The notes below the pieces were generated by a model. It did no database searches. It was not told the DNA's origin and saw only the letters and a list, made by a program, of their open reading frames with translations. Shown here piece by piece: positions 1 to 64,000 of a DNA stretch of 64,000 nt (its first letter is position 1; each line of letters begins with the position of its first letter). Position numbers and translations under genes: made by a program. The stretch covers positions 124,001-188,000 of the forward strand of contig JAPPFJ010000007.1 of the NCBI GenBank assembly GCA_028877215.1. Reading direction: 5' to 3'. This DNA comes from Gemmatimonadota bacterium (GTDB lineage Bacteria; Latescibacterota; UBA2968; GCA-2709665).

Positions 1-269
1 TTCTCCAGTCTCTGCCGGCGTATCCTCGTCGGTTCGTCGGTCTGCGGATCAATCAGCATGAGTTTGGAGATATGTACGGGCGCCTCTTTCTCGATGATAC
101 CACCCTGCTGGTTCTTGGGCCCCGGCTTGGTATGACGTTTGATGAAGTTAACGCCCTCAACAAGCGCACGCGCCTTTTTCGGGAATACTCTCAATACGCG
201 TCCGCGTCTCCCCGCGTCCACGCCCCCGATGACCTCGACCTGGTCTCCCTTTCGAAGATGAGTTTTCAT
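1..269 (-). CDS. rplX: 50S ribosomal protein L24 (3' end cut by window)
   Basis: L24 binds the 5' domain of 23S rRNA and starts large-subunit assembly. The reading frame opens at an ATG at 267-269 with [13 protein letters not shown], followed by the KOW-type motif with [15 protein letters not shown], and continues through the conserved NFIKRHTKP and [12 protein letters not shown] stretches before running off the left edge. About 89 codons are present, so only the short C-terminal tail is missing. The start lies 28 bases after the rplN stop, which is the normal spc-operon order L14-L24. The family match is unambiguous; the exact stop cannot be seen. Confidence 0.96.
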
Positions 270-297
270 CTATCGACTCTCCTCGTCGTCGAAATAA

Positions 298-666
298 TCA
301 AACCACTTCCGCCGCCAGAGAAACAATCCGCATGAACCTCCTGTCGCGCAGCTCCCGTGCAACAGGGCCGAAAATGCGGGTTGCCCTGGGTTCTCCTTCG
401 GCGTTAATCAGAACCGCCGCATTGTCGTCGAAGCGAATGTAGGAACCGTCGGAACGTCGAGCCTCTTTTTTGGTCCGAACAATGACCGCCCGCGCGACTT
501 CTCCTTTTTTCACAGCGCTGTTGGGCTGGGCGTCCTTTACCGAGACCACGATCGTATCGCCCAGGCCGGCATATTTTCTCCGGGACCCGCCGAGTACCCT
601 GAAACACATGACTTTTCGGGCACCGCTGTTGTCGGCGCAGTTCAAGACCGTCTGTTCAGTAACCAT
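298..666 (-). CDS. rplN: 50S ribosomal protein L14
   Basis: L14 is a universal large-subunit protein at the subunit interface, touching 23S rRNA helix 95 and 16S helix 14. The 122-residue product has the usual length and carries the signature [18 protein letters not shown] near the N-terminus and the C-terminal [21 protein letters not shown] block. The upstream gene is rpsQ, 13 bases away, and the downstream gene is rplX, so it is read in the spc part of the long ribosomal operon. Nothing in the sequence is unusual. Confidence 0.98.
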
Positions 667-679
667 CCGCCGATTCTCC

Positions 680-946
680 CTATTGAACCTTTTCCAGAAT
701 CTCTGTAAGACGCCACCGTTTTGTCTTGCTGATCGGGCGGGTCTCCATAATCAGTACGGTGTCGCCGGCATTCGCGGAGTTGTTCTCGTCGTGCGCCGCG
801 AATTTGGAACGACGACGGACGACCTTGCCGTAAAGCGGATGCGGCGTTCGCCAGGTGACTTCCACGACGATTGTCTTATTGGCCTGATTGCTCAGCACCC
901 GACCCACAAGGGTTTTTCGACGTCCGCGCGCGTCGGTTTGTGCCAT
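680..946 (-). CDS. rpsQ: 30S ribosomal protein S17
   Basis: S17 is a primary 16S rRNA-binding protein with an OB fold. The 88-residue sequence has the N-terminal [21 protein letters not shown] segment and the conserved HPLYGK and [20 protein letters not shown] motifs. The ATG is only three bases after the rpmC stop, and a purine-rich AAGGAAA overlaps the end of rpmC, so translation is probably coupled. The order L29-S17-L14 is standard. The length is normal for the family. Confidence 0.98.
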
Positions 947-949
947 AGT

Positions 950-1195
950 CTAGTTTCCTTCCGATCCGGTGGATTCGGTACCGGCCGCACCGGTAGAGGC
1001 GTTCAGCTCCAGTGCGCGCTCCCTCAGTACCGTTCTGATTCGGGCGATGTCCCTCCGGACCGACTTCACCCGGAGTGGATTGTCCAGCTGCTGTGTGACA
1101 AGCTGAATTCTCAGGTTTGACAACTCCTCGAGTCTGTCGCCAAGCAACTCATCGACCTCGCCCTGCGTCATCTGACGAATCTCGCTGGCTTTCAT
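950..1195 (-). CDS. rpmC: 50S ribosomal protein L29
   Basis: L29 sits at the exit of the nascent-peptide tunnel next to L23 and helps dock SRP and trigger factor. The frame has the family pattern [40 protein letters not shown] with the QLDNP motif. At 81 residues it is a little longer than the usual 60-70 because of a Gly/Ser/Thr/Glu-rich tail (about residues 67-81) that is likely disordered. Its ATG overlaps the rplP stop by four bases, so the two are probably translationally coupled. Confidence 0.97.
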
Positions 1196-1611
1196 TGCTC
1201 GGTGTCTCCCCGTTCGATGAACCGGGTCTTTATGGGCATCTTGTGGCCGGCCTTGCGCATAGCTTCCCGGGCGCTCTCCCGCTCAACTCCGTCGATTTCG
1301 AACATGATGCGCCCCGGCTTTACAACCGCCACCCAGTATTCGGGATTCCCTTTGCCCTTGCCCATTCGGGTCTCGGCGGGCTTGATGGTGACCGGTTTGT
1401 CGGGAAACAGCCGGATCCAAACCTTTCCTCCGCGCCCGAGTGCGCGGGTGATGGCCACACGCGCCGCCTCGATCTGCCGGCTGGTGATCCAGGCGGGTTC
1501 CAGCGCCTGGAGTGCGAATTCCCCGAATGCAATCCTGCTCCCCCGATGCGCCATGCCGCGCATACGCCCACGCTGCTGCTTTCGCCACTTGACCCTTTTC
1601 GGCATTAACAT
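1192..1611 (-). CDS. rplP: 50S ribosomal protein L16
   Basis: L16 organises the A-site finger and peptidyl-transferase region of the large subunit. The 139-residue product starts [19 protein letters not shown] and contains the family landmarks [40 protein letters not shown] and [20 protein letters not shown]. Start choice between the two in-frame ATGs two codons apart is open, but MLMPKR is the common form. The stop overlaps the rpmC start. Gene order S3-L16-L29 is canonical. Confidence 0.98.
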
Positions 1612-1643
1612 GGAGTCTGATCCTTACAGATCCTCATTACCAA

Positions 1644-2300
1644 TTACTGCGCATGCCCCCCCGGTGTCCGGCGTTCCACGACCTCGCCGTGACACACCCA
1701 GACCTTGACCCCCACCGTGCCCGAGGTTGTAAAGGCCGTCGAGGTTGCGTAGTCGATATCGGCGCGAAGCGTATGCAATGGCACTCTGCCGGCGGGTTCC
1801 GACTTTTCGATCCGCGCCATTTCCGCACCGCCCAGACGCCCTCCGCATACAATCTTGATGCCGTCTGCGCCCATACGCATCGCCGAAGCGATCGCCTTTT
1901 TCATCGCCCGGCGAAACGATACGCGCTGCTCCAGCTGGCGTGCGATATTGTCGGCAACCAGCTGCGCATTCAGTTCCGGCCGCTTGATTTCCTGAATATT
2001 TATGTAGATCTCTTTCCCGGTGATGTGTTTCAGCTCGTCTCTGAGCTTGTCGACCTCTTGCCCTTTACGGCCGATTACGATTCCGGGGCGCGCGGTATGC
2101 ACCGAAATAGTTACCCGTTTCGGCGCGCGCTCAATCTCGATTTGAGACACGCTTGCCCGTTGCAGCCTGCTCTGGATGTAGCGCCGCAACATCAAGTCTT
2201 CCTTGAGCAGTTCGGCAAAATCCCTTCCGGCAAACCAGCGGGAACGCCAGTCCTTCACGATGCCCAGACGGAACCCTGTTGGATGTGTTTTCTGGCCCAA
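1644..2300 (-). CDS. rpsC: 30S ribosomal protein S3
   Basis: S3 forms part of the mRNA entry tunnel and its helicase. The 218-residue protein begins [18 protein letters not shown]. It has the KH domain with [16 protein letters not shown] (about residues 77-92) and the C-terminal S3 domain including [23 protein letters not shown] and the [10 protein letters not shown] block. Length and layout are ordinary. It lies 18 bases downstream of rplV and 32 bases upstream of rplP in the S10 cluster. Confidence 0.98.
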
Positions 2301-2318
2301 AAGAAACCCTCCCGACGG

Positions 2319-2660
2319 CTAATCGTCGTCCGACACGACCAGCGTGATATGGCTGCAGCGTTTTCGGATAAACCCGGCCGCGCCCCTCGGCATTGGGCGG
2401 ATCCGACGCATGGCGATGGCGCCGTTCACGAACGCCTCTTGTACGTAAAGGTCTTCTTCCCTGACCGTAGACGCTTCGCTGTTGGCGGCGTTGGCCACCG
2501 CGGACCGGAGTGTGCGCTCTACAAGTCGTGCGGCTTTCTTGGGTGTAAACTGAAGAATGTGAAACGCCTCTTCAACCCCTTTGCCGCGAACGAGATCGAC
2601 GACCTGTCGTGCTTTTCGGGGTGAAATCCTGACGTATCTGGAGACTGCCCTGGCCGTCAT
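2319..2660 (-). CDS. rplV: 50S ribosomal protein L22
   Basis: L22 lines the peptide exit tunnel; its beta-hairpin is the macrolide-resistance hot spot. From the chosen ATG the product has 113 residues, starting MTARAVSRYVRISPRKARQV, which is the normal L22 N-terminus. A frame 18 codons longer exists, but the extra residues match nothing in the family. The hairpin region MRRIRPMPRGAAGFIRKRCSHI lies at the C-terminus and has no deletion. The spacing to rpsS (76 bases) is wider than elsewhere in the cluster. Confidence 0.95.
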   Translation of the reverse strand: MTARAVSRYVRISPRKARQVVDLVRGKGVEEAFHILQFTPKKAARLVERTLRSAVANAANSEASTVREEDLYVQEAFVNGAIAMRRIRPMPRGAAGFIRKRCSHITLVVSDDD

Positions 2661-2736
2661 TGAAATTCTCCCCTGATAAAACAGCCGCCCCGCCGGCGGG
2701 AATGGCGGGGACAACCGGCGCGAAAGCCTGCCGAAG

Positions 2737-3024
2737 CTATTTCAGCCCCGTCGAACGCTCAGTCAGGCTTCCCGAGTGCCCCCGAAAAGTGCGCGTGGGG
2801 GCGAACTCACCCAGCTTGTGACCCACCATATTCTCCGTGATGTACACGGGAATGAACTTGTTCCCATTGTGCACAGCCAGCGTATGACCGACGAACTCGG
2901 GTGAAATGGTCGAACGGCGTGCCCACGTCTGAATCACGCGCTTATTGCCCGATTTGTTCATCCCCTCGATCTTCGCCTGAAGACCCGGATCCACGAAGGG
3001 TCCTTTTTTCAGCGACCGTGCCAT
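2737..3024 (-). CDS. rpsS: 30S ribosomal protein S19
   Basis: S19 binds the head of the 30S subunit with S13 near the A site. The start was set at the ATG opening [12 protein letters not shown], with GAGG a few bases upstream; a longer in-frame opening would extend into the repeat upstream and is not conserved. The 95-residue protein carries the family blocks [22 protein letters not shown] and the [19 protein letters not shown] signature. Upstream, between this gene and rplB, lies a 76-base palindromic-ended repeat (3046-3121), which is unusual inside a ribosomal operon. Confidence 0.96.
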
Positions 3025-3045
3025 TCGATCCTCGCTGGGGCTTGT

Positions 3046-3121
3046 CAGCCCGTTGAAAGAGCCCATCCGAACTGCGGCCGGCTCTCGCCCTCGCCTGCAG
3101 AGCGACTTTATAAACGGACTG
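3046..3121. repeat. MITE-like palindromic-ended repeat, copy 1 (internally deleted)
   Basis: The left end reads CAGCCCGTTGAAAGAGCC and the right end, read on the minus strand, CAGTCCGTTTATAAAGTCGC; these are imperfect terminal inverted repeats. The same ends bound larger copies at 21415-21648 (opposite orientation) and 47847-48006 (same orientation). This copy is 76 bases and lacks most of the interior. It fills the rplB-rpsS spacer exactly: its right end abuts the rplB stop codon and its left end lies about 20 bases from the rpsS start. It has no coding capacity and no clear target-site duplication. Confidence 0.75.
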
Positions 3122-3952
3122 CTATCTCTTGCGTTGTCTTCTCACGATCAGTTTGTTGGATTGTTTCTTGCGTTTTCTCGTCTTGTATCCCTTGGTGGGC
3201 ACGCCCCAAGGCGTTACCGGATGTCCGCCGCCCGAAGCGCGTCCTTCCCCGCCCCCGTGCGGGTGATCGATGGGATTCATCGCCACTCCCCTGACGGACG
3301 GGCGCTTTCCGAGCCACCTGTTGCGACCTGCTTTACCCAAAACGACGTTTTCGTGTTCCTGATTCCCCACCTGGCCGACCGTGGCATAGCAGGTCACCGG
3401 TACCAGGCGGACCTCGCCGGAAGGCAGGCGGAGTTGAGCGAACTTGCCTTCCTTGGCCATGATCTGGATTTCGGCGCCGGCCGAACGACCCAGTTGTCCG
3501 CCCTTGCCGGGCTGCAATTCGACATTGTGCACGTGCGTTCCCTGCGGGATATTCTCCAGAGGCAGCGCGTTTCCGGGTCGTACGTCGGCGTCGGGGCCGG
3601 ATTCCACCTGAGCGCCAACCCTCAGACCCGAGGGTGCGAGAATATAACGTTTCTCGCCGTCTGCATAGTGGAGAAGCGCAATTCTGGCGGAGCGATTCGG
3701 ATCGTACTCTATTGAATAAACATTGGCCGGTACACCGGGTTTATTGCGTCTGAAGTCAATAACCCTGTAGTGCCGGCGATGTCCTCCGCCGCGCCGCCGG
3801 CTCGTGATGCGGCCCATGTTGTTTCGTCCACCGCTCTTCCGATTCGCCTCAACAAGCGATTTCTCGGGTTTTGACCGGGTAATCTCCTCAAAGGAGGAAA
3901 CGGTCTTGAACCGCAGCGACGGTGTGAACGGTCGGAACGATTTAACCGGCAT
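3122..3952 (-). CDS. rplB: 50S ribosomal protein L2
   Basis: L2 is needed for subunit association and peptidyl-transferase assembly. The 276-residue protein has the usual length. It shows the N-terminal [18 protein letters not shown], the OB/SH3 core with [19 protein letters not shown], and the C-terminal signature [19 protein letters not shown] with the functionally important histidine of that loop. It ends with a basic [18 protein letters not shown] tail. The stop codon directly touches the repeat at 3046-3121. Upstream rplW is four bases away. Confidence 0.98.
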
Positions 3953-3955
3953 CGA

Positions 3956-4249
3956 TCAGGACTCTCCGAAAAAGTCAATGGCGTCGCCGGGCGCAAGGGT
4001 GACAATCGCCTTTTTCCAGCTTGCACGGCGGCCCTGAAACCGCCCCATTCGCTTCAGCTTTCCGGCGACTGCCGACGTATTGACGTTGAGCACTTTAACG
4101 TCAAACAACGATTCGGCGGCCTTCTTGATTTCCAGCTTGTTGGCATCGACCCGAACTTCAAAGACGAACTTGTTGTGATCTTCCTGGAGTTCGGATGCCC
4201 GTTCGGTGATCAGCGGCCTGCGGATGATATCTCTGATGTCTCTTTTCAC
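3956..4249 (-). CDS. rplW: 50S ribosomal protein L23
   Basis: L23 forms the docking site for trigger factor and SRP at the tunnel exit. A longer frame runs back into rplD, but the family N-terminus (DIRDIIRRPLITERA) fits a GTG start at 4247-4249 preceded by GGGGGT. That GTG overlaps the rplD TGA as GTGA, a typical coupling junction. The 97-residue product has the conserved NKFVFEVRVDANKLEIKKA and GRFQGRRASWKKAIVTL blocks. Length is normal. Confidence 0.95.
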   Translation of the reverse strand: MKRDIRDIIRRPLITERASELQEDHNKFVFEVRVDANKLEIKKAAESLFDVKVLNVNTSAVAGKLKRMGRFQGRRASWKKAIVTLAPGDAIDFFGES

Positions 4250-4896
4250 GTCGACCCCCAGATAGCCTGCAGCCTTCCCAGGGATTCCTGTGTGAAGACG
4301 ACCGCATCGGCGTTGACGACGTCGTACGTTGAGACCTGGGCTACCGGCAGAACCTTGACGCCGGAAAGATTCCGGCATGACTTCAGGACGTTAAGTGCGG
4401 CTTCCGGCGTGAGAAGCAGAACCTTGCGATCGTCGACCTCGATGGCTCGCGTCAGTTCCGCCACACGTTTCGTTTTGGGAGCTTCGAACGTGAAGTCTTC
4501 CACCACTTTGATCGCGCCGTCGGGGACCTTCAGGGAAAGTGCCGATTTCAATGCAAGTCGTCGTACCTTTCTTGATACGCGTTCGTTCAACTCTCGAGGC
4601 CTGGGGCCGTGAGCAACTCCGCCTCCAACGCGGACCGGAGACGATGCGCTGCCGGCTCTCGATCTTCCCGTACCTTTTTGTCGATACATCTTCCGTTTGC
4701 TGCGCCGGATTTCAGCCCGCGTCTTGGAATGGGCGTTGCCCTGACGCTGGTTCGTCATATACGATTTTATCGTATGGTAGATGGCATTGTGAGACGGTTC
4801 AATTCCGAAGATCGTCTCAGGTAGGTCGACGGATCCAACGACCTCGCCCCGGAGGTCTGTTACCTCAACTGACGCCATAACGCGTTCGGTTCCCAT
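4246..4896 (-). CDS. rplD: 50S ribosomal protein L4
   Basis: L4 binds 23S rRNA domain I, constricts the exit tunnel and in many bacteria represses its own operon. The 216-residue frame contains NQRQGNAHSKTRAEIRRSKRKMYRQKGTGRSRAG, the tunnel loop, with an intact VGGGVAHGPRPR segment. The ATG at 4896 overlaps the rplC stop as TAATG; an internal ATG six codons later (MASVEV) is a plausible alternative start. No S10-leader-type structure was looked for successfully, because rpsJ follows tuf closely. Confidence 0.96.
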   Translation of the reverse strand: MGTERVMASVEVTDLRGEVVGSVDLPETIFGIEPSHNAIYHTIKSYMTNQRQGNAHSKTRAEIRRSKRKMYRQKGTGRSRAGSASSPVRVGGGVAHGPRPRELNERVSRKVRRLALKSALSLKVPDGAIKVVEDFTFEAPKTKRVAELTRAIEVDDRKVLLLTPEAALNVLKSCRNLSGVKVLPVAQVSTYDVVNADAVVFTQESLGRLQAIWGST

Positions 4897-5522
4897 TAGT
4901 TGCGCTGCTTCTGCACCCTTACGATGCCGCCATTGGGGCCCGGTACCGCTCCCTTGAGCAACAACAGGTTGCGTTCTTTATCCACACGGACGACCATCAG
5001 CCCTTTCACGGTCTCCCGTCGATGACCCATATGGCCGGCCATCCGCATCCCTTTGAACACACGGGAAGGATCGGAACTCTGACCGATGGAACCAGGCGCC
5101 CGATGCCGGTCGGACTGTCCGTGGGTTTTGGGGCCGCCCTTGAAATGGTGCCTCTTGACCCCGCCCTGAAATCCCTTTCCTTTGGTACGCCCAGTAACCG
5201 AGACGTATTCACCCGGAACGAATATGCCGGAATCGATGACCTGGCCGACCTCGTACTCCGAGGTTTCGGATACCCGAAACTCCTTCAGGATGCGATGCGG
5301 GCCAGCGCCGGATTTTTTCAGAACGCCAAGATGCGGACGTGTCAACCGCCGCTCCGACGTGGCGCCGAAGCCGAGTTTCAGCGCGCGATAGCCATCCGAC
5401 ACATCGTCCTTGACCTGTACGACGGGACAGGGCCCCGCCTGAACCACGGTAATGGGGACGAGGTTGTCGTCCTGGTCGTAAGCCTGGGTCATCCCGACTT
5501 TTTTTCCGATCAATCCCAACAC
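4896..5522 (-). CDS. rplC: 50S ribosomal protein L3
   Basis: L3 is an early assembly protein whose finger reaches the peptidyl-transferase centre. The 208-residue product starts MLGLIGKKVGMTQAYDQDD and carries the long-loop signature with GKGFQGGVKRHHFKGGPKTHGQS and DPSRVFKGMRMAGHMGHRR. Length and motifs are normal. It starts four bases after the rpsJ stop and overlaps rplD by one base. Confidence 0.98.
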   Translation of the reverse strand: MLGLIGKKVGMTQAYDQDDNLVPITVVQAGPCPVVQVKDDVSDGYRALKLGFGATSERRLTRPHLGVLKKSGAGPHRILKEFRVSETSEYEVGQVIDSGIFVPGEYVSVTGRTKGKGFQGGVKRHHFKGGPKTHGQSDRHRAPGSIGQSSDPSRVFKGMRMAGHMGHRRETVKGLMVVRVDKERNLLLLKGAVPGPNGGIVRVQKQRN

Positions 5523-5526
5523 AGCA

Positions 5527-5835
5527 CTAAGCCTTGATTTCGATGTCGATCCCGGCCGGCAGATCCAATTTCATCAGGGCATCTACCGTCTGCGGCGTCG
5601 AGTTGTGAATATCGATTAAGCGTTTATGTACCCGGGTCTCGAACTGCTCACGGGATTTCTTGTCGATATTGGGGCCCCGAAGCACCGTATACAACGAACG
5701 CTTGGTAGGCAAAGGGATGGGGCCCGAAATCAACGCCCCGGTCCGTTTTGCCGTCCGCACGATGTCGTCGACGGACCGATCGAGGGCGAAGTGGTCGTAA
5801 GCCTTCAATCGAATACGAATCTTCTGTGCCGGCAC
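5527..5835 (-). CDS. rpsJ: 30S ribosomal protein S10 / NusE
   Basis: S10 is a head protein of the small subunit and, as NusE, joins NusB in antitermination and NusG in coupling. The frame can be extended upstream into tuf, but the family N-terminus ([12 protein letters not shown]) fits a GTG at 5833-5835 with a strong GGAGG just before it, giving 102 residues. Conserved blocks are the [27 protein letters not shown] region and the RVHKRLIDI loop. It begins 13 bases after the tuf stop, so the str and S10 operons are joined. Confidence 0.96.
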
Positions 5836-5848
5836 TGCCCCCTCCGTC

Positions 5849-7045
<1,197 letters not shown>

Positions 7046-7139
7046 TTCGCCTTCCTCCTGTTCAATAGACGTCGCGAAAGTCTATTTGTTTTGCAATCGC
7101 AGTCGCCCGCTGTGTAAAAAGCAACGTATCTTCGAATCG

Positions 7140-9209
7140 CTAGTTTTCGGTGAGTTCTTGTGCGAGCGCCCTGGGTAGCTCCTGAAACCTCGAAAATTCC
7201 ATTGAATAGATCGCACGACCCTGTGTCAGGGAACGCAGCCGCGTGGCATAACCGAACATTTCAGTTAAGGGTACCATTGCCGTTATCACCTGGGCATCCG
7301 GCCGGTTCACAATACCCACGATGTGCCCGCGACGGGCGTTCAGATCGCCCATCACATCGCCCATATATTCTTCCGGAACGACGACTTCGACGTCCATCAG
7401 GGGTTCCATCAGGTACGGATCTGCCTTTCTTGCGCCGTCCTTGAAGGCCATGGACGCGGCTACTTTGAACGCCAGCTCCGAAGAATCGACGTCGTGATAC
7501 GATCCGTCGTACAGCGTGACCTTGACGTCTTCCACTGGATATCCGGCCAATACACCCGACTGCATGGCCTCCTGAACACCCTGTCTGACCGCGGGGATAT
7601 ATTCGGTCGGTACGGCTCCGCCCACGATCTTGTTCTCAAATACGAGACCGCTTCCCGGTTCGCCCGGCCCCATCTCCAGCCGGACATGCCCCCACTGCCC
7701 CCGGCCGCCCGTCTGCCGGACGAAACGACCCTCCACCTGTACGGTCTTGCGTATCGCCTCCTTGAAGGTCACCTGGGGTTTGCCCACGTTCGCCGCCACG
7801 CGGAATTCCCGCATCAGGCGGTCGACGATGATTTCGAGATGCAATTCGCCCATACCCGAAATAATCGTCTGTCCGGTGTCTTCGTCGGAGGAGACGTGGA
7901 ACGTAGGATCCTCTTCGGACAACTTCCTGAGCGCGGTCCCCAGTTGATCCTGGTCCGCCTTGGTTCTGGGCTCAATGGCAACGGACACAACCGGTTTCGC
8001 GAAGTCCATCGAATCCAGAATAACCGGATGGTCAGGGTCGCAGAGCGTCTCCCCGGTTGCTGTGGCTTTCAGCCCCACGGCGGCTGCAATATCTCCTGAT
8101 ACGACTTCGTCGATATCTTCGCGCTTGTTGGCGTGCATCTGCAGTACCCGGCCGATTCGCTCGCGCTTCCCTTTGTTGGAATTCCTCACGTACGAACCGG
8201 TTGTCAAACAGCCCGAATAGACCCTGAAATAGGTCAGATGCCCCACATAAGGATCGGTCTTCACCTTGAATGCAAGCGCCGAGAAGGGTTCGTCGTGAGA
8301 TGACGCCCGGGTTACGTCCGCTCCGGTGTCCGGATCGGTGCCTCTAACCGGCGGAACGTCCAGCGGCGATGGAAGGTAGTCCCGGACGCCGTCGAGCAAT
8401 CGCTGGACGCCTTTGTTCTTGAAGGCCGATCCACAGAAGACCGGCACGGCGTGGACGTGTATGGCAGCCAGGCGAAGCGCCTGTTTGATCTCTTCTTCGG
8501 CGATGTGCTCGCCTTCGAGAAATTTCTCCATCAGTGAATCGTCGAAATCGGAAACAGCCTCAAGCATCTGCTCGCGGTAGGTCTGTGCCCGATCGAGCAG
8601 ATCCGGTGGAATTTCGCTTTCAGTAAAAACCGTACCCAGCGTGTCTTCCTGATAGGAAACCAGTTTCATCTTTACCAGATCGATCAATCCGGTAAACAAC
8701 TCGCCCGCACCAACGGGAATCTGGACCGGAACGAAATTCGACGCCAGGCGCTTCTTCATCATTTCAAGTACCCGGAAGAAATCCGCGCCCGTGCGGTCCA
8801 TCTTGTTGACGAAGGCAATCCGCGGCACCCCGTACTTGTCGGCCTGACGCCACACCGTTTCAGTCTGGGGTTCCACTCCGCCTACGGCACAGAAGATCCC
8901 GATGACTCCGTCCAGGACCCTGAGTGACCGTTCAACCTCGGCCGTAAAATCCACGTGTCCGGGCGTATCGATGATATTGATCCGATGTCCGTCCCAGAAA
9001 CAGGTAGTGGCCGCCGAAGTGATGGTAATGCCCCGCTCGCGCTCCTGGTCCATCCAATCCATCGTCGCAGCGCCATCGTGCACTTCGCCCATGCGATGAA
9101 GCCGTCCCGTATAGTACAGAATCCGCTCGCTCGTTGTGGTCTTACCCGCATCGATATGCGCCATGATGCCGATGTTCCGGATCCGTTCCAGTTGTTCTCG
9201 CCGCGACAT
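7140..9209 (-). CDS. fusA: Elongation factor G
   Basis: EF-G drives tRNA-mRNA translocation using GTP and helps ribosome recycling. Starting at [20 protein letters not shown] the protein has 689 residues. G1 AHIDAGKT lies at residues 17-24, G2 QERERGITI and G3 DTPGHVDF follow, and G4 is NKMDRTGAD. Domain IV has the [13 protein letters not shown] region and the tip. The longer frame upstream would read through rpsG and is rejected; TAAGGAA overlapping the rpsG stop serves as ribosome binding site. Length is close to the usual 690-700. Confidence 0.98.
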
Positions 9210-9213
9210 TTCC

Positions 9214-9681
9214 TTACCACCGATAGTGTGCGAACGCCCGGTTGGCCTCGGCCATCCGGTGAGTCTCTTCTCTGCGCTGCATTGCACGACCCCGGCCGTT
9301 GGCCGCGTCCATCAATTCACCGGCCAACCGCTGGGACATGGTTTTCTCGCCACGACCTCGAGCGAATGTAATCAACCAGCCGATCGAGAGGGAAAGCCGC
9401 TCATCCGACCGCACTTCGACCGGGACCTGGTAGGTCGTTCCACCCACACGTCGAGACTTTACCTGTATGATCGGTTTGGCGTTTTCGACCGCCTGTTCGA
9501 ATACCGCCAACCCTGTCTTCTCCGTGCGTTCGGCAATCAGGTCGAGCGCGCGGTACAGGATTTTTTCGCCTATGCTCTTTTTGCCCTTCCGAAAAAGGCT
9601 GTTGACGAACTGCGTCACGAGAACGCTGCCGTATTTGGGATCGGGTGAAAACGCTCTTTTCTCCGCCCGCCGTTTTCTCAT
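9214..9681 (-). CDS. rpsG: 30S ribosomal protein S7
   Basis: S7 nucleates assembly of the 30S head and lines the E site. The start MRKRRAEKR with GAGGG upstream gives 155 residues, the standard length; nine extra codons upstream are not family-like. Landmarks are the [20 protein letters not shown] segment, the beta-hairpin region with [16 protein letters not shown] and the C-terminal [13 protein letters not shown]. It is followed closely by fusA and preceded by rpsL, as in classical str operons. Confidence 0.98.
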
Positions 9682-9770
9682 GATACCCTCAAAACAAGGG
9701 GGACACACCGTCTGCTACCTGCGCCAGCGTTATCCCCCGATACAAATCCTCTACATATCGTCCGTAAGTC

Positions 9771-10142
9771 CTATTGAGGCGTTTTGGCACCGTACTTGGA
9801 CCGACCCTGTTTTCGGTCGGCGACCCCGGTCGTGTCCAGAACACCACGGATGATGTGGTACCGGACCGAAGGCAGATCCCGTACCCGACCACCCCGAATG
9901 AGCACGACGGAGTGTTCCATGAGATTGTGTCCCTCGCCCGGGATGTAAGCCGTGACCTCCATCCCGTTTGTAAGGCGGACGCGGGCTACCTTCCGCAGGG
10001 CGGAGTTGGGTTTCTTCGGGGTTGTGGTATAGACGCGCGTGCAGACGCCCCGCTTTTGCGGGCATCCCCGTAATGCCGGGGCGGATGACCGCTTCGCCTT
10101 CAGCTTTCTCCCCTTGCGCACCAGCTGGTTAATGGTGGGCAA
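9771..10142 (-). CDS. rpsL: 30S ribosomal protein S12
   Basis: S12 sits at the decoding centre and controls fidelity. The 123-residue protein begins [13 protein letters not shown] and contains [24 protein letters not shown], keeping the lysine whose change gives streptomycin resistance in E. coli (K42/43). The second hot-spot loop reads [10 protein letters not shown], with Ser where E. coli has Gly next to the conserved Pro; its effect is unknown. It is the first gene after the consensus promoter at 10240-10268, with AGGAGGTT as ribosome binding site (its start codon read as GTG/ATG-type at 10140-10142). Confidence 0.97.
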
Positions 10143-10239
10143 TTCAACCTCCTGTATCGTTCACATCAGGTCCGACGCGACCGAATCCGTCGCACAGCCA
10201 GATCCCGGCGGAGCCGGGAAAATTCGGCCATAGACTTTC

Positions 10240-10268
10240 ATTATAACATTTTGTGCCTTGCTTGTCAA
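10240..10268 (-). promoter_or_regulatory. Perfect consensus sigma-70 promoter of the str-S10 operon
   Basis: On the minus strand TTGACA (10263-10268) and TATAAT (10240-10245) are separated by exactly 17 bases. Both hexamers are perfect consensus. The -35 box overlaps the rpoC TGA codon. Transcription would begin near 10233, giving a leader of about 90 bases to rpsL. That leader includes a short CCCGGC/GCCGGG hairpin at about 10203-10218 that lacks a T-tract and is not a terminator. It gives rpsL-fusA-tuf-S10 an initiation point separate from rpoBC. Confidence 0.9.
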
Positions 10269-13200
10269 GCATTTATCGGCGGAAGTCCGACGTTTTCGAG
10301 GCCCTCTTCGGGTACCTCCTCGACCTCCTTTTCGAGAGACACCGCCTGGATTTCGCGATACCGCTCCGAACCGGTTCCTGCAGGAATCAGGTGCCCTATG
10401 ATCACGTTTTCCTTCAATCCGAGCAGACCGTCCATCTTACCCTGTACGGAGGCCTCCGTCAATACACGCGTGGTCTCCTGGAACGACGCGGCGGAAATAA
10501 AGCTGTCGGTCATCAGGGAAGCCCTTGTAATACCCAGCAACACCGGCTGGAATGTCGCCGGATCGCCGCCTTCCGCAATCACCTTGTCGTTCTCGTCCCG
10601 GAAACGGAAGCGATCGACCGTTTCTCCTTCCAGGAAATTCGTGTCGCCCGGGTCCGTAACCTGGACCTTCTGCAGCATCTGGCGCACAATGCACTCGATA
10701 TGCTTGTCGTTGATCCGGACGCCCTGCATGCGGTAGACGGCCTGGATTTCGTTCACCAGGTACTCCTGCACCGCCTGGATGCCCTGAATCTGCAGAATGT
10801 CGTGTGGATTCACGGACCCCTCCGACAGTTGTTCACCGGCCTGTACGCGGTCGTTCTCCTGGACTCGGAGGTGTTTTCCGTAGGGAATCGTGTATTTCCG
10901 CTCCTCGCCGTCGTCTGACGTGACGATCACCGTCCGGGAACCCCGTACGAGCCCGCCGAAACTCACGGTACCGTCGATCTCGGTGACCACGGCCGGATCC
11001 TTTGGTCGCCGCGCTTCGAAGAGCTCGGCGACGCGGGGCAATCCGCCGGTGATATCCCGTGTCTTGCTGCGTTCGCGGGGGATCTTCGCCAGCGTATCTC
11101 CGGCGCCGATCCGGTCCTCGTCGTGCACCACCAGACGAGCGCCAACGGGGATGATGTAGTGCCCGACTTCAACTGGCGCATCAGAGTCGGACTCGTCAAG
11201 AATTCGAATCCGCGGCGACAGTGTACGATCCCGGTGTTCGGTGACCACCTGCGCAGCCAGACCGGTGGTTTCGTCGGCCTCTTCGCGGTATGTCACGCCC
11301 TCGACGAGATCTACGAATTCGACGGTACCCGGCCTGTTGGAGACAATAATATTGTTGTAGGGATCCCATTCGTACAGGACCTGATTTTCGTCGACCTGCT
11401 GCTCGTCCTCGACCTTCAACACAGCGCCGTACGGCACATAATAGTGTCCGCCGCGGGGACGACCCTGGTCGTCCTGAACCTCGAATTCGCCGTTCCGACC
11501 CACCGCAATATGCTGTCCGTCGCTCCGGGTGACGGAATCCATGTTGATGAACTTCACGACGCCGGTCCGTTTCGCGACGATTTCGGCCTGTTCCGCGATT
11601 CGGCTGGACGTGCCGCCGATATGGAACGTCCGCAACGTGAGCTGCGTGCCCGGCTCGCCGACACTCTGGGCGGCGATCACCCCGACGGCCTCGCCGATGT
11701 CAACGAGTCTTCCGGTGGCGAGGTTGCGTCCGTAGCACTTGGCGCAGATGCCCCGGCGGGCTTCGCACGTCAATACAGAGCGTACATTCACCCTTTCCAC
11801 CCCGGCGTCGGCAATCGTGGCTGCGGATGCCTCGTCCAGAAGCATGCCGCTCCCGACAATGACTTCGCCGCTGATGGGATCGAAAACATCTTCCAGCAGT
11901 GTCCGGCCCACAATACGGTCTGCCAGAGGTTCGACCACCTCCTCACCTTCTTTAAGCGCTTCGAGCTCAATGCCCATAATGGTGCCACAATCCTCTTCGC
12001 CTATCACGCCGTCCTGCGCCACATCCACCATTCGACGTGTGAGATAGCCCGCTTCGGCGGTCTTCAGCGCCGTGTCTGCCAGCCCCTTTCTTGCGCCGTG
12101 CGTTGATATGAAGTACTCGAGTACCGAGAGCCCCTCCTTAAAGGAGGCAACGATGGGCGTTTCGATGATTTCCCCGATCGCTCCGGTGAGTTTCTTCTGA
12201 GGCTTGTTCATCAACCCCCGCATGCCGCCCAACTGTTTCACCTGATCGTCGCTGCCGCGGGCGCCGGAGTCCTTCATAATATAAATCGAGTTGAACCCTT
12301 CCTCTGAATGCTCCAGGGCCTCGTTCATCATTTCGGCAATATTGTTGGTCGTGTGCTGCCAGACGTCGATGACCTTGTTGTAACGCTCGCCCTCGGTAAT
12401 GACGCCGTGGACGTACTGTTGCAGAATGCGATCGACCTCGCCCTTCGCCCTGTCGATGAGTTCCTGCTTCCTGGGCGGGACCACAACGTCGTCCATCGAT
12501 ACCGTCACGCCGGACTGTGTGGCGTAGTCATAACCCAGACGCTTCAGGCCGTCGGCGAATTCCACGGTTGCGCGATTGCCGAATCGACGGTGGACGTCGG
12601 TGGTTACTTTCTGTATCACGGGCTTGTCCACCATCTGGTTGATATAAGGCATTCCGTCGGGCAGGATCTCGTTGAAGATCACCTGTCCTACAGTGGTGGT
12701 CAGCAGCTTGCCGTCAACTCGCAGACGAATGGCTTCGTGGAGGTCGATTCTACCGTAATCGTGTGCGATCAGCGCCTCGTTGGGACTTCCGAACGCCTTG
12801 AGGTGATTCTTGTCTGGCTGCTGGACCATCTTGGTCAGGTAATAACAGCCCATGGCGATGTCCTGAGGGTTGTGCACAATCACAGCGGATCCGTCTGCCG
12901 GCTTGAGCATGTTGTTCGCAGACATGATCAGGACCCGGGCTTCGATTTGCGCCTCAAAAGACAAGGGCACGTGGACTGCCATCTGGTCGCCGTCGAAGTC
13001 CGCGTTGAACGCGGCGCAAACCAGCGGATGTATGCGAATCGCCTTTCCTTCCACAAGCACGGGCTGGAACGCCTGGATGCCGAGCCGGTGGAGCGTTGGC
13101 GCCCGGTTCAGCAGGACGTAGTGATCCTGGATGATGTCCTCCAGAATATCCCAGACCTCGACCCGTTCGCGCTCGACGAGTTTCTTCGCACTCTTGACGG

Positions 13201-14365
13201 TCTGGACCAATCCACGCTCTTCCAGCTTCTTGATAATGAACGGCTTGAACAATTCAAGCGCCATGTGCTTCGGAAGCCCGCATTGATGCAGCTTGAGGTT
13301 GGGGTCGACGACGATTACCGAACGTCCGGAATAGTCGACCCGTTTGCCCAGCAGATTCTGGCGGAACCGGCCCTGCTTTCCCTTGAGCAAATCCGAAAGC
13401 GACTTCAACGAGCGGTTGCCGTCGCCACGTACCGCTCGAGATCTGCGGCCATTGTCGAACAGGGCGTCGACCGCTTCCTGCAGCATGCGTTTCTCGTTGC
13501 GCAGGATCACCTCCGGCGCCCTGATTTCGATCAGCTTCTTCAGTCTGTTGTTTCGGTTGATGACCCGCCTGTACAGATCGTTCAAATCCGACGTGGCAAA
13601 CCGCCCGCCCTCCAGCGGTACCAGCGGGCGAAGGTCCGGCGGAATAACGGGAATGACGTCCAGAATCATCCACGACGGATGGTTGTCGGACTGCCGGAAT
13701 GCCTCGACCACCTTGAGCCGTTTCAGCGCCTCCTGCTTGCGTTGTACGGAGGTTTCCATCCGCGCCTGGGTGCGCAACTCCGCGGACAGTTCCTCGATAT
13801 CTATTTCGCTGAGCAGCTTTTTGAGTGCGACCGCACCCATATCCGCCGTGAAGCTGTACCCCTTCGCCTCGAGTTCATATGCTTCATCTTCGGAGAGAAG
13901 ATCCTTGTACTTGAGATCCGGCGCGTCCCCGGGATCCAACACGACGTAAGACTCGTAATAGATGATTCTTTCAAGGTTGCGGATTGTAATGTCCAGCAGA
14001 TACCCCATCCGGGAGGGCAACGACTTGAAGAACCAGATATGCGTGACCGGCACGGCCAGTTCGATATGGCCCAGCCGCTCGCGCCGCACCTTCGATTGGG
14101 TGACTTCCACGCCGCACCGGTCGCAGACCACGCCCCGGTAGCGAATCCTCTTGTACTTGCCGCAACTGCATTCCCAGTCTTTAACCGGACCGAAGATGCG
14201 TTCGCAGAACAGACCGTCGCGCTCGGGCTTGAACGAACGGTAATTTATGGTTTCAGGCTTGGTCACCTCGCCCCGTGACCAGCCCCGGATCGTCTCCGGT
14301 GACGCCAGTTGAATGCGGATCGAGTTGAACTCTGTGGGCCGCTTGGAAGTGTTGATGTCCGCCAC
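10265..14365 (-). CDS. rpoC: DNA-directed RNA polymerase subunit beta'
   Basis: Beta' holds the catalytic magnesium and the clamp of RNA polymerase. The 1366-residue protein has the N-terminal zinc site CSCGKY...CDRC (about residues 64-82), the active-site loop with [15 protein letters not shown], the trigger-loop and bridge-helix region with MRGLMNKPQ and [24 protein letters not shown], and the second zinc site C...CAKCYG. Length is in the range of long bacterial beta' subunits, with the SBHM insertions in the C-terminal third. It is 60 bases downstream of rpoB, and its stop overlaps the next promoter. Confidence 0.98.
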
Positions 14366-14425
14366 GGGCCTTACCCCCTTTTTGCGATCGAAATCAAAAG
14401 ATAAAGATGACCCCGCTATCAGTTC

Positions 14426-17400
14426 CTACCCGCCCTGACCGTTCTCAAGGACCACGTCCAGACAGAGGCTCTGCAATTCCTTCACCAGCACGTTGAAGGA
14501 CTCGGGAACCCCCGGTTCAGGTGGATTCTCGCCCTTTACGATCGCTTCGTAGATCTTTGAACGTCCCGCAACGTCATCGGACTTGACCGTCAGCATCTCC
14601 TGCAGCATATAAGCGGCGCCGTAGGCCTCCAGCGCCCACACCTCCATCTCCCCGAATCGCTGGCCGCCGAATTGCGCCTTGCCGCCAAGGGGCTGTTGGG
14701 TCACCAGCGAATACGGTCCGATGGAGCGCGCATGGATCTTGTCGCTGACCAGATGCGACAGTTTCAACATATATATATAGCCGACCATGACTTCCTTGTC
14801 GAATGGCTTTCCCGTCTTGCCGTCGTACAGCACCGTCTTGCCGGATTCCGGCAGACTGGCCTGGCCCAGCGCAGACTTGATATCCTCCAGCGACGCGCCG
14901 TCGAAGACAGGCGTGGCGACATGGACGTCCAGCGCCTGGGCCGCCCAGCCGAGGTGGGTCTCCAGGATCTGCCCCAGATTCATCCGGGAAGGCACACCCA
15001 GCGGGTTAAGGATAATGTCGATCGGGGTACCGTCGGGAAGGTACGGCATATCCTCCTCCGGTACGATAATCGAAACGACCCCCTTGTTGCCGTGGCGTCC
15101 CGCCATCTTGTCGCCGACCATCAGCTTGCGCTTACGTGCGATATACACTTTGACAAGCTGTACGATTCCCGGGGGCAGTTCGTCGCCACGCGCGATTTTT
15201 TCAAGTTCCCGCTCCAGTTCGTCTTCCGCCGCCCGGGTGAGTTTCTCGGCCAGCTCGATAATGCGGTCGACTTTCCGGCTGGCCGCGGCGTCGTCGACCC
15301 AGGATTCGTCGGGCCGTACGACGTCCAGGTCGAGCTTTTCAGCCAGTTTCTCGTCGAATACTCTTCCGGATCGGGCGGCTACCGAGCCGTCTTCCGTATT
15401 CCGCAGCAGATTCAGCTTCTTGCCCCGCAGCACATCCGCCAACTGTTCGTTCCTGCTGTCCTTTATAGACTTGATTTTTTCCTGGATCTGTTTCTTGACC
15501 TCTTCTGTCTTTTCCTTATCCGCCTTCCGGGTTTTTTCCCTGTCTTTTCGTGAAAAAACCTTCCGGTCCATGACCACACCGTCCATTCCGGAAGGTGCCT
15601 TCAGGGACGCATCTCTGACGTCTCCGGCCTTCTCGCCGAATATCGCGCGCAGGAGGCGTTCTTCGGGCGAGAGTTCGGTTTCTCCCTTGGGCGTCACTTT
15701 GCCCACAAGAATGTCTCCGGACGTCACCTCGGCGCCTGCCCTGACGATACCCTGTTCATCCAGGTTGCGTACGGCCTGCTCACTGACATTCGGGATTTCC
15801 CGGGTTATCTCCTCCACGCCCCGCTTGGTGTCCCGCACCTGGAGCTCGAATTCCTCTATGGAAATCGAAGTGAAGATGTCTTTCTTCAGCAGTCGCTCGG
15901 ACACGATGATCGCGTCTTCGAAGTTGTACCCGTTCCACGACATGAACGCGCAAAGCACGTTTGCTCCGAGGGCAAGGTCGCCGCGGTCCGTGGCGCAGCC
16001 GTCGGCCAGCAGGTCGCCTGACTCAACCCTGTCTCCAACCTGCACAAGCGGCTTCTGGCTGATACAGAAATCCTGATTCGACCGCTTGAACTTGATCAAG
16101 CGGTAGACATCTTCATCGAACAGGTCGATCATTTCCACGTCCCGTCCCTTGCGCCGTTTGACCACGATCTTGTCCGCGCTCACATAGGTGACCGTTCCGG
16201 GGCTCCTCGCCGTTACGACCGCCTTGGAATCCACGGCGACCGCGTGTTCCATTCCGGTTCCTACGAACGGCGCTTCGGTCCGGAGCAGCGGCACCGCCTG
16301 CCGTTGCATATTAGAGCCCATCAGTGCGCGGTTGGCATCGTCGTGTTCCAGAAACGGAATGAGGGACGCGGCCGTACTGACCAGCTGGCAGGGGGAGACG
16401 TCCATATAGTCCACTTCCGAGGGCGCCACGAGCGGAAAGTCGCCTCGCCGCCGTGCCTGGACGGCTGCGTCCTGGAACCGCCCGTCGGCGTCGAGCATTG
16501 CGTTCGCCTGGGCGATCGTGTGTTTGTCTTCCTCGTCGGCGGAAAGATATTCGATCCTGGAGGTAACCCTTCCGTCTTTCACAACCCGGTAGGGGGTTTC
16601 CAGAAATCCAAGCGCGTTGATCTTGGCGTAGGTGGAAATATTCGCGATGAGTCCGATGTTGGGACCTTCGGGCGTTTCGATGGGGCATATACGCCCGTAG
16701 TGGGTATGATGGACGTCGCGAACCTCGAACCCGGCCCTGTCGCGTGTGAGACCGCCGGGCCCCAGTGCCGACAGCCGCCGCTTGTGGGACAGTTCGTCGA
16801 GCGGGTTAGTCTGCTGCAGGAACTGAGAAAGCTGGCTGCTGCCGAAGAAGGCCTGCACCACCGTCGATACCGTCCTGGCATTGACCAGATCCTGCGGCGT
16901 AATCTGCTCCGTGTCCCTGAGACTCATCCGCTCTCTGATCGTCCGGGCCATTCTGACCAGACCGGTTGAGAAGTGATAGGACAGGAGTTCGCCCACGGTC
17001 CGGATGCGTCGGTTGCCCAGATGGTCGATATCGTCCGTATAGCCTTCGCCCTTGAAGAGGACGAGCAGGTATTGAATTACCCTGTGAAAGTCCTCTATGC
17101 ACAGCGTGGTAAACTCAAGGGGAATGTTGAGATTCAGGCGCTGATTCAAGCGGTAGCGCCCGACCTCGCCCAGTTGATATCGCTTGGGGCTGAAGAACTG
17201 GCGTTCGAGCAGGCCGCGGGCGGTCTCGAGATTCGGCGGATCACCCGGACGCAGCAAATTGTAGATACGGGAAAGCGCTTCCTCTTCGTTGTCGCAAGGA
17301 TCCTTCTGCAGGGTATTTGCAATCACGCCTCCATCGTTCTCGGCGTCCACGTCGAGTACGGTCAAACGGTTGACGCGTGCATCCTTCAGCGCCTGCAGAT

Positions 17401-18202
17401 GCTCTTCCGTCACTGTCTGGTACGCCTCGACGATAACTTCGCCGGTTTCCCTGTCGACCACGTCCTCCATCGCGACCGCGCCGACCAGTTCCTCGTCGAC
17501 TCCGGCCTTCGTGTTCTCGTGAAAGAGGCCCAGTATCTCTTCATTCCGGCTGAAACCCAGCGCGCGCAGGAACGTGGTAAACGGAAGCTTCCGCTTCCTG
17601 TCTATGTGCACGTACATGATGTCGTTTATGTCCAGACTGAATTCCAGCCATGCGCCCTTGTACGGGATGATCCGCGCGGAATAGAGCCGTTTCCCGTTAG
17701 GGTGAACGGTCTCGTCGAAAAAGACGCCCGGAGACCTGTGAAGCTGGCTTACGATCACCCTCTCGGAACCGTTGACAATGAACGTGCCCTCTTCGGTCAT
17801 CAGCGGCAGTTCGCCCAGGAATACCGTCTGCTCCACGATATCCTTGATCCGAAACTCCTTGTTGTCCTGCTTTTCGCGGGAAATCAACCTCAGCGTGGCG
17901 CGGAGAGGAACCGCGTAAGTGGTACCCCGCTCCAGACATTCACCCACGTCGTATTTGGGCGTGCCAATGGAATAATCGACAAACTCGAGTGAAAACAGCC
18001 TGTGAACGTCGCTGATGGGGAAAATACTATGGAAAACCGCCTGGAGGCCCTGTTTGCCACGTTCGCCAGGCGGTACATCCTTTTGCAAGAACCAGTTGTA
18101 AGAATCGATCTGGATGTCCAGAAGATTCGGCATTTCGATGGCTGAAGCGATCTTACCGTACGACTTCCTGTCTATACGTCCATTTTTCGCCAAGATGATC
18201 AC
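14426..18202 (-). CDS. rpoB: DNA-directed RNA polymerase subunit beta
   Basis: Beta forms the other half of the polymerase active cleft. The 1258-residue chain shows the protrusion and lobe, the rifampicin cluster [16 protein letters not shown] (about 452-467), [18 protein letters not shown], the [10 protein letters not shown] loop, and the C-terminal [22 protein letters not shown] anchor for beta'. A charged, lysine-rich insertion follows [12 protein letters not shown], as is common in this region. Residue 463, equivalent to E. coli D516, is Gln instead of Asp (see findings). It follows rplL by 54 bases. Confidence 0.98.
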
Positions 18203-18256
18203 GCTCCTCAGGTGAAATCGACCAATGATTGACGGCAGGAATGCAGTTCGGTCCGG

Positions 18257-18637
18257 CTATTTTATTTCAACCACGGCTCCAACCTCCTCCAGTTCAGCCT
18301 TGATCTGGTCGGCCTCCTCCCTGGAGACCCCCTCCTTCACGCTGCGAGGCGCCCCGTCGACGAGTTCCTTGGCTTCTTTCAAGCCCAGACTTGTGACGCT
18401 GCGGACAACCTTGATTACCTGAATCTTCTTGTCGCCGATGGCGTTCAACACCACGTCGAATTCCGTCTGCTCTTCTTCCTCGGCCTCTCCGTCCGCTCCG
18501 GCGCCTGCGCCGGCCGCGGGGGCGGCGACCATCGCCTGGGCGCTCACGCCGAATTTGTCTTCGAGCGCCTTGACAAGCTCGGCCAGTTCCAGAACGGAAA
18601 GCTTCTCGATCTCATCGATAATGTCTGCGATTGCCAT
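18257..18637 (-). CDS. rplL: 50S ribosomal protein L7/L12
   Basis: L7/L12 forms the mobile stalk that recruits and activates translational GTPases. The 126-residue protein has the N-terminal dimerisation helix [22 protein letters not shown], an Ala/Gly hinge (about residues 38-52), and the C-terminal domain with [35 protein letters not shown] and the final [11 protein letters not shown]. It follows rplJ by 59 bases. Confidence 0.98.
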
Positions 18638-18696
18638 GGACGTCCTCCATACGTCTTATCATGATGATGGAAACGGATTGATATGCTCCGGAATGT

Positions 18697-19233
18697 TCAA
18701 TCTTCCACCCCGGCTTCACCTTTCTTCATTGCAATCTCGTTCAGAACCAGAACCAGGCTCTGGAGCAGGCCGCCCAGACAAAATACCAGCCCGTTCAACG
18801 GGCTCTGAACCGAGGACACCAACTGTCCCAGCAACACTTCCCTCGGCGGAAGCTGGGCAAGCGCTTCCAGCTGATCCTCTCGAAAGACCCGACCGTCCGC
18901 GAATCCGCCCTTTATCCTTGGCAGACCGTCGGTTTCCGACGCGAATTCGTGGAGAAGCCTTACCGCCGCGATCGGATCGGTTTCGGAACTTGCCAGGCCG
19001 GTCGGACCCTGCAATACCTCGTCCAGTCCCTGAATCCCTGCGTTTTTTACGGCGATCAGGGCCAGACGATTCTTGACGACCCGATAGGTTATGTCCTCGT
19101 CGCGCAGCCGTTTCCGCAACCGCGTGACATCGGGCACATCCAGGCCGGTGAAATCGGTCAGGTAAAACCCCTGAGACCTGTTCATGAGACGGGTCAGTTC
19201 CTCGACAGCGCTGATCTTTCCAGCCGTTGGCAT
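18697..19233 (-). CDS. rplJ: 50S ribosomal protein L10
   Basis: L10 anchors the L7/L12 stalk to 23S rRNA. The 178-residue protein shows the N-terminal rRNA-binding domain with [35 protein letters not shown] and GPTGLA, and the C-terminal helix that holds L7/L12 dimers. Length is normal. The L1-L10 spacer is only 32 bases, so the long L10 leader that mediates autogenous control in E. coli does not seem to be present as such. Confidence 0.97.
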
Positions 19234-19265
19234 CCTCTTACCTTCCGTTGCGCGGATAACCGCGG

Positions 19266-19964
19266 TCAGTTTGTTACGCTGGACCGATCGATCCGTACAC
19301 CCGGCCCCATTGTGGTCGCCAGGGTTACGGACCTGACATACTGGCCCTTGGCAGATGAAGGACGCGCGCGTAGAATCGTATCGAAAAGTGTCCTGGCATT
19401 TTCGACCAAACTGTCTTCTTCAAATGACATCCTGCCCACGGGCGCGTTAACGTTCCCGTTCCTGTCCGCACGATACTCCACGCGTCCCGCCTTGGCTTCA
19501 GCCACCGCCCTCGCCACGTCTGGGGTAACCGTGCCGCTCTTGGGATTGGGCATCAGACCTCTGGGGCCCAGGATCCTTCCCAATCGACCGACAACGCTCA
19601 TCATATCCGGCGCCGCGATGGCAACGTCAAAATCGGTCCATCCACCGTTGATCCGTTCGGCCAGATCGTCGGTTCCCACAACATCCGCTCCGGCCGTTTC
19701 GGCTGCCGCCGCCTGCTCGCCCTTGGCGAACACTACCACGCGAATCGTCTTTCCAAGCCCGTGCGGCAACATCACCGTACCGCGGATCTGCTGATCGGCC
19801 TGGCGCGGGTCCACGCCCAGCCTTATCGCCATTTCAACCGTCTGATCGAACTTCGGCGCCGGCATCTCCTTCAGCAGCGAAATCGCATCCTCGATTGAAT
19901 ATTGCGCGCGTCGATCGATCCCGGAAAGCGCCGTCCTGTATCGTTTCCCGTTGCGCCCGGCCAT
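19266..19964 (-). CDS. rplA: 50S ribosomal protein L1
   Basis: L1 builds the mobile stalk at the E site and often represses the L11-L1 operon. The start MAGRNGKRY, with AGGAGG before it, gives 232 residues; seven codons of upstream frame overlap rplK and are not family-like. Landmarks are [60 protein letters not shown] and the [18 protein letters not shown] segment. Length is typical. Confidence 0.97.
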
Positions 19965-19977
19965 AGTGATGGTCCTC

Positions 19978-20403
19978 CTAATCATCGACCGTTATACCTG
20001 CGCTCCGCGCCGTACCTTCGATCATGCGTACGGCGGTTTCCAGACTGCCTGCATTCAGATCTTCCATTTTCATTTCGGCAATCTCCCGTACCTGATCGCG
20101 CCTGACACTGCCGACTTTGGTTCGATTGGATTCGGGCGATCCCTTCTCCAGGCCTGCGGCCCGCTTCAACAGCACCGCGGCGGGCGGGCTCTTCGTAATG
20201 AAGGAAAAGCTGCGATCCGCAAAAACGGTGATGACGGCGGGAACAATCAGCCCCTGCTTGTCTTTAGTCTGTGCGTTAAACGCCTGACAGAACTCCATAA
20301 TGTTGACGCCGTGCTGGCCAAGCGCCGGCCCCACCGGGGGCGTTGGGGACGCCTGTCCCGCAGGAATCTGAAGTTTGATTATTGTCATTACTTTCTTTGC
20401 CAT
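19978..20403 (-). CDS. rplK: 50S ribosomal protein L11
   Basis: L11 forms the GTPase-associated centre with the 23S rRNA thiostrepton loop. The ATG opening [18 protein letters not shown], four bases after nusG, gives 141 residues, the usual length. It has the proline-rich [21 protein letters not shown] linker region characteristic of L11 and the C-terminal [18 protein letters not shown]. The longer frame upstream runs into nusG and is rejected. Confidence 0.97.
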
Positions 20404-20407
20404 CGCA

Positions 20408-20947
20408 CTATCCTTCCACCGCCTCTTCGACCTGCAGGACATCCAGTTCCACAGGCGTGTTTCTGCCGAAAATACTCACCATCACCTTGATCTTTCTCTT
20501 CTCCGGGTTCACGACGTCGACCATGCCGATAAACTCGCTGAAGGGCCCGTCGATGACTTTGACCCGATCTCCGACCTGATAAGGTATCTCCTGATCGTCC
20601 TGTTCCTGACGCCGGTCCACGTGTCCCAGGACGTGTTCCACCTCTTTTTCGTGAAGCGGCTGGGGGCGCTTACCCGGCCCGACAAAGCTCGTAACGCCCG
20701 GTACGTTGGTCACGAAATGCATGGTTTCCTTATCCATCTCCATTTCGACCAGAATGTAGCTGGGCAGAAATTTCCTGAAGGAGGTCGTCTTCCTCCCGTC
20801 CTTCATCTCCACGACCTCTTCGGTGGGAACCACGACCCGGTTGATCCGGTCCGCGACCTCGGTACCTTCCTTGGCACTTTCGAGATAGGAACGCACCTTG
20901 TTTTCGTGTCCCGAATAGGTATGCACGACGTACCAGCGCATTGCCAT
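20408..20947 (-). CDS. nusG: Transcription termination/antitermination factor NusG
   Basis: NusG binds RNA polymerase, reduces pausing and links it to S10 or Rho. The 179-residue protein has the NGN domain beginning [20 protein letters not shown], the family stretch [15 protein letters not shown] with [12 protein letters not shown], and a C-terminal KOW domain with [21 protein letters not shown]. Length is normal with no domain II insertion. It lies between secE and rplK as in most bacteria. Confidence 0.98.
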
Positions 20948-20980
20948 GGTGCATCACTCACTGTTGAAAAAATGAGGCCG

Positions 20981-21166
20981 TCAGCTCATTCCGAACCTGC
21001 GAACCAGCGAAAGCACGAAATCCACAGCGAAAATAAACAAGGACAGGGCCAGCGAAACCACCAGCACAATCGTTGTGGAAGCGATCAGTTCGTCCCGGGT
21101 CGGCCAGGTGACCTTGCCCATTTCGAGCTGAACGTCTTTAATGAACTGTGCCACTTTCGCGAACAT
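20981..21166 (-). CDS. secE: Preprotein translocase subunit SecE
   Basis: SecE clamps SecY in the membrane. The 61-residue product is the short single-span type: an amphipathic N-terminal helix with the conserved VQLEMGKVTWPTRDEL motif, then one membrane segment (about residues 32-55, VLVVSLALSLFIFAVDFVL). It lies between tRNA-Trp and nusG, which is the standard neighbourhood. The ribosome binding site is weak. Confidence 0.96.
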   Translation of the reverse strand: MFAKVAQFIKDVQLEMGKVTWPTRDELIASTTIVLVVSLALSLFIFAVDFVLSLVRRFGMS

Positions 21167-21330
21167 GAGTTTATACCGTCAGGGAAACGCCACAACATCG
21201 CAAGCAGCCCGGGAATGAATATTCGGTTGCTGAAATCGACGCAGGTTGGCGGGCATTCGTAAAAGAGACCCGGTGCCTGTAGCTGCTTGCGGAACACGGG
21301 TGCAAGCCAGGTGGCTGTTTCGGAGGAAAA

Positions 21331-21406
21331 TGGCAGGGCAGGCAGGAATCGAACCCGCAACCGCCGGTTTTGGAGACCGGTGCTCTACCAGTTGAGCTAC
21401 TGCCCT
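21331..21406 (-). tRNA. tRNA-Trp (CCA)
   Basis: The minus strand folds into a full cloverleaf of 76 bases. The acceptor is AGGGCAG/CTGCCCT with G discriminator and encoded CCA, the D arm is AGCTCAACTGGTAGAGCA, the anticodon loop CTCCAAA gives anticodon CCA, and the T arm has GGTTCGAATCC. It precedes secE by 164 bases, as in many genomes. Confidence 0.97.
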
Positions 21407-21414
21407 AACCCTAA

Positions 21415-21648
21415 GAGTCCTATCGATAAAGTCGCTCTGCAGGCAAGGCATGGTGTCCCGTCCCGGAAATATGTCACCATTCATCCGCCGATTGCACGGC
21501 AAACTATCTCCGGGTCGTAACAATTGCCATTGTAGCCAAAGACAAGGCGAGCGACCGAGTCCCATCCTGCGATTCGGAGAGGGAGCGCAACGCCGTGTTT
21601 CGACCGCAAGGGCCGGCCGCAGCCAGGATGGGCTTCTTCAACGGGCTG
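21415..21648. repeat. MITE-like palindromic-ended repeat, copy 2 (longest)
   Basis: This copy lies between rpmG and tRNA-Trp. Its left end AGTCCTATCGATAAAGTCGC and right end (minus strand) CAGCCCGTTGAAGAAGCCC match the ends of copies 1 and 3 in reversed orientation. Its right 110 bases align almost continuously with copy 3, including a shared run through GGCCGGCCG. About 75 bases near 21450-21530 are absent from copy 3, so one copy has gained or lost a segment. No protein-coding capacity is evident. Confidence 0.75.
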
Positions 21649-21673
21649 CTTGCTCAGCAGAGTTTCGTAAAAC

Positions 21674-21826
21674 TCAGCGAGTCTCCCGGTGCAGGGTATG
21701 CTTGCGACAGAACCTGCAATATTTCTTGAATTCGACGCGGTCCGGGTGTAGACGCCGATTCTTGTTCGTTGTATAGTTTCGGCGCGCGCAGTCGGCGCAC
21801 GCCAATGTAATCAGATCTCTGGGCAT
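21674..21826 (-). CDS. rpmG: 50S ribosomal protein L33, zinc-ribbon type
   Basis: L33 is a small E-site protein of the large subunit. From [10 protein letters not shown] the product has 50 residues with [20 protein letters not shown]. Cysteines at 10, 13, 37 and 40 form two CxxC pairs, so this is the zinc-binding (C+) form. Longer frames upstream run into tRNA-Thr and are rejected. It sits between tRNA-Thr and the palindromic-ended repeat, in the position often taken by tufB. Confidence 0.93.
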
Positions 21827-21847
21827 GATGGTGCCAGGACGATATTC

Positions 21848-21923
21848 TGGAGCCCACGACCGGACTCGAACCGGTGACCTCCTCCTTACCAAGAAGGTGC
21901 TCTACCGACTGAGCTACATGGGC
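21848..21923 (-). tRNA. tRNA-Thr (GGT)
   Basis: The 76-base cloverleaf on the minus strand has acceptor GCCCATG/CGTGGGC with encoded CCA, D arm AGCTCAGTCGGTAGAGCA, anticodon loop TTGGTAA (anticodon GGT) closed by CCTTC/GGAGG with one G-U pair, and T arm ACCGG-TTCGAGT-CCGGT. It lies 54 bases after tRNA-Gly and 21 bases before rpmG. Confidence 0.97.
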
Positions 21924-21977
21924 CATGACCCTGTCTGGTCGACAGAAAAAGGGCTGGTAAAGGTGCCAGCAGGGAAT

Positions 21978-22054
21978 TGGAGCGGGAAACGGGACTCGAA
22001 CCCGCGACATTCAGCTTGGAAGGCTGACGCTCTAGCCAACTGAGCTATTCCCGC
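21978..22054 (-). tRNA. tRNA-Gly (TCC)
   Basis: The 77-base cloverleaf has acceptor GCGGGAA/TTCCCGC with T discriminator and encoded CCA, an anticodon stem TCAGC/GCTGA with loop CTTCCAA (anticodon TCC), and T loop GTTCGAGTC. It is the first gene after the promoter at 22129-22155 and heads a Gly-Thr-rpmG-Trp-secE transcription unit, resembling the tyrU-glyT-thrT cluster of enterobacteria. Confidence 0.97.
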
Positions 22055-22128
22055 AAATAACACGAAACGGACCCCTGTGGGGCCGCGCCTGGACACAGGC
22101 TGCCCCTGAAAGATTCCAGACTTAAGAA

Positions 22129-22155
22129 GTTATAATATAGAGGCATGGATGTCAA
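22129..22155 (-). promoter_or_regulatory. Probable sigma-70 promoter of the tRNA-Gly/Thr-secE unit
   Basis: The minus strand has a perfect -35 TTGACA (22150-22155) and a -10-like TATAAC (22129-22134), but the spacer is only 15 bases, inside an AT-rich stretch that allows other -10 choices. It lies about 75 bases before tRNA-Gly. The gap 22055-22353 holds nothing else apart from the terminator of tRNA-Tyr. Confidence 0.65.
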
Positions 22156-22313
22156 GAACTTTTATTGGGTAAACAGCTTTCACTGTCACGAGAAAATCAT
22201 CCACATCTCCGCACTTTCGCTCTCAGGGGCCGCCCCGGCTCACGGTGCGCGGCCGCAGGCCGGACCCGCCGCCCGGGATCCCGTCGGGCGATGGACGTTC
22301 CCGGGCACACGAC

Positions 22314-22337
22314 AAAACCCCTCCTATTGAGGAGGGG
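22314..22337 (-). terminator. Rho-independent terminator after tRNA-Tyr
   Basis: On the minus strand an 8-bp stem CCCCTCCT/AGGAGGGG with loop CAAT is followed at once by TTTT. It begins 17 bases beyond the 3' end of tRNA-Tyr, so that tRNA is probably made as a single-gene transcript and the next promoter starts the Gly-Thr unit. Confidence 0.85.
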
Positions 22338-22353
22338 CTCAGAGCCCGGGAAA

Positions 22354-22439
22354 TGGTGGGGAGGGGCGGATTCGAACCACCGAAGGCGTCAGCCAACAGA
22401 TTTACAGTCTGCCCCCGTTGACCGCTTGGGTACCTCCCC
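22354..22439 (-). tRNA. tRNA-Tyr (GTA)
   Basis: The 86-base type II tRNA has acceptor GGGGAGG/CCTCCCC with A discriminator and encoded CCA, anticodon stem GCAGA/TCTGT with loop CTGTAAA (anticodon GTA), a long variable arm, and T loop GTTCGAATC. It has its own promoter (22465-22493) and terminator (22314-22337). Confidence 0.97.
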
Positions 22440-22464
22440 ACTCTCGTATGAAATCAGGGCGAAA

Positions 22465-22493
22465 ATTATACAGGCGGACGCCTGGAAAGTCAA
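22465..22493 (-). promoter_or_regulatory. Near-consensus sigma-70 promoter of tRNA-Tyr
   Basis: The minus strand shows TTGACT (22488-22493), a 17-base spacer and TATAAT (22465-22470). The spacer contains the palindrome CAGGCGTCCGCCTG. The -10 box is about 25 bases from the tRNA 5' end. A divergent promoter starts only 22 bases away on the plus strand. Confidence 0.88.
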
Positions 22494-22515
22494 GCGGAAA
22501 AGTGCGAATTGCCGA

Positions 22516-22544
22516 TTGACATAACCCGTTCGAATGCGTATTTT
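22516..22544 (+). promoter_or_regulatory. Sigma-70-like promoter of the divergent TIM-barrel gene
   Basis: The plus strand has a perfect TTGACA (22516-22521), a 17-base spacer and TATTTT (22539-22544, four of six consensus positions). Transcription would start near 22551 and reach the GTG at 22706 after about 155 bases. The pair of back-to-back promoters marks the boundary of the translation locus. Confidence 0.7.
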
Positions 22545-22705
22545 GGCACCGCCATTCCTCCGGGCCGCGCGCATATCGGGATATCCCAACGGACCTCTTT
22601 ATACGTGTGCCGACTGGAAGATATCGGCTTTCCGTTTCCATTTTCCGAATCGCCTCCCGCGCGAATCGGCCCGTAGGTGCGTCAAGCCAGAAAGGAGTCC
22701 CGGTT

Positions 22706-23620
22706 GTGACCGAACCCATTCAGAACTATGCTCGCATCGGCATCGTCCACTTTATGGCCTACAAGTCCTGTATCGGAGGTGAAGGACCGATTCTTGAAAC
22801 GCTTGAAAGAATCGCACTGGACCCGTATTTCCAGGCAGTGGAAGTCACGCACATGAAAGACGGAAACGTACTCGCGAAAGCCGCCGATTTACTCTCGGCG
22901 GCCCATATGGACGTGGCTTTCGGCGCTCAACCCATCCTGCTTGGCGGCAAGTTGGATATCAATTCCGAAGACGAGAACCACAGGCTGGGTGCCGTGGACG
23001 CGGTCAAGGCCGGGATTGAACAGGCCGAGGCGCTCGGGGCCCCAGGGGTTGCGCTGCTTTCGGGCACGGATCCCGGTCCCGGAGCCCGGGAGCGGGGCGT
23101 GGACCTGCTGGTCGACTCACTCTATCGCCTTTGCGACGAGGCGGCAGGCAGGAACATGAACGTGGTTCTGGAGACGTTCGACCGTCTGCCTTTTGGCAAG
23201 AACTGTCTCGTAGGCCCGAATGCACTGGCGGTCGAAGTTTCATCGAGAGTCAGGCGTGAGTATTCCAACTTCGGATTGATGTTAGATCTGAGTCATTTCC
23301 CCCTGCAGGGCGAAACCTCCGAATATGCGCTGAGAATCGCCCGTGACCATCTGGTACACGCCCATATCGGCAACTGCGTGATGCGAAACCCGGATCATCC
23401 GGCCTACGGCGACAACCATCCTCGCTTCGGTTGCGAAGACGGTGAGAACGACGTACCGGAAGCAGTGGAATTTCTCAGCGAACTGCTCGACATCGGATTC
23501 CTGGACCCGGACAAACGCCCCATTCTGAGCTTTGAAGTCTCCCCGATGGAGGGAGAATCACCCGAAATCGTCATCGCCAACGCGAAACGGGTACTCGATA
23601 CGGCATGGGCGCAGGTTTGA
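22706..23620 (+). CDS. Sugar phosphate isomerase/epimerase-like TIM-barrel protein
   Basis: The 304-residue protein belongs by appearance to the xylose-isomerase-like (AP endonuclease 2) TIM-barrel superfamily. It shows LGAPGVALLSGTDP after the third strand, MNVVLETFD with the metal-ligand-type Glu, GLMLDLSHFPLQGE with an Asp/His pair, HLVHAHIGNC, and a C-terminal LSFEVSP glutamate. These are the expected positions for a divalent-metal site. The GTG start was chosen because GGAG precedes it; an upstream ATG frame lacks both signal and homology-like content. Substrate is unknown. Such proteins usually act on keto-sugars or inositols. Confidence 0.8.
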   Translation: MTEPIQNYARIGIVHFMAYKSCIGGEGPILETLERIALDPYFQAVEVTHMKDGNVLAKAADLLSAAHMDVAFGAQPILLGGKLDINSEDENHRLGAVDAVKAGIEQAEALGAPGVALLSGTDPGPGARERGVDLLVDSLYRLCDEAAGRNMNVVLETFDRLPFGKNCLVGPNALAVEVSSRVRREYSNFGLMLDLSHFPLQGETSEYALRIARDHLVHAHIGNCVMRNPDHPAYGDNHPRFGCEDGENDVPEAVEFLSELLDIGFLDPDKRPILSFEVSPMEGESPEIVIANAKRVLDTAWAQV

Positions 23621-23842
23621 CCGCAATTCCCGTCGATCTGCCGGCGAAATTCGAGCCAATCCCGCGTTGATCACCGCATTTGCAGACCGATTGAAAGCTT
23701 CACGCCTTGTTAAACCGCAGGCTGCGGCCCCTAACGCTTTCCTCGAAACTGAAACGGACGACACAGAGATTCCCGTCCCGTCGAGATTCTGGAGGCTGTT
23801 TACACCCGCCCAAGGGCGGAGACAGACGCCAACCCTGCAACC

Positions 23843-24775
23843 ATGAACCAGCGGATCGTTTCCCTGATTGCCAGTGGTACCGAGATCGTGTGTGCTCTCG
23901 GTTTCGAGGACCAGCTCGTCGGCCGTTCTCACGAGTGTGATTTTCCATCCTCCATTGAACGACTGCCGGTCTGCTCGTCCTCGAAGGTCGACGTCGTGGC
24001 AGACAGTTCGGGGATCGACAGTCAGGTACGCTCGATCGTCGCCGACGGACTATCTGTGTACGACGTGGATCCACGCATTCTGGATCGTCTGGCCCCGACG
24101 ACAATTGTCACACAGAGCCAGTGCGAAGTCTGCGCCGTGAGTCTCCATGACGTGGAGAGAGCGGTCTGTGAACTGGTCGGTTCCGAGCCGAGAGTCGTTT
24201 CGCTGGAGCCGATGTGTCTGCGTGACGTATGGAAGGATATAAGGAAGGTCGCATCGGTTCTTGGCAACCCCGAACGAGGCGATGAACTCGCCGCTCGCCT
24301 GTCCGGTCGACTCCAGGCGATACATGCCGGGCCCCAGACATCGGAATCCCGCCCGTCGATCGCTTGTATCGAGTGGATCGACCCCTTGATGGTCGCCGGA
24401 AACTGGGTTCCCGATCTGGTGGATTGCGCTGGCGGCACGGATGTATTGGGGCGGTCTGGAGAACACGCAGACTGGATCGAGATCGAGCAGCTTCTGGAAG
24501 CCGATCCCGATGTGATCGCCATAATGCCCTGCGGTTTCGACATCGAACGCGCCAGTCGCGAGATGGCGCCGCTGGCGGAACATCCTGAGTGGGAAAGGCT
24601 GTCCGCGGTCAGAAAGGGAAGAGTCGTAATTACGGACGGGAATCAGTATTTCAATCGACCCGGTCCGCGCGTGGTCGAGTCGGCGGAGATTCTCTCGGAG
24701 GTGTTATATCCGGAGCGGACCGATTTCGGACACCGTGGAACCGGATGGATTAACTGGAAGGAATCTGATCCGTAG
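23843..24775 (+). CDS. BtuF-like cobalamin-binding ABC substrate-binding protein
   Basis: The 310-residue protein starts directly with RIVSLIASGTEIVCALGFEDQLVGRSHECDFP, the hallmark of the helical-backbone metal/vitamin-B12 binding family (BtuF/FhuD fold). It has no signal peptide or lipobox, so it may be cytoplasmic; this leaderless form is recurrent in the family. Other features are LAPTTIVTQSQCEVCAVS, VSLEPMCLRDVW, SIACIEWIDPLMVAGNWVPDLV and the final RPGPRVVESAEILSEVLYP. No ABC permease or ATPase is adjacent, so transport is not proven; cobamide binding or sensing is possible. The 222-base gap upstream holds no recognisable feature beyond short GC hairpins. Confidence 0.8.
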   Translation: MNQRIVSLIASGTEIVCALGFEDQLVGRSHECDFPSSIERLPVCSSSKVDVVADSSGIDSQVRSIVADGLSVYDVDPRILDRLAPTTIVTQSQCEVCAVSLHDVERAVCELVGSEPRVVSLEPMCLRDVWKDIRKVASVLGNPERGDELAARLSGRLQAIHAGPQTSESRPSIACIEWIDPLMVAGNWVPDLVDCAGGTDVLGRSGEHADWIEIEQLLEADPDVIAIMPCGFDIERASREMAPLAEHPEWERLSAVRKGRVVITDGNQYFNRPGPRVVESAEILSEVLYPERTDFGHRGTGWINWKESDP

Positions 24776-24853
24776 GTCAACTCGGCCATACTGCATCGTG
24801 GCCGGCGCAACCTGAATCTACCGGCCGATGGCCCCATTTCCCCATATGATCAG

Positions 24854-25642
24854 CTAACGGGCTCCCGCGGACGGGGAATCTGAACCCCTGATCCCGATCA
24901 ACCACCCGAATACCCAGGCAAAAACCACCATCAGATAGAACGAGCCGATCGACCCGACGAACATCGCCACCGGCGGCACTGCGCCCAGTATCAGATTCAG
25001 GAGCAGCAGCAGCCCGAAACAGAGATAGAACCCCAGACACGCCTGCGTATATCTCCCGCCCCTGAACGCTCGCCCCAGGTCCGACAGAATCGCGCCCGGA
25101 TCGAACGAGGCCCATATCTTGCGCTCGGCCGCAAATCGGGCGAAAACGATGGGCAGCAGCCCGTAAAGCATCATGGCGGCACCGATCGCCAGCAACGTCA
25201 CCGCACTCAGCCGGGTTGGATCCGCTCCCGGAGGAAACAGGCCGAAAACGGCCATCACGGCAAGCGCCCCGAGGCCGACCAGGAACAGATATCCCAGGTA
25301 AATCACTCCCAGCCGGATCCCCACGCCAGCGTAACTCAGCCAATCGCTCCACTCGGGAAGGCGGCGGAATTCCAGACCGTTCAACGCGTCGACAAAGACA
25401 CGATAGACGTATCCCCAGGAAACGACCGTTGGAAACACGAAGAAAACGACCGCCACGGGCGCGAGCATCCTGGAGACCTTTCCCAATGCCATAAAAACGG
25501 CGAGCAGCAGCGCCAGATTCGGCAGAAGGGACAACAACCCGCCCACCAGCACCTTTTGACGCCAGCGCTCATCCTGCAAGGGTGCGCGTAGCGCGAATGC
25601 AAGAAACGGACCGAACATACGCCGCAGCGGGACGCGAGCCAC
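24854..25642 (-). CDS. DUF4013-type multi-pass membrane protein
   Basis: The 262-residue protein has about six hydrophobic segments (around residues 32-50, 59-78, 107-136, 146-166, 203-222 and 226-248), with the charged loop EFRRLPEWSDW between the second and third. This FR.LP.W pattern before a membrane span is typical of DUF4013 proteins. Their function is not known; they are assumed to be integral inner-membrane proteins. It ends a minus-strand run with the downstream-facing BtuF-like gene converging on it; the 78-base gap has only a weak GGCCGG/CCGGCC hairpin. Confidence 0.75.
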   Translation of the reverse strand: MARVPLRRMFGPFLAFALRAPLQDERWRQKVLVGGLLSLLPNLALLLAVFMALGKVSRMLAPVAVVFFVFPTVVSWGYVYRVFVDALNGLEFRRLPEWSDWLSYAGVGIRLGVIYLGYLFLVGLGALAVMAVFGLFPPGADPTRLSAVTLLAIGAAMMLYGLLPIVFARFAAERKIWASFDPGAILSDLGRAFRGGRYTQACLGFYLCFGLLLLLNLILGAVPPVAMFVGSIGSFYLMVVFAWVFGWLIGIRGSDSPSAGAR

Positions 25643-25661
25643 GTCCCCACTCCTCCTTCCT

Positions 25662-26855
25662 CTAGCCAGCCTCCAGGGCCCGTTTCACGTCGTCAATCAG
25701 GTCTTCCGCGTCTTCAACTCCGACGGAATAGCGTACCAATTCGTCGCTGATCCCCACGGCGATCCGGTCCTCCCGGGCCATTTCGTAATAGGAAATGGTT
25801 GACGGATGCGATACGATGCTTTCCACCCCGCCCAGGCTCGCGCCAATACAGGGAATCTCCAGGCGATCGAGAAACGCCATGGTTCCGGCCAGGTCCGCGT
25901 CGAGATCGAAACTCACCACGCCGCCGTACCCGTTCATCTGCTCCCGCGCGACCCGGTGATGCGGGTGGCCCTCCAGCCCGGGATAGTAAACCCGGCGCAC
26001 CCTGGGGTTCCCATCCAGAAAACGGGCAAGCGCAAGCGCCGTCTCGTTCTGACGCGCCATTCTCAACGGGAACGTCTTGATGCCCCTGATCAGCAGATAC
26101 GCGCAGTGGGGGTCGATCACGCCGCCCAGGATACCGCGATAGTCCTTGATGGCCGAAACCAGCGGCTCGGGCCCCGCAACGGCGCCCGCGATCAGGTCGT
26201 TGTGCCCCCCCAGGTATTTGGTTGCGCTGTGAATGACGAGGTCGACACCGAACTCGAGGGGACGCTGGTTGAACGGTGTGGCGAACGTGCTGTCGATCAC
26301 GACCTTCGCACGGTTCGCCCTGGCGACGGAGACCACCCGTTCGAGGTCCATCACATTCAGATGCGGGTTGGTCGGGGACTCCGCAATCACCACCCTTGTG
26401 TTTTCCTGCATGGCCGCCTCCAGCCGCTCATAGTCGCCCGCGGGTACGAAGGTGGTGGCGATCCCGAACTTTTTCAAAATCTGTTCGCAGAACTGCGCGG
26501 TCTTCCGATAACAGTCGTCGGTGATCACCGCGTGGTGTCCCGTGGACAACATGCCCAGAAGCGTCGTCGTCACGGCGCTCATTCCGGACGAAAACAGCAG
26601 CGCCGAATCCGCGCCCTCAAGTTCGGCCAGTTTTCGTTCGGCAATCTGCTGGGTCGGGTTTCCGTAGCGCCCGTAATCGAGACGGGCCGAACGCCCGGAC
26701 ACAAAATCGTCCACCGCCCCTGTATTCTCGAACACGTAAGTCGACGTCTGCGCGATCGGAACCGTCAGGGAATGGCCCCAGTGCCCTCCATTTTCCCCGG
26801 CGTGGACGGCACGGGTTGAATTGCAGGTGCCATCCTTCGATGGCTTATTGTCCAT
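25662..26855 (-). CDS. Cystathionine gamma-synthase/lyase family PLP enzyme
   Basis: The 397-residue protein is a trans-sulfuration enzyme of the Cys/Met metabolism PLP family. Visible features are DYGRYGNPTQQIAERKLAELEG, the cofactor-binding SSGMSAV loop, VIAESPTNPHLNVMDL, VVIDSTFATPFNQRPLEFG, and the PLP-Schiff-base lysine K213 in SATKYLGGHND. The start is the ATG with GGAGG six bases upstream; a TTG seven codons earlier overlaps that site. It could be cystathionine gamma-synthase, beta/gamma-lyase or an O-acylhomoserine sulfhydrylase; the sequence alone does not decide. It follows threonine synthase, suggesting homoserine-branch metabolism. Confidence 0.9.
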   Translation of the reverse strand: MDNKPSKDGTCNSTRAVHAGENGGHWGHSLTVPIAQTSTYVFENTGAVDDFVSGRSARLDYGRYGNPTQQIAERKLAELEGADSALLFSSGMSAVTTTLLGMLSTGHHAVITDDCYRKTAQFCEQILKKFGIATTFVPAGDYERLEAAMQENTRVVIAESPTNPHLNVMDLERVVSVARANRAKVVIDSTFATPFNQRPLEFGVDLVIHSATKYLGGHNDLIAGAVAGPEPLVSAIKDYRGILGGVIDPHCAYLLIRGIKTFPLRMARQNETALALARFLDGNPRVRRVYYPGLEGHPHHRVAREQMNGYGGVVSFDLDADLAGTMAFLDRLEIPCIGASLGGVESIVSHPSTISYYEMAREDRIAVGISDELVRYSVGVEDAEDLIDDVKRALEAG

Positions 26856-26939
26856 TGCATCCTCCGGAATTGACAAAAAAAAACTGAAGCCAAAAAGCCC
26901 CAGAGAACCTGAATACGCAACCAGCTATCGTATGGGTAA

Positions 26940-27029
26940 TCAGCTTTTTAGCGATTTCTTTATAGTGGCTGCAATATGCCTCAAATCACCACTACGCTGA
27001 ATCTGGTCAACCAATTTAACCAAATCCAT
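26940..27029 (-). CDS. Possible 29-residue small protein
   Basis: Eight bases after the thrC stop an ATG opens a 29-codon frame, MDLVKLVDQIQRSGDLRHIA and a basic ATIKKSLKS end, closed by TGA. It looks like an amphipathic helix and occupies the leader of the downstream PLP-enzyme gene. There is no strong ribosome binding site, and chance is a real alternative. It may be a leader peptide or simply non-coding. Confidence 0.25.
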   Translation of the reverse strand: MDLVKLVDQIQRSGDLRHIAATIKKSLKS

Positions 27030-27037
27030 CGCCGCTG

Positions 27038-28381
27038 TCAACCGCCGTTCAAGTCGAGCGTCCGAAAGATCTGATCCCGGACCGGTCCGTATTCGGCCGG
27101 CAATTCCACGGGCAGGTTGGCGTAATTCGGGTCCACGTCGAATGCACCGAGTTCCGCCTGGTGGTACCTGATCTTGAAATCAGCAAATTTCAATCCATGG
27201 GCGGTGGAAATCACCACAACCCGTTCATCCTTCCGTATGACGCCGCGGTCCACCAGCTTGAATAGCGCGGCAAAGGCCACGCCCGTATGCGGGCACGAAA
27301 ACAGTCCCGTGCGATCCGCCCTCGCCGCCGCGTCCGCCAATTCTTGATCGGTGGCCTGCTCCACCACGCCGCCGATGTCTTTAAGTGTCCTGATCGCCTT
27401 TTCGGTACTGACCGGATCACCAATCTGGATGGCGCTGGCCAGGGTCGTCTGCGCCTTGATCGGTTCGAACGCGTCGAAATCGTGGAGGAAGCTCCGGTAA
27501 AGCGGATTCGCACGGGCACTCTGCGCAACAGCGATTCGTGGCGTACGGTCGATCAGGCCCATCTCCTTCAACTCGCTGAAGCCCTTTCCCAACGCGCTGA
27601 CGTTGCCCAGATTGCCCCCCGGAACGACAATCCATTGCGGCAGGTCCCAGTCGAACTGTTGAAGCAGCTCCACGCTGACGGTTTTCTGCCCCTCTACGCG
27701 AAGCGAGTTCATCGAATTGGCGAGGTAGATGTTCTCGTTGTGGCAAATTTCCTGAACCAGCTTCATGCAACCGTCAAAGTCCGTATCCAGACTCAAAACC
27801 AGCGCCCCGTTGGCCATGGGCTGCACGAGCTGGGCCGTGGAGACCTTGTCACGTGGCAGAAACACGACCGCCTGTATACCCGCGTGCGCGCAGTAGGCGG
27901 CCAGAGCCGCCGAAGTATCTCCCGTCGAGGCGCACGCGGCGGCGGGAATGCACTGACCTTCGGCGACCATTTGCTTCACCATTGATACCAGCACGGTCAT
28001 GCCCAGATCCTTGAACGAACCGGTGTGGCTGTTTCCGCATTGCTTGACCCACAGGTCCTCCACCCCGATCTCCCGTCCGAGTCGCTCTGCCCAGAACAGG
28101 TTGCTCCCCCCTTCATACATCGAGACCACGTTCTCGTCGTCCACCACGGGACAGACCATTTCCTTCTTTCCCCACACCGAACTGCCGTATGGCCATTCCG
28201 TACGCATATACCGTCGATCGAACAGTTGACGCCAGTGCTGAGGTGGTATGGCGCGCAGTGCTTCCACGTCGTGGCGAACCTCGAGCAATCCGCCGCATTT
28301 CGGACACGCATAGATGACCTGCGTCAGGGGATAATGGCCGCCGCAACCCTTGAAACATTGGAACCAGGCCCTGAACGACAT
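27038..28381 (-). CDS. thrC: Threonine synthase
   Basis: Threonine synthase converts O-phosphohomoserine to threonine with PLP. The 447-residue protein has an N-terminal zinc ribbon (Cys 9, 13, 26, 29), then the fold-type II core with [13 protein letters not shown], in which K124 is the PLP lysine, the phosphate-binding PGGNLGN loop, and [18 protein letters not shown]. Start was set at MSFRAWFQC with GGGAG upstream; the extra 50 codons upstream are not family-like. It lies after the Bat cluster on the same strand (116-base gap with nothing recognisable) and before the trans-sulfuration enzyme gene. Confidence 0.92.
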
Positions 28382-28497
28382 CACGCCGACTCCCTGATCA
28401 ATTGATTGGTCGACACGCCGTGGGAAACCGGTCTTCCGTGTTCGTGACGACCGGAATCCTGCGCATCGCACGCGTATGAGTGGCCGTATTTCACGTT

Positions 28498-29325
28498 TCA
28501 GATTATCTCCATCGCAGCCCCGGGCAGCCAACCGCCAATGCCGTTTGGCAACCTTACAAGGTACCAGCGGTCTTCCATCCGTTCGATCGTTACCTTCGTG
28601 CCTTCATGAATAGTAAATACAAGCAGATAATCGTCCCCAGGCCCACTGCGTCCTCTAACCTCGTCGGCAATGACGATCGCTTCCGAAACGGAGGATTCGG
28701 CATAAACCCTGTAAGTAAGGAGCGCGCCGGAACCGCAGAACCCCATACCCGCGAGCACCAGCAACCCGATCCACAACGAACGGCGGGAAGCCGACAGAAG
28801 CCGGATCACGGCGGCGGCCGCCAGCAAAAACAAACAGACACTTCCGGATACGGCCAGCACATCGGCGCTGAGCAGCCGGTACCCGGACGAGAGAATGCGG
28901 GTTGCAAGATTGAGGTCTTCATCCGGACTCTTGTCTTCCTTGACGGCGTTCACGAACCGAAGATTCGCCAGAACATCCTCATCGTCCGGCATCAACCTGA
29001 GAGCCCGCTCGTACGCGAGAATGGCCCGACCCGTTTCTCCTGCCTTGAAATAGGCATTGCCAAGATTGAAGAAAACGTAGCCGTTTCGCACGCCCCGGGA
29101 CACGACCTCCTCGTACCGGCCCGCCGCCTTCCTGAATTCGCCCTGCCTGTACAGGGCGTTCGCCTCATTGTATGTGCTCGCGCCGGTCCCCGCTCCGTAC
29201 GCGCCCCCGGCAAAGACAAGGAATATCAGTAACGTCGTCGAGACCGGATTCGCCGAAGGGATGGCCGAGCCCAGAGCCCCGCAGACCCGCCGACAACAGC
29301 CGGCCGGCGCGCGCCTTCCCGTCAT
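28498..29325 (-). CDS. batE: BatE-like TPR and SH3 membrane protein
   Basis: The 275-residue protein has a signal-anchor (about residues 30-46), two to three TPR motifs ([27 protein letters not shown] region), two membrane segments (about 155-175 and 182-206), and a C-terminal bacterial SH3 domain ending [16 protein letters not shown]. That architecture is the BatE protein of the Bacteroides aerotolerance operon. Its ATG overlaps the batD stop as ATGA. It closes the moxR-Bat operon. The role of Bat proteins (oxygen tolerance, envelope stress) is still debated. Confidence 0.82.
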
Positions 29326-31154
29326 ATCCTGGCTCCCAGGGCGTCGATCAGGGCCGCCGCGTCATTGTAGATCCCCTCCCGTTCCTTCTCAGGAATCCGG
29401 GCCGAGGCAAAGCGTGCAAAGTCGCAACGCAGGAAGACATCCTGCACCTCCGACACGATCGGATCGGGTACATCCACCTCTCGAAGCGCCTGTGCGGCAG
29501 TCTCCCGGGTGATGCCGGCGACCGGCAGGTTCAATCGATCGGCCAGAAACTGGGCAAGCGCACGGTCGATTTCAACATGGAACGCCACTGTGTCCTTTTC
29601 GCGGAGCCGTTTTCGGGCCTGCGTCAGGCGTTTCCTGGCCTCGGAGCCCGAACGCCGTCTTCGGGCATACGCCACGTCTCCCATGAGCCGGTCCCGGTGG
29701 CGCTTATATGCGAGAGTGCCGAAAAAACCGAGTACGGGCACGAACTGAATGGTCCAGAACCAGGTGGTCGTGATGTACGGCCTTCCGTGATCGTCCAGAT
29801 GTCCGAGATCCGGCTTCAAGTGACGAATATCCCGACCGAGCATTTCGATCTCTTTCCGGCTCATCACGGCCCCGGAAGCTGCCAGCTGTTTACCGCGCTT
29901 CACGTTTACCGTAACCGCCTTCGAACGTGTTGTGCGATATCGCCTTTCCCCGGGGTCGAAATAAGCCAGCATGAACGGACCGATCCTCCAGCTGCCGGCC
30001 CGGTTGGGAATCGCGACGTATTCGAAGGTCTTTTCCCCGCCGATTCGTCCGTCCGAGTCCCCCGTGCTTACCCTTGAATTCGGGTCGTAGAACTTGAACG
30101 CGTCCCGTTGCCGGCGAACGGGTTCGCCCACGGCATTGAGATTCCCCTTCCCGTGTACCTTGACCTTCACCGCGATCGGATCTCCTGCCTGGACCGACAC
30201 TGGCGACGCCTCGACCGATATGTCGAACCGGCCCACCGCACCGCTGAATCCGGAAGGAGCGCCCGCGGGCAGAGGGGAGACTTCGATCTTCACGTCTTCC
30301 GATCGCGCGCGCATTTCCCGGCTGGCGCCGAATCCGAAAAAGTCATCCATATCGAACAGGTTTCTGCGGCGCGTGCGCTCCTGGACCTGGCAAACCACTT
30401 CGAGCGCGTCAAGCGACTGTACTCCGGACGCGGTCGGAAACAACGCCATCGTCTTCAACAGCATCACGTCGAACTCGCGGCCGTTATGGACCTCGCGGTC
30501 AAAACTGGCGCGCTGCGCGTCAAACAGGGTTTCCGACCAGAAACCGGTATAGGCGGGCAGGCGGCCGTAGCTGATATTGCGGAGTGTCCGGCGTGTGTAG
30601 AGCTTATACGTAACGGTCACCTGCTCTCCCACGTATACCTTTTTCTTATCGACGGTGGTTGCAACGAACAGGTCATCCTTCAATTCATCCACGTCCGAAT
30701 CGCCGGAGTGCTGTCCCGGCGCCGGCACCGGGCGCGTGCGCGGCGCCCCGCCGCGCTTCAGGACATTCACCCGAACCTTCGACGATTCGTGACGCCTACC
30801 GTCATGCATCACGTGCGCCGGCCCGATCACGAAACTGCCCTCGCGCCTCGCTCTCAGGGAATACACGTACGAGTTGTTTCGCGTGGTTACGACCCGACCG
30901 TTCGTAATGTTGAGTTCCTGGGTTGTATAGGTCGAACGCCCGATTACATCGAACGCCTCCGGAACCGGCAGTTCCGGCGCAACGACGTCTCCGCCGGCCG
31001 TTAACGTTACCGTCAGCGTCACCTGTTCGCCCACCTCCACGCGCGCACGGTCTACAGAGACCCGGAGACGCGGCGTTTCGGCCAGCGCCACGCCGCACGC
31101 AACTACCAGGACGAACAAATGAACACAGACGGGCGGGCGTAGCATACCTACCAC
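29322..31154 (-). CDS. batD: BatD-like protein
   Basis: The 610-residue protein has an N-terminal signal peptide (VHLFVLVVACGVALA), repeated Ig-like beta segments beginning VSVDRARVEVGEQVTLTVTL, the BatD-typical VYVGEQVTVTYKLYTR and a conserved FVVPxR-like region, one membrane span near residue 475 and a cytoplasmic basic tail. A GTG start is supported by GAGGG and overlaps the batC stop; an ATG three codons later is an alternative. BatD is an exported membrane partner of the von Willebrand proteins BatA/BatB. Confidence 0.85.
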   Translation of the reverse strand: MVGMLRPPVCVHLFVLVVACGVALAETPRLRVSVDRARVEVGEQVTLTVTLTAGGDVVAPELPVPEAFDVIGRSTYTTQELNITNGRVVTTRNNSYVYSLRARREGSFVIGPAHVMHDGRRHESSKVRVNVLKRGGAPRTRPVPAPGQHSGDSDVDELKDDLFVATTVDKKKVYVGEQVTVTYKLYTRRTLRNISYGRLPAYTGFWSETLFDAQRASFDREVHNGREFDVMLLKTMALFPTASGVQSLDALEVVCQVQERTRRRNLFDMDDFFGFGASREMRARSEDVKIEVSPLPAGAPSGFSGAVGRFDISVEASPVSVQAGDPIAVKVKVHGKGNLNAVGEPVRRQRDAFKFYDPNSRVSTGDSDGRIGGEKTFEYVAIPNRAGSWRIGPFMLAYFDPGERRYRTTRSKAVTVNVKRGKQLAASGAVMSRKEIEMLGRDIRHLKPDLGHLDDHGRPYITTTWFWTIQFVPVLGFFGTLAYKRHRDRLMGDVAYARRRRSGSEARKRLTQARKRLREKDTVAFHVEIDRALAQFLADRLNLPVAGITRETAAQALREVDVPDPIVSEVQDVFLRCDFARFASARIPEKEREGIYNDAAALIDALGARI

Positions 31155-31966
31155 TCGTTTCCCTCGTATCGTTTGCCTGAAACGCGCAAACGGCGGTGCT
31201 TCTGGGACTTTGTTTCCCTGTCCTTCATCGCATCCAGCAGGCGCTCAGCCTCTTCCCGACTCAATGCCCCTGACGGTGATTCGGACTGCGTTGATTGCTG
31301 ATTCTGCTGCTGCCGGGCGGGGTCTTCCGGCTGACCGCGATGTTCCTGCTCCGAATCATTCCGGGGTTCCTGATTCCGATCACGATTGCCGCCGGCGTCG
31401 GGGTCCGGCTGATCCTCGGACTGTTCCTTGTTCCCACCGTCATCCGGTTCCTTTTCGTCCGGCTCGTTGCTGTTTTCATTGGGGTCCCGATCGTCCTCTC
31501 GGTTTTCCCCTTGTTCCTGTTCACGCTTCTGATTCTTCTCCTGCTCCCGCATTTTTTCCAGAACCCATTCCAGATTCACCTTTGCGTCCAGGTCGTCCGG
31601 CCGTAACGACAGCGACCGCCTGTAGGCTTCGGCCGCCTGCTGCAGGTTCTGCTGGCGGACGTGGACATTGCCCAGATTGTAATACGCGCTCGCGAGAAAA
31701 GAGGGATCCTGGCTCTTCAATGCCTGGCCGAACTCCTGCAGGGCGTCCTGAAAGGCGTTCTTCTTGAAATAGGCGCCGCCCGCATTGAACCTGAGCTCCG
31801 GCGCTTCCGGATTCTCCACCTGGGCCTCACGGTAATACTCGAGCGCTTCCTGGAACTTGCCTTCGTGAAACATAAGGTTGCCCCGCCTGTTCTTGTCCGC
31901 CGCCGGATCCAGAAACGTGAAGCCGAGAAGCGGAACAACGACGAGACCAATCAGATATCGATACAC
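31148..31966 (-). CDS. batC: BatC-like TPR protein with acidic low-complexity tail
   Basis: From a GTG with GGAG upstream the product has 272 residues: a signal-anchor (YRYLIGLVVVPLLGFTFL), three TPRs (RRGNLMFHEGKFQEALEYY, GGAYFKKNAFQDALQEF, YYNLGNVHVRQQNLQQAAEAY), and then about 110 residues rich in Glu, Asp, Gln, Asn and Arg. A C-terminal EEAERLLDAMKDRE motif ends it. This matches BatC. An alternative start lies upstream inside batB and is not favoured. The charged tail is probably disordered and extracytoplasmic or cytoplasmic depending on topology. Confidence 0.82.
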   Translation of the reverse strand: MYRYLIGLVVVPLLGFTFLDPAADKNRRGNLMFHEGKFQEALEYYREAQVENPEAPELRFNAGGAYFKKNAFQDALQEFGQALKSQDPSFLASAYYNLGNVHVRQQNLQQAAEAYRRSLSLRPDDLDAKVNLEWVLEKMREQEKNQKREQEQGENREDDRDPNENSNEPDEKEPDDGGNKEQSEDQPDPDAGGNRDRNQEPRNDSEQEHRGQPEDPARQQQNQQSTQSESPSGALSREEAERLLDAMKDRETKSQKHRRLRVSGKRYEGNEW

Positions 31967-31992
31967 GAAGCACACTCCAGGTGAATCCGGTC

Positions 31993-33015
31993 TTACTGAA
32001 ACCGGCCACGCCAACGCGTTCGCACCCTTCTCCGGTCCGACAACATCGCCTCGCCGGCAAAACAGGCCACGGCGACGGCCAGCGGCCACTGGAACCGGTG
32101 CTTGTACTGCGTGTATTTCCGCGATCCCAGCTCCTTCTTCTCCATCTGTGAGATTTTGTCGTATACCCTGTCCATGCCCACGCCCCCCGCCTGAGACCGG
32201 AAATAGACCCCGTCGGACACGCCTGCCACCTGTTGCAGACTCGCCTCGTCAAGGCGTGACTTGACGTAGTTTCCCCGACCGTCCTTCAAGAAATCCGTCC
32301 GACCGTTCTGTCTTACCGGGATCAACTCTCCCCCGGGCGTCCCCACCCCCACCGCGAAGACCCGCACACCGGCTTCCGCCGCCTCTTTCGCGGCTTCTAC
32401 AGGATCGCCGGCGTGGTCCTCGCCATCCGTTATGAGTACCAAGACCTTGTATTTCCGTACCTCGCTGCCGAATGCCCGCGTCGACGCGCGAATGGCTTCG
32501 GCTATGGCCGTGCCCTTCACGGGAATGATATCCGTGTCGATCGAGTCCAGAAACAGCTTGGCGGCGCTGTAGTCCAGGGTCAGGGGGCAGAGCGTGAAGC
32601 TGCGTCCCGCAAACGCGACCAGACCGATCCTGTCGCCTTCCAGCCGGTCGATAAAGGACTCGATTTCGAAGCGTGCACGCGTCAGTCGATTGGGCCGGAT
32701 GTCTTCCGCCAGCATGCTCAGAGACGTATCCAGCGCGACAATTACATCCACGCCCCTCCGGTGCAGCAGTTCAAGCCGCATTCCGTACCTGGGCTGCGCC
32801 AGCGCCATAACCAGAAAGACGAGTCCGCAGACCGTCAACGCGGCCTTTGCCCACTGCCGCTTCCAGCTCGTGGCCGCCGTCAGCTTCCGCATGAGTTCCG
32901 GACTTCCGAAACGCGTGAGCGCCCGGCGTTTTTTTCGAAACGCGACCGCAAAGAACAGAATTGCCGCCGGCACGATCAAGAGGAACCAGAACGCCTGAAC
33001 GTCGCCGAAACGCAT
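31993..33015 (-). CDS. batB: BatB-like von Willebrand factor A membrane protein
   Basis: The 340-residue protein has two N-terminal membrane segments (about residues 9-26 and 58-74), a VWA domain with metal-ion-dependent adhesion site DTSLSM at 96-101, the KGTAIAEAI threonine and the LITDGEDHAG aspartate, and a C-terminal membrane span. The MIDAS is intact. It is adjacent to BatA with one base between them, as in other Bat operons. It likely binds partner proteins at the membrane. Confidence 0.9.
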   Translation of the reverse strand: MRFGDVQAFWFLLIVPAAILFFAVAFRKKRRALTRFGSPELMRKLTAATSWKRQWAKAALTVCGLVFLVMALAQPRYGMRLELLHRRGVDVIVALDTSLSMLAEDIRPNRLTRARFEIESFIDRLEGDRIGLVAFAGRSFTLCPLTLDYSAAKLFLDSIDTDIIPVKGTAIAEAIRASTRAFGSEVRKYKVLVLITDGEDHAGDPVEAAKEAAEAGVRVFAVGVGTPGGELIPVRQNGRTDFLKDGRGNYVKSRLDEASLQQVAGVSDGVYFRSQAGGVGMDRVYDKISQMEKKELGSRKYTQYKHRFQWPLAVAVACFAGEAMLSDRRRVRTRWRGRFQ

Positions 33016-33016
33016 C

Positions 33017-34003
33017 CTATGGAATCCTCCGGAACCTCGTGTTCGCCAGCATCAGTTCGACGCCCAGCAAGACAAGACCCGGCCAGAGGAAGAGGGTGAA
33101 CAATTCGGAGTAGTCCACGTAGTCGCGTGTTTTTATCTCCGTCTTTTCCATCTCGCCGATCGCACGGTAGATTTCCTCGAGTTTCTTCTCGCTGGTCGCG
33201 CGGAAATAACGCCCACCGGTGATTTCGGCAACTTCCTTCAGGGTCTCTTCGTCGATTTCGACCCGGACCCGCTGCTGGAGCAGGCCCTGGCCGGTCACGA
33301 TCACGCCGCTGCTTCCCGCACCGATCGTGTAGATCCGTATGCCCACGGCCTGTGCCGCCCGGGCAGCCGTAACGGGGTCCACCTCTCCCCTGTTATTCAC
33401 ACCGTCCGTCAACAGGATGACCACGCGGCTGCTCGCCTCCGACCGTCGCAGGCGGTTTACCGCCGTGACAATGCCGGTTCCGATGGCGGTGCCGTCCCAG
33501 GAATCGTCCGCGAGCCGGACTTCCTTCAAAAAGCTGAGAAATATCCCGTAGTCGAGGGTCAACGGGCACTGGGTATAGCTCTCGCCTGCAAACACGACGA
33601 GCCCGAGCCGGTCGTTGACCCGCCCGCGTACGAACTGGCTCACGACCTCCTTGCTGACCTGCAACCTTGTCTTCCGCTGCCGGTCCAGATCCTTGTAAGC
33701 CATGCTGCCGGACACGTCAAGGGCGAGTACGATGTCGATTCCGCGGGTCAGGATTTCCCTCCCCTCCCGACCGGACCGCGGACGCGCAAGCGCGATTATC
33801 AGGAGGACCAGCGCCAGACATCGCAACGCAATCAGGCCGTGGCGCAGCCTGAGTACGACCGACGGCGGAATCCGGCCGATCAGACCCAGGTCCGGAAAAC
33901 GAATGCTGCCCTGCTTCTGCCTCTGGCGGCGTACGTATCGATAGATCAGAAACGGTACCAGAACCAGGGCGAAGAGCCATTCCGGGTCCTTGAATTCAAT
34001 CAT
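33017..34003 (-). CDS. batA: BatA-like von Willebrand factor A membrane protein
   Basis: The 328-residue protein shows membrane segments near residues 9-22 and 57-73, the MIDAS DVSGSM at 96-101, DGTAIGTGI and LLTDGVNNRGE, plus a C-terminal span (about 300-318). It is a paralogue of the next gene (batB). Its ATG overlaps the stop of the upstream BatD-like gene as ATGA, so translation is coupled. The VWA fold suggests Mg-dependent protein binding. Confidence 0.9.
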   Translation of the reverse strand: MIEFKDPEWLFALVLVPFLIYRYVRRQRQKQGSIRFPDLGLIGRIPPSVVLRLRHGLIALRCLALVLLIIALARPRSGREGREILTRGIDIVLALDVSGSMAYKDLDRQRKTRLQVSKEVVSQFVRGRVNDRLGLVVFAGESYTQCPLTLDYGIFLSFLKEVRLADDSWDGTAIGTGIVTAVNRLRRSEASSRVVILLTDGVNNRGEVDPVTAARAAQAVGIRIYTIGAGSSGVIVTGQGLLQQRVRVEIDEETLKEVAEITGGRYFRATSEKKLEEIYRAIGEMEKTEIKTRDYVDYSELFTLFLWPGLVLLGVELMLANTRFRRIP

Positions 34004-34956
34004 GCCGTCACTTCCGCCGGCGCGCCATTCACCGTCCCGTCCCCACCCGGCCGAAGCTGCGCGTCCAGCCGGCGCATGAGATCCAGAACCCTTTCCGCGG
34101 CCTTCGCTGCAACCTCATCGTGGGGACGGAGCTTCGCGAACTTCACCAGATCCGCCTCCGACAACAGCACCTCCAGCGCCGATACTTCCGCATGACCGAG
34201 CGGTATCCGTTCGAGGTCTTGCACCAGTTCGTGTGTGGTACGCTCCATTGCGTCCACCCGGACGCGATCTTCCAGGTAACGGCGCATCACCTCGGATAGT
34301 AGGCTGTAAAAGCGTTTGTACTCGCCTTTTTGGAGGAGTTGCATCCGCAGAATCTTCTCGACTTCCCCCGGCCAGTGGACCGGAGGCGATGGCGGATCGA
34401 TCACCGGCTTTTGCCTTCGCCGGTACCAGAACCAGATTGCCGCTGCCACGAGGCCGGCCAGAACGGCTACAGCGAGCCAGAACCATTCCGGTATTCTGGC
34501 CTCGACGTCGACCGGAGGCTTTACGTCCCTTATATCCTTCATTCCCGCGGGCATGACGCTGCGTACCAAAACCGGTATCGGCTCGGATGCGACCAGCCCG
34601 GAGTCGCCCGCGGCCGTCCGCACCTGAAGCACCAGAGAGGGTACTTCGATCACACCCAGACGGTACACCGCGATTTCGAAGGCCAGTATCTCCTCCACGC
34701 CACCGCCCGGCGCCTCCCGAACCGTTGACGGCACCTGGCGACGCACCTCGAACGGCGCGAGGAAATCCTCGTTCTGCACGAGCGCAACGGCATCTCCCGG
34801 TTCACGCCCGATCCGCAACTCCAGGAGAACGGGATCGCCCAACGTAAGCGTATCCCGGCTTACCGTCGCATCGAACGAAACTTCGGCGCCGGCGTGGACG
34901 CAGGAAATCAACAGGCCGCAGGCTCCGATCCACAGCGATATCAAAACACGTGCCAT
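34000..34956 (-). CDS. Short BatD-like/DUF4381-type membrane protein
   Basis: The 318-residue protein has a signal peptide (LISLWIGACGLLISCVHA), an exported beta domain starting VSFDATVSRDTLTLGDPVLLELRIG, one membrane span (about residues 157-178), a basic stop-transfer and a cytoplasmic helical region with EYKRFYSLLSEVMRRYLEDR, the pattern also seen in the C-terminal part of BatD and in DUF4381 proteins. It is one of two BatD-like proteins in this operon. The function is not established. Confidence 0.7.
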   Translation of the reverse strand: MARVLISLWIGACGLLISCVHAGAEVSFDATVSRDTLTLGDPVLLELRIGREPGDAVALVQNEDFLAPFEVRRQVPSTVREAPGGGVEEILAFEIAVYRLGVIEVPSLVLQVRTAAGDSGLVASEPIPVLVRSVMPAGMKDIRDVKPPVDVEARIPEWFWLAVAVLAGLVAAAIWFWYRRRQKPVIDPPSPPVHWPGEVEKILRMQLLQKGEYKRFYSLLSEVMRRYLEDRVRVDAMERTTHELVQDLERIPLGHAEVSALEVLLSEADLVKFAKLRPHDEVAAKAAERVLDLMRRLDAQLRPGGDGTVNGAPAEVTA

Positions 34957-34972
34957 GTTCCGTCGGTCACGT

Positions 34973-36391
34973 TCATCGCATCCTCACTGCCCCGCCACGC
35001 GGTGATTTAATAGTATCGGGGCGGGCAACCTCCGGCCTTACGGACACGAGTTCAAGCTTCAGTTTCGTCAAAACCTTGTGATCGATACGTGCGACCTGAG
35101 GACGGTGTTGGCCCCGCGCGTACACCTTGCCGTCCCTTTCACCAATAATCAGTCTCTGTGCGACGACGACGCCCCGCCAGGCGGTGACCTCCAGTGCCGG
35201 ACGATCGAATCCGAATGCCTCCGGCGACTTCAGATCTTCGGCCGCGAAATCATCGGCTTCGAGCAGTTCGATGGTACGAAAGAAATGTCGTATACGATGT
35301 TCCAGGACAATGTGCAGCTTCGGTTGCAGCACCTGCCAGGTATCGCCGGCCTTGTCTCTGATGCACTCCACGACACGGTCCCGGTACGCCAGCTTCAACC
35401 GGTCGACTCCCGCGGCATCGAACGCAAATATACGCTTGTACCTCAGGTCCGAGGCCGTTTTCCTGATATCCACGACGAACGTCGAATCGACCAGAAAAAC
35501 CATGGGACTGGCCGAAACCGCCGCAAAAAACGGCGGAAACCGGCTTCCGTCCTTCCTGTGTCCGATCATTATGGTCTTTGTCCGCTCCGGGTCTCCTTCG
35601 AAAACCGTTATCGTCAGCGTTGGATTCTCCAGCCCGTATTGCACCCGCTCCCTGGACGCCTCCGCGACAACACGCGTGAATTCGGCCGTCCGCAGCCGGT
35701 TGATCAGCTTTAGGACCTCGCCCTCGTCGGTGCGGTCGTTGACGGGAAACGTCAGGCGCCATGCTTCCGCAAGCTTCTCCACGACGACCCGGGTATCGCC
35801 TCCGGCAATCTCGACTTTCCGAACGGTATCCGGATTGAATTCCGCGACCCGCTTGTCACGCAGCTGAAACAGCCCTTTCTCCACTCTCAATCTGAAAGGG
35901 GCGCCCACCGCGAGTATTCCCGGATGACCGGACCACCTGACATAGCCATACCGTCCAGTCGGACTTCGATCTCCCCAGAAGAGTGAGTCCACGCGGTCCC
36001 CCCGCGCTATTTCCAGCGCCAGATTCGGCCTTTCGAGGCCGAAATCCGAGAGACGGGCCTGGCCCCCCGCGATACGGACGCTGTCGGCCACAACGCGCTC
36101 CAGGTCCATGGACCCCAACGTCCGGATCAATCCGACGATTTCGCCGTGGTCGCCGCCGGTGGCAACCGGTTGCAGAATTCGCCACGTATCTCCCGACTTC
36201 CGCATGACGATGGTTGTATCGCCCCGGTGGACCGTCAGCCCGCTGACCGCGTTTTCTTCCAGATGAAGGAGGCGCCCCGCCTCGACGCGGGCCCTGTAAC
36301 GTTCGTCGGCGCCCCGGATTTCGTAAAAGTAGACAAAACCGACCAGGACCGCCAGAAGCAGCACAAGACCACCTGTCGTCCTTAAATTCAT
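34973..36391 (-). CDS. DUF4340 domain protein
   Basis: The 472-residue protein has an N-terminal membrane anchor (GGLVLLLAVLVGFVYFYEI) and then repeated modules of the form VSGLTVHRGDTTIVMRKSGDTWRILQPV and VRKVEIAGGDTRVVVEKLAEAWRLTFPV, i.e. beta strands ending in a W-x-(L/I)-x-x-P motif, which is DUF4340. Such genes regularly follow the gliding-type ABC cassette. The domain is predicted exported and its role is unknown. The start was chosen at MNLRTTGG; an upstream extension overlaps the neighbouring gene. Confidence 0.85.
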   Translation of the reverse strand: MNLRTTGGLVLLLAVLVGFVYFYEIRGADERYRARVEAGRLLHLEENAVSGLTVHRGDTTIVMRKSGDTWRILQPVATGGDHGEIVGLIRTLGSMDLERVVADSVRIAGGQARLSDFGLERPNLALEIARGDRVDSLFWGDRSPTGRYGYVRWSGHPGILAVGAPFRLRVEKGLFQLRDKRVAEFNPDTVRKVEIAGGDTRVVVEKLAEAWRLTFPVNDRTDEGEVLKLINRLRTAEFTRVVAEASRERVQYGLENPTLTITVFEGDPERTKTIMIGHRKDGSRFPPFFAAVSASPMVFLVDSTFVVDIRKTASDLRYKRIFAFDAAGVDRLKLAYRDRVVECIRDKAGDTWQVLQPKLHIVLEHRIRHFFRTIELLEADDFAAEDLKSPEAFGFDRPALEVTAWRGVVVAQRLIIGERDGKVYARGQHRPQVARIDHKVLTKLKLELVSVRPEVARPDTIKSPRGGAVRMR

Positions 36392-36428
36392 ACAAGATTC
36401 CCGTCGGATTTCCCCCTGCAGCCATGCG

Positions 36429-37796
36429 TCAGCGCCGCCTGCGCCAGACCCCGATGCCGACAACGACGGGTATGGCCGGTATGATGACGACGGAAAGCCA
36501 CGAAAGCCACAAGAGGTCTTCTGCCGTCATGACCACGCCCCTGAACGCCCACATCTTGGGACGGATGGAGATCAGATCTCCCTCCTCCATGAGCCAACTC
36601 ACCGCGTTCATGAACAGGTCGCCGTTGCCTACCGTGTCAAAGAACTCGTTGCCCGCGAAATCAGAGTCTCCAAAGACGACGATCCGGGTGTGGCGCAATC
36701 CCACGCCGGATGGAAAACGACGAAATTTCGGTCTGTCGAGCGTGGCGACCGCGATGGATGCCGGGCCCTGCAGATCCCTCCCGGGATCGTAGACCGGCGA
36801 GGCGTCGGGCAGCTTCTCCTCCCGCCAGCTGTTGCGCGGATGCGTCGTCACCAGTTCGCGAGTCTGCATACCGGCGGCGTCTTCCAACAGGGCAACGGAT
36901 CGCGCAAGTCTGTAAAAGGTCCTCAGATTGCGTTTTCGGTGTTTCTCCGTAACCGGATGCCTCGCGTACCAGACCGAGCCCGGCATCGAGGGGTCGCCCG
37001 GTCCCCAACCCAGGACGTAGTCATTGTTGACCTGGATACCCCATCCCGCCAGCAGCGACTCCAGACCGGTTTCGCCGCCCGGGTCGAGCATAAACAACCC
37101 GGAACCGCCTCCGGCGAGATAGTTGCGGATCGAATCCGCCTCGGTCCGGGAGAATGCAACCGTCGGTCCGGCCACGATCAGCAGATCGCAATCCTCAGGC
37201 ACGCCCTTCCCCGCATCCAGTACAAGGGTGTCCCGAACCCCGTACCCCGCTTCCTTCAATGCCTGCCCGACGCGGATGAAATCACCTTCAGGTGCTTTCA
37301 GCGTCCGTTCTCCATGTCCCGTTGAAAAGTAGACGGTTTTATCGCGTTTCCGGACGACCTTGGCCACCGCATTCGTCAGGTGATTCTCCTCGGTTCCCGA
37401 AATCCGTTCTTCACGTTCGGCCGAAATCACCACCGAGATGCGTGGTTTGCCCACGCCGTACCGCCTGGCTTCACCGGGATGTACCGCCGGGTCGACCATT
37501 TTAAAGGTGAACCTGCCGGAGTGGTATGCGTACGCTTCGAGTCTCTCCACGAATCCGGCCGTTTCCGGGTCGGTATCGTGGAAAAACGCCAGGACGTGCA
37601 CGTCCGTCGTCAACGAATCCAGCAGTGTCGCGGTCTGATCGGAAAGGCTGTGCATGCCACCCTCGGTCACGTCGATCCGTTGGTGATAGCGCGTGGCCAG
37701 ATAGTTGATAGCAACCACAATCGCAAGCAGCGCGAGAACGGCAACCATGGTACTCGAACCGTATTTGAGCAGACGTGAACGAAAGATTCCCATCAT
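36429..37796 (-). CDS. GldG-like ABC-associated membrane protein
   Basis: The 455-residue protein has a TM helix at residues 14-34, then DVTEGGMHSLSDQTATLLDSL, the conserved start of the ABC_transp_aux (GldG/IFT52-like) domain, and a C-terminal TM (about 428-450). The phrase GHGERTL and the VAGPTVAFS/ LDPGGETGL segments fit the sugar-amidotransferase-like fold of this family. With the neighbouring ATPase and permease it forms a GldA-GldF-GldG type unit. Whether the organism glides is not shown. Confidence 0.85.
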   Translation of the reverse strand: MMGIFRSRLLKYGSSTMVAVLALLAIVVAINYLATRYHQRIDVTEGGMHSLSDQTATLLDSLTTDVHVLAFFHDTDPETAGFVERLEAYAYHSGRFTFKMVDPAVHPGEARRYGVGKPRISVVISAEREERISGTEENHLTNAVAKVVRKRDKTVYFSTGHGERTLKAPEGDFIRVGQALKEAGYGVRDTLVLDAGKGVPEDCDLLIVAGPTVAFSRTEADSIRNYLAGGGSGLFMLDPGGETGLESLLAGWGIQVNNDYVLGWGPGDPSMPGSVWYARHPVTEKHRKRNLRTFYRLARSVALLEDAAGMQTRELVTTHPRNSWREEKLPDASPVYDPGRDLQGPASIAVATLDRPKFRRFPSGVGLRHTRIVVFGDSDFAGNEFFDTVGNGDLFMNAVSWLMEEGDLISIRPKMWAFRGVVMTAEDLLWLSWLSVVIIPAIPVVVGIGVWRRRR

Positions 37797-37799
37797 CCT

Positions 37800-38576
37800 C
37801 TATCGCCTCCAGCGGCGCGATTCAAGCGCGGCGTGCGTCAAGAAGAGAAAGAAGAATGTAAACGTCAGAAAGAAGATCACGTCGCTGCTGTCGACCACGC
37901 CGCGCGCCATATCCCGCGTGTGATCGATCAGCGAAAGATAGAACAGAACGGTTGCCCATTCGCGCCCGATGAGTTCGGGCGAATACCGCACGACAAAGAG
38001 CAGAAGGAGGAGGACAAACGCGATGACCACCGCGACGATCTGCTTGTCGGTGAGCGAGGAGGCCAGAATGCCCACGCTGATGAACGATCCTCCCAGCAGC
38101 ATGATCGCGGCGGACGCGGAGAGTACCCGCGCCCAGTTCAAATCACCGTAGAGCGACACGACAACGATCAATGAGAGAAGCAACAGTTCGATAATGACGT
38201 ACAGGCCGAGACAGGCAGCGAATTTGCCGAGTATGATCTGCCACGTGGTCAGAGGAGACGTCATCAGAAGTTCGATCGTCCCGGACCCCTTCTCCTCCGC
38301 GAACAGTCTCATCGTCAGCATTGGCGTCACCACCAGCCAGACGAGACACTGGCTGAGGAAAAAATGGAAAACGACGTCCTCGTTTACGTTTGGCGGATCG
38401 ACGCCATGCTCCTGATGCTGAAACGTATAATTCAGGCACTTCGCGCGAAACTCCACGACCTCGTTCTGGAAGAGATATCCCATCATCACGAGAAACCCCG
38501 TCGCAACCACGTAGGCGATCGGCGAGCCGAAGTAGGAACGCATTTCCTTCCAGAAAATCGCGGCGACGTTTCCCAT
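37800..38576 (-). CDS. ABC-2 type permease (GldF-like)
   Basis: The 258-residue protein has six hydrophobic segments and the ABC-2 motif region FAEEKGSGTIELLMTSPLTTWQIILGKF, typical of GldF and related permeases. The long first exported loop (about residues 35-70) separates the first two spans. It is joined to the ATPase gene by a one-base TGATG overlap, so it is the ATPase's partner. The substrate is unknown. Confidence 0.88.
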   Translation of the reverse strand: MGNVAAIFWKEMRSYFGSPIAYVVATGFLVMMGYLFQNEVVEFRAKCLNYTFQHQEHGVDPPNVNEDVVFHFFLSQCLVWLVVTPMLTMRLFAEEKGSGTIELLMTSPLTTWQIILGKFAACLGLYVIIELLLLSLIVVVSLYGDLNWARVLSASAAIMLLGGSFISVGILASSLTDKQIVAVVIAFVLLLLLFVVRYSPELIGREWATVLFYLSLIDHTRDMARGVVDSSDVIFFLTFTFFFLFLTHAALESRRWRR

Positions 38577-39511
38577 CAGGAGGTCGCCTCCTCGCTTGTC
38601 GTCAATTCGTGGAAGATGTCTTCCAGTCTGGCGGTAATCGGCCTTAATTCCACCAGCCCGAGGTCGCGCTCCACCAGCCTGGACGCAATCGCCGGACGCA
38701 TATCGGTATCGCCGGAAACGTCGACCTCCAATGCCGGGTCCTCGCTTGCGCGCCTGACGTCCACGACACCCGGGACTCCCCCGATGGCGTCGGCGGCGGC
38801 ATCCAGGTCGCCCGACACCGCCACGTAATACCGCCGGTTGCCCGACGCATTCGCTGTGAGGTTTTCAGGCGTATCCACGGCCGCTATCCGACCCCTGTTG
38901 ATGATGATCACGCGGTCGCAGGTCATTTCCACCTCGGGCAGTATGTGTGTGCTCAGAATCACCGTGTGTTCGCGGCCCAGTCCGCGGATCAACCGGCGAA
39001 TCTCCTGAATCTGGTTGGGGTCCAGTCCGATGGTCGGCTCATCCAGGATAATGACGTCCGGATCGTGCAGAATGGCCTGGGCGATACCCACCCGCTGGCG
39101 ATAACCCTTCGACAACTGGCCGATCAGCTGTTTCGCCCGATCCGTTATCCCGCATCGTTCCATCGCGCTGTCCACGCGAGACCTTCGATTATGTGACGGC
39201 ACGCCCTTTATCCGCGCGACAAAGTCCAGATACGAACGCACGTACATGTCGCTGTAGACCGGCGGATGCTCCGGCAGGTACCCGATGCGCCTCTTGACCT
39301 CCATCGGTTCGTCGAAAACGTCGAATCCGGCGATCCGGGCGGTCCCCATCGTCGCCGGCTGAAAACACGTCAGAATGCGCATGGTGGTGGTCTTTCCCGC
39401 GCCGTTGGGACCGAGGAATCCGACCACTTCCCCCTTCTCGACGTTAAACGTGAGGTCCCTGACCGCCACCAGCGACCCGTATTGTTTGGTCAGATGATCG
39501 ACTTCGATCAC
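38576..39511 (-). CDS. ABC transporter ATPase (GldA/NatA-like)
   Basis: The 311-residue protein has Walker A GPNGAGKTT (34-42), the signature LSKGYRQRVGIAQAIL, Walker B VIILDEPTIGLDP, the H-loop STHILPE and a C-terminal regulatory domain (about residues 215-311). It belongs to the CcmA/NatA-type subfamily that pairs with ABC-2 permeases. It follows the DUF58 gene by 10 bases and overlaps the permease start by one base. Confidence 0.9.
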   Translation of the reverse strand: MIEVDHLTKQYGSLVAVRDLTFNVEKGEVVGFLGPNGAGKTTTMRILTCFQPATMGTARIAGFDVFDEPMEVKRRIGYLPEHPPVYSDMYVRSYLDFVARIKGVPSHNRRSRVDSAMERCGITDRAKQLIGQLSKGYRQRVGIAQAILHDPDVIILDEPTIGLDPNQIQEIRRLIRGLGREHTVILSTHILPEVEMTCDRVIIINRGRIAAVDTPENLTANASGNRRYYVAVSGDLDAAADAIGGVPGVVDVRRASEDPALEVDVSGDTDMRPAIASRLVERDLGLVELRPITARLEDIFHELTTSEEATS

Positions 39512-39521
39512 AACGGCCTCC

Positions 39522-40403
39522 CTACGCCGCGATCTGTTGCGCCCGTTTCCTGAAGAAACGCATCAACGCGTCCACGTACGTCGACCCGGTATGAATATCG
39601 ACGCGGTCGATGCCCACCGAACGGAACAGCTGATCCCTGCGTTTCTCCGCCCTGTCGTTCAACTGCCTGAAGAGATACCGGAACTCCTCGTCGGATGTAT
39701 CGACGAGCATCTCCCGTCCCGTCTCGGCGTCTTCCAACTCTACCAGACCGACGTCGGGCAATTCACGTTCTCTAGGGTCCTGGAGAACGACCGCAATCAG
39801 GTCGTGTCGCTTGCCGGATACCCGCAACGCGGCCTCATAGCCGGACGCCAGAAAGTCGGAGACGAGAAAGACGACGCTCTTTCGTTTGTTGATCCGGTTG
39901 AGATAGTCCAGTGCCGCGCCGATGTCCGTACCCCGGCGACTGGGTCTGAAGTACAACAATTCCCTGATCACGCGCAGCACATGCATCCTGCCCTTTTTGG
40001 GCGGGATAAACACCTCCACGTCGTCGGTGAAGACGATCAGGCCCACGCGATCATTGTTTTGAATGGCCGAGAATGCCAGCAGAGCGCAGATCTCGACTCC
40101 GATTTCCCCCTTCATCTGCGAGACCGTGCCGAAATCTCCGGATGCGCTGGCGTCAACCATCAACATCACCGTCAACTCACGTTCTTCGTCATAGACTTTG
40201 ACGAAGGGGTGTCCCATCCGTGCGGTGACGTTCCAGTCTATCGACCGGATATCGTCTCCCAACTGGTATTCACGGACTTCGGCGAACGCCATCCCCTGCC
40301 CCTTGAAAACGGAATGGTACTCTCCGGAGAACACAGTGTCGACCAGGTACCGCGTGCGCAGTTCGATGCGACGCACTTTCTTGAGTATTTCAGCAGGAAT
40401 CAT
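39522..40403 (-). CDS. DUF58 domain protein (MoxR partner)
   Basis: The 293-residue soluble protein has the DUF58 signature YHSVFKGQGMAFAEVREYQLGDDIRSIDWNVTARMG, followed by a VWA-like fold (VMLMVDASASG). DUF58 proteins are nearly always paired with MoxR AAA+ ATPases, as here, and are thought to be clients or adaptors of the ATPase. The gene begins four bases after the moxR stop. Confidence 0.9.
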   Translation of the reverse strand: MIPAEILKKVRRIELRTRYLVDTVFSGEYHSVFKGQGMAFAEVREYQLGDDIRSIDWNVTARMGHPFVKVYDEERELTVMLMVDASASGDFGTVSQMKGEIGVEICALLAFSAIQNNDRVGLIVFTDDVEVFIPPKKGRMHVLRVIRELLYFRPSRRGTDIGAALDYLNRINKRKSVVFLVSDFLASGYEAALRVSGKRHDLIAVVLQDPRERELPDVGLVELEDAETGREMLVDTSDEEFRYLFRQLNDRAEKRRDQLFRSVGIDRVDIHTGSTYVDALMRFFRKRAQQIAA

Positions 40404-40407
40404 CGTG

Positions 40408-41403
40408 TCAGGGCACCTCGACGTGATCGAATATCCGGCGGACGACGTCCTCCGAGTCGACCTCTTCCGCTTCGGCTTCGTACGTTACGATCACCCGATG
40501 GCGGAGAATGTCCAGGCCCATGGCTTTCACGTCCTCCGGCGTCACGTAACCCCTGCGCCTCAGGAAGGCGTGGGCCTTTGCCGCGCGCGTCAGAAAGATG
40601 GAGCCGCGCGGGGAACATCCATATTCGATCAGTTCGTTGAGATCCTGGATACCAGAGGCCGCCGGATCCCGGGTTGCCAGCATCAGGTTCACGATGTAGT
40701 CCTTGATCTTGTCGTCGACGTACACCCGGTCGACGACCCCCCGCGCCCGAATGATGTCTTCAGGCCGGACCACCGGGTTCGCGGCCGGGGGTTCACCGCC
40801 CTCCATCCTGTCGATGATCTCCCGTTCCTCTTCACGCCGCGGATAGGTGACGCGGACCTTCATCATGAAGCGGTCCACCTGCGCCTCGGGAAGGGGATAG
40901 GTTCCCTCCTGCTCTATGGGATTCTGAGTGGCAAGGACGAGAAACGGATCGTCCATGAGGAAGGTCCTGTCGCCGATGGTCACCTGGCGCTCCTGCATCG
41001 CCTCGAGCATTGCGCTCTGAACCTTGGCGGGCGCTCTGTTCACTTCGTCGGCGAGTACGAGTTGCGCGAAGACAGGCCCTTTTTTCGGTACGAATTCGCC
41101 TGTTGCCTGGTTGTAGATCATGGTGCCGATCAGGTCCGCGGGCAACAGATCGGGCGTGAACTGAATGCGGCTGAAAGAGGACTGGATTGCCCGCGCCATC
41201 GTGGTGATGGTTAACGTCTTTGCCAGACCGGGCACGCCTTCCAGCAACACGTGGCCGTTGCACAGCAACCCGATCAACAGCCGTTCAACCATGGGCTGCT
41301 GACCCACGATCACCCGGCCCACCTCGCCCGTGAGGCGCTGGACGAACGCGCTCTCACGTTCCACTTCATCGTTCAGTTGCTGGATATCGGCTGCGATCAT
41401 CAT
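40408..41403 (-). CDS. moxR: MoxR-family AAA+ ATPase
   Basis: The 331-residue protein has Walker A GVPGLAKT (56-63), Walker B LVLADE (115-120), sensor 1 LATQNPIEQEGTYPLPEAQ, and the C-terminal lid with CSPRGSIFLTRAAKAHAFLRRRGYVTPEDV. It is a MoxR/RavA-type chaperone ATPase. With DUF58, the gliding ABC proteins and the Bat proteins it forms a single closely packed cluster. Upstream is a hairpin (GCTGATT/AATCAGC, 41421-41437) close to the ribosome binding site. Confidence 0.93.
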   Translation of the reverse strand: MMIAADIQQLNDEVERESAFVQRLTGEVGRVIVGQQPMVERLLIGLLCNGHVLLEGVPGLAKTLTITTMARAIQSSFSRIQFTPDLLPADLIGTMIYNQATGEFVPKKGPVFAQLVLADEVNRAPAKVQSAMLEAMQERQVTIGDRTFLMDDPFLVLATQNPIEQEGTYPLPEAQVDRFMMKVRVTYPRREEEREIIDRMEGGEPPAANPVVRPEDIIRARGVVDRVYVDDKIKDYIVNLMLATRDPAASGIQDLNELIEYGCSPRGSIFLTRAAKAHAFLRRRGYVTPEDVKAMGLDILRHRVIVTYEAEAEEVDSEDVVRRIFDHVEVP

Positions 41404-41440
41404 CGATGTATCCTAAGACGCTGATTCGAAATCAGCTTCC

Positions 41441-41483
41441 AAAAGAACACCGGACGGTTTCCGTATACACCGATACCGTCCGG
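41441..41483 (-). terminator. Probable intrinsic terminator between lipoprotein gene and moxR
   Basis: On the minus strand CCGGACGGT (41475-41483) pairs with ACCGTCCGG (41450-41458) across a 16-base loop, followed by TGTTCTTTT. The stem is nine perfect pairs but the T-tract is interrupted. It would end transcription of the upstream TPR-lipoprotein gene and leave moxR to its own, unrecognised promoter. The rest of 41404-41614 shows no gene. Confidence 0.6.
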
Positions 41484-41614
41484 CCGGGTTGCGTTGACAG
41501 AATGTTGAGAAACCATGGCTCCACGGACTTGTTGACAGCCTGCAACGTTGAGTGAAGTCGGGTCGGGCGCGACGGCATGGATCTCATTCCGAACCTGTCA
41601 CATCCGTCCCAGAT

Positions 41615-42106
41615 TCAGTTCCCACCTGCGGCCGAAGTCGAATCGACAGGAAACCAATCCTCGGGCGACTTACCGAGATTCCGGATCGAAATGGTGGCAT
41701 CGTCATTCAGTTCAGACTTCGGGAACATATCGATGACCTTCTGATACGCTTCGCGGGCTTTTTCAAATTTACCCTGGAGGTCGTAGGCGTACCCGATCAT
41801 AAACTGGGCCTGATCGGCGTACCGGCTCTCCGGGAAACGCCGAACCAGCGTCTCATAAGTCCCGACGGCCTCGTCGAATTTGTGTCGATTCAGCTGCACG
41901 CGTGCAAGACCATGCAGCGCCAGGTCTGCCCTTGGATCATCCGGATAAAAATCCAGGAACTTCCTGAGATGTACTTCCGCCTGCGGATAGGTCGCCTGCT
42001 TGTGCGCCGCCGCCGCCCCTTTGGAAAACAACTCGTCCGCGGATTCGCGGGCGCACCCAACGATAAGGGAGGCCGCCAATCCCAGGACACACGTCCACCG
42101 GATCAT
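41615..42106 (-). CDS. TPR-repeat lipoprotein (BamD/YbgF-like)
   Basis: The 163-residue protein has a lipoprotein signal peptide with lipobox LIVGC ending at about residue 17, then TPR units including AEVHLRKFLDFYPDDPRADLALHGLARV, FDEAVGTYETLVRRFPESRYADQAQFMIGYAYDLQGKFEKAREAYQKVID. The FP.S..A.. spacing is that of the Bam/Tol accessory type (BamD, CpoB/YbgF). At 163 residues it is much shorter than BamD, so a role in outer-membrane assembly is a guess. A promoter lies about 275 bases upstream. Confidence 0.75.
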   Translation of the reverse strand: MIRWTCVLGLAASLIVGCARESADELFSKGAAAAHKQATYPQAEVHLRKFLDFYPDDPRADLALHGLARVQLNRHKFDEAVGTYETLVRRFPESRYADQAQFMIGYAYDLQGKFEKAREAYQKVIDMFPKSELNDDATISIRNLGKSPEDWFPVDSTSAAGGN

Positions 42107-42468
42107 TCTGAAATTCCGCTCCTTTCTAATAAGACAACACTTCAACCGAACCCGAGTTCCGAAATTCTCAACGACGTATTCAGGGGTCACCCGCGTTCCG
42201 CCGTGCATCGAAAGCACGCGTCTCAGTGCGCCATGGTGTCGGTCTTGACACCAGATCCAACCGCACCCGACAGAAGTCCTCCGGAATGAGATCACCGCTT
42301 CCGCCCTTCCCACAATTGAAAGCGGATATTTATATCTTCTTTATTTTAATGAGGATAATTCGAAGAACAGGCGGAACGCAAATCTACAGGATTGCGCATC
42401 GGGAGTCAAGCATTTTTTGCTTGAAGTCCGGCGCAATCGCGGCACGGCACTCAGATGAGCGAGGTACC
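42107..42468. other. Intergenic region with one promoter
   Basis: This 362-base gap holds no convincing gene. Its AT-rich middle (42330-42360) and the promoter at 42381-42409 point to a leader of roughly 265 bases for the TPR-lipoprotein gene. A second, weaker TATAAA-like element lies at about 42325-42335 on the minus strand. A palindrome (TGAGGTACCTC type) lies near 42463. Confidence 0.6.
42381..42409 (-). promoter_or_regulatory. Sigma-70-like promoter of the TPR-lipoprotein gene
   Basis: The minus strand has TTGACT (42404-42409), a 17-base spacer and TAGATT (42381-42386). Five of six and four of six consensus positions match. It overlaps one arm of a CAAGCA/TGCTTG hairpin. It would fire into the gene at 41615-42106 after a long untranslated leader. 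Confidence 0.6.
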
Positions 42469-43530
42469 TCAAACAGGCACATCCACGACGTATATCTGGC
42501 TGACGCCCGTCCGGTCCGAAGTATAAATGACCCGTTTCCCGTCGGGACTGAACGACGGGTGCGGGTGAGACCACTGAGGCCCGTATGTTTCGGGACGCGT
42601 CTTGCGGTCATCCTCGGGGACCGTTTTCGCCCACTGCGATCCACCGTTCGAGCTGCCGGGAAAGCACAATGTCTCGTGATTGCCGGTCTTCGGATCGATC
42701 AGCTGCAACCCGACGTCGGGACAGGTGGTGTCGCACACGATGAGGGAGCCGTCAGCACGGGGCGACGGGTGCCAGGCGTTAAAGGAAGCGATTGTCCGGT
42801 CTTCGTCCTCCCCCGCCCTGATTCCCCGCAGGGCGTATGGCCAATGCACGAACATCACCTCATCGGAATGCCCCAGAAACGTCTCGTGCGTGATCCAGAC
42901 CGACCTGTCGTGGGCAAACAGCGCACGTTCAGCGCTCCCGTCAATCCTTACCTCCCACATGCGCTGATTCACGTCGCTCGAGTACAGGATGAGGTCCGGG
43001 TCGACCGGGCAGACCTGAACGTGGCCGACGGCGCGGGGCGGTTCACGCACCACGCGGAATCCGGACCCGTCGGTCTCCACCGCGACCACCGCCGATGCTC
43101 CGTCCCGGTGCAGCGAGGTCACGAGGCGCGCGCCATCTGACGAGAGACTGCACCCACCCGCGCTGCCGCTGCCGAAGTCGGCCAGAACCGACTCCTCGAG
43201 CGTGTCTATGTCTACGGCGCGTACCTGCCCGCCCGCATTGTAGAATACCCTCTGCCCGTCTCGCGACGGGCAGGCGGCGAAGCCTCCGAACCCTTCGGTA
43301 TCGGTCAACTGCGTGATCGTTCCGGCGGCATCGTCCATTTTGAAGAGGTCGGGTTTCCCGCAGCGATACGAGGTAAATACAATGGTCTTTCCGTCCGGCG
43401 TCCAGGACGGGTTCGAAAAGTACAGATTGTGACTGATGGCGGGATGGTCCGTCATCTGACGGATCGATGCACCCGTTCTCTCGTCCGTCAATCTTCTCGT
43501 CTCGGAAGCGAATGTACGTCCTTTGCCCAT
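42469..43530 (-). CDS. Oligogalacturonate lyase-like (PL22-type) beta-propeller
   Basis: The 353-residue protein opens with GKGRTF..ETRRLTDERTGA..RQMTDHPAISHNLYF and has repeats of the propeller type (WTPDGKTIVFTSYRCG, SRDGQRVFY, SPDGKRVIYTSDRTG). Near the end is QWSHPH with Q319, H322 and H324 in the spacing of the manganese ligands known for PL22 lyases, and an upstream THETFLGHSDE supplies a further histidine. It has no signal peptide, fitting a cytoplasmic lyase that cleaves imported pectin oligomers. It is shorter than typical PL22 (about 388) but the catalytic end is complete. TolB-like propeller of unknown function is the alternative. It follows the Gfo/Idh/MocA gene by 38 bases. Confidence 0.78.
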   Translation of the reverse strand: MGKGRTFASETRRLTDERTGASIRQMTDHPAISHNLYFSNPSWTPDGKTIVFTSYRCGKPDLFKMDDAAGTITQLTDTEGFGGFAACPSRDGQRVFYNAGGQVRAVDIDTLEESVLADFGSGSAGGCSLSSDGARLVTSLHRDGASAVVAVETDGSGFRVVREPPRAVGHVQVCPVDPDLILYSSDVNQRMWEVRIDGSAERALFAHDRSVWITHETFLGHSDEVMFVHWPYALRGIRAGEDEDRTIASFNAWHPSPRADGSLIVCDTTCPDVGLQLIDPKTGNHETLCFPGSSNGGSQWAKTVPEDDRKTRPETYGPQWSHPHPSFSPDGKRVIYTSDRTGVSQIYVVDVPV

Positions 43531-43568
43531 TAGGGAATCTCCGAAACCTGGCGTTTCCGGGGAACTGA

Positions 43569-44768
43569 CTACCGCTTCGGAAAGAACACGTCCACGCACG
43601 CATCCACGTCGAACGGATCGACAGCATATTCTCGCTCGAATCGTTCAAGCAGGTCCGTTTCCCGCGACGTGGGTTCCCGCAATGGCAGGTCCACCGGCTT
43701 CCCTCCCAGCCGCCCGGATTCGGCCACCGCCAGTTCGATCTCGATGTCCTTCCGCGCCCTGTATCCATCATATCGCGTCGGCAGGTCGTCCAGTACCGCC
43801 CTTGCAATACTGTCCATCTCCTCCACGATCGCCAACCCGCGAGGAGACGTCCGGTATTGCGGCCACGGATTCCGCCAAACGAGCGGCGGGTCGGTCTCCA
43901 CCACCATCCGGTCCAGCACCTGCATCCCGTCCAATTCGCGCGTTTGCGTCCTGATCGAACAGACGGTTGCGCGGCCGCCGCTCAGCCGCTGTGCTTCCGT
44001 GGTGGTATGCACGTCATCCTCGACAATGGTTCCGGTGGTGCCGTCGACCTGAAACAACGTCTGGCTCTTGCGACCGAGGGCCCTGCCGTGATACATGGAA
44101 GAGTAGGACATCACGGCCAGCGCGCCGTTCGCGAATTCGACCAGGTCCATCGTCCAGGATTCGGTTTCGTATTGACGAATGTCGCTTACGTTCACCCTGG
44201 GAATCGGTGAATTCATCGCCAGGCCGGTGACGCGCACGGCCTCGGAATCGCACGCCATCGCCCGGACGTTGCTCACGATGTGGTAGCCACCGGTCTGAAA
44301 GAGGGAGAACACCCGCAGGACGTCCCCGATGTGCCCGGCCTCGATCGCCATGCGCTTCATCAGATGCATGGGTTCCCGGCAGAACTGCTCGGCCACCTCC
44401 AGCCTCACCCCGCCGCGTTCGACCGCCCGGAGGAGAACGTCGGCAGTCTGCAGCGTTGGTGAGATCGGGGTTTCCACGATCAGACTCACGCCCCGCTCAG
44501 CCAGGTACGCGCCGACGGCGTGGTGGGAATCGGCGGGCGTACTGATTGCCGCGACGTCGAGGTCTTCGTTCGCCGCCAGGTCCTGGACCCGCGAATAGGC
44601 GGGGACACCGTATTCCGCGCCGACCGACCGCGCCTTCGCTTCATCCACGTCGCACACGGCCGCCAGTTCGAACACGTCCGACATCATGCGGATCACAGGC
44701 AGCCGCACGCCCAGTCCCCGGCTGCCGCATCCCACCTGTGCGATCCTGAGTTTGCGGTTATCCGACAC
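43569..44768 (-). CDS. Gfo/Idh/MocA-family oxidoreductase with altered EKP motif
   Basis: The 399-residue protein has an N-terminal Rossmann domain with GCGSRGLG (13-20), ending in the motif normally EKP. Here it reads VETP, so the lysine (position 100) that usually anchors the cofactor is Thr. The C-terminal alpha/beta domain contains the substrate-facing QTGGYHIVSN and ESWTMDLVEFANGALAVMSYSSMYH. The gene starts with GTG preceded by AGGA. It probably modifies sugars or uronates alongside the adjacent lyase. With the key Lys missing, catalysis may differ. Confidence 0.85.
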   Translation of the reverse strand: MSDNRKLRIAQVGCGSRGLGVRLPVIRMMSDVFELAAVCDVDEAKARSVGAEYGVPAYSRVQDLAANEDLDVAAISTPADSHHAVGAYLAERGVSLIVETPISPTLQTADVLLRAVERGGVRLEVAEQFCREPMHLMKRMAIEAGHIGDVLRVFSLFQTGGYHIVSNVRAMACDSEAVRVTGLAMNSPIPRVNVSDIRQYETESWTMDLVEFANGALAVMSYSSMYHGRALGRKSQTLFQVDGTTGTIVEDDVHTTTEAQRLSGGRATVCSIRTQTRELDGMQVLDRMVVETDPPLVWRNPWPQYRTSPRGLAIVEEMDSIARAVLDDLPTRYDGYRARKDIEIELAVAESGRLGGKPVDLPLREPTSRETDLLERFEREYAVDPFDVDACVDVFFPKR

Positions 44769-44868
44769 GGTCGTCCTTGGTTTGATTAATTACCGTATGC
44801 TGAATCGGCAGGTCCGGATTCACGACTCTGCCGTTCGCACCGGAAATTGTCTGGCGTAGAGTGCCCGG

Positions 44869-46911
44869 TCAGTTTCGGAACAGACTAAACCAGCGACTCG
44901 GACGCTTCACCCGCCGGTTCAGGAACGATTCCAGCCGGTCGCGTTTCAGTACGATCTGGTCCGCAACGCTGGCGGTATCGTCCAGGATCCAGTCCGGAAT
45001 GTCGCTTTTCATCCGGCTCGATGCCATAATGTCCGCCGCAATGATAACCGTGTCCCCAGTGAGCGTCCAACTGCCGGATGGCGGCTTGCGTTCGCGACTG
45101 TATTTGTCAAAGTGCAGCAGGTTCGCGAGTATGAGGCGAGGCCTTTCAAATGCCCGTTCCTGATACTCACTTAAGGTCATCGGAGAACACCAGGCGGGCA
45201 TTTCGATGCCTGGAGGCAGGTTCTCCTGGAAGATACGGCACAGGACAGATGATGACAGCTCAAGTGCGTCCACTTCATCGCCTTCCCTACCTCCAGACTT
45301 GAGCAGTTCATCCATTTCCGATAGCATATGCTTCAGATACGACTGGTAGAGCTCAGTACTCAGCCTTTCGCGAATAGATGCGACTGACCGCTGGAGTCTT
45401 CGCCGGGCCGTGGGATCGTCACCCGGCAAAGACGTCCTCGTATAGATCATGAGACATCGCTTTACGATTTCCGGAAGAAAGCTTCGAGCATCGGCATTCA
45501 TGGAAAGCGCAAAACACGGGTACTCAGAATAGGTGATGGTCTCATCTTTGATAATTTCGGGAGCGTGCCGGCTGAATCGGTCGCGCGTTACGTCATCGAA
45601 GACCACCGGAAATCGCCTATAGGATTCCTGCAACCCACGAAGGTTGCTTCGCGTGAAATACTGCGTCTCGACGATTCGGGGGTGAGAAAACATCGACGCC
45701 ATCAGCGTTTCGATCAGGCTGCTCTTACCGCAGTTGCTTTGCCCGTAGAGTACCGCGAACATCGGCTGGTCGAAGCTGAAACGACTCCGCCGTAGAGCGG
45801 CATTTCGCAAGTCGCACATAAATGGCGAGAAATAGAACCAGCACATAAATGTGAAGTAATCGCGCTGCAATCGGTCAATGTCACCAACAAAGCCATTCTC
45901 ATAATTGCCGAAGAACTCTAACCACGCGTCGACGTCACTACTGACTTGAGACGGGTCAATGTCAAGGCTGAGTTCCTGGCCAGACAGCGAGAAGACACCT
46001 CCGTTGCATGACAGGTACGTTTTTGGTCCCTCATTATCATGGGTGGACGTGCGAATTCGCGTCATCTGCCTGACGATCGACGACGTGAACTTGATTATAC
46101 CCTTTCTGTCCGGCCGGAGGTCGGCCAGGGCTTGCCTGCGAGCCGGCTTGATACGTTCAACCTGCGTCAGGACTCGAGGCACGCTGTATTCGGGCTCGCC
46201 ATCCTCTTCGAACGGCACGAAAATCGACACGCCGTTATTACTGCTTTCAGCCTCCTTTAGTACAGGTGTCTCTTCTATTGGCAGAAGTTCCGCCGGAATG
46301 GGCTGTTTACGCAGTGGTACTCTGCTCGAAGCGATGTCGCGAACCGCGTCATATTGCCGACGATAATGGTCCCACGCAACGTCATCGTTGTCGAACGCGA
46401 TCAATGTTTCGGCCTGCCGCCCCGAGAACGCCGTCTCCGAAAGGTTGGCCGAGCCAACAACGACCCGATGCAGTCCCGCCCGTTTCAGAAGGTAGATCTT
46501 GGCGTGCGCGATCGTGTCCTTGACGACAAAAAAACGGGCGGATTCATCCACAGCACGATCATAGATGAATTTCTTCCGTTCTTCGGACAGACCCTTGATA
46601 CCCACGAAGCCTTTGTTCAGCTTTTCGTCCACGACGGCCTGGAACCCAAGCAGATCGGCAGCGTCGCGTGGCAGGATGCCGCTGTGACCGAAAATGCATT
46701 CGAAATCCTCGTAGTCGTAGTCCCTCAGCAGCCTCATAATCATCGGTATGCTCGGCGTATACGTCAGCGCACGCATCGATGTGAAGCCCCCGAACAGGGA
46801 GTCCCTGTGGAATCTCTCCGAGCCGCTGGCGCTCGCGTAGACGACGTCCAGTCCCTCACTTTGCGTGCGAGCGTGTGGATCATCGAGAGCGAGGTTTTGT
46901 TGGGATTCCAT
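44869..46911 (-). CDS. Phospholipase-D-like nuclease fused to P-loop ATPase
   Basis: This 680-residue protein has two visible parts. Residues about 40-200 form a phospholipase-D-superfamily domain with a single HKD set: H136, K138, GSAN (N156) and E168, the pattern of NgoFVII/BfiI-type nucleases that act as dimers. Residues about 350-500 form an ATPase with P-loop GQSNCGKSS (390-398), Walker B VVFDD (436-440) and LSMNADARSFLPEIVKR, recalling SF3-like or DUF5906-type helicase cores. About 180 residues follow without a known domain. No transmembrane segment is visible. A 63-residue gene precedes it by 12 bases. Nuclease plus NTPase suggests DNA-targeting defence or mobile-element function; no family is recognised. 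Confidence 0.7.
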   Translation of the reverse strand: MESQQNLALDDPHARTQSEGLDVVYASASGSERFHRDSLFGGFTSMRALTYTPSIPMIMRLLRDYDYEDFECIFGHSGILPRDAADLLGFQAVVDEKLNKGFVGIKGLSEERKKFIYDRAVDESARFFVVKDTIAHAKIYLLKRAGLHRVVVGSANLSETAFSGRQAETLIAFDNDDVAWDHYRRQYDAVRDIASSRVPLRKQPIPAELLPIEETPVLKEAESSNNGVSIFVPFEEDGEPEYSVPRVLTQVERIKPARRQALADLRPDRKGIIKFTSSIVRQMTRIRTSTHDNEGPKTYLSCNGGVFSLSGQELSLDIDPSQVSSDVDAWLEFFGNYENGFVGDIDRLQRDYFTFMCWFYFSPFMCDLRNAALRRSRFSFDQPMFAVLYGQSNCGKSSLIETLMASMFSHPRIVETQYFTRSNLRGLQESYRRFPVVFDDVTRDRFSRHAPEIIKDETITYSEYPCFALSMNADARSFLPEIVKRCLMIYTRTSLPGDDPTARRRLQRSVASIRERLSTELYQSYLKHMLSEMDELLKSGGREGDEVDALELSSSVLCRIFQENLPPGIEMPAWCSPMTLSEYQERAFERPRLILANLLHFDKYSRERKPPSGSWTLTGDTVIIAADIMASSRMKSDIPDWILDDTASVADQIVLKRDRLESFLNRRVKRPSRWFSLFRN

Positions 46912-46923
46912 TTCTTGAGGTTT

Positions 46924-47115
46924 TCAGTTTAAGGGCTGTGCGATCGTTCGTCTCGGTCTACGCTTCGGATTACGGGACGGGAAGCTCACTAACTTTCTGC
47001 CACGCAGGCTCTGGCGCTTGAGAATGTCATGGAATATGGCATTCTGGTCATGATTGAACTGCGCTGCATATTCCTCACGCAGTATCTTCGTCTCTTCAAC
47101 GATCGGATCGCACAT
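46924..47115 (-). CDS. Small conserved-type protein beside the PLD-ATPase
   Basis: The 63-residue protein starts MCDPIVEETKILREEYAAQF and continues NHDQNAIFHDILKRQSLRG with a basic C-terminus. The D-PI-V-E-E-x-R/K-x-x-R/x-E-x-A-A-x-F-N-x-D pattern is one I recall from short hypothetical proteins common near toxin-antitoxin genes in environmental bacteria. Start chosen at the ATG with GGAG eight bases upstream. It ends 12 bases before the PLD-ATPase start, so the two are likely one operon. Its activity is unknown. Confidence 0.6.
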   Translation of the reverse strand: MCDPIVEETKILREEYAAQFNHDQNAIFHDILKRQSLRGRKLVSFPSRNPKRRPRRTIAQPLN

Positions 47116-47231
47116 CTTTGGAGCTCCATCAATTCTCACGGGGTACAGATTGTCGGTGGCTCATAATCGCGGTTCCGACAAACGGTTTCGATATCTGACC
47201 GTATTGCTGCGTTGGCGACGTTGTACTTTCG

Positions 47232-47450
47232 CTAAATCGCGATGACCCTTGTCGCGCCTTTGTTCTCCGGCCAGTTGATATGAATACTCACCTCACAATT
47301 CAGGCGCTCGAGGAACCGCATCAGCCGTTCGACGCTGTAATACCTTAACTTGCCGCGCTTGAGCCTGGAGATCTCAGGCTGCTTCACGCCAATAATCCTT
47401 GCGGCCTTTGTCTGAGTCAGCCTCCGAGTCAGCGAAACATTCGATTCACT
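47232..47450 (-). pseudogene. 5'-truncated XRE/HigA-type antitoxin remnant
   Basis: An open frame of 72 codons runs from just inside the protease stop to TAG at 47232-47234 with no normal start codon at its beginning. It reads RRLTQTKAARIIGVKQPEISRLKRGKL and SVERLMRFLERLNCEVSI, the helix-turn-helix and tail of XRE antitoxins that partner HigB/RelE-type toxins. The first 25-30 residues of such proteins are missing and no toxin gene is next to it. It is a remnant, or an N-terminally shortened protein starting from the GTG inside. The gap 47116-47231 holds no gene. Confidence 0.7.
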
Positions 47451-47808
47451 TCAACAAAATCGCCGGTAACCGTTTCAACTCCTGGTTGCGCGGATCCACC
47501 TCGAAACCACCTGATTCAAGTGCCGTCACGCCAAGCAGCGGTTCCGCACCATCCTCGCCGTATACGATGGTGCCGCCCACGACCTCTCCCTCGAATTCCA
47601 GGTCGGCGGTGGTGATCTCCAGACTGATGCCGGTCCCATCCGCGAGGGTGTGCTCGCGACTGCCTTTCGGCTTAAGTCCGATCGCTTCCAACCGAGCCCT
47701 GGGCACGAGCGAGTCGAACGCGCCAGTGTCCACCAGGAATGTTCCGGTCCAGCTTCGCTGCAGATCGGCAGGATTTCGAATCGTTACGTCAACGTACGTC
47801 GCGCCCAT
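47446..47808 (-). CDS. Retropepsin-like (clan AA) aspartic protease
   Basis: The 120-residue protein is a single-domain aspartic protease of the retroviral type, needing a dimer for activity. It has the catalytic LVDTGAFDSLVP with D27-T28-G29, hydrophobic strands, and the C-terminal PLLGVTALESGGFEVDP element. There is no signal peptide or membrane segment. Its stop overlaps the antitoxin remnant. Bacterial single-domain retropepsins of this size are widespread near accessory genes, with poorly known targets. Confidence 0.8.
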   Translation of the reverse strand: MGATYVDVTIRNPADLQRSWTGTFLVDTGAFDSLVPRARLEAIGLKPKGSREHTLADGTGISLEITTADLEFEGEVVGGTIVYGEDGAEPLLGVTALESGGFEVDPRNQELKRLPAILLK

Positions 47809-47846
47809 CGTGTCACTCCTTTCGGCTTGTCCAGCACTCAGATAAT

Positions 47847-48006
47847 CAGCCCGTTGAAAAAGCCCATCCGGGCTACGGCCGGCCCTTGCGATCGAAATAC
47901 TGCGTTGCGCGCCCTCGCCGAATCGCTCGATGGGACTCGGTTGCGCGCCTTGTCTTCGGCCGCAATGGCTCGGCCTCGCCTGCAGAGCGACTTTATCAAC
48001 GGACTG
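47847..48006. repeat. MITE-like palindromic-ended repeat, copy 3
   Basis: The left end CAGCCCGTTGAAAAAGCCC and the right end (minus strand) CAGTCCGTTGATAAAGTCGC match over about 18 bases as terminal inverted repeats, 15 identical. The interior aligns to copy 2 over its whole length except for one block. It sits between the retropepsin gene and the ABC binding-protein gene. The region 47809-48046 contains no other feature. Confidence 0.78.
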
Positions 48007-48046
48007 TTAATATCGCCGAAAAGGACGCTGCAAACAATGTGCCAAT

Positions 48047-49147
48047 TCAACGCGCCAGCCAGGCGCTGAAGCGCTCGTTCATTTCGTCCAGATGATCGCT
48101 CCACCATTCCCAGTTGTTGTGCAGGGCGCGCTTCACGTTCTGAGGGCTGGTGGGCATGTGCGGAATCATATCCACGCCTTTTTCTGCATGCGTCGAAATC
48201 AGCGCCATCGCCGAGCGACGCGTCGGGCTATAGGAAATATATCGGCCCACACCGGCGATGGCCCGCGCGCTTGAGGCGAAGTTGACGAACTTCCTCGCCG
48301 CTTCGAGGTTGGGGGTGCCCGCGACAATGCCCAGTCCGCCGGTATCGAGAACCTGGCCGTCCCACACCACGACAAAGGGCTGGTCTTCCAGCACCTGCGC
48401 GTTGAAGATACGACCGTTGTAGGCCGTACTCATAGCGACCTCTCCGTCCGCCAGCATTTGCGGCGGCTGCGCCCCCGCCTCCCACCATACGATGTGCTCC
48501 TTGATCGTGTCCAGCTTTCGGAACGCGCGGTCCACGCCCGCGGGCGTGTCGAGCGCGGCGTAGACGGAGTCGATGGGTACGCCGTCGGCCATCAACGCGA
48601 ACTCCAGGTTCACCAGTGGAGATCGGCGCATGCCTCGGCGCCCAGGGAACTTCACCAGATCGAAAAAGTCTGTGATCGTGGCCGGTTTGTCGCCCTTGAT
48701 GTTCTTCTTGTTGTAGGCATACACTGTCGAGTAGAAAATCGTTGCAGGTCCACAATCGGTCTGCGTGCCCGGTACAAAGTCCTCCTCAGCGGGCGTGCCG
48801 TCGGGCCCCGCGGGAAGCGAACCCACGGCAATCGGTTCCAGCAGACCCTCGTCGCAGCCGCGCACCAGGTCTGGAATCTCCAGGTCCACAACGTCCCAGT
48901 AGACATTGCCCACGTCCACCTGCGCACGGATCTGCGCCAGGCCGCCGTTGTAGTCTTCCAGGTTAATCGCGATGCCCGTTTCGGCGGTGAATGTCTCGTG
49001 GTACCCTTTGACGCACGCGCGGGCATAGGACCCGCCCCAGGAAACAACCGTCAATGGACGGTCATCGGCGGCGGCTGTGCCCGCGGTCAATATGGACAGT
49101 CCTGCCAGCGACGCGATGCGAACGACCCTGCTTAATACGTCCTTCAT
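48047..49147 (-). CDS. ABC transporter substrate-binding protein, second copy
   Basis: The 366-residue protein has a signal peptide (about residues 1-27, ASLAGLSILTAGTAAA) and the polyamine-type solute-binding signature TVVSWGGSYARACVKGYHETFTAETG, with NLEDYNGGLAQIRAQ and WDVVDLEIPDL. It is a close tandem paralogue of the gene at 49209-50309, mostly identical along the length. Differences cluster near residues 140-170. It is the promoter-distal member of the import operon. The ligand is probably a polyamine or related amine, but is not proven. Confidence 0.85.
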   Translation of the reverse strand: MKDVLSRVVRIASLAGLSILTAGTAAADDRPLTVVSWGGSYARACVKGYHETFTAETGIAINLEDYNGGLAQIRAQVDVGNVYWDVVDLEIPDLVRGCDEGLLEPIAVGSLPAGPDGTPAEEDFVPGTQTDCGPATIFYSTVYAYNKKNIKGDKPATITDFFDLVKFPGRRGMRRSPLVNLEFALMADGVPIDSVYAALDTPAGVDRAFRKLDTIKEHIVWWEAGAQPPQMLADGEVAMSTAYNGRIFNAQVLEDQPFVVVWDGQVLDTGGLGIVAGTPNLEAARKFVNFASSARAIAGVGRYISYSPTRRSAMALISTHAEKGVDMIPHMPTSPQNVKRALHNNWEWWSDHLDEMNERFSAWLAR

Positions 49148-49208
49148 GATGATTCCTCCTCGTCATCCGTTCCGACAATCTGCAGCGGGTGGTGAGTAAC
49201 CGGCTGGT

Positions 49209-50309
49209 TCAGCGCGCCAGCCACGCGCTGAAACGCTCGTTCATCTCGTCCAGGTGATCGCTCCACCACGCCCAGTCGCTGCGCAGGGCGCGCTTCACGT
49301 TCTCCGGGCTGGTGGGCATGTGGGGATTCATGTCGACGCCCTTCTCGGCGTGCGTCGCGATCAGCGCCATCGCCGAACGGCGCGTCGGGCTGTATGCGAT
49401 GTACCGGCCGACACCGGCCAGGGACTCCGCACTCGTGGCAAACCTGAGGAACCGCCTGGCTGCTTCCAGGTTGCGCGTGCCGGCCACGATACCCAGCCCC
49501 GCCGTGTAGTAGACCTGGCTGTCCCACACGACCACAAAGGGCTGTTTTTCGAGCACCTGTGCATTGAAAATGCGCCCGTTATAGGCCGTGGTCATCGCCA
49601 CCTCTCCGTCGGCCAGCATTTGCGGAGGCTGCGCCCCGGCCTCCCACCACACAATGTATTCCTTGATCGTATCCAGTTTTCGGAAGGCGCGGTCCACGCC
49701 GGCGGGCGTGTCGAGCGCGGCGTATACCGAATCGATCGGCACCCCGTCGGCCATCAGCGCGAATTCCATATTCACCTGCGGCGAGCGACGCATGCCGCGA
49801 CGGCCCGGAAACGTCTCCAGATCGAAGAAGTCGGCGATGGTTTCCGGTTTATCGCCCTGGAAATGCTTCCAGTTGTACGCAAAAATCGTGGAACCGAACA
49901 ACGACGTCGGCCCGCAGTCCGTCATCGTTCCGGGCAGAAAGTCCTCCGCAGCGGGCGTACCGTCGGCGCCTGCCGGGAAGGATTCCACGTCCACGGGTAC
50001 GAGCAGGCCCTCGTCGCATCCGGCAACGAGGTCGGCAATCTCGAGGTCCACCACGTCCCAGAAAACGTTGCCCACGTCCACCTGAGCGCGTACCTGCGCC
50101 AGACCGCCATTGTAGTCTTCCAGATTGATCGGGATACCCGTCTGCGCGGTGAACCGCTCGTGGTAACCCTTGACACAGGCTTGCGCGTAGGACCCGCCCC
50201 ACGAAACGACGGTCAGCGGCCGGTCGCCGGCGCCGGAGGGGATCACAATCGTCAGAGACAATATAACCGCATACGCGACCGGCACGATATTCTTGCCGAC
50301 GTGGTTCAT
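49209..50309 (-). CDS. ABC transporter substrate-binding protein, first copy
   Basis: The 366-residue protein has a signal peptide (VAYAVILSLTIVIPSGAG) and the same WGGSYAQACVKGYHERFTAQTG and LEDYNGGLAQVRAQVDVGN features as the following copy. It belongs to the spermidine/putrescine-type family 1 of binding proteins. Its ATG overlaps the ATPase stop as ATGA. Two nearly equal binding proteins in one operon suggest duplication for dosage or altered ligand choice. Confidence 0.86.
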   Translation of the reverse strand: MNHVGKNIVPVAYAVILSLTIVIPSGAGDRPLTVVSWGGSYAQACVKGYHERFTAQTGIPINLEDYNGGLAQVRAQVDVGNVFWDVVDLEIADLVAGCDEGLLVPVDVESFPAGADGTPAAEDFLPGTMTDCGPTSLFGSTIFAYNWKHFQGDKPETIADFFDLETFPGRRGMRRSPQVNMEFALMADGVPIDSVYAALDTPAGVDRAFRKLDTIKEYIVWWEAGAQPPQMLADGEVAMTTAYNGRIFNAQVLEKQPFVVVWDSQVYYTAGLGIVAGTRNLEAARRFLRFATSAESLAGVGRYIAYSPTRRSAMALIATHAEKGVDMNPHMPTSPENVKRALRSDWAWWSDHLDEMNERFSAWLAR

Positions 50310-51415
50310 GTCGCTTCCGCCTCGTCATCGGGGTCCAACACCCGGCAGTCCGTGGGCGTCCATCCGATCCGGACCTCGTCTCCCACCAGCATGGCGCCGT
50401 GCCCCACGATATTCGGGATCTTCGCGATGAAGTCCGAACGGCCGCAGACGCTCACGCGAACCCGCAAATGGTCGCCCAGAAAGGTGATGTCCTCGATCCT
50501 CGCGTCGAGTTCGTTCGTATAGAGGCCGGGATCGGGCGAGATGGCAACCCGCTCGGGCCGGATGGAAAGCGTGGTGGCGTCCCCCGCACCGCAAGGAGCG
50601 ACGCGAAGGGCGCTGATGGTCCGACCGCCGGTCTCGACTTCGCAGATGTCCCCGTCGACGCTCCGCACCCGGCCGTGGAGACGGTTGTTTTCCCCGATGA
50701 AGCGGGCGACAAACGAGCGTTCCGGCTCTTCGTAAAGAACCTCGGGCGCGGCGACCTGCTGGATATCGCCCCTCCGGAGCACAGCGATCCGGTCCGACAT
50801 GACCATCGCCTCCTCCTGGTCGTGGGTCACGTACACCACCGTTACGCCGAGGTCTTTCTGTATACGCCTTATTTCGTATTGCATTTCCTCCCGCAGGCGC
50901 CGGTCGAGCGCCCCGAGCGGCTCGTCCATCAGCACCAGGTCGGGTTCGAAGACCAGCGCCCGGGCGATGGCGACCCGCTGCTGCTGGCCACCGGAAAGCT
51001 GGGATGGCTTTCGTTCCTCAAATCCTTCGAGGCGGACCAGTTCAAGGGCCCGCGCCACGCGTTCACGGCATTCCACCCCGTCCAGCCCGCGCACCTCCAG
51101 CGGAAAGGCGAGGTTGCGGCCAACCGTCATATGGGGAAAAAGCGCGTAATTCTGGAATACCATGCCGATCCCCCGTTTGCGCGGGGGCAACTCGTGCACG
51201 GAACGCCCGTTGATTCGAATGGCGCCGGACGAGGGCGTTTCGAAGCCTGCCAGCATCATGAGACATGTGGTCTTGCCCGACCCGGAGGGCCCGAGCATGG
51301 TGAGGAATTCGCCCTTACGGACGCTGAGATCGAGATTGTCGACGACAAGGGTGCGGCCGTCGAAGCTCTTGCTGACACCCTCGAACTCGACGTGCGCTAT
51401 CTCGTTTTCGTGCAT
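50306..51415 (-). CDS. ABC transporter ATPase (PotA-like)
   Basis: The 369-residue protein has Walker A GPSGSGKTT (42-50), signature LSGGQQQRVAIARAL, Walker B LVLMDEPLGALD, and a C-terminal TOBE domain (about 240-365). It is a PotA/CysA-type importer ATPase. The ATG with GAGG eight bases ahead was preferred over one seven codons upstream that has no ribosome binding site. It energises the two permeases encoded just upstream. Confidence 0.9.
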   Translation of the reverse strand: MHENEIAHVEFEGVSKSFDGRTLVVDNLDLSVRKGEFLTMLGPSGSGKTTCLMMLAGFETPSSGAIRINGRSVHELPPRKRGIGMVFQNYALFPHMTVGRNLAFPLEVRGLDGVECRERVARALELVRLEGFEERKPSQLSGGQQQRVAIARALVFEPDLVLMDEPLGALDRRLREEMQYEIRRIQKDLGVTVVYVTHDQEEAMVMSDRIAVLRRGDIQQVAAPEVLYEEPERSFVARFIGENNRLHGRVRSVDGDICEVETGGRTISALRVAPCGAGDATTLSIRPERVAISPDPGLYTNELDARIEDITFLGDHLRVRVSVCGRSDFIAKIPNIVGHGAMLVGDEVRIGWTPTDCRVLDPDDEAEAT

Positions 51416-51504
51416 TGCGGCGGCCTCTGGATCCATTTTTGGATTGATAACAGTATTGTTGGCGCAACTGCGCCGATATGCTACGGGCTACGTGTCCCCG
51501 TGGC

Positions 51505-52329
51505 TTATCTCTCAGTGGATCGCCTTCGCATCCACTCAACGGTGAAGAGCAGCAGAATGGCGAAGACAATCAGAAACGTCGCCACCGCAAGGATGGTCGG
51601 GCTGATCTGCTCCCGGATGCCGGCCCACATCTGGCGCGGAATCGTACGCTGTTCGATCGCGGCCATGAACAGCACCACGACCACTTCATCGAAAGACGTG
51701 GCGAAGGCGAAGAGCGCCCCCGAGATCACGCCGGGCGCGATCAACGGAAATTGAACGCGACGAAAGGTCCGTACAGGCCCCGCGCCGAGACTCGCGGCCG
51801 CGCGCGTCAGGTTGGTGTCGAAGCCGGACAGCGTGGCGGTCACCGTGATCACGACAAACGGGGTTCCCAACGCCGCGTGCGCCAGAATCAGGCCCAGATG
51901 CGTCTGCGCCAGCCCCAGGTTCGAGTAGAAGAAGAACATGCCCGCCGCCGCGATAATCACCGGAGTCACCATGGGCGAAATGAGCAGTCCCATCGCAAGG
52001 CGCCGGCCGGGCATGGCCGGGCTGGAAAGGCCCATCGCCGCGAGCGTACCCAGGCCGGTCGCCAGGACCGTGGAGGCGACCCCGATAATCAGGCTGTTGA
52101 GAAGCGCGCGCGTCCACACCTCGTTCTCGATGATCTGCCGGTACCAGCGCAACGACCAGGCTTCGGCATCCAGGCGCAGCATGCCCTCGGTAAACGTGAA
52201 GTAAGGCTGGGCATTGAAGCTCAGGGGAACGATCACCAGGATCGGCGCGACGAGAAACAGAAACACCGCGGCACAGAAGCCTATGTAGAGATAACGGCCC
52301 ACGCGTTCCCGCGTTTCGACTGGCGCCAT
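51505..52329 (-). CDS. ABC transporter permease (PotC-like)
   Basis: The 274-residue protein has six membrane segments and the importer EAA-type loop with AAASLGAGPVRTFRRVQFPLIAPGVISGAL. It belongs to the binding-protein-dependent inner-membrane component family, PotC type. It starts one base after the stop of the PotB-like gene. An 89-base gap separates it from the ATPase gene. Confidence 0.9.
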   Translation of the reverse strand: MAPVETRERVGRYLYIGFCAAVFLFLVAPILVIVPLSFNAQPYFTFTEGMLRLDAEAWSLRWYRQIIENEVWTRALLNSLIIGVASTVLATGLGTLAAMGLSSPAMPGRRLAMGLLISPMVTPVIIAAAGMFFFYSNLGLAQTHLGLILAHAALGTPFVVITVTATLSGFDTNLTRAAASLGAGPVRTFRRVQFPLIAPGVISGALFAFATSFDEVVVVLFMAAIEQRTIPRQMWAGIREQISPTILAVATFLIVFAILLLFTVEWMRRRSTER

Positions 52330-52330
52330 C

Positions 52331-53545
52331 TCAGCCCAACCTCATCCGCTCGATTCCCACCATGCGGTCGTAGAGCACATACAGTGCGCCTACGCAGGCC
52401 AGCAGGATGCCGCCCAGCGCCGCGGCGAGACCCCAGTTGAGCGAGGTCTGCATATGGAAGGCAATCATGTTCGATATAAGCTGCCCGCTGCTTCCGCCCA
52501 CAAGCGCGGGGGTGATATAGTAACCGATCGCGAGGATGAATACCAGGAGCGATCCCGCGCTTACGCCCGGCAGGGTCTGCGGCCAATACACGCGCCGGAA
52601 AGCTTGAAATGGACTCGCGCCAAGGGAGGCCGCGGCGCTCATCTGAATGGGCGGGATGGCGCGCATGATCGAATAAAGCGGGAGAATCATGAACGGAAGC
52701 AGTACGTGCGTCATCGCCACCAGCGTCCCGGTCATGTTGTAGATCATGGCCAGACGTCCGTCGTCGCCAATCAGACCCAGAGCCACGAACAGGTCGTTGA
52801 GGACGCCCTGGGTCTGCAGCAGAACGATCCAGGAGGTGGTACGAACCAGCAGCGACGTCCAGAAGGGGATCAATACGAGAATCAGAAGCAGATTGCCGAT
52901 ACGCGGGGGCGAATGCGCGATCAGATGAGCAATGGGGTAGCCGAGCAACAGACAGAGCGCCGTTATGGTCAGGCTCACCCAGAGGGTCCGCCACAATAAG
53001 GGAAGGTAGATGCGGCGCTCCTCGGGCTGGCGTGCGATTGAACCGCCGGGCAGGCTCTGAAGGTCCAGGGCGTTCAGATAGTGGCGTGCGGTATAACGCT
53101 CACCGGCGCTCCGGATGGCATGCCAGGTTCGAGCATCGCCCCAGTCGGAGTCGATGCCGATCATCGCGTCGCGCCATGGTCCGCTGTCCACGCGCCGGAG
53201 CCGCCGCGCGCTCTTCGTCAACACGCTTCGCAGCCCGCCCCGGACCCGGTTCACGCGGCTGGCAATCTGCCCGAGGGTCCGATCTTCTCTCGCTTTCACG
53301 AGTTCGTGCGCTGCCGATGCGTAGACCGCCTCCGAGGGAGCGCCCTCTCCGTCCCAGTCGCCCAGCAGGTCAAGTGTACGGGGCATCGCGTCGGCGACGA
53401 CGGAATCATAGACGCTTCGCACCAGCATGGTCCCGAGCGGCGCCGCAAAGGTGAAGCCGACAAAGGCCATCAGCGGCAGCACCAGCCCCGCCGCGCGCAG
53501 CTTCGGTCGGAGATTCGGATTATTGATATTCAGGTTTGATCCCAT
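52331..53545 (-). CDS. ABC transporter permease (PotB-like) with long exported insert
   Basis: The 404-residue permease has the usual six C-terminal membrane spans and EAA loop SAAASLGASPFQAFRRVYWPQTLPGVSAGSL. Between the first membrane segment (residues about 20-43) and the rest is an extra exported domain of about 120 residues (50-175) with many Arg/Asp residues. It is about 120 residues longer than E. coli PotB. The start was set at MGSNLNINN. Ribosome binding is weak. Confidence 0.85.
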   Translation of the reverse strand: MGSNLNINNPNLRPKLRAAGLVLPLMAFVGFTFAAPLGTMLVRSVYDSVVADAMPRTLDLLGDWDGEGAPSEAVYASAAHELVKAREDRTLGQIASRVNRVRGGLRSVLTKSARRLRRVDSGPWRDAMIGIDSDWGDARTWHAIRSAGERYTARHYLNALDLQSLPGGSIARQPEERRIYLPLLWRTLWVSLTITALCLLLGYPIAHLIAHSPPRIGNLLLILVLIPFWTSLLVRTTSWIVLLQTQGVLNDLFVALGLIGDDGRLAMIYNMTGTLVAMTHVLLPFMILPLYSIMRAIPPIQMSAAASLGASPFQAFRRVYWPQTLPGVSAGSLLVFILAIGYYITPALVGGSSGQLISNMIAFHMQTSLNWGLAAALGGILLACVGALYVLYDRMVGIERMRLG

Positions 53546-53850
53546 ACAGAAGATACATATTTTCAACTTCTTACGTGCGATCCAACACTGGAGGATACTT
53601 TTGTCTGAATCTGTCGCAGCCTGGAGCGAAGCCCGCCATTGACGACGTCGCGCCGCTTACCTTGATTCGTCATTTTTCCAGGACGTTAATTCGAATATGT
53701 GTCAGTAAAAAGGGCGATTAGACTGCTGATTACCAGGATACACCAGGACACTGTACGTGAACTGAAAAAAAGTCCTTCATGACGACCATTTCGGCCTGTT
53801 TCGAAGGGTTTCGTCGCGTTGCCGAGTTACGGCCTTTTTCGGAATTGAGG
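53546..53850. other. Intergenic region upstream of the ABC import operon
   Basis: This 305-base gap is AT-richer than its surroundings. I see no gene in it. Small frames overlap the neighbouring gene and lack support. No strong promoter is readable. A TTGGAT/AAATAT-like pair lies near 53580 on the minus strand, and a run of seven T lies at about 53769. Confidence 0.5.
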
Positions 53851-54417
53851 CTAACGATTGAACGTGGGGCAGTCGACAAGGGTTGGCGCGCAACCTTCGG
53901 GAACCCGTACCTGAAACGCATTAAGCGTCTGCGCGACCAGACTGTAATAGCCGGCGATCCCGGTCAATTCCACGACTCCGGCTGTTCCCACGGCTTCTTG
54001 AGCCGCGTTGAAGACGTCGTCCGGAACGAACCGATTGTCGAGCAATTCGCTGACGTATTCGTAAACCGCGCGTTCGTCGTCGCGGCCGAAATCGGGATCC
54101 CGCCCGTGACGGACAGCGTCGATGATCCCCTCGTTCAACCCGCTTTCCGCGGCGAAGGGTTCGTGCAGGGACCACTCCACCTGGCAATCCCAGAATCGCG
54201 CCGTCACGAGGATGGCGAGCTCGCTGAGTCTCGGCTCCAGACAGGTGCGGTACCGTACGAACTCCCCCAGGCTCTGCGCACGGTCGGCCAACTCGGGACT
54301 GTGCAGCCAGATTCCGAACGGCCCGGCGATGCTGCCCCTGGTCTCGAGGATGGCGTCGTAAATCCGCGCCTGCTCCTCGTTCAGTTCCGCTCGTTCCAAC
54401 TGGCCTGGTCTATTCAT
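53851..54417 (-). CDS. Carboxymuconolactone decarboxylase-family protein
   Basis: The 188-residue protein has the CMD-like all-helical pattern, with FVRYRTCLEPRLSELAILVTARFWDCQVEWSLHEPFA in the middle and GIAGYYSLVAQTLNAFQV near the end. The W-D-C-x-x-E-W-x-x-H motif is typical of the alkylhydroperoxidase/CMD subgroup without the second redox Cys. Start is the ATG with GGAG upstream. It lies 47 bases after the enolase-superfamily gene, in the same orientation, so it may share its pathway. Confidence 0.85.
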   Translation of the reverse strand: MNRPGQLERAELNEEQARIYDAILETRGSIAGPFGIWLHSPELADRAQSLGEFVRYRTCLEPRLSELAILVTARFWDCQVEWSLHEPFAAESGLNEGIIDAVRHGRDPDFGRDDERAVYEYVSELLDNRFVPDDVFNAAQEAVGTAGVVELTGIAGYYSLVAQTLNAFQVRVPEGCAPTLVDCPTFNR

Positions 54418-54464
54418 GGATGGCAACTCCGGCACGACAGTACGACAGCGCCTGATTCCTTGCC

Positions 54465-55538
54465 TTACACCCTATGCGCCGCGATGAATTCTTCGTTCAG
54501 TGTCAGCCCGAGGCCGGGTTCGTCCCCCATGTGGATGATTCCATCTACGATCTGAAAAGGCGGATCGTAGAGTTGCGACCAGATCTGGTACGGCTCGGTG
54601 TGCGGACAGGCGGAAACCATCAGCCCATTGGGTGTGGCTGCGATCAGGTGGCAGTTGATTTCAGGAAACGATGCTCCATGGGGCGCAACGTAGACGTGGT
54701 GCGCCTCGGCCAGCGCCGCCATTCGCATGAGTCCCGTAAACCCGCCGCCGCCGATGATATCCGACTGGACCACCTGCAGGCCGCCGTCTACGATCAGGTG
54801 GCGAATGCCATAAAGCGTGCCTTCGCTCTCGCCGCCGGCAACCAGAGACCCGGTGGCCTCCCGCACCATCCGCATGTGCGACGCCTCGTCGTCGCCGCGC
54901 ACGGGCTCCTCAATCCAGTACAGGTCGTACGGTTCGAACCGCCGCGCCATCTGGGCCGCCGTCTTCCCCTCCCACATCCTGTGGACGTCGATCATCAACT
55001 TCGTGTCGTCGCCCAGAGCCCGGCGCGACAGCCTGACCTTGTCCAGCGCGAGTTCCCGATCGTCGTTCGACAGATGGAACTTCACAGCCTTGAATCCCAG
55101 GTCCGCGTGTTTCCTGACCAGGGCGGCAACCTCTTCCGCGTTCTGGTGCTCATAGCCGATCCCGTCCGCGTACGCGGTCACACGGTCCCGAATACCGCCC
55201 AGCAGCCGCCAGACCGGCTCGCCGCACGCCCTGCCGTACAAATCCCAGATCGCCACGTCCAGGGCGCCGATCGTGCCCATCGCCGCACGTCCCGGACCCC
55301 GAAAGCGCCACGCGAGATCATACATCCGCTGCCAGAGCCGGGCGGGCCGGCGCGGGTCTTCGCCCACGAGTATCGGCGCGAATTCCCGCTCGATCAGCTC
55401 GGCGCTGCCACCCCTTCCAATGCCCACGAGCCCGTTATCCGCCCTTACAAGCTGAAGGGGCCAGGTCCTCTTGACTCCCCGATCGGACGGCCCCCAGAAA
55501 CAGGACAGCGAAATGGTTTCGATGGATTCGATACGCAT
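54465..55538 (-). CDS. Mandelate racemase/muconate lactonizing-family enzyme
   Basis: The 357-residue protein has the enolase-superfamily capping domain followed by a TIM barrel. Candidate catalytic residues are the K153-x-H155 pair on strand 2 (FKAVKFHLS), D184 (MIDVHRMW), E210 (YWIEEP), E237 (VAGGES), D260 (VQSDI) and H287 (APHG). This KxH plus D/H set is seen in sugar-acid dehydratases. The DG-rich QIVDGIIHMGDEPGLGLTLNEEFI tail is also typical. The substrate is probably an aldonate or uronate. Confidence 0.88.
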   Translation of the reverse strand: MRIESIETISLSCFWGPSDRGVKRTWPLQLVRADNGLVGIGRGGSAELIEREFAPILVGEDPRRPARLWQRMYDLAWRFRGPGRAAMGTIGALDVAIWDLYGRACGEPVWRLLGGIRDRVTAYADGIGYEHQNAEEVAALVRKHADLGFKAVKFHLSNDDRELALDKVRLSRRALGDDTKLMIDVHRMWEGKTAAQMARRFEPYDLYWIEEPVRGDDEASHMRMVREATGSLVAGGESEGTLYGIRHLIVDGGLQVVQSDIIGGGGFTGLMRMAALAEAHHVYVAPHGASFPEINCHLIAATPNGLMVSACPHTEPYQIWSQLYDPPFQIVDGIIHMGDEPGLGLTLNEEFIAAHRV

Positions 55539-55560
55539 GGAGAGGCCTCCAAAGAGCGAG

Positions 55561-55680
55561 AGTACGAGAAAACGAAAGGCGAAACACGAAACGACTAAAA
55601 ATTAAGAACCGAAAACTAAACTACGAATAACCCGAATAAACGCGAATAAACAAGAAGACGAGAATTCGAAACCACGAAGA
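55561..55680. repeat. A-rich direct-repeat tract
   Basis: The plus strand is strongly A-rich with repeated short units GAAACACGAAACG and three CGAATAA copies about ten bases apart (CGAATAACC, CGAATAAACG, CGAATAAACA). No frame is coding. It separates the anti-sigma-like gene from the enolase-superfamily gene and may be a degenerate intergenic repeat. Confidence 0.5.
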
Positions 55681-55684
55681 GTTT

Positions 55685-56110
55685 TCAGGATGCGATGCGT
55701 TTACGCAGGACGACCCTCGTACCGGCCTCGCAAAAATGGTGTTGGACATCGTCTACCATGGCGCGCATCATCAGCAGGCCGCGGCCGGACGGATTCAACA
55801 GGTTTTCCTCCGCGAGCGGATCCGGTACCTCCGCCGGGTCGAAGCCCGGACCCTGATCCAGGATCGCAATATCCAGCATCCCGTCCATTACGGTGAATTC
55901 GACCGTGAACGCTTTCTCCCGCACACCCTCATTTCCATGGAAAATGGCATTGTTCACGGCTTCGGTGAGCGCAATGGCCACCTCGTCGCATGCATCCTCG
56001 CTCATCTCCAGATCTGCAGTGACCCGCGCCGCGGCATCCACTGCCTCATGCAGCGACTCTACGCAACTGGGCAGTTCCAGTCGTCTGACATCTCGAGATC
56101 CATCACTCAT
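55685..56110 (-). CDS. RsbW-like anti-sigma/serine-threonine ATPase
   Basis: The 141-residue protein is a GHKL-fold kinase of the RsbW/SpoIIAB type. It has the N-box TEAVNNAIFHGN (49-60), G1 box DQGPGF (85-90) and G2 box SGRGLLMMRAMVD (108-120). Such proteins bind a sigma factor and phosphorylate an anti-anti-sigma partner. No sigma or antagonist gene is adjacent, so the partner is elsewhere. Length is normal. Confidence 0.88.
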   Translation of the reverse strand: MSDGSRDVRRLELPSCVESLHEAVDAAARVTADLEMSEDACDEVAIALTEAVNNAIFHGNEGVREKAFTVEFTVMDGMLDIAILDQGPGFDPAEVPDPLAEENLLNPSGRGLLMMRAMVDDVQHHFCEAGTRVVLRKRIAS

Positions 56111-56462
56111 AGACGCATTCCCTCACACCATTCGGAGCCGCCGCAGGCAGCCGTCAGGACCGGCACGCGTTTCCTGGCCCGTGTTCGAGGCGCCGGTGCG
56201 AACGATCGGGGCAATTCTACTTGACAATCCCGCAGCATGACGTTATCAAAGACGACCGCAGAAAGCCTGAATGCGGGGAGACGGTAGAGGTGAGACGGTA
56301 GAAGAGATCATTGCCCGGAATGTCTTTCCTCATTGCCTTCGGCGCGAAGAGAATCCTCACGAGGCAGGAAATCTCTCCCGTCTACCGTCTCCCGTCTACC
56401 CGCTTTCGAATTGACGTCCATGAAAACTTACTAATCATTGTTAAGAATGGAGATATCACGTC
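56111..56462. other. Intergenic region with large inverted repeat
   Basis: The 352-base gap between the divergent RsbW-like and RidA genes contains no gene. Its main content is the inverted repeat at 56276-56400 described separately. A plausible RidA ribosome binding site (GGAG) lies at 56449-56452, about ten bases before its ATG. Confidence 0.6.
56276..56400. repeat. GACGGTA-type inverted repeat
   Basis: The left arm (about 56276-56307) has two copies of GAGACGGTAGA; the right arm (about 56372-56400) reads CCCGTCTACCGTCTCCCGTC, its inverse complement. The arms could fold into a long, imperfect hairpin with a 64-base loop. Heptads GACGGTA and GACGGGA alternate, giving the look of a replication-slippage array. 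Confidence 0.7.
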
Positions 56463-56846
56463 ATGCAGAAAGAGGTGATTACCACGGATAAGGCCGCGCT
56501 TCCAGTGGGTCCCTATTCGCAGGCCATAAAAACGGGCGAGTTGATCTTCGTCGCGGGCGAAAAGGGAATCGACCCCGCAACCGGCACAGTTGTCAGCGGC
56601 GGTATTGCCGCGGAAACCCGGCAGACGCTGGAAAACATCGCGGCGATCCTGGAGGCCGCGGGCGCCACGATGGACCACGCGGTCCGGACGGTCGTCTATA
56701 TGACGGACATATCGGAATTTGCCGAAATGAACGCCGTCTACGCGGAATATTTCCCGAATGACCCTCCCGGGCGAAGCTGCGTGCAGGTGGTTGCCCTTCC
56801 GGCCGGAGCCAACGTGGAGATCGAAGTCACGGCGGTACTGTCCTGA
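56463..56846 (+). CDS. ridA: RidA-family enamine/imine deaminase
   Basis: RidA hydrolyses reactive enamines/imines formed by PLP enzymes. The 127-residue protein has GPYSQAIKTGELIFVAGE, TRQTLENIAAILEAAGATM and PGRSCVQVVALPAGANVEIEV with the catalytic arginine R104 and E119. Length is standard. Start fits GGAG ten bases upstream. It is convergent with the TIM-barrel gene at 56956, 109 bases away. Confidence 0.93.
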   Translation: MQKEVITTDKAALPVGPYSQAIKTGELIFVAGEKGIDPATGTVVSGGIAAETRQTLENIAAILEAAGATMDHAVRTVVYMTDISEFAEMNAVYAEYFPNDPPGRSCVQVVALPAGANVEIEVTAVLS

Positions 56847-56955
56847 ACGTCTGTGTGCGCCCGTGCCGCGACAACCGGCCACGGGTCTGCACGCACCCCG
56901 TGGTCGGGACTACGGCCTGGAAGAAACCTTACACGGCCAGCCGATAGAATCGGCG

Positions 56956-57753
56956 TTAGAGCCCGGAAAGGATCCCCTCCACGTACCCCCGCGTAAATGC
57001 GATGTCCCGGTCCACCTCATCCGGCTCCTTCCCACCCACGCATTCCACGTAGAGCGGCCCGCTGAAACCGCCGCCGGCCAGTCCGGACAACACCGAATGG
57101 AAATCCACAAGCCCGTCGCCCGGAGTTACCATCACGTCAGGAACGCCGTCGGCGACTGTACAGTCCTTGATAATCCCCGTTGTCACCACGGGCGCCACTT
57201 CCGAGACGTCCGATTCGGGCCGCAGGTCGCCTTTCGTATAGTAGATGATATTGCCTGGATCGAAACAGATGCCGAAGGCCGGGTGGTTGACGTTGCCGTT
57301 GGCCGCGAGCAGGTGGGATACTGTGAGACTGATGCCCCCGTGGGGCTTCATGGTTATATTCACGCCGACCTCGTACGCATGTGGCGCGGACTGCCGCATC
57401 AACTCGAAATAGTCGTCGAAGTGGGCCTCGTTGCTGGTGCCGCAATCCAGGAGCCAGGTCGTGCCCAGCGCGGCCGCATTGTCGATCAGCCGCTTGTAGG
57501 CGTCCACCGCCGCCTCAAGCCCCCCGCCCAGTTGGGTGCCACCGATGAGCATCGAAGGAACCACGCCCGCGGCATCCGCCGCGTTGCGCACCGCGGCGAC
57601 CTCGGCCGGAGAACTCCCGGGTCCCACGGGCACTTGGCCTTCATTCGCAAAAACCGCCACGTCCGAGTAGCCGGCTTCCGCAATCCGGCCGTAGGCTTCG
57701 CTGTAACTCAGCTGGCCATAGGGCCGGGTCGTACATCCAACCGTCGTCTTCAT
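56956..57753 (-). CDS. Sugar phosphate isomerase/epimerase-like TIM barrel
   Basis: The 265-residue protein belongs to the AP-endonuclease-2-like TIM-barrel superfamily. Visible elements are PSMLIGGTQLGGGLEAAVDAYKRLIDNAAALGTTWLLDCG, FGICFDPGNIIYYTKGD with a metal-ligand aspartate, LVDFHSVLSGLAGGGF and GPLYVECVG. No signal peptide is seen. It follows the ion-channel gene by 43 bases. It is a distant relative of the protein at 22706, but not a duplicate. Substrate unknown. Confidence 0.8.
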   Translation of the reverse strand: MKTTVGCTTRPYGQLSYSEAYGRIAEAGYSDVAVFANEGQVPVGPGSSPAEVAAVRNAADAAGVVPSMLIGGTQLGGGLEAAVDAYKRLIDNAAALGTTWLLDCGTSNEAHFDDYFELMRQSAPHAYEVGVNITMKPHGGISLTVSHLLAANGNVNHPAFGICFDPGNIIYYTKGDLRPESDVSEVAPVVTTGIIKDCTVADGVPDVMVTPGDGLVDFHSVLSGLAGGGFSGPLYVECVGGKEPDEVDRDIAFTRGYVEGILSGL

Positions 57754-57796
57754 CCTGGACGCTCCTTTGTTGATTCGCTGAATTCACGACAGCTTC

Positions 57797-58591
57797 TCAC
57801 GACTCCATCTCACGTCCGCAGTGCGGGCAGACGCCTTCCTCTTCCTTTCGGCGGTCGATTTCTCCGGCGAACCCCGAACCGAGGATTCCCGCCGGGAGGG
57901 CGAACATTCCGATTCCCAGAAGCGCGATCACCGCACCCAATACTTTCCCCACGCCGGTTACCGGGTACGTGTCTCCGTATCCCACCGTGGTTAGCGTTAC
58001 GATGCCCCACCACATTGCCGAGGGTATACTCGAGAAGGCTTCGGGCTGGGCGCGGTGTTCGGCAAAATACATCAACGTCGACGCGATGACCAGCATGATC
58101 AGCAGGACGAAGAGCGTCACGACCAATTCGCCCCTGTGCTTCCGCAGCACATTGCCCAGCGTTTGCAACGACGTGGAATACCGTCCCAGCTTGAACAACC
58201 GAAGCAGCCTCATGGCGCGCAGGACCCGCAGATCGACCGTTGTCACCAAAGGAAGATAGAACGGGAGGATTGCAATCAGATCCACCAGGGCCAGTGGCGT
58301 CAGGAAATAACGCATTCGACCCCGAATGGGGCGGGAATACCGTCCGTCCGCGGTACACGACCACATGCGCAGCAGGTATTCAACGGTAAAGACACCTACG
58401 GAAAAGGCGTCGAATGCCTCGAACGCCCAGCGGTACGACGCCAGAACGGACGCCACAGTTTCCAGGATGACCGCCACGACATTAAGGACAATCAACCCCA
58501 TGATGAACAGGTCGATGGTTCGGCTTTGCCGGTCGCCGGCCTGGGCTTTATCCAGAATTTCGTTGGTTCGTTCCTTAAACCGGTCTATCAT
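57797..58591 (-). CDS. Voltage-gated potassium channel with zinc-ribbon tail
   Basis: The 264-residue protein has an N-terminal voltage-sensor domain with the S4 helix RVLRAMRLLRLFKLGR (122-137), S5 and S6 membrane helices, and the K+ selectivity filter TTVGYGD (201-207) preceded by a pore helix SAMWWGIVTL. The C-terminus ends CPHCGREME with a two-cysteine knuckle. This is a six-TM Kv-like channel, probably tetrameric. A MITE-like element lies upstream. Confidence 0.9.
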   Translation of the reverse strand: MIDRFKERTNEILDKAQAGDRQSRTIDLFIMGLIVLNVVAVILETVASVLASYRWAFEAFDAFSVGVFTVEYLLRMWSCTADGRYSRPIRGRMRYFLTPLALVDLIAILPFYLPLVTTVDLRVLRAMRLLRLFKLGRYSTSLQTLGNVLRKHRGELVVTLFVLLIMLVIASTLMYFAEHRAQPEAFSSIPSAMWWGIVTLTTVGYGDTYPVTGVGKVLGAVIALLGIGMFALPAGILGSGFAGEIDRRKEEEGVCPHCGREMES

Positions 58592-58641
58592 GACACCTCT
58601 TCAGATAAGGCCGATCGGGGTTTTTGCGGACGACGAGATTA

Positions 58642-58805
58642 AGAAGCTGTCTTAAAATTCCCAGCGGTCTTCGCGCGGCTGCAAAAGCGCCGGTCGGCGT
58701 TGGTCAAACCCACCCGTATAGACAAATATGGGCGGATTTTCCCGCCTTGACCGCCACTTTTTCGCTCGCGCTCGGGAACTCACCGGTAATTTTAAAACAA
58801 CTTCT
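58642..58805. repeat. MITE-like element of a second family
   Basis: The left end AGAAGCTGTCTTAAAATTCC and the right end, read on the minus strand, AGAAGTTGTTTTAAAATTAC are imperfect inverted repeats of about 20 bases. The element of about 164 bases lies in the 334-base gap between the divergent channel and NhaC genes. It contains no coding frame. It shares no sequence with the element at 3046, 21415 and 47847. No second copy is present in the window. Confidence 0.6.
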
Positions 58806-58925
58806 AAGACAAAGATAGGACCGTATCGCTCGAATGGAAACGTCTTTTTCCAATGAGCGCGTCCCTTGCACGGAATCGGGACCACAGACGTCCTCGCGAA
58901 GATCCGTCACAGCGACAGGCAATCG

Positions 58926-60896
58926 ATGAATCCGAAAACAACAGAAAGAAACAGGGTAAACACATCGGTACGCGTTCTGGCAGCGCTTTCGCTGGCTGCG
59001 GTTTTCGTCGCGGTGTTACCGGAAAACCGGGACCGTGTTGTTCACCAGCAGGTCGTGTCGGAGTTGCCGCTCCTGTCAAAGACCATGGGTGACGGGCCGT
59101 GGCGGCTCGCGGACGACGGGCACCCGCGCTGCCGTTCCGGTTTCGAGGAAGTCCACAGCCGTCGAAAGCCTCCCGAACCCGGTGCTTCTGAAATCGTGAT
59201 TGCTTGCAGCGAAGACCCGGATGGCCTGCTCCTGACCGCGGCGACAGCCTCGTCGCAACGGCAGGCGCGACTGAAATCCATCAACGGCTGGAGCCTCTAT
59301 CCGCCGATCGCGGCGATCCTGGTGGCCATTTTCAGCGGACGCGTCCTTCTGGGACTGTCCCTGGCCGTACTCTGTGGAGGCGTCCTCACGGCCGGGGATG
59401 CCCCCATCCATGAACTCCCTTTCGCCGCCTTCGAACGGGCAGCCGTAAATTACGTCTGGACGCCGCTCAGATCGTCGTTTCAGCTCTACATTCTCGGCTT
59501 TACGGCTGCCCTGATCGGCATGGTAAGGGTAACGTCGCTGGCGGGGGGCAACCAGGGTATAGCCGCACTCCTTGCCTCCCGATCTGAAGGCGCGAAGTCC
59601 ACACGATTGGCCGCATTCTTCATGGGGCTGGCGATATTCTTCGATGACTACGCCAATACGATCGTGGTGGGCACCACGTTTCGGCCAATGGCGGACCGGT
59701 TCCGGATCTCCCGTGAAAAACTCGCGTACATCGTGGATTCCACCGCCGCTCCGGTCGCGGGCGTCGCGGTCATCAGCACCTGGATCGGATTCGAGGTTGG
59801 ACTCTTCGGCGACCTCATGCGGGATCTCGGCACCGGCGTTTCAGGCTATCAGCTCTTCTTCCACGCCCTCCCGTTTCGATTCTACTGCCTCTTTACGCTT
59901 GCTTTCGTTGTCGCGTCAGCGTGGCTCCAGCGGGACTACGGACCCATGTACCGCGCGGAATACCGGGCAAGGACGACCGGACAGGTACTCCGGCCTGGGG
60001 CCACGCCGATGGCGGTTCGCCGCAGCAGGGAGACCCTGCCCGCCGAGGGCGTCCGGCCCGCCTGGTGGGCCGCGGCCGCGCCCGTTCTGATCGTCGTCGC
60101 CGCGGTCATCGGCGGCATGGCCGCGGATACCTGGAACGACCCCGAAGTCCGGCCGATCCGGCTGGCAAGCTCGCTCTTCAGTTTCCCGTACTGGACCGCA
60201 TGTTTCTCCAACGCCGACAACGCGAGGGTACTCTTCCTTTCCGCCATACTGGGTTCCGCAGTCGCGCTGGTCATCGCGGTTACCAGGCGCCGTCCCGCTG
60301 GAGGACCCGCGCCCATTCGGCCCCTGGCGGCGTTAACGACCTGGGCGCAGGGCGTCACGGGCATCCACTATGCCATCGCCGTCCTGATCATGGCCTGGGC
60401 CATTCAGGCGGTCTGCAAGGACATCGGCACGTCCACGTATCTCGCGGCAGCGCTGTCGCCGATCGCGGCGCCCGGCCTGCTGCCGCTGCTCATCTTTCTC
60501 CTGGCGGCTTCGGTCGCCTTCTCTATCGGTACGTCGTGGGCGACCATGGCGATCCTCATCCCCACCGCTGTTCCCCTCGCCCACAGCATGGGCGGTTTCC
60601 CGCTCACCATTCTCGCCGCCGCCGCCGTACTGGATGGCGCAATCTTCGGCGATCACTGCTCCCCGATTAGCGACACGACCGTCATGTCCAGCCTCGCAAC
60701 TTCATGCGACCATCTGGACCACGTGAGGACCCAGTTTCCCTACGCCCTGACCACAATGGGCATCGCCGCGCTCGCAGGGTACGTCGGCGCGACGTTTTTC
60801 TATCCGGTGTGGTGCGGGCTGCTGATCGGCCTGGCGATGATTCCGGCGATCCTGATCGTCTTCGGCAGGAACGCTGACAGAAACGCCGACACATAG
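58926..60896 (+). CDS. NhaC-family Na+/H+ antiporter with exported N-terminal domain
   Basis: The 656-residue protein begins with a signal-anchor (VLAALSLAAVFVAVLP), then about 100 exported residues without a known domain (residues about 30-130), then some ten membrane segments. The NhaC core contains FFDDYANTIVVGTTFRPMADR, STAAPVAGVAVISTWIGFEVG, GTSWATMAILIPTAVPLA and GDHCSPISDTTVMSSLAT. Conserved Asp residues in these stretches suit cation exchange. The N-terminal part is unusual for the family. Start is the second in-frame ATG, with AGG nearby. Confidence 0.88.
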   Translation: MNPKTTERNRVNTSVRVLAALSLAAVFVAVLPENRDRVVHQQVVSELPLLSKTMGDGPWRLADDGHPRCRSGFEEVHSRRKPPEPGASEIVIACSEDPDGLLLTAATASSQRQARLKSINGWSLYPPIAAILVAIFSGRVLLGLSLAVLCGGVLTAGDAPIHELPFAAFERAAVNYVWTPLRSSFQLYILGFTAALIGMVRVTSLAGGNQGIAALLASRSEGAKSTRLAAFFMGLAIFFDDYANTIVVGTTFRPMADRFRISREKLAYIVDSTAAPVAGVAVISTWIGFEVGLFGDLMRDLGTGVSGYQLFFHALPFRFYCLFTLAFVVASAWLQRDYGPMYRAEYRARTTGQVLRPGATPMAVRRSRETLPAEGVRPAWWAAAAPVLIVVAAVIGGMAADTWNDPEVRPIRLASSLFSFPYWTACFSNADNARVLFLSAILGSAVALVIAVTRRRPAGGPAPIRPLAALTTWAQGVTGIHYAIAVLIMAWAIQAVCKDIGTSTYLAAALSPIAAPGLLPLLIFLLAASVAFSIGTSWATMAILIPTAVPLAHSMGGFPLTILAAAAVLDGAIFGDHCSPISDTTVMSSLATSCDHLDHVRTQFPYALTTMGIAALAGYVGATFFYPVWCGLLIGLAMIPAILIVFGRNADRNADT

Positions 60897-60903
60897 CCTG
60901 TTG

Positions 60904-62661
60904 CTACGGTTCTTCCACGCGGTGGTAGAGGTTCAACGCCAGGTCTTCCATAACTCTGCGCCGGCCCGACGGCCACGTCACAACCGCCTTCTCCAGCTTC
61001 GGATGGACGCCCAACCCGAAGTGCAGCCGCCGCTGGTTCTGCGACGAAAAGCCGCTGCCTCCCGACACCTCCTGCATCTGCTCCTGTCCGTTCCAGAACA
61101 GCCTCACCTGCGCCCCGATCGCGCTTCGATTGCTCGTCCCGCCCGCCAGGTCGAACCCGATCCACTGTCGATCGGAAGTCACGGTGTTTCTGTATATCAG
61201 CAGCGGACCGCGCTGGTTGGCCACCACCACGTCCAGTACACCACGGTTCCAGAGATCCACGAGCGCCACCGCGCGGCCGTCATATCTGTCGTCCACGCCG
61301 ACGGCCGTAGCCGCGTCTTCAAACCGGCCCATTCCGTCGTTCACCCATACGCGCGCCCTCTGATAGCCGGCGAGACTGCGTCCCTTCATCGCCGGCCAGT
61401 TCTTCGCGTCCGAAATGATCGCCCTGTGTCCTCCGGCAACCTGGGAGAAATCGTACCAGTAGCTATCCGACTCTGAGGCGGACACGTAGCCGTTGGTCAG
61501 GTACAGATCCAGCCGCCCGTCGTTGTTGAGATCTCCGAATTGCGCGCCGAAACTCCAGTCGCCCAGTTCCACGCCCATCACCTGCGCCAGGTTTTCGAAC
61601 GCCAGGTCGTCACCCTGGCGGGCGATCCAGAGATTGTTGCCCTGGAGCAGAATCCCCGCTTCCGAGATATTCGTCTCGTATATCGCCAGCCGGCCCTGAT
61701 TCAACACGTCGCCGAATACCGCGTTCATTCCGCTCTTCGGCTGGTATCCGACGCCCGCCCGCCGCCCGACTTCCTCGAAGGACTTCCCGCCATGGTTCCG
61801 GTAGAGCTCCGATACGCCATAGTCGTTGGACAGGAACAGGTCCGGGTACCCGGAACGGTTCAGGTCCCCCGCCGCCACGGCTAGGGTCCAGCGCCGGCTC
61901 CGAATGCCCACGCTCGCCGCGACATCCTCGAACCGCCCGTTGCCCCGATTGCGCAACAGGTACTTCCGCCCGCCGTTTTCGGCATATTCGAAACTCTCCG
62001 GCATCATGCGGGTGGATTCCAGATGCCACAGATCGAGCCCATCGGGCCAGTATCCGGCGATAAACAGGTCCAGACGCCCGTCGCAATCGTAATCCAGCCA
62101 GACGGCGCTGCCGGCGTTGACCCAGCCCGGCAACCCCGCCTCACCTGTCACCCGCGCAAACCCCTGTCCGGCATCATTGCGAAACAACTCCGGCCGACCC
62201 CATTTGTACACGAAGAGGTCTTCGAAGCCGTCGTTGTCGTAGTCCCCCCAGACCGCGCCAACGGAAACCCCGGTACCCGGTTGATTCAGATCCGCCACGC
62301 CCAACCCTCGGGCCACGTCTTCGAACCGTCCGTCGCCGAGATTGCGGTACAGCCGGTTCGCGGAACCCTCGCCGCTGTTGGTGACGTAAAGATCCTGCCA
62401 GCCGTCCCGGTCGAAATCCGCCACGGACACTGCCGCGCCCATAGCGGCGACGTGCGGCATGATGTGGTCCAACTTCGCATCCAGCGTGGGTCCGCGGTGA
62501 ACGAAATCGACGCCGCTTGCGTCCGCGACTTCCTGGAGCGCAAATCCGTAGTGTGCCGCATCTTCCCGCGGCGGCCACGGACCGTATCTGCGGACGACGG
62601 GTACCGCCAGCAGCAGCGCGAAGACAGCGAACATGATGCCCTGGACCGTTCGACGAGACAT
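60904..62661 (-). CDS. FG-GAP/VCBS repeat protein with ASPIC/UnbV domain (CRTAC1 family)
   Basis: The 585-residue protein has an N-terminal membrane anchor (FAVFALLLAVPVV), then seven FG-GAP-like calcium-loop repeats such as VADFDRDGWQDLYVTNSG, GDYDNDGFEDLFV, AGDLNRSGYPDLFLSND and FGDLNNDGRLDLYLTNG, and the C-terminal ASPIC/UnbV domain with VTWPSGRRR. It is probably an exported, membrane-tethered propeller that binds carbohydrate or proteins. Start MSRRTVQG was chosen over an 82-codon longer frame. It overlaps nothing and is convergent with NhaC, seven bases apart. Confidence 0.88.
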   Translation of the reverse strand: MSRRTVQGIMFAVFALLLAVPVVRRYGPWPPREDAAHYGFALQEVADASGVDFVHRGPTLDAKLDHIMPHVAAMGAAVSVADFDRDGWQDLYVTNSGEGSANRLYRNLGDGRFEDVARGLGVADLNQPGTGVSVGAVWGDYDNDGFEDLFVYKWGRPELFRNDAGQGFARVTGEAGLPGWVNAGSAVWLDYDCDGRLDLFIAGYWPDGLDLWHLESTRMMPESFEYAENGGRKYLLRNRGNGRFEDVAASVGIRSRRWTLAVAAGDLNRSGYPDLFLSNDYGVSELYRNHGGKSFEEVGRRAGVGYQPKSGMNAVFGDVLNQGRLAIYETNISEAGILLQGNNLWIARQGDDLAFENLAQVMGVELGDWSFGAQFGDLNNDGRLDLYLTNGYVSASESDSYWYDFSQVAGGHRAIISDAKNWPAMKGRSLAGYQRARVWVNDGMGRFEDAATAVGVDDRYDGRAVALVDLWNRGVLDVVVANQRGPLLIYRNTVTSDRQWIGFDLAGGTSNRSAIGAQVRLFWNGQEQMQEVSGGSGFSSQNQRRLHFGLGVHPKLEKAVVTWPSGRRRVMEDLALNLYHRVEEP

Positions 62662-62675
62662 GGAACACTCGATGG

Positions 62676-64000
62676 CTATCTGCCGGCGTGCATCCGGGAA
62701 ATCGCCGGCGTGACGTACCGTGTGTGGTACTCCTGCCAGTCCATCGGATTGCGCCGGTAGACGGGGTCGTCCTCCAGCCGGCCCGGCGGCGTTTCGTACG
62801 ACGACCAGGCGTGCGACGGCAGCGGCAGTACCGTCCCTGAAAACGCCGTATTGTAATCTCCGTCCTTTACCCAGCCGTCGCCCATCAGCACGAAGTCCCG
62901 CACCCAACCGTCCGGCGGGGGCCCGGGATCGGGAAAACTCAACACGAGCTCATCTCCGGCGTTCATGATCACATACCGGTCGTCTACAACCGCAAGCAGG
63001 GGGCGTACGTCTCCGAAGCGGGTGTGGTATCCCCTCAGGTCCCACCACCGGGGCGCGGTGTTCGCGGGCGCGGAATACAGAGGGACGTCGGGGGAACGCC
63101 GATCCGGATGCGAGATCTCCGAGAACCCGCGCCCCCTCAGTGCCGCGGTCCGGGATCTGACGCGATGCGTCTGCAGCTGCGCGCCGTCTGCGCGTTCAGC
63201 CCACGCCAGCCAGTCCCAGTAGATCTCCAGATTCGTCCGAAGGCGCAGGCGGCTGGACTTCACACCCGCCAGATCGATCGTAATCGTCTTGAACTTCCCG
63301 GCGGGAAATCCCAGGTCGGGTTTCACGGTTTCCCATGTGCCGTCGCTGCGGAGCGCGTCTAGGCGAAGCCCTCTGGGTCTTACGTCCGCGCCATGCCCCA
63401 TCGCGACGTTGATCGAACTGTCCGTCGGATAGATCCATCCGTAACCGATCAGCCACCCTCCGCCGTTCTTCGCGGCTTGCGGCAGATCGACTTCAACCCA
63501 GTGATCGGCAGCGACGCCCTGGTATCGTCCCACTTCGAACGTATCGAGATAGCGTGCGTCTCTTGCGCTTACCATTGCCGCAACATCCCGCCCCGATTCG
63601 TCCCGCGCCGCGTTCAGGGCCACAGGTGTTCCCGTTGGAATCACCTTCAGATCCGGCTGTTGCATCGCAAACCGTTCGTCCACGAATACTGCCACGTCCG
63701 GCGGATGGTCGACCACCATCAGCTCAACCCAGTCCACGAACTGGGTCTCCCACAGTTCGGACGTGATGCGTATGTCATAGAGCCCGTCCCGCGATACCAG
63801 TTCGTCTCCCCGGATCAGGATCCAGTCCTCCGTCTGGGACACCCCCGCCGTCACCTGCGCGTTGATCCGCATCCCCAGCGGCGACCGCCAGAGAAAGTCC
63901 TTAATGAAGGCCATTTCTTCGCCATTGAAGGCGAACACCCAGGGGCAGGACCCCTTCAGACGCTGCTGGGCCAGAATGATCTGGTCGGCCGCCACGTCGA
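62676..64000 (-). CDS. FG-GAP-family large protein, C-terminal part (cut by window end)
   Basis: At least 441 codons are present, and the frame stays open to the right edge, so the N-terminus lies outside. The visible sequence is beta-rich with the conserved LDTFEVGRYQGVAADHWVEVDLP, GWIYPTDSSINVAMGHG, DLGFPAGKFKTITIDLAG, LRTNLEIYWD and GDVRPLLAVVDDRYVIMNAGDELVLSF stretches that I recall from the C-terminal region of long CRTAC1/FG-GAP proteins of environmental bacteria. It lies 14 bases from the next gene, which has the same domain type. The function is unknown. Confidence 0.7.
   Translation of the reverse strand, partial: DVAADQIILAQQRLKGSCPWVFAFNGEEMAFIKDFLWRSPLGMRINAQVTAGVSQTEDWILIRGDELVSRDGLYDIRITSELWETQFVDWVELMVVDHPPDVAVFVDERFAMQQPDLKVIPTGTPVALNAARDESGRDVAAMVSARDARYLDTFEVGRYQGVAADHWVEVDLPQAAKNGGGWLIGYGWIYPTDSSINVAMGHGADVRPRGLRLDALRSDGTWETVKPDLGFPAGKFKTITIDLAGVKSSRLRLRTNLEIYWDWLAWAERADGAQLQTHRVRSRTAALRGRGFSEISHPDRRSPDVPLYSAPANTAPRWWDLRGYHTRFGDVRPLLAVVDDRYVIMNAGDELVLSFPDPGPPPDGWVRDFVLMGDGWVKDGDYNTAFSGTVLPLPSHAWSSYETPPGRLEDDPVYRRNPMDWQEYHTRYVTPAISRMHAGR

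Follow-up and report, generated by a model that had tools for sequence, protein, structure and literature searches.

A solo AgaP-like protein joining an HKD nuclease to a predicted Cch/SaPI-Rep-like helicase: a candidate one-gene restriction system

What does a bacterial protein do that carries an HKD nuclease and a P-loop motor in one chain, and does it act with its neighbours or alone? The question is raised by a 680-codon gene in the 64,000-nucleotide stretch of bacterial DNA analysed here (the window), for which a first-pass annotation had proposed a one- or two-gene defence module set in an accessory island. All sequence elements named in that annotation lie where it had placed them, and the joining of an HKD nuclease and a P-loop ATPase in a single 680-residue open reading frame is confirmed by Pfam matches and by invariant residues in both halves, as seen in an alignment of 85 sequences comprising the window protein and 84 hand-picked relatives. 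A first protein search with the 680-residue protein retrieved 644 relatives, and dN/dS is 0.06-0.16 in 12 of 13 pairs (the remaining pair, L003-L004, gave no dS), so the gene is not a chance reading frame. It is under purifying selection where kept, and these values are compatible with a gene that is functional there. The tree and the selection pairs omit L002 (broken by a stop), L041, L048, L050, L052 and L053 (pieces or broken) and L055 (weak).

The nuclease and motor halves

The gene and its parts are as follows.

44869..46911, minus strand: 680-codon gene, N-terminal HKD nuclease and predicted C-terminal Cch/SaPI-Rep-like helicase; a solo AgaP-like protein
46297..46842, minus strand: HKD (PLD-type) nuclease domain, about residues 24-205
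46498..46506, minus strand: HxK catalytic motif, H136 and K138, invariant in 85/85 sequences
46444..46455, minus strand: GSxN half of the HKD motif, residues 153-156; G153, S154 and N156 invariant in 85/85
44872..46026, minus strand: motor half, residues 296-680, helicase core and C-terminal tail; modelled separately, matching SCCmec Cch and SaPIBov1 Rep
45721..45744, minus strand: Walker A GQSNCGKS, residues 390-397; G390, G395 and K396 invariant, GK[ST] in 85/85
45592..45606, minus strand: Walker B VVFDD, residues 436-440; F438, D439 and D440 invariant in 85/85
45496..45504, minus strand: SMN, residues 470-472, which we take to be the SF3-type motif C; N472 invariant in 85/85
45457..45462, minus strand: K484-R485, a candidate arginine finger; both invariant in 85/85

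In the nuclease half, E168 is invariant in all 85 aligned sequences alongside the HxK and GSxN residues. The Pfam family RE_NgoFVII (PF09565) matches residues 117-186 with 25.7 bits against a cut-off of 23.8, and the best fold match of the predicted structure is the restriction enzyme R.NgoAVII; of structure 4rct, only residues 1-175 are covered by the alignment.

For the motor half, the match to RNA_helicase (PF00910) over residues 387-482 is barely above the cut-off (22.1 versus 21.5 bits), and the SF3 label is retained only because the folds agree. The separate model of residues 296-680 (pLDDT 88.8, pTM 0.85), computed from 44 of 48 prepared sequences with the near-copies L009, L011, L023 and L024 left out, finds its closest folds in two helicases of mobile elements, SCCmec Cch and SaPIBov1 Rep. 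These matches extend over the tail, which had been described as untyped; past model position 304 (about residue 600 of the protein) the structural alignment has few rows, as the aligner warned, and the extreme tail end therefore depends on the two top matches. DUF927, the domain of the Cch and SaPIBov1 Rep family, gave no match to the protein at E-values up to 1 and none in its own genome, and the 64 genomes contain too few DUF927 members for a sequence link to Cch. The family profile, searched against the sequences of solved structures, gave 10 matches at E-values up to 10, the best (0.005) being to a G protein in the P-loop region, and none was counted as kin; rows for SauUSI and clamp loaders were disregarded as matches to P-loops in general. 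A placement of the whole protein in a known mobile-element replication or restriction family would have counted against the first-pass annotation, and this is partly what is seen: the nuclease half is like restriction enzymes, the motor half like replication proteins of mobile elements. The annotation's statement that the protein matches no known system survives, since PADLOC yielded only short or weak matches (ZacB, E-value 7.3e-6 over 40 residues; mad8, 8e-4); those to mad3 and mad8 seem to be generic ABC/ATPase hits.

Neighbouring genes and genomic context

Four further features, regarded here as neighbours only, lie upstream of the gene.

46924..47115, minus strand: 63-codon small gene upstream of the nuclease; a neighbour, not a partner
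47232..47387, minus strand: N-terminally truncated HTH_37 antitoxin-like (XRE) stub
47446..47808, minus strand: clan AA aspartic protease (retropepsin-like)
47842..48011, plus strand: MITE-like repeat with 21-nt inverted ends, missing from this site in G001

Each is what it was first taken for. The small gene has 63 codons from an internal ATG (71 from a GTG) and its stop lies 12 bases before the nuclease start; the HTH_37 match of the stub begins at profile position 43 of 80; the protease matches TIGR03698 with 70.7 against 57.35 bits; and the arms of the repeat are 81% complementary, with 41 matches in its own genome, itself counted. The proposed partnership of the small gene with the nuclease is not borne out. 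Its family has matches in 18 of 31 genomes (the window's own included), a dispersal that led us to reject a two-gene module; G000, G001 and G002 are the only genomes where it adjoins the nuclease or what remains of it, and elsewhere it lies on other contigs or far away. Within the nuclease neighbour clusters it occurs only in the window and L002, and the neighbourhood scan did not find it conserved beside the nuclease outside the genus, which likewise counts against the first-pass annotation. Five dispersed copies showed one sub-threshold PIN match and one adjacent cupin, nothing conclusive. The neighbour clusters hold no conserved linked antitoxin or partner.

The grouping of these features into one accessory island fails because its parts are independently present or absent in close relatives. 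At the G001 locus the protease is kept and the repeat is missing; at the G002 locus the stretch with the small gene and XRE stub is kept, while the protease-repeat stretch and most of the nuclease gene are missing; and at G003 the middle of the nuclease gene is missing and 46913-48047, which spans all four features, has no aligned counterpart. The island as a single unit was rejected on these comparisons.

We also compared the neighbours of 10 carrier loci on complete chromosomes (121 genes of at least 100 residues, about 6 kb to either side; the locus L052 is a broken copy) with 105 genes from 10 control regions of the same chromosomes. At E-values up to 1e-10, 90 PADLOC families were matched at carrier loci and 65 in controls, with HEC-01A, AriA and methyltransferase models among the matches listed for the former (best 25 of 90) and DISARM and Druantia models among those for the latter (best 25 of 65). 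We do not take the higher raw count for an enrichment, because the listed hits fall on just one or two genes apiece. Since a single gene may match several families, these are counts of families and not of genes; the comparison gives no clear support for a defence island. Pfam names near the gene are mostly metabolic, and its six nearest sizeable neighbours in the window encode a lipoprotein-like TPR protein, a beta-propeller protein, an oxidoreductase and solute-transport functions.

Kinship with AgaP, Argonaute and distribution

The window protein is related over its whole length to the AgaP-type proteins of haloarchaeal Argonaute-PLD (APAP) immunity, which pair with a long-A Argonaute. A single BLASTP comparison gave 22% identity over 502 residues (E-value 2e-15), and profile-profile comparison with hhalign gave a probability of 99.5% and an E-value of 3.6e-22 over 566 columns (window residues 27-667). 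Both families have an N-terminal HKD domain and a C-terminal P-loop half, nearly all listed members carry the precomputed domain PF27394, and the 680 residues compare with mostly about 660-770 in AgaP-type proteins. The tie of that family to Natrinema pellirubrum AgaP was made through Piwi adjacency and residue numbering rather than through the published sequence itself: the gene of the homologue on plasmid NZ_CP027032 and the end of a Piwi gene overlap, and some relatives have HxK at 105 and GSxN at 155-159 (exactly 105/157 in one), the published catalytic residues being H105, K107, G157, S158 and N160 (PMC11442185). The low identity (17-22%) and the difference in Walker A speak against the link: the window family has GK[ST], whereas 24 of 30 aligned AgaP-type members have GKGT and 6 of 30 GKDK. 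The HxK and GSxN motifs start 17 residues apart in the window protein, and more than 40 apart in 75 of 120 listed members of the haloarchaeal family (at most 40 in 43; 2 unread).

Unlike AgaP, the window gene has a bacterial host and no Argonaute alongside it; the AgaP-family protein and both HKD motifs (85/85) are present, the adjacent ago gene is not. Nor was a Piwi domain found in the window's own genome (98.6% complete, 7.4% contaminated). Cooperation with an Argonaute encoded elsewhere, which the family relation to AgaP would favour, is highly improbable, since Piwi exceeded the cut-off in 0 of 43 carrier genomes, with a weak partial match in one. This search covered metagenome bins that may be incomplete, those of L027, L048, L050, L053 and L055 being left out, and among 14 control genomes it matched in Methanocaldococcus only. 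A related protein, P0317, is recorded under Haloferax volcanii; if both sets of 14 controls are identical, the H. volcanii control genome lacks Piwi.

The haloarchaeal precedent also bears on function. Plasmid resistance requires AgaP and its catalytic residues, AgaP enhances immunity to virus, and AgaP without Ago is toxic (PMC11442185). This toxicity, together with gene loss within the genus, would suit an abortive-infection toxin whose motor restrains the nuclease until an invader is sensed and the cell is killed; in the same study, however, APAP is reported to have suppressed viral DNA with no noticeable sign of abortive infection, and a linked antitoxin is not conserved, making such a toxin very unlikely.

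Carriage is patchy across phyla. The window's genus contains broken or lost copies of the gene, some genomes hold several, and in some lineages it stands in conserved chromosomal synteny. Patchy carriage and decay within the genus are compatible with a costly accessory gene. At the sensitivity used, 50,697 phage records or viral contigs yielded no relative, and plasmid matches are confined to 9 records, all below 60% identity. Such few plasmid matches, the lack of phage relatives, the metabolic neighbours and the synteny, as for a housekeeping gene, run counter to a restriction role.

A chromosomal repair or recombination nuclease-helicase, whose motor would open DNA that is stalled or broken so that the HKD domain can trim its ends or clear adducts, AgaP being recruited later by Argonaute, would account for the solitary position amid metabolic genes, the synteny and the purifying selection. 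Tyrosyl-DNA phosphodiesterase is the name given to several of the haloarchaeal relatives, and the Piwi-linked homologue matches PF06087. Core repair genes are, however, seldom lost in patchy fashion, and the patchy distribution, the decay in one genus and the several copies in some genomes argue against this role, as does the R.NgoAVII-like fold of the HKD half (TDP1 is not among the matches listed, which excludes nothing). We consider it unlikely.

Near-identical SAR202 copies lie at mostly unrelated sites, with homology ending 0-115 bases past the stop in 12 pairs and within about 200 bases upstream of the start in 11 of them; the pair L008-L011 also has about 1.7 kb upstream in common. The borders differ between pairs and there are therefore no fixed termini, which led us to reject a transposon. 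These copies, the SF3-like motifs and the Cch/Rep-like fold could instead indicate a mobile-element replication initiator in which HKD replaces the HUH nicking domain of Rep, nicks the origin, stays covalently bound and unwinds. Repeated 10-mers (at least 3 copies) are slightly commoner beside the family (10/92 flanks versus 25/421 of control genes), but most flanks have none and beside the gene of the window no 10-mer exceeds 2 copies. The varying borders, the unmatched DUF927, the replication initiator A encoded by each of the two Komagataeibacter plasmids examined, and the finding that AgaP restricts plasmids rather than replicating them (PMC11442185) make an initiator decidedly unlikely.

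A proposed mechanism and comparison with known systems

We propose that the window protein is a stand-alone AgaP-type relative, with an HKD nuclease and a predicted Cch/SaPI-Rep-like helicase and no Argonaute found, and that it probably works as a one-protein restriction machine cutting invading or replicating extrachromosomal DNA, a reading to which we assign a probability of about 0.5. Of the defence candidate first proposed, the defence role thus remains plausible, because the homology to the AgaP-type proteins of Argonaute-PLD immunity takes in the entire protein, while the two-gene form does not. The motor and C-terminal tail would form a ring on DNA, as in Cch and MCM, and ATP hydrolysis would move or open the DNA. 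The HKD domains may then pair across subunits, as in single-HKD restriction nucleases, and cut. HKD cutting is metal-free and proceeds via a phosphohistidine intermediate. The ATPase cycle itself would be the gate, in place of the Argonaute that restrains the nuclease in haloarchaeal APAP; a preference for extrachromosomal DNA is transferred by analogy from AgaP.

More tentatively, and doubtful as it stands, self-sufficient one-gene immunity may have arisen by fusion of a mobile-element replication-initiator helicase to HKD, the haloarchaeal Argonaute-PLD system being derived, with Argonaute added as guide and brake; if so, an origin-opening machine was turned into a finder and cutter of replicating invader DNA. 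APAP immunity has so far been described as Argonaute and a PLD nuclease; if the AgaP nuclease has a Cch/SaPI-Rep-like motor, an ATP-driven step must be added to the mechanism proposed for it, in which Ago restrains a nonspecific nuclease. To judge from the bacterial branch without Argonaute, the nuclease-motor can apparently be maintained with no guide protein; this branch offers a simple one-gene system for asking how an HKD motor distinguishes invader from self, with the H. volcanii relative P0317 as a possible genetic model.

Among known systems, the single-HKD restriction nucleases NgoAVII, NgoFVII and BfiI have a nuclease domain alike by Pfam and fold, but no recognition domain of their type was seen in the window protein, to which 4rct aligns only over its residues 1-175 and which has its own motor, and no cognate methyltransferase is among its six nearest sizeable neighbours. 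HUH-SF3 Rep proteins differ in their endonuclease, which is HUH and not HKD. Initiators of the Cch/SaPI Rep type appear, from the model, to have the helicase fold in common with the motor half; the window protein differs in having no DUF927 match and no iteron array and in its fusion to a nuclease. BrxL with a C-terminal HKD is counted in 1030 instances among 2913 Type-1 BREX taxa with BrxL (PMC12839542); the domain there is C-terminal and HRD, whereas the HKD of the window protein is N-terminal, and no BREX model matched the six nearest sizeable neighbours (about 5 kb on each side, E-values up to 1e-5). Because of BrxL, the fusion of HKD with an MCM-type AAA+ motor nonetheless has a precedent in defence, and SauUSI and the HKD-SF2 helicase fusions (PbeA; PMC10853773) likewise combine an HKD nuclease and a DNA motor in one chain, as here.

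Architecture of the nuclease-motor protein and its family

The protein under study is encoded by a single gene:

44869-46911, minus strand, nuclease-motor gene, open frame of 680 residues

The first-pass annotation had read this frame as an HKD nuclease joined to a P-loop ATPase, and the Pfam matches bear this out, the NgoFVII PLD domain lying above the cut-off at residues 117-186 and PF00910 only just above it at residues 387-482. When the window protein is aligned with 84 chosen relatives, zero variation is seen at H136, K138, G153, S154, N156 and E168 of the nuclease half and at G390, G395, K396, D439, D440, N472, K484 and R485 of the motor half. The dN/dS ratio lies between 0.06 and 0.16 for 12 of the 13 pairs, copies within one bin among them. 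The family is large: the window protein as query retrieved 644 relatives from the protein database (E up to 0.001) and a mixed alignment 1119 (E up to 0.01), each search scoring about the 8000 best candidates and listing 120. Established for this protein are that it is a fusion, that its active-site residues are intact, which family it belongs to and which folds are predicted for it.

Carriers and spread of the gene

Across 84,980 species genomes, 54 loci came to light, every one titled MAG, a lower bound because the scan was built on two sequence patterns. The carriers are mostly Chloroflexota (SAR202, Dehalococcoidia, Caldilineaceae), followed by Pseudomonadales and other Gammaproteobacteria, Acidimicrobiia and unplaced bacteria, with one bin each titled Gemmatimonadota, Latescibacterota, Entotheonella and Deltaproteobacteria and a weak outlier from Acidobacteriaceae (L055); from isolate names, marine sponges are the apparent source of many of these bins. 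Viral contigs and phage records gave no relative at the sensitivity used. Around the window's own genome, 13 of 60 genomes match, namely the genome itself, one congener with an internal stop, two congeners in which just remnants persist, and nine further genomes from the order, mostly at around 41%, one of which has the gene in two pieces. At least two full-length copies occur in 6 of 43 carrier genomes, with a maximum of five. In the tree, the window protein groups with the Latescibacterota bin, and the set in which both fall is supported (100/99) and otherwise consists of Chloroflexota; phylum labels are strongly clustered across the whole tree. We read the distribution as suggesting a few inter-phylum transfers superimposed on long vertical descent, the tree being no proof of transfer.

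Within SAR202 bins, nuclease copies about 92-94% identical (L021-L024, L008-L011) occupy mostly unrelated sites. In all 12 pairs compared, homology runs out 0-115 bases past the stop codon, at borders that vary from pair to pair. These near-identical sequences point to spread of the gene on its own. In two genomes of different groups (L052, L067), the middle of the nuclease gene is deleted and its N- and C-terminal ends are joined.

Neighbouring genes and elements

Other features of the window are as follows:

26928-27002, minus strand, SAM-alpha riboswitch (43.9 bits)
46924-47139, small gene whose family is scattered over these genomes (as many as 8 matches in a single one)
47842-48011, MITE-like repeat, about 165 bp long and bounded by 21-nt inverted ends

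The small gene had been proposed as a partner, a proposal that fails, as no companion gene emerged when neighbours were clustered across the window and all 54 loci (the widest other cluster covers 10 loci). Its family has a core near DPIVxEVRxxRDxxAxxFxYD, and an antitoxin role is possible, since the gene next to one dispersed copy matches PIN below threshold. The palindromic repeat noted beside the nuclease gene was confirmed. Its own genome has 41 matches of 86-100%, counting the repeat itself (40 of 162 first-look candidates were scored); each of the three congeners has at least 32, and 22 further relatives gave no match at E 1e-10. Its site is empty in the relative G001. By sequence, it is a genus-specific MITE-like family.

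The window gene is flanked by a Gfo/Idh-type oxidoreductase and, on the other side, past small genes, by a solute-transport set, in which a tandem solute-binding protein pair (48047-50309, 79% identical) adjoins an ABC ATPase gene. The suggested co-occurrence with defence islands found no clear support, as PADLOC matches among neighbours show no clear excess in 10 carrier loci over 10 control regions (raw family counts, not convertible into gene counts, of 90 for 121 neighbour genes versus 65 for 105). The control regions (L117-L126) matched DISARM (DrmB, DrmC, DrmMII) and Druantia D models, suggesting that defence genes may be common in these genomes.

Relationship to Argonaute-PLD immunity

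PADLOC, NCBIfam and PHROGs gave only short or weak matches to the 680-residue protein, the best being ZacB, which spans 40 residues within the HKD part at E 7.3e-6. To this extent the original statement that it matches no known system stands, but it does not extend to the AgaP-type family, which is homologous. Nine plasmid records matched by tblastn, seven from Acetobacter and Komagataeibacter (26-28% over >80% of the query), the other two being a piece from Thermus and a plasmid of haloarchaeal origin, on which the homologue lies 3' of a Piwi gene with an 8-base overlap. This Piwi-linked homologue shares 22% identity with the window protein across 502 aa and as query retrieved 172 relatives, the named ones among the 120 listed being haloarchaea. 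The profiles of the two families align along window residues 27-667 (99.5% probability, E 3.6e-22), and both share PF27394, a domain already recognised by Pfam. The Piwi-linked family agrees with the AgaP positions H105, K107, G157, S158 and N160 given in the paper that describes it (PMC11442185), one relative having HxK at 105 and GSxN at 157; the tie to N. pellirubrum AgaP is through the Piwi adjacency and these published positions, not its sequence. The motor motifs recur in the AgaP-type proteins: all 30 aligned ones carry G-x4-GK, continued by GT in 24 of them and by DK in six, as well as the motif C asparagine and, in the DD pair, the second aspartate. In the main text of the AgaP paper, ATPase, P-loop and Walker have zero occurrences and 'helicase' occurs 7 times, for other proteins where the context is visible (PMC11442185).

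According to the same paper, AgaP alone is toxic and Argonaute suppresses this toxicity, plasmid resistance requires AgaP catalysis, and AgaP raises virus immunity (PMC11442185). Piwi is present on the haloarchaeal plasmid with the homologue and absent from five bacterial plasmids with one. Over 43 carrier genomes, a search that did not include the bins of L027, L048, L050, L053 and L055, PF02171 gave nothing above the cut-off and one weak partial match.

We propose that the protein would assemble as a ring on DNA and move by means of ATP, its HKD domains pairing and cutting, perhaps with a preference for extrachromosomal DNA. A stand-alone HKD and SF3/MCM family was not found described in the literature covered, which leaves out most subscription papers and preprints, so its absence is unproven; PLD proteins beside Argonautes are mentioned in older surveys (PMC6299218). 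The nearest logical precedent for the proposed mechanism is the BrxL-HKD fusion, a BREX variant (PMC12839542), and we file the window protein as a variant on a known theme, AgaP-like, motor-bearing and Argonaute-free.
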